In this document: positions 1 to 7,894 of the stretch, in pieces | Position numbering within the stretch: position 1 is the stretch's first letter | Layout: the number at the start of each line of letters is the position of its first letter | NCBI GenBank assembly: GCA_015661865.1 | Contig: DQVG01000067.1 | Span: 1 to 7,894, forward strand | DNA: 7,894 nt | Direction of reading: 5' to 3' | DNA from: Desulfurobacteriaceae bacterium | GTDB taxonomy: Bacteria; Aquificota; Aquificia; Desulfurobacteriales; DQVG01 | The notes under the pieces: generated by a model | Database searches by the model: none | The model's input: the letters and a program-made list of their open reading frames with translations, nothing else | Told to the model about the DNA's origin: nothing | Program-made: the position numbers and the translations under genes

Positions 1-1
1 A

Positions 2-151
2 CGAGCAAAGCTTTTATTTTTCTGGAGAATAAAAGAAGTTAGAGAAAAGCTAATTAAACACCTTAATTATGATATCTTACCTTCCAAAATACTATTTTTA
101 CCTTCTAAAATGTGCACTTTAGGTTGGTGCGAGTATAAGGAAAAAATTTAA
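2..151 (+). CDS. 3' end of an unidentified gene (partial)
   Basis: A reading frame enters from the left edge and stays open for 49 codons to a TAA at 149-151. It encodes a basic C-terminus ending in ...CTLGWCEYKEKI, with two cysteines and two tryptophans. I do not recognise the family. Two things support coding: the length of open frame in such A+T-rich DNA, and base composition. Positions 1-150 hold 43 G+C of 150, whereas 301-420 beyond the stop hold only 17 of 120. The gene converges on the minus-strand operon ending at 448. It could still be a chance open frame because only the tail is visible. Confidence 0.5.
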   Translation, partial: RAKLLFFWRIKEVREKLIKHLNYDILPSKILFLPSKMCTLGWCEYKEKI

Positions 152-167
152 GTAAATAATATTTTTT

Positions 168-186
168 GTTTTATAAAACTAGTTTT
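168..186. repeat. Two overlapping 12-bp palindromes
   Basis: GTTTTATAAAAC (168-179) and AAAACTAGTTTT (175-186) are each perfect palindromes and share AAAAC, so the strand can form either of two alternative stems. They sit 17 bp after the stop at 151. They may be a weak terminator for the left-edge gene, or a by-product of A+T richness. Confidence 0.35.
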
Positions 187-315
187 TAAACAGGTTAATA
201 ATAAAAGATTTTATAGATTTATTTTTCTTAAATACTTTGTTAAAAAGTTTGAAATCTAGAATTTACCTTTTTATTATAATAATTTTATAATTTTATTGCT
301 TTGTTTTATTACTAC

Positions 316-351
316 TATTTTACTTTTACTATGTAAAATAACTAGTTATTT
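316..351. repeat. Hairpin followed by a 16-bp perfect palindrome
   Basis: TATTTTAC (316-323) pairs with GTAAAATA (333-340) across a 9-nt loop. It runs into the perfect 16-bp palindrome AAATAACTAGTTATTT (336-351), which has the same ACTAGT core as the palindrome at 175-186. The position midway in a convergent spacer suits bidirectional termination, but the stems are A+T only. Confidence 0.35.
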
Positions 352-447
352 AGAATTTTAAATTTGTCTCAACTTAAATTTATTTTATTATTAAAAATAA
401 TTTGAAGTTTAGATAATGTAAATACTTACTCTTAAAATGAAAAATAT

Positions 448-768
448 CTAAAAATTACTTTCAAATATTAAAACTTTGGGAGTTTCATTTTCAGGATATC
501 TGATAAAATCTTTTTTTAGAATTTGATCATAAACTTTAGCTTTTCCAATTTCACTTTGAAGTAACTTTATTTTTTCTTCCAAAATTTTATTTTTTTCTTT
601 CCAATAAAGAAGTTCTTTATCTAATTTTGCTTCAACTTTTTTTAAGGCATTTATATCAGATTTTTTCATATTTTTGATATTTACGTTATAAAGAATAAAA
701 CTTAGTATAAGTAAAAATAATATTAAAAGAATTTTTACATCGTTTAATAAATTAAAAACTTTTCCCAT
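448..768 (-). CDS. FtsB/DivIC-like small membrane coiled-coil protein
   Basis: This 106-residue protein has a short cytoplasmic N-terminus, one hydrophobic membrane segment at about residues 12-29, and a heptad-like coiled coil at about 40-80 (LDKELLYWKEKNKILEEKI). It ends in a short charged tail with PENETPKVLIFE. This layout, size and order match the FtsB/DivIC septum-formation family, whose members form a complex with FtsL and FtsQ at the division site, with the coiled coil outside the membrane. The tail loosely resembles the 'pgE' segment that ends FtsB. It begins 2 bp after the DUF507 stop and is the last gene of the purE operon. No strong ribosome-binding site is seen, so it probably relies on translational coupling. 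The fold class is well supported; the exact family is inferred because such proteins diverge quickly. Confidence 0.6.
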   Translation of the reverse strand: MGKVFNLLNDVKILLILFLLILSFILYNVNIKNMKKSDINALKKVEAKLDKELLYWKEKNKILEEKIKLLQSEIGKAKVYDQILKKDFIRYPENETPKVLIFESNF

Positions 769-770
769 AT

Positions 771-1337
771 CTAATCTTCAACTTCTATAAGACCTCTTTT
801 TATTAATTCTTCCTTGTAATATTTATCGTACAAAACTTTCCATTCTGGAGTTCCTTCATAAATAGGTCTAGAGTGAGAAGCTATTCTTCTTTTTACATTT
901 TCAATAATTTTTCTATTTTCATTTGCTACCCACATGAGAATATTAAATATTTTAAGCCTTAATTGAGTTCTATCTATTGTATAATCCACATCTTCATCTT
1001 CTTCTATCATTTTCATAATTTTATTAGCTAAATAATTTGCTTTTGTTCTTCCAAAAGGCTTTTCAATTACAATTCCCTCTTTCTTGGATAGCTCATCTAA
1101 AATTTTTCTTCGGGCTTCTCTAACTGAGATACCTACAAAATCTATTTCTGATAAATTTTGCTCAATAATCTCATCTACTTTTCTTTCAAGTTCTCTTTCT
1201 TTTTTATACTCTTCTAAAAGCAACTTATGTAAATTTTCTTTAAACTTTTCTGGATTATCTAAAATTAAATAATTTTTTTCTGTCAGGTCTTTAAAAATTT
1301 TATCTGCTGCTATTTTTAGTAATTTTTTTGGAAGCAT
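771..1337 (-). CDS. DUF507 family protein
   Basis: This 188-residue, highly charged, mostly helical protein has no signal peptide or membrane segment. The N-terminal half (about 1-90) has the form I recall for DUF507: KLLKIAADKIFKDL, a helix beginning near LDNPEKF, then DEIIEQNLSEIDF and RKILDELSKKEGIVI. The second half (about 100-188) starts with a similar NYLANKIMKMIEED helix, suggesting a duplicated or double-length version as in thermophile members. DUF507 is found mainly in Aquificota, Thermodesulfobacteriota and relatives, and its function is unknown. The ATG at 1337 has GGGGGA 7 nt upstream. The gene overlaps the end of the upstream protease gene by 22 bp, so the two are probably translationally coupled. 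Family assignment is from memory of its pattern. Confidence 0.75.
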   Translation of the reverse strand: MLPKKLLKIAADKIFKDLTEKNYLILDNPEKFKENLHKLLLEEYKKERELERKVDEIIEQNLSEIDFVGISVREARRKILDELSKKEGIVIEKPFGRTKANYLANKIMKMIEEDEDVDYTIDRTQLRLKIFNILMWVANENRKIIENVKRRIASHSRPIYEGTPEWKVLYDKYYKEELIKRGLIEVED

Positions 1338-1861
1338 TCAGAAATTCCCCCTAAAAATTTTTGGGCATATTTTAAAACTAAGCTCTCTATTTGAGGAAAA
1401 GTTTCTTTTAATTCCTTGGATATATCTGTTCCTGCAGAAATATCTTTAACTTGAATACCTATTAAAACGCAATCTTTTGGAGATTTACCTTTTATCTCCA
1501 GAAGTTGAATAATCTCAGAAAATTGAACTTCATGAGGGGATAATTTTAAAGGTAAACGATTGCTTAGTATATCTTCTTTTGAAAATACCTTTATATCTCC
1601 AGGTTTACCATTTTTTATGTTAGCAGCATCAATAACTATTAAGTAGGGAATTCCTTCTAGATAAGGTAAAAAATTTAAACCTAACGTTCCTCCTTCCATT
1701 AAAGAAACTTTTTTGCAGAGTTTATATTTTTTCTGAAAATATTTTAAAAAATGAATTCCCACACCTTCATCTTTTAGAAGATAATTCCCTATTCCTAAAA
1801 TCAAAAGTTCGGGTTTTCTTTGAAGAAAATCCAAATCATTTTCAAAAAAAGATTTATCCAT
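1316..1861 (-). CDS. [NiFe]-hydrogenase maturation endopeptidase (HyaD/HybD family)
   Basis: This 181-residue protein belongs to the peptidase M52 family. These enzymes clip the C-terminal extension from the hydrogenase large subunit after nickel insertion, in the cytoplasm. Visible hallmarks are GIGNYLLKDEGVGI (residues 23-36), EGGTLGLNFLPYLEG (56-70), VIDAA (76-80) and SPHEVQFSEIIQLLEIKGKSP (108-128, in two halves). The three nickel-sensing residues known from HybD map to E32, D78 and H110, so it should be active. The HEVQFSE and GGTLGLNLLPYLEG style is closest to HyaD-type proteases of group 1 membrane-bound uptake hydrogenases. Its ATG overlaps the purE stop by 8 bp and AAAGG lies just upstream. 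No hydrogenase structural genes are present; the only other hydrogenase gene here is hypC at 6568-6870. Confidence 0.9.
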   Translation of the reverse strand: MDKSFFENDLDFLQRKPELLILGIGNYLLKDEGVGIHFLKYFQKKYKLCKKVSLMEGGTLGLNFLPYLEGIPYLIVIDAANIKNGKPGDIKVFSKEDILSNRLPLKLSPHEVQFSEIIQLLEIKGKSPKDCVLIGIQVKDISAGTDISKELKETFPQIESLVLKYAQKFLGGISECFQKNY

Positions 1862-2327
1862 TTAAAACCTTTTGTTTCATTTTTTCTCTTTCTTGCTTTA
1901 AAAGTTCCCTTAATTTTGGATACTTTAAGGCCATAATTTCAATGGCTAAGTAAGCTGCGTTTTTTGCTCCTGCTTTACCTATAGTTACTGTTGCTACAGG
2001 AATTCCTGAAGGCATTTGAACAATTGAAAGAAGAGAGTCTACTCCTTTTAAATCCGAAGAAGGTATTGGAATTCCTATAACTGGTAAAAGAGTATAAGCT
2101 GCAATAACACCAGGTAAATGAGCTGCATACCCTGCAGCAGCTATTATAACTTCAAATTCCTCTTCGGCATACTTTGCAAATTTAGCAGTTTCTTCCGGAG
2201 TTCTATGAGCAGATAAGATTTTGATTTCATAAGGAATTCCAAATTTTTCAAAAACTTCCTTAGCCCCTTCAATGTATTCTAGATCACTTTTAGAACCCAA
2301 AACAATTGCAACTTTTTTCATAGCCAT
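1854..2327 (-). CDS. purE: 5-(carboxyamino)imidazole ribonucleotide mutase, PurE
   Basis: PurE is the catalytic protein of the carboxylation step in purine synthesis, converting N5-CAIR to CAIR; class I forms work with PurK. From the chosen start it has 157 residues, the usual class I length. Motifs are KKVAIVLGSKSDLE at the N-terminus, the active-site SAHRTPE, AAGYAAHLPGV, and GVDSLLSIVQMPSGIPVATVTIG. The consensus GAGGAAHLPG reads AAAGYAAHLPG here. An in-frame extension to a TTG at 2438 exists but is rejected. That codon overlaps the predicted -35 hexamer and lies upstream of the predicted transcription start, and the added residues are unlike PurE. ATG 2327 has AGAGGTG about 6 nt upstream; ATG 2321 is the alternative. 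It is the first gene of a four-gene operon. Confidence 0.95.
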   Translation of the reverse strand: MAMKKVAIVLGSKSDLEYIEGAKEVFEKFGIPYEIKILSAHRTPEETAKFAKYAEEEFEVIIAAAGYAAHLPGVIAAYTLLPVIGIPIPSSDLKGVDSLLSIVQMPSGIPVATVTIGKAGAKNAAYLAIEIMALKYPKLRELLKQEREKMKQKVLNG

Positions 2328-2340
2328 GAAACACACCTCT

Positions 2341-2403
2341 AAGTAAATTTCAATTAGCCCGTCACGCCCGAAAGCGGCTCTGCTTCTCCCCACCGGCCCT
2401 TTC
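2341..2403 (-). promoter_or_regulatory. GC-rich 5' leader of the purE operon
   Basis: This is the predicted untranslated leader between the purE promoter and its ribosome-binding site. Positions 2357-2399 contain 32 G or C of 43 in a region that is otherwise about three-quarters A+T. Read as minus-strand RNA it can form small stems, for example CCG-CUUU-CGG, and AGCC pairing with GGCU further on. It contains the shared 14-mer (2387-2400). It may be a structured regulatory leader or a protein-binding site. I could not match it to a known riboswitch class. Confidence 0.45.
2387..2400 (+). repeat. GC-rich 14-mer, left copy (TCCCCACCGGCCCT)
   Basis: It matches the copy at 3099-3112 in 13 of 14 positions. 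It lies at about +3 to +16 of the predicted purE promoter, in reverse orientation relative to that transcript. Its CACCGG core suggests a protein-binding site rather than a coding feature. Confidence 0.6.
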
Positions 2404-2409
2404 AAAGGA

Positions 2410-2438
2410 ATTTTAGCTAAACTTTCTCTCAATTTCAA
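2410..2438 (-). promoter_or_regulatory. Predicted sigma70 promoter of the purE operon
   Basis: On the minus strand, TTGAAA (2438-2433) and TAAAAT (2415-2410) are separated by exactly 17 bp, each with one mismatch to consensus. Transcription would start near 2403, leaving a leader of about 75 nt before ATG 2327. Such hexamers are common by chance in A+T-rich DNA. The spacing and the position directly upstream of the GC-rich leader make this pair credible. Confidence 0.5.
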
Positions 2439-2491
2439 GCTTTAAATTTAGGCTTTACATAAGCTTTATACTTAACAAGCTTTTCATCAAG

Positions 2492-2744
2492 TTATCCACA
2501 TTGGGTGTGGAAAAGTCAGTTTCTATATGTGGATAACTTCTTATTGAAAATCAATAAATTTTTAACTTTTTCCACATTGCAATGTGGAAATGTGGAAAAG
2601 TTTTCCACATTTTATTGTGGAAAAATTTGAAGAAAAAATTTTTCCACATATCCACAAAAGTTTTCCACATAAGTTATCCACATATATGTGGAAAATTTTC
2701 TTTAAGATTGCCAATAGTTTATCATAGTTATCCACTTTTCCACA
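2492..2744. other. oriC: Putative replication origin oriC: array of 15 DnaA boxes
   Basis: Fifteen 9-mers of the DnaA-box type lie within 253 bp. Perfect TTATCCACA sites are at 2492-2500 (+), 2528-2536 (-) and 2674-2682 (+). TTTTCCACA sites are at 2506 (-), 2568 (+), 2591 (-), 2601 (+), 2616 (-), 2640 (+), 2661 (+), 2687 (-) and 2736 (+). One-off variants are ATTTCCACA at 2583 (-), ATATCCACA at 2648 (+) and TTATCCACT at 2728 (+). Several form head-to-head pairs: 2591-2609 is a 9+1+9 inverted repeat, and CCACATATATGTGG (2678-2691) is a perfect palindrome. An A+T-rich flank follows on the right, and the neighbouring operons diverge from it. A DnaA-titration locus is the main alternative. No dnaA is adjacent. 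Confidence 0.85.
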
Positions 2745-2853
2745 TTCCTAATAACAACAATAATATATACACATACCAGATATAAATAACACTTATTTAC
2801 TTAAGTCTAAAGTTAATTTAGTTCGTTATTAGTTATTGTTGTTATTGTTGTTG
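2745..2853. other. Probable origin-unwinding start: TAA/CAA triplets and inverted repeat
   Basis: Four bases after the last DnaA box (2736-2744), a triplet run TAA TAA CAA CAA TAA begins at 2749. It resembles the DnaA-trio element ([T/A]A[G/A] repeats) that loads DnaA onto single-stranded DNA, although C at the first position departs from the trio consensus. The same string returns inverted. AATAACAACAATAA (2750-2763) is the exact reverse complement of 2833-2846, within two TTATTGTTG 9-bp repeats (2833-2850). The segment has 24 G+C of 109. Confidence 0.5.
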
Positions 2854-2996
2854 TAAAGCTAATTATTATTTATCCGAATACTTTTTTTTTATTTTACTTT
2901 TTACTTAAATTTTTATTTGAAAATCTTTTTAAAAATATTTATCTTCAAATAGAAATTTTTTATTTTAATATAAAATCAAACATTTCAAAACTTTAC
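2854..2996. other. Extremely A+T-rich tract, candidate DNA-unwinding element
   Basis: Only 18 of 143 bases are G or C. It holds no plausible gene. Its place beside the DnaA-box array fits a duplex-unwinding element that melts when DnaA assembles. The role is inferred from composition and position alone. Confidence 0.45.
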
Positions 2997-3063
2997 TTGT
3001 ATGCTAAGAAATTCTTGAATTTTTTAAAATTTTTTGAGTTTTTTGATAACAACTTTTTTAAAC

Positions 3064-3091
3064 TTGAAAATCTAAAAAAACATGCTAAAAT
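3064..3091 (+). promoter_or_regulatory. Predicted sigma70 promoter of bioB-folC
   Basis: TTGAAA (3064-3069) and TAAAAT (3086-3091) are 16 bp apart, the same hexamers as the purE promoter on the opposite strand. The start of transcription would be near 3098, immediately before the GC-rich 14-mer and about 30 nt before the TTG at 3127. No BirA-type operator was seen. Confidence 0.45.
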
Positions 3092-3098
3092 ATTCTTA

Positions 3099-3112
3099 TC
3101 CCCACCGGTCCT
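3099..3112 (+). repeat. GC-rich 14-mer, right copy (TCCCCACCGGTCCT)
   Basis: It differs from 2387-2400 by one base. It lies at about +1 to +14 of the predicted bioB promoter, inside an otherwise A+T-rich stretch. The core ACCGGT is a 6-bp palindrome, consistent with binding of a dimeric regulator. Confidence 0.6.
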
Positions 3113-3126
3113 AAAAAACTTGATTT

Positions 3127-4107
3127 TTGACAAAATTTTGCAGTTTATGGAAATTGGAGGTTTTAGAAAAATTTTTTGACAAAGGTTTTAAATTTGAAAA
3201 TTTAACCATAAAGGAATTTGCAAAAACTTTAACTCCTTTAGAATTTGGAAGTTTTATAAAAAATGCTCAGTTAAAACGTAAGGAGTTTTTTAAAGATTTT
3301 TTGCATTCTTGCGCAATTTTAAGTATAAAAACTGGAAATTGTAAAGGGGATTGTAAATTTTGCTCCCAATCCAAACTTAGCAAAGCTAAAATCAATCCCC
3401 ATGATATTTTGAATTGGGAAAAAGTTAAATCCGCTTTGAGCTGGGCCTCTCAAAATAGCATAAAACATTTTTCTTTTGTAACTTCCGGGATTAGACCATC
3501 TAAAGAAGAGATAAAAAAAATATCTGTCTTGATTGAAAAAGCAAAAATCTATTTTCCAGATCTTAAAATTTGCGCATCTTTGGGTATCTTAACTAAAGAA
3601 GAGCTAAAATTTTTGAAAGATTCTGGTTTAGATAGATATCATAATAACTTGGAAACTTCAAAAAGAATTTATAAATATATTTCTAGTTTACCTTGGGACA
3701 AAAAATTAGAAACTATATTAAATGCAAAGGAAATAGGTTTAAAAGTATGTAGTGGAGGAATTTTTGGATTGGGAGAAAGTTTAAAAGATGCTTTGGAACT
3801 TTTAGAAACGGTAAAAGATATTGCTGATGGAGTTCCTGTTAATTTTCTTGTACCTATAAAAGGGACACCTTTTGAAAATAAATCTCCTTTAACTTTAAAA
3901 GAAGGTCTTATTTATTTATCTTTATTTAGACTTTATCTTCCTTATAAAAATTTTATAATGTGTGGGGGAAGACAAGTTGTGTTTGAAAAAGAAAATTATT
4001 TACTTTCTACCATAGTTTCTGGAATTATGTTTGGAAATTACTTAACCACTCAAGGAAAACCTTTGTCAGAAGATGAAATTTTATTTTCTCTTTATAAATG
4101 TGTTTAA
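3127..4107 (+). CDS. bioB: Biotin synthase, BioB (radical SAM)
   Basis: BioB inserts sulfur into dethiobiotin to make biotin, the last step of the pathway. The radical-SAM cluster motif is CKGDCKFC (C72, C76, C79). Other family motifs are KICASLGIL (C149), YHNNLETS (171-178), KVCSGGIFGLGES (C208), PVNFLVPIKGTPFE and GNYLTTQGKPL near the end. With 326 residues it has normal length. The second-cluster cysteine that is C97 in E. coli BioB aligns with S116 here (HFSFVTSG), while an extra cysteine appears at C279 (MCGGR), just before the conserved R282. The start is uncertain. TTG 3127 and TTG 3154 are in frame but lack a good ribosome-binding site. GGAGG at 3156-3160 is followed by no in-frame start, and an ATG at 3147 is out of frame. 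folC follows directly. Confidence 0.92.
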   Translation: MTKFCSLWKLEVLEKFFDKGFKFENLTIKEFAKTLTPLEFGSFIKNAQLKRKEFFKDFLHSCAILSIKTGNCKGDCKFCSQSKLSKAKINPHDILNWEKVKSALSWASQNSIKHFSFVTSGIRPSKEEIKKISVLIEKAKIYFPDLKICASLGILTKEELKFLKDSGLDRYHNNLETSKRIYKYISSLPWDKKLETILNAKEIGLKVCSGGIFGLGESLKDALELLETVKDIADGVPVNFLVPIKGTPFENKSPLTLKEGLIYLSLFRLYLPYKNFIMCGGRQVVFEKENYLLSTIVSGIMFGNYLTTQGKPLSEDEILFSLYKCV

Positions 4108-5432
4108 AGATGCAAGATTATCAAAATATTTTAAAAGTAAAAAGGTTAATTTCTTTAAAAAACGAAAAAACTTTATTTGAAAAATTTTTTGAAAAGTATG
4201 AAGGCGTTTGGGATTTTTCTTTAGATAGAATAAAAAAAGCTATTTTAGAAGCTAAGCTTAAATCTATATATCAAAATAAATTTACTATTCTTATTCTTGG
4301 AAGTAACGGAAAAGGTTCTACGGCTTATTTATTAAAAAGTCTAATGTTTAAATATTTTCCTAATTTGAAAGTAGGTTTATTTACCTCTCCTCATTTATTT
4401 TCTTTTAAGGAAAGATTTTTAATTAATTTTAACTTTTTTGATACCTCTAAAATTGACAAATCTTTTTTAGACCTTCTACCTATAATAAAAAAATATAAAT
4501 TAACTTATTTTGAAGCTACTTTTTTATTAGCTTTAAAACTTTTTAAAGAAACTCATATAGTAATATTTGAGGCAGGTTTGGGTGGACGCTTAGATGCTAC
4601 AAATGCAATTTCCCACAATTTATATATTCTTACTTCTATATCAAAAGAACATACAAACATTTTAGGAAACTCTTTAGAAAAAATTGCTTTTGAAAAACTT
4701 TCGGCGGTAAGAAAAAACTCTACCTTAATTTTGGGAGAAAAAGCTTTTTATAATTTAGCAAAGAAATTTACGAATTCTATATATGTATACGAAGAGGATT
4801 TTTATATTAAAGATGATAAGTTCTTAGATAGAAAAGAAAACTTAACTATTAAATTAAATTTAGAAAAAGATATTTTTCATAATCATAAGGCTATAGCTTT
4901 AGCTTTAAAAGCTTTTTTTGAAATGTTTAAAGGTAAAAAGGTAAATATTTCCTCTATTTTTATTAATTCTCAAGATTATCCTCCTTTTAGAACTCAAAAA
5001 CTAACTTTTGATAATAAAGTACTTTTATTTGATGTTTCTCATAACGAAGAAAGCTTATATAGATTATATAAATTTTTAAAAAATTATAGGAAAAATAACT
5101 TTCTAAACTTTTTCTTCACTTTTATGAAAGATAAGGAAATTAACATAATAAATAAATTTTTTAAGACTTTTAAAAACTCTAACTTTCATTTTATCTCTAT
5201 TCCTTATTTTAGAGCTTTAAAATTTGATGAGTTTTTAAAGATAGTTAAAAACAAACAAGCTTTAAAAAAACTTTCTAAAAATATATATCTTGTAAATAAC
5301 TCTATTGTTTTAAAAAACTTATATCCTTATCAAATATCTAGCTCTTATTTAAAAAATAAAGTTAATATATTTTTCGGATCTTTTTATCTTTATAATTATT
5401 TAAAATTAAATGAACTTTTAAGTTTTAAGTAA
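4098..5432 (+). CDS. folC: Folylpolyglutamate synthase / dihydrofolate synthase, FolC
   Basis: FolC is an ATP-dependent Mur-ligase-like cytoplasmic enzyme that adds glutamate to dihydropteroate and/or to folates. Visible motifs are the P-loop GSNGKGST (68-75), LFTSPHL (94-100), EAGLGGRLDATNA (158-170), ISKEHTNILGNSLEKIAFEK (181-200, with K200 as the likely carbamylated lysine), and DVSHNEES (312-319) in the C-terminal domain. The length of 444 residues is normal. The N-terminal ATP domain is well conserved. The C-terminal half is divergent, rich in F, N and K, and PPFRTQ replaces the usual PGR segment. ATG 4098 overlaps the bioB stop by 10 bp; ATG 4110, 2 bp after that stop, is an equally good start. 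It is co-transcribed with bioB. Whether it has one or both activities cannot be told. Confidence 0.88.
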   Translation: MCLKMQDYQNILKVKRLISLKNEKTLFEKFFEKYEGVWDFSLDRIKKAILEAKLKSIYQNKFTILILGSNGKGSTAYLLKSLMFKYFPNLKVGLFTSPHLFSFKERFLINFNFFDTSKIDKSFLDLLPIIKKYKLTYFEATFLLALKLFKETHIVIFEAGLGGRLDATNAISHNLYILTSISKEHTNILGNSLEKIAFEKLSAVRKNSTLILGEKAFYNLAKKFTNSIYVYEEDFYIKDDKFLDRKENLTIKLNLEKDIFHNHKAIALALKAFFEMFKGKKVNISSIFINSQDYPPFRTQKLTFDNKVLLFDVSHNEESLYRLYKFLKNYRKNNFLNFFFTFMKDKEINIINKFFKTFKNSNFHFISIPYFRALKFDEFLKIVKNKQALKKLSKNIYLVNNSIVLKNLYPYQISSSYLKNKVNIFFGSFYLYNYLKLNELLSFK

Positions 5433-5619
5433 ATTTATTTTGTTAATTTAACAATCTAAATTAATAATCAAAAAGTTTAAAGGAAAGTAATATTAAACTT
5501 AAAAAGTTAAATTTTTTTATAGTATAATTTAGAAAAATTAGTTAAGATAAATTATTGATATTTTACTTTTATTAATAAATTGATTAAAAAAATACATTTT
5601 AATATAAGGAGGCTAAAAC
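5433..5619. promoter_or_regulatory. Intergenic region upstream of the ParB-like gene with a possible -10
   Basis: The region is A+T-rich. A perfect TATAAT lies at 5523-5528, about 90 bp before the start codon, but no convincing -35 hexamer stands 16-18 bp upstream. AAGGAGG (5606-5612) is a full-strength ribosome-binding site 7 nt from ATG 5620. No clear terminator for folC was found. Confidence 0.3.
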
Positions 5620-6414
5620 ATGGAAGGTTTTAAATATAAGGAACCTATAAAGGGTTATGAGTTAGAATTTAAACTTATTCCTATTAATGAAATTCATATC
5701 CCTCCCTTTCAAAGAGATCCATCTGAAAGTCTTATAAAAAAACTTATTTTATCTATGGAAAAAATAGGATATATCCATCCTATTATTGTTTATGAAGATG
5801 AAGGAAAAACTTTTGTAATAGATGGTCAACATAGACTTATTGCAGCTAAAGAATTGGGAGTAGATGTAATTCCCGTTATTTATATTCCAAAAGAATTAGT
5901 ATATAACCTTATGGAATTTAATACCGAAAAACCCCCAAATGTAAAGGAAAAAAGTGCTCAAGTTTATAGACTTTATAGAAAATTTGTAGAAGATAGACCT
6001 GATATGGAAGAAAGTGAACTATCTTTCTATGTAGATGAACCTCAATATATTACATTTGGTTTTATTATTGAGGAAATAAACAAAAGATTTCCGGCTTCTC
6101 TTTTTAATAACTTTATAAAAAAGGTAGATGAATTCTTAAGTTTAAAACTTGAAGATGCCCAAGAAGAAAGAAGAAGAAGAGCAAAAGCATTGTATGAACT
6201 TTATGAAAAAGTTAATGAAGTTTACAATCGTTTAGGATTTACAAATGCTCTTTTAAAAGGTGAAATTTTAAGAAAGGCAATCCAAAAAGTATATGGTAAA
6301 AATGTAAGAAAAATAGAAGATGATTACTATACTGCTATTAAAAAAGTAAAAGAAGCTTTAGATTCTTTAACGGATGAAGAACTTGCAGGAATAGAAGATA
6401 ATATTAACTTTTAA
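5620..6414 (+). CDS. ParB/Spo0J N-terminal-domain protein
   Basis: This 264-residue cytoplasmic protein has a ParB-type N-terminal domain (about 15-100). It contains FKLIPINEIHIPPFQRDPSESLIKKLILSMEKIGYIHPIIVYED, then the nucleotide/DNA-contact motif DGQHRLIAAKELG (68-80), the counterpart of the GERRYRA box of classic ParB. The remaining part (about 105-264) is helical and charged, with a QEERRRRAKALYELYEKVNEVY coil at about 181-202. It does not show the familiar ParB helix-turn-helix plus dimer domain, so canonical centromere binding should not be assumed. Standing about 3 kb from the putative origin, it may act in chromosome segregation or transcription control. It has its own strong ribosome-binding site and terminator, so it is probably a single-gene unit. 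No ParA and no parS site were seen. Confidence 0.78.
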   Translation: MEGFKYKEPIKGYELEFKLIPINEIHIPPFQRDPSESLIKKLILSMEKIGYIHPIIVYEDEGKTFVIDGQHRLIAAKELGVDVIPVIYIPKELVYNLMEFNTEKPPNVKEKSAQVYRLYRKFVEDRPDMEESELSFYVDEPQYITFGFIIEEINKRFPASLFNNFIKKVDEFLSLKLEDAQEERRRRAKALYELYEKVNEVYNRLGFTNALLKGEILRKAIQKVYGKNVRKIEDDYYTAIKKVKEALDSLTDEELAGIEDNINF

Positions 6415-6415
6415 A

Positions 6416-6439
6416 AAAGGGGGAACTTCTTCCCCCTTT
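6416..6439 (+). terminator. Intrinsic terminator after the ParB-like gene
   Basis: AAAGGGGGAA (6416-6425) and TTCCCCCTTT (6430-6439) form a perfect 10-bp stem with a 4-nt loop, beginning 2 bp after the stop codon. It is followed by a T-rich stretch. The A-run before the stem allows it to work on the other strand too, against transcription from hypC. Confidence 0.85.
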
Positions 6440-6474
6440 CTCATTTTAGTTAAATTTTTCACTTTTTTAAAGCT

Positions 6475-6513
6475 AAATATTTTTATCTTATATGATATTT
6501 TGTAAAAATATTT
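6475..6513. repeat. 11-bp inverted repeat downstream of hypC
   Basis: AAATATTTTTA (6475-6485) is the exact reverse complement of 6503-6513, with a 17-nt loop. It lies in the convergent spacer between the ParB-like gene and hypC and could help end minus-strand transcription, although the stem is A+T only. Confidence 0.35.
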
Positions 6514-6567
6514 TATAGAAATTAAATATAGAAAAACAATTTATTTTTAAAATTAAAACTTTTATAT

Positions 6568-6870
6568 CTATTTTTTATCTTCATTAGAAAAACTTTTTTT
6601 ATACTCTTTCATTAAAGTATCCATATCTACTGTAGGAGTCTGCTCTTCTAAAGCAGCTTCTATTTCTTCATAAGCTTTCCAAATTTCCTTAAATTCTTCC
6701 TCAGATATTTTTTGAATAGCATAACCTACATGAACTAAGACATAATCTCCTTCTTTTAACTCTTTTTCAGGAATTAAATTTACTCCTATTTCCCTTTTTA
6801 CACCCTTAGCTTCAGCAATTGCAAGAGGATAATCTAATTTAATTATTTTCATAGGTACGGCAATGCACAT
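6568..6870 (-). CDS. hypC: Hydrogenase maturation chaperone HypC
   Basis: HypC works with HypD to assemble and carry the Fe(CN)2CO unit and deliver it to the hydrogenase large subunit. The N-terminus MCIAVPMKI carries the essential Cys2, exposed after removal of Met1. The OB-like core ends in GDYVLVHVGYAIQKI (41-55). It has 100 residues, somewhat longer than most HypC, because of an acidic/basic helical tail after about residue 75. AAGGAG lies 8 nt before the ATG. It follows proS by 36 bp on the same strand, so it is probably read from the same transcript. hypD, hypE and hypA are not in the window. Confidence 0.95.
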   Translation of the reverse strand: MCIAVPMKIIKLDYPLAIAEAKGVKREIGVNLIPEKELKEGDYVLVHVGYAIQKISEEEFKEIWKAYEEIEAALEEQTPTVDMDTLMKEYKKSFSNEDKK

Positions 6871-6906
6871 GTTTTTAGCTCCTTATTTAGTTTTAGATTT
6901 ATAATT

Positions 6907-7894
6907 TTATATTTTCTTTTTTTCTTTACTATTAATTATATTATTAATATATTCAAAAATATCTTTTAAATCAACTTCTATCTTTTCTTGAGTTTTTCTT
7001 ATTTTAACTTCTACTTTGTTATCTTTAATTTTCTTTCCAACTATAATTTGAATGGGTATTCCAATTAAATCTGCATCTTTGAATTTAAAACCGGCTCTAA
7101 CCTCACTTCTATCATCATAAAGAACTTCGTAATTTTTTTCTTTTAATTTTTTATATAACATCTCACTTGTTTTAAGTTGATCCTCATCTTTTGGATTTAC
7201 ACAGATAAGGTGAATTTGATAAGGAGATATAGATATGGGCCAAATAATTCCATCTTTATCATGAGATTGCTCTACGGATGCTGCCATTATACGACTTATC
7301 CCTATCCCATAACATCCCATAATAATATACTTTTCTTTTCCATCTTTATCTATGAAGGTAGCGTTCATAGCCTTAGAGTATCTATCTCCAAGCATAAAGA
7401 TATGGCCAACTTCTATACCTTTATAAAAATCAATTTTAGAAAGACACTCGGGACACCTTTCCCAATCTTTTCCTTGAGCTTCCGAAATATCTAAGATAGT
7501 ATCAAGTTTATAATCTCTAAACATAACCAAATTTTTAAAGTGATAATCCTTTTTATTTGCTCCAAAACAAAGGACTTTTTTAGAAAGAAGGGAAATATCC
7601 CCTACTATAAGCCCATTTTTTTCTCTTAATTTTTCTAAAGTTTCTTTACTTAAAATGGGTCCAATATAACCTTTAACAAGGTTTAGTTCCTTTAATAAAT
7701 TTTCATCTCCTAATCTAATTTCATTTGCTTTAAAGGCTTTTTTTAATTTTATTTCATTAACCTCATAATCCCCCCTTAAAAAAATTAAAATAGGTCTTCC
7801 ATCGACTACATAAACCATAGCCTTGGCCGTATCCTCTTTGGAAAGATTTAAAAAGCTTGCTACATCTTCTATAGTTTCTTTACTAGGAGTATAA
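6907..7894 (-). CDS. proS: Prolyl-tRNA synthetase, C-terminal part (runs off right edge)
   Basis: ProRS charges tRNA-Pro with proline. The frame is open to the window edge, so the ATG at 7818 is internal and not the start. The codons beyond it read TPSKETIEDVASFLNLSKEDT, typical of the YbaK-like editing insertion of bacterial-type ProRS. About 328 of a usual 570 residues are visible. In order they are the end of the insertion domain, CPECLSKIDFYKGIEVGHIFMLG, class II motif 3 at GCYGIGISRIMAA, and WPISISPYQI. The anticodon-binding domain follows, with YDDRSEVRAGFKFKDADLIGIPIQIIVGKK (in two overlapping blocks), ending in KEKKKI. The last complete codon toward the edge starts at 7893. It lies upstream of hypC in the same direction. 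Confidence 0.95.
   Translation of the reverse strand, partial: YTPSKETIEDVASFLNLSKEDTAKAMVYVVDGRPILIFLRGDYEVNEIKLKKAFKANEIRLGDENLLKELNLVKGYIGPILSKETLEKLREKNGLIVGDISLLSKKVLCFGANKKDYHFKNLVMFRDYKLDTILDISEAQGKDWERCPECLSKIDFYKGIEVGHIFMLGDRYSKAMNATFIDKDGKEKYIIMGCYGIGISRIMAASVEQSHDKDGIIWPISISPYQIHLICVNPKDEDQLKTSEMLYKKLKEKNYEVLYDDRSEVRAGFKFKDADLIGIPIQIIVGKKIKDNKVEVKIRKTQEKIEVDLKDIFEYINNIINSKEKKKI

Follow-up and report, generated by a model that had tools for sequence, protein, structure and literature searches.

Within the 7894-base stretch of DNA analysed here (the window; contig C86 of G000, an assembly of 871 kb in 160 contigs that is 64% complete), the purE-bioB spacer is in all likelihood the chromosomal origin, oriC, where DnaA is predicted to bind to an array of 15 boxes and to open an adjacent element of 116 bp. 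A likely origin had been proposed at this site in a first-pass annotation, and we now hold that reading with high confidence, since a second genome of the genus keeps both the array and its flanking tracts, shows no rival box cluster in exact-pattern scans and has no array beside its dnaA. In the mechanism that we envisage, DnaA would fill the boxes of the array, a co-oriented pair at 2728/2736 would hand the DnaA oligomer to the nearer (left) of two inverted TTA/TTG tracts, the region between these tracts would open, and DnaA would keep hold of the exposed strands during helicase loading. A likely origin has thus been located for an uncultured Aquificota lineage.

The box array in the purE-bioB spacer

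The spacer spans about 800 bp, from the start of purE (2333, minus strand) to the frame of bioB (from 3127, plus strand). Its left neighbor, purE (AIR carboxylase; 1854..2333, minus strand; PF00731, E 2.5e-61), is preceded, from left to right, by an ORF without a Pfam family, a DUF507 gene and a gene for a hydrogenase-maturation protease; its right neighbor, a bioB-like gene with radical SAM and BATS domains (3127..4107, plus strand; PF04055 and PF06968; exact start codon uncertain), is followed by a 444-aa ORF without a Pfam match, a ParB_N/GmrSD_N ORF, hypC and a proS fragment. The flanking operons had been described as running outward on both sides, which is true of the nearer genes but not of hypC and proS (6568-7893), both of which point toward the array.

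The array occupies 2492..2744 and carries boxes in both orientations: three perfect TTATCCACA sites, nine copies of TTTTCCACA, two other one-mismatch sites (ATATCCACA at 2648 and TTATCCACT at 2728) and one two-mismatch site at 2583. Four convergent pairs lie within it (2492/2506, 2568/2583, 2601/2616 and 2674/2687), and its right end is formed by a co-oriented, overlapping pair, TTATCCACT and TTTTCCACA (2728..2744, plus strand), that adjoins the predicted unwinding element. Our recount against TTATCCACA (14 9-mers with at most one mismatch and 15 with at most two, in 253 bp) agrees with the 15 DnaA-type 9-mers, three of them perfect, that were first reported, and the density is indeed beyond chance: 14 of the 16 sites at up to one mismatch in the whole window fall in the array, while the best 253-bp stretch in 60 first-order (Markov) resampled sequences held two boxes at most. 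Reading the array as an RNA element was rejected, the Rfam matches being sub-threshold (best E 0.051, with none of eight above the gathering score).

For the genus, one further genome was compared, Aquificota bacterium MAG 4571-419 (G001, 95% complete), so that genus-level conservation here means one pairwise comparison. There, on contig C3 (NCBI record JAMOTM010000003; L001), the order of purE, array and bioB is kept, with proteins that are 93% (purE) and 66% (bioB) identical, and the array has its counterpart at L001:9272-9531. Comparison of the purE-bioB spacer in related genomes had been suggested as a check, and this genome retains the array together with its flanking tracts. The first seven and the last four boxes match those of the window in orientation and, to within two bases, in spacing (start to start, 14, 22, 40, 15, 8, 10 ... 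13, 41, 8 in the window and 13, 21, 41, 13, 8, 10 ... 14, 40, 8 in G001), and the middle part of the array differs. The co-oriented pair recurs, again 8 bp apart, at L001:9515-9531.

Exact matches to TTWTCCACA number 43 in G000, 12 of them in the array and 31 outside (against 28 for the reversed-pattern control), and 70 in G001, where the array accounts for 10 and 60 lie outside (against 56); the counts outside are near the control in both genomes, and the excess of exact boxes is therefore the array itself. Direct TCCACA triplets (four in G000, five in G001) all lie within the purE-bioB array, and the controls gave none. Scans with these two patterns found no rival cluster in the 95% complete G001, although, as exact-pattern scans of both genomes, they would overlook clustered boxes at another site if these were more degenerate. 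Three exact TTWTCCACA sites fall within 350 bp of one another at just one further place in G001 (C72:16924, 16935 and 17248), inside a single ORF, L087:2775-3320.

Two of the alternatives can be weighed on these grounds. Lying between two divergently transcribed genes, the array could be a DnaA-responsive promoter region that ties the expression of purE and bioB to the cell cycle, with no origin involved; however, regulatory sites are expected to hold far fewer boxes than 15 over 253 bp, and a genome must have an origin, for which the exact-pattern scans of G001 offered no other candidate, so we regard this as highly improbable. We would assign a similarly slim chance to the array being one of at least two chromosomal origins, or a secondary one: a second array might lie in the missing parts of G000 or in the unseen 5% or so of G001, but none was found by the exact patterns in the seen parts of either genome, and it is rare for a bacterial chromosome to have several DnaA origins.

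Further features of the neighborhood may be recorded here. A direct repeat around ACCGG[CT]CC brackets the spacer in both genomes, in one orientation, as ACCGGCCC on the left (2392..2399, plus strand; counterpart L001:9184) and ACCGGTCC on the right (3104..3111, plus strand; counterpart L001:9807), and by eye the copies are more alike within a genome than between genomes. As a genome-wide repeat, ACCGGYCC was rejected, since all 15 of the other sites in G000 and G001 fall in open frames of at least 140 codons and are likely coding; open frames, of 70 to 195 codons, run through the four spacer sites too, and the two groups are not told apart by frame length alone. In the purE leader, the G+C-rich CCCGTCACGCCC (2358-2369) is identical in G001 though the rest of the leader drifts, and Rfam gave no match at this site. 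The ORF at 5620-6414, 2.9 kb from the array, encodes a ParB_N/GmrSD_N-like protein, with both domains just under the curated cut-offs; its counterpart in G001 is cut where contig C3 ends, and no further match extends the right flank there. The hypC gene of the window (6568-6870) had no match in the 95% complete G001.

Inverted tracts and a predicted unwinding element

The 116 bp next to the array (2745..2860; counterpart L001:9532-9645) likely serve as the DNA unwinding element and are bounded by two inverted trinucleotide tracts. The left tract (2749..2763, minus strand) reads TTA/TTG on the minus strand, hence TAA/CAA on the plus strand, and begins 4 bp past the last box; the right tract (2833..2853, plus strand) reads TTA/TTG on the plus strand and CAA/TAA on the minus strand and begins 88 bp past it. 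Both distances are unchanged in G001 although the sequence between the tracts has been altered, with bases gained or lost, and the co-oriented pair at 2728/2736 with its 4-bp gap to the tract is likewise the same there.

The pattern TTRTTRTTGTTRTT, which covers all four tracts, has four matches in G000, three of them in the spacer, and three in G001, all in the spacer (overlaps counted); the reversed control gave three matches in each genome as well, on the same tracts. With the spacer modelled as a second-order random sequence, none of 4000 runs gave the tract on both strands. Among 24 arrays (two from the genus, 11 from the sister family f2 and 11 from families f3 and f4), only the two of the genus have TTA/TTG runs of at least three units on both strands within 200 bp of the boxes. 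TAG/TAA-type trios are absent from the strand that runs 3' to 5' away from the boxes, where the left tract reads TTA/TTG and the right tract, at 88 bp, CAA/TAA.

Because the tracts are inverted relative to each other, the top strand folds back on itself: as single-stranded DNA, 2745-2860 folds better than all of 200 shuffles, and its counterpart in G001 better than 199 of 200. This fold-back belongs to single-stranded DNA, and may also occur in the duplex.

Base composition alone says little about this element, since its G+C content is 22.4% against 25.5% for the window. A very A+T-rich tract had been noted beside the array, and one is present in the rest of the spacer (2861..3095; 14.5% G+C, weakly conserved in the alignment of the two genomes), but the segment that directly adjoins the boxes is near the window average.

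A more tentative proposal, which we would sooner doubt than accept, is that the origin is two-sided, the inverted TTA/TTG tracts putting the same single-strand docking motif on opposite strands at the two ends of the element. In that case both strands might be held by DnaA, or the two tracts might form a cruciform that starts the melting; either way the element could provide a symmetric platform for loading two helicases, taking the place of the sister family's TAG trio. This would be a specific and testable variation on the way in which DnaA opens DNA.

Separation from dnaA, GC skew and the wider class

In G001, dnaA lies on contig C17, 80 bp downstream of a gene of the inositol-monophosphatase family, and is followed after 2 bp by a permease-domain ORF. 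No array accompanies dnaA there: across the 16.8 kb read, there were no more than two boxes (at up to one mismatch) per 300 bp. Its dnaN is on a third contig, C55. The same kind of genes stand upstream of dnaA in G000, where only 43 bp separate the end of the gene from that of the contig, so that the site downstream of dnaA is unreadable there; dnaN was not found in this 64% complete genome. The DNA-binding domain of DnaA (domain IV, PF08299) is encoded on both contigs (G000:C106, E 2.5e-27; G001:C17, E 8.2e-27), and the G001 protein can be aligned with the DnaA of 8btg through that domain.

The sister family (f2, which may be Desulfurobacteriaceae) is arranged differently. Among its 22 sampled genomes, 19 had a dnaA match (three had none) and 11 dnaA loci were read; in all 11, dnaA is followed by 10-12 boxes and then by dnaN, and in at least five further genomes (G003, G006 and G017 not counted) box triplets lie no more than about 240 bp from the dnaA match. 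A run of at least three TAG/TAA units follows the boxes on the DnaA-trio strand in seven of the 11 loci (mirrored in loci read backwards), with only looser triplets in the other four, and in two of the seven (L012 and L015) the opposite strand has a second TAG/TAA run where dnaN begins. From this arrangement we infer that a dnaA-oriC-dnaN cluster was dispersed along the lineage leading to the genus, with oriC ending up between purE and bioB, and dnaA and dnaN at other sites; this suggests that the cluster came apart within one order.

The same separation lends itself to another explanation, namely that the array is a datA- or DARS-like site, which regulates initiation by titrating or reactivating DnaA, with the true oriC elsewhere, and the skew, discussed below, does not single out the array either. 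However, no other cluster was found by the exact patterns in G001, the space after dnaA is closed in that genome (the next ORF begins 2 bp on), and tracts conserved at fixed distances would be needless in a titration site; we therefore consider this explanation improbable, if somewhat less so than the two weighed above, and retain the array as the likely origin.

GC skew does not decide the position of the origin. A search for the minimum of the skew had been proposed as a check, and it did not prove usable: raw skew, sampled as 20 pieces of 20 kb each in three relatives (G002, G060 and G052), is noisy and without a clean minimum, and purine- and pyrimidine-rich segments are described as alternating in Aquificae, where skew is known not to track the replichores, in the available part of one survey (PMC4070872). 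In G002, raw skew is negative in the three pieces to the left of the dnaA-dnaN origin and +0.057, +0.194 and -0.050 to the right, with alternating signs elsewhere; in G060 (about 120-167 kb) its sign changes 20-47 kb or so to the left of the array, positive values giving way to negative ones, whereas an origin should show the opposite order; and in G052 no sign change occurs at the array. To the left and right of the array it is -0.19 and -0.03 in the window and -0.02 and +0.08 on G001:C3, and gene orientation could explain the lower values on the left.

Corrected for orientation at fourfold sites, the skew of G002 is -0.21, -0.19 and -0.22 on the left and +0.06, +0.21 and +0.10 on the right, with +0.52 (33 minus-strand sites) in a piece at 1.35 Mb; the G060 and G052 arrays show no clear switch. 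In the genus, plus-strand genes give -0.51 (53 sites) on the left on G001:C3 and -0.29 (34) and 0.00 (24) on the right, and minus-strand genes -0.01 (67) and -0.16 (31) on the left and +0.33 (21) on the right. One-sided Fisher tests of these comparisons, chosen post hoc and with counts rebuilt from rounded skews, give p of about 0.046 and 0.080. The corrected skew in the genus thus leans weakly, and over few sites, in the direction expected of an origin.

The setting had been called unusual, and so it is by the standard of the sister family (dnaA, boxes, dnaN), but not by that of two other families, f3 and f4, in which 11 arrays are detached from dnaA. Of 37 genomes sampled there, 17 dnaA loci were read over about 1.5 kb on each side, and none has a box cluster beside dnaA. 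The 11 arrays (four in f4 and seven in f3, of 6-15 boxes each; L135-L145, from G060, G045, G054, G050, G025, G027, G058, G041, G052, G059 and G039) lie off the dnaA contig or at least 41 kb from dnaA; they come from 14 candidate stretches, three of which (G026, G043 and G048, with 2, 2 and 4 boxes) were left out as no arrays. Their neighbors vary between genera (for example, secA with a class-III aminotransferase, a sigma-54 regulator, ubiD or pyrG); within genera, G050 and G054, of one genus, have the same setting, and three members of genus g9 share part of theirs. The window proteins had no match at E 1e-6 among the 150 ORFs of the 14 stretches, and the purE-bioB setting is therefore not common to them.

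These detached arrays are likely origins of other class members, and ones that seem to move; origins away from dnaA look common in this class. Taken with the array of the genus, the 11 arrays in two families suggest that Aquificota origins move often, which makes the phylum well suited to testing if it matters where oriC lies with respect to dnaA. An oriC in another gene context is described for many bacteria, including E. coli, in the part of PMC4285127 available.

Comparison with known origins

No Aquificota origin of this kind was found among the top-ranked matches in the open-licence literature. The accessible portion of PMC7203096 has nothing on oriC or dnaA, and that of PMC4227106 mentions rearrangements in Aquificales but no origin. 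Predicted origins, with Aquificae among the species, are compared with DoriC in the part of PMC4070872 at hand, and DoriC therefore probably holds predicted origins of cultured Aquificae. What would be new here is the relocated setting in the purE-bioB spacer and, provided that it operates in the way proposed, the two-sided unwinding element.

The closest comparison is with the oriC of the sister family, which has the same box consensus in mixed orientations (10-12 boxes in about 155-200 bp) and, in seven of 11 loci, a trinucleotide tract after the array. It differs in lying between dnaA and dnaN rather than between purE and bioB, in having boxes that are mostly TTATCCACA rather than mostly TTTTCCACA, and in its tracts, which are TAG/TAA and lie 63-70 bp past the last box in six of the seven loci and 25 bp past it in the seventh, where the genus has inverted TTA/TTG at 4 and 88 bp. 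The right tract stands roughly where the sister family has its trio, but reads CAA/TAA on that strand.

In Bacillus subtilis, box-bound DnaA loads an oligomer onto adjacent single-strand TAG-type trios, according to the portions available of PMC6669920 and PMC10721633. The co-oriented box pair a few bp from a trinucleotide tract resembles this basal unwinding system, whereas the strand expected to carry TAG-type trios reads TTA/TTG here, which is nearer to the motif of Escherichia coli. The E. coli oriC has TTGT/TTATT single-strand motifs in its unwinding element (PMC10316083, in part); it too lies away from dnaA and has TTATT/TTGTT-like motifs, but those of the genus are in tandem, on both strands and inverted. 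Finally, the same excerpt of PMC10316083 has the TAG repeats of Thermotoga maritima aided by a TTATT motif; that oriC is likewise a thermophile origin with a box array, a TTATT motif and trinucleotide repeats, although its box consensus differs and its TAG repeats number three.
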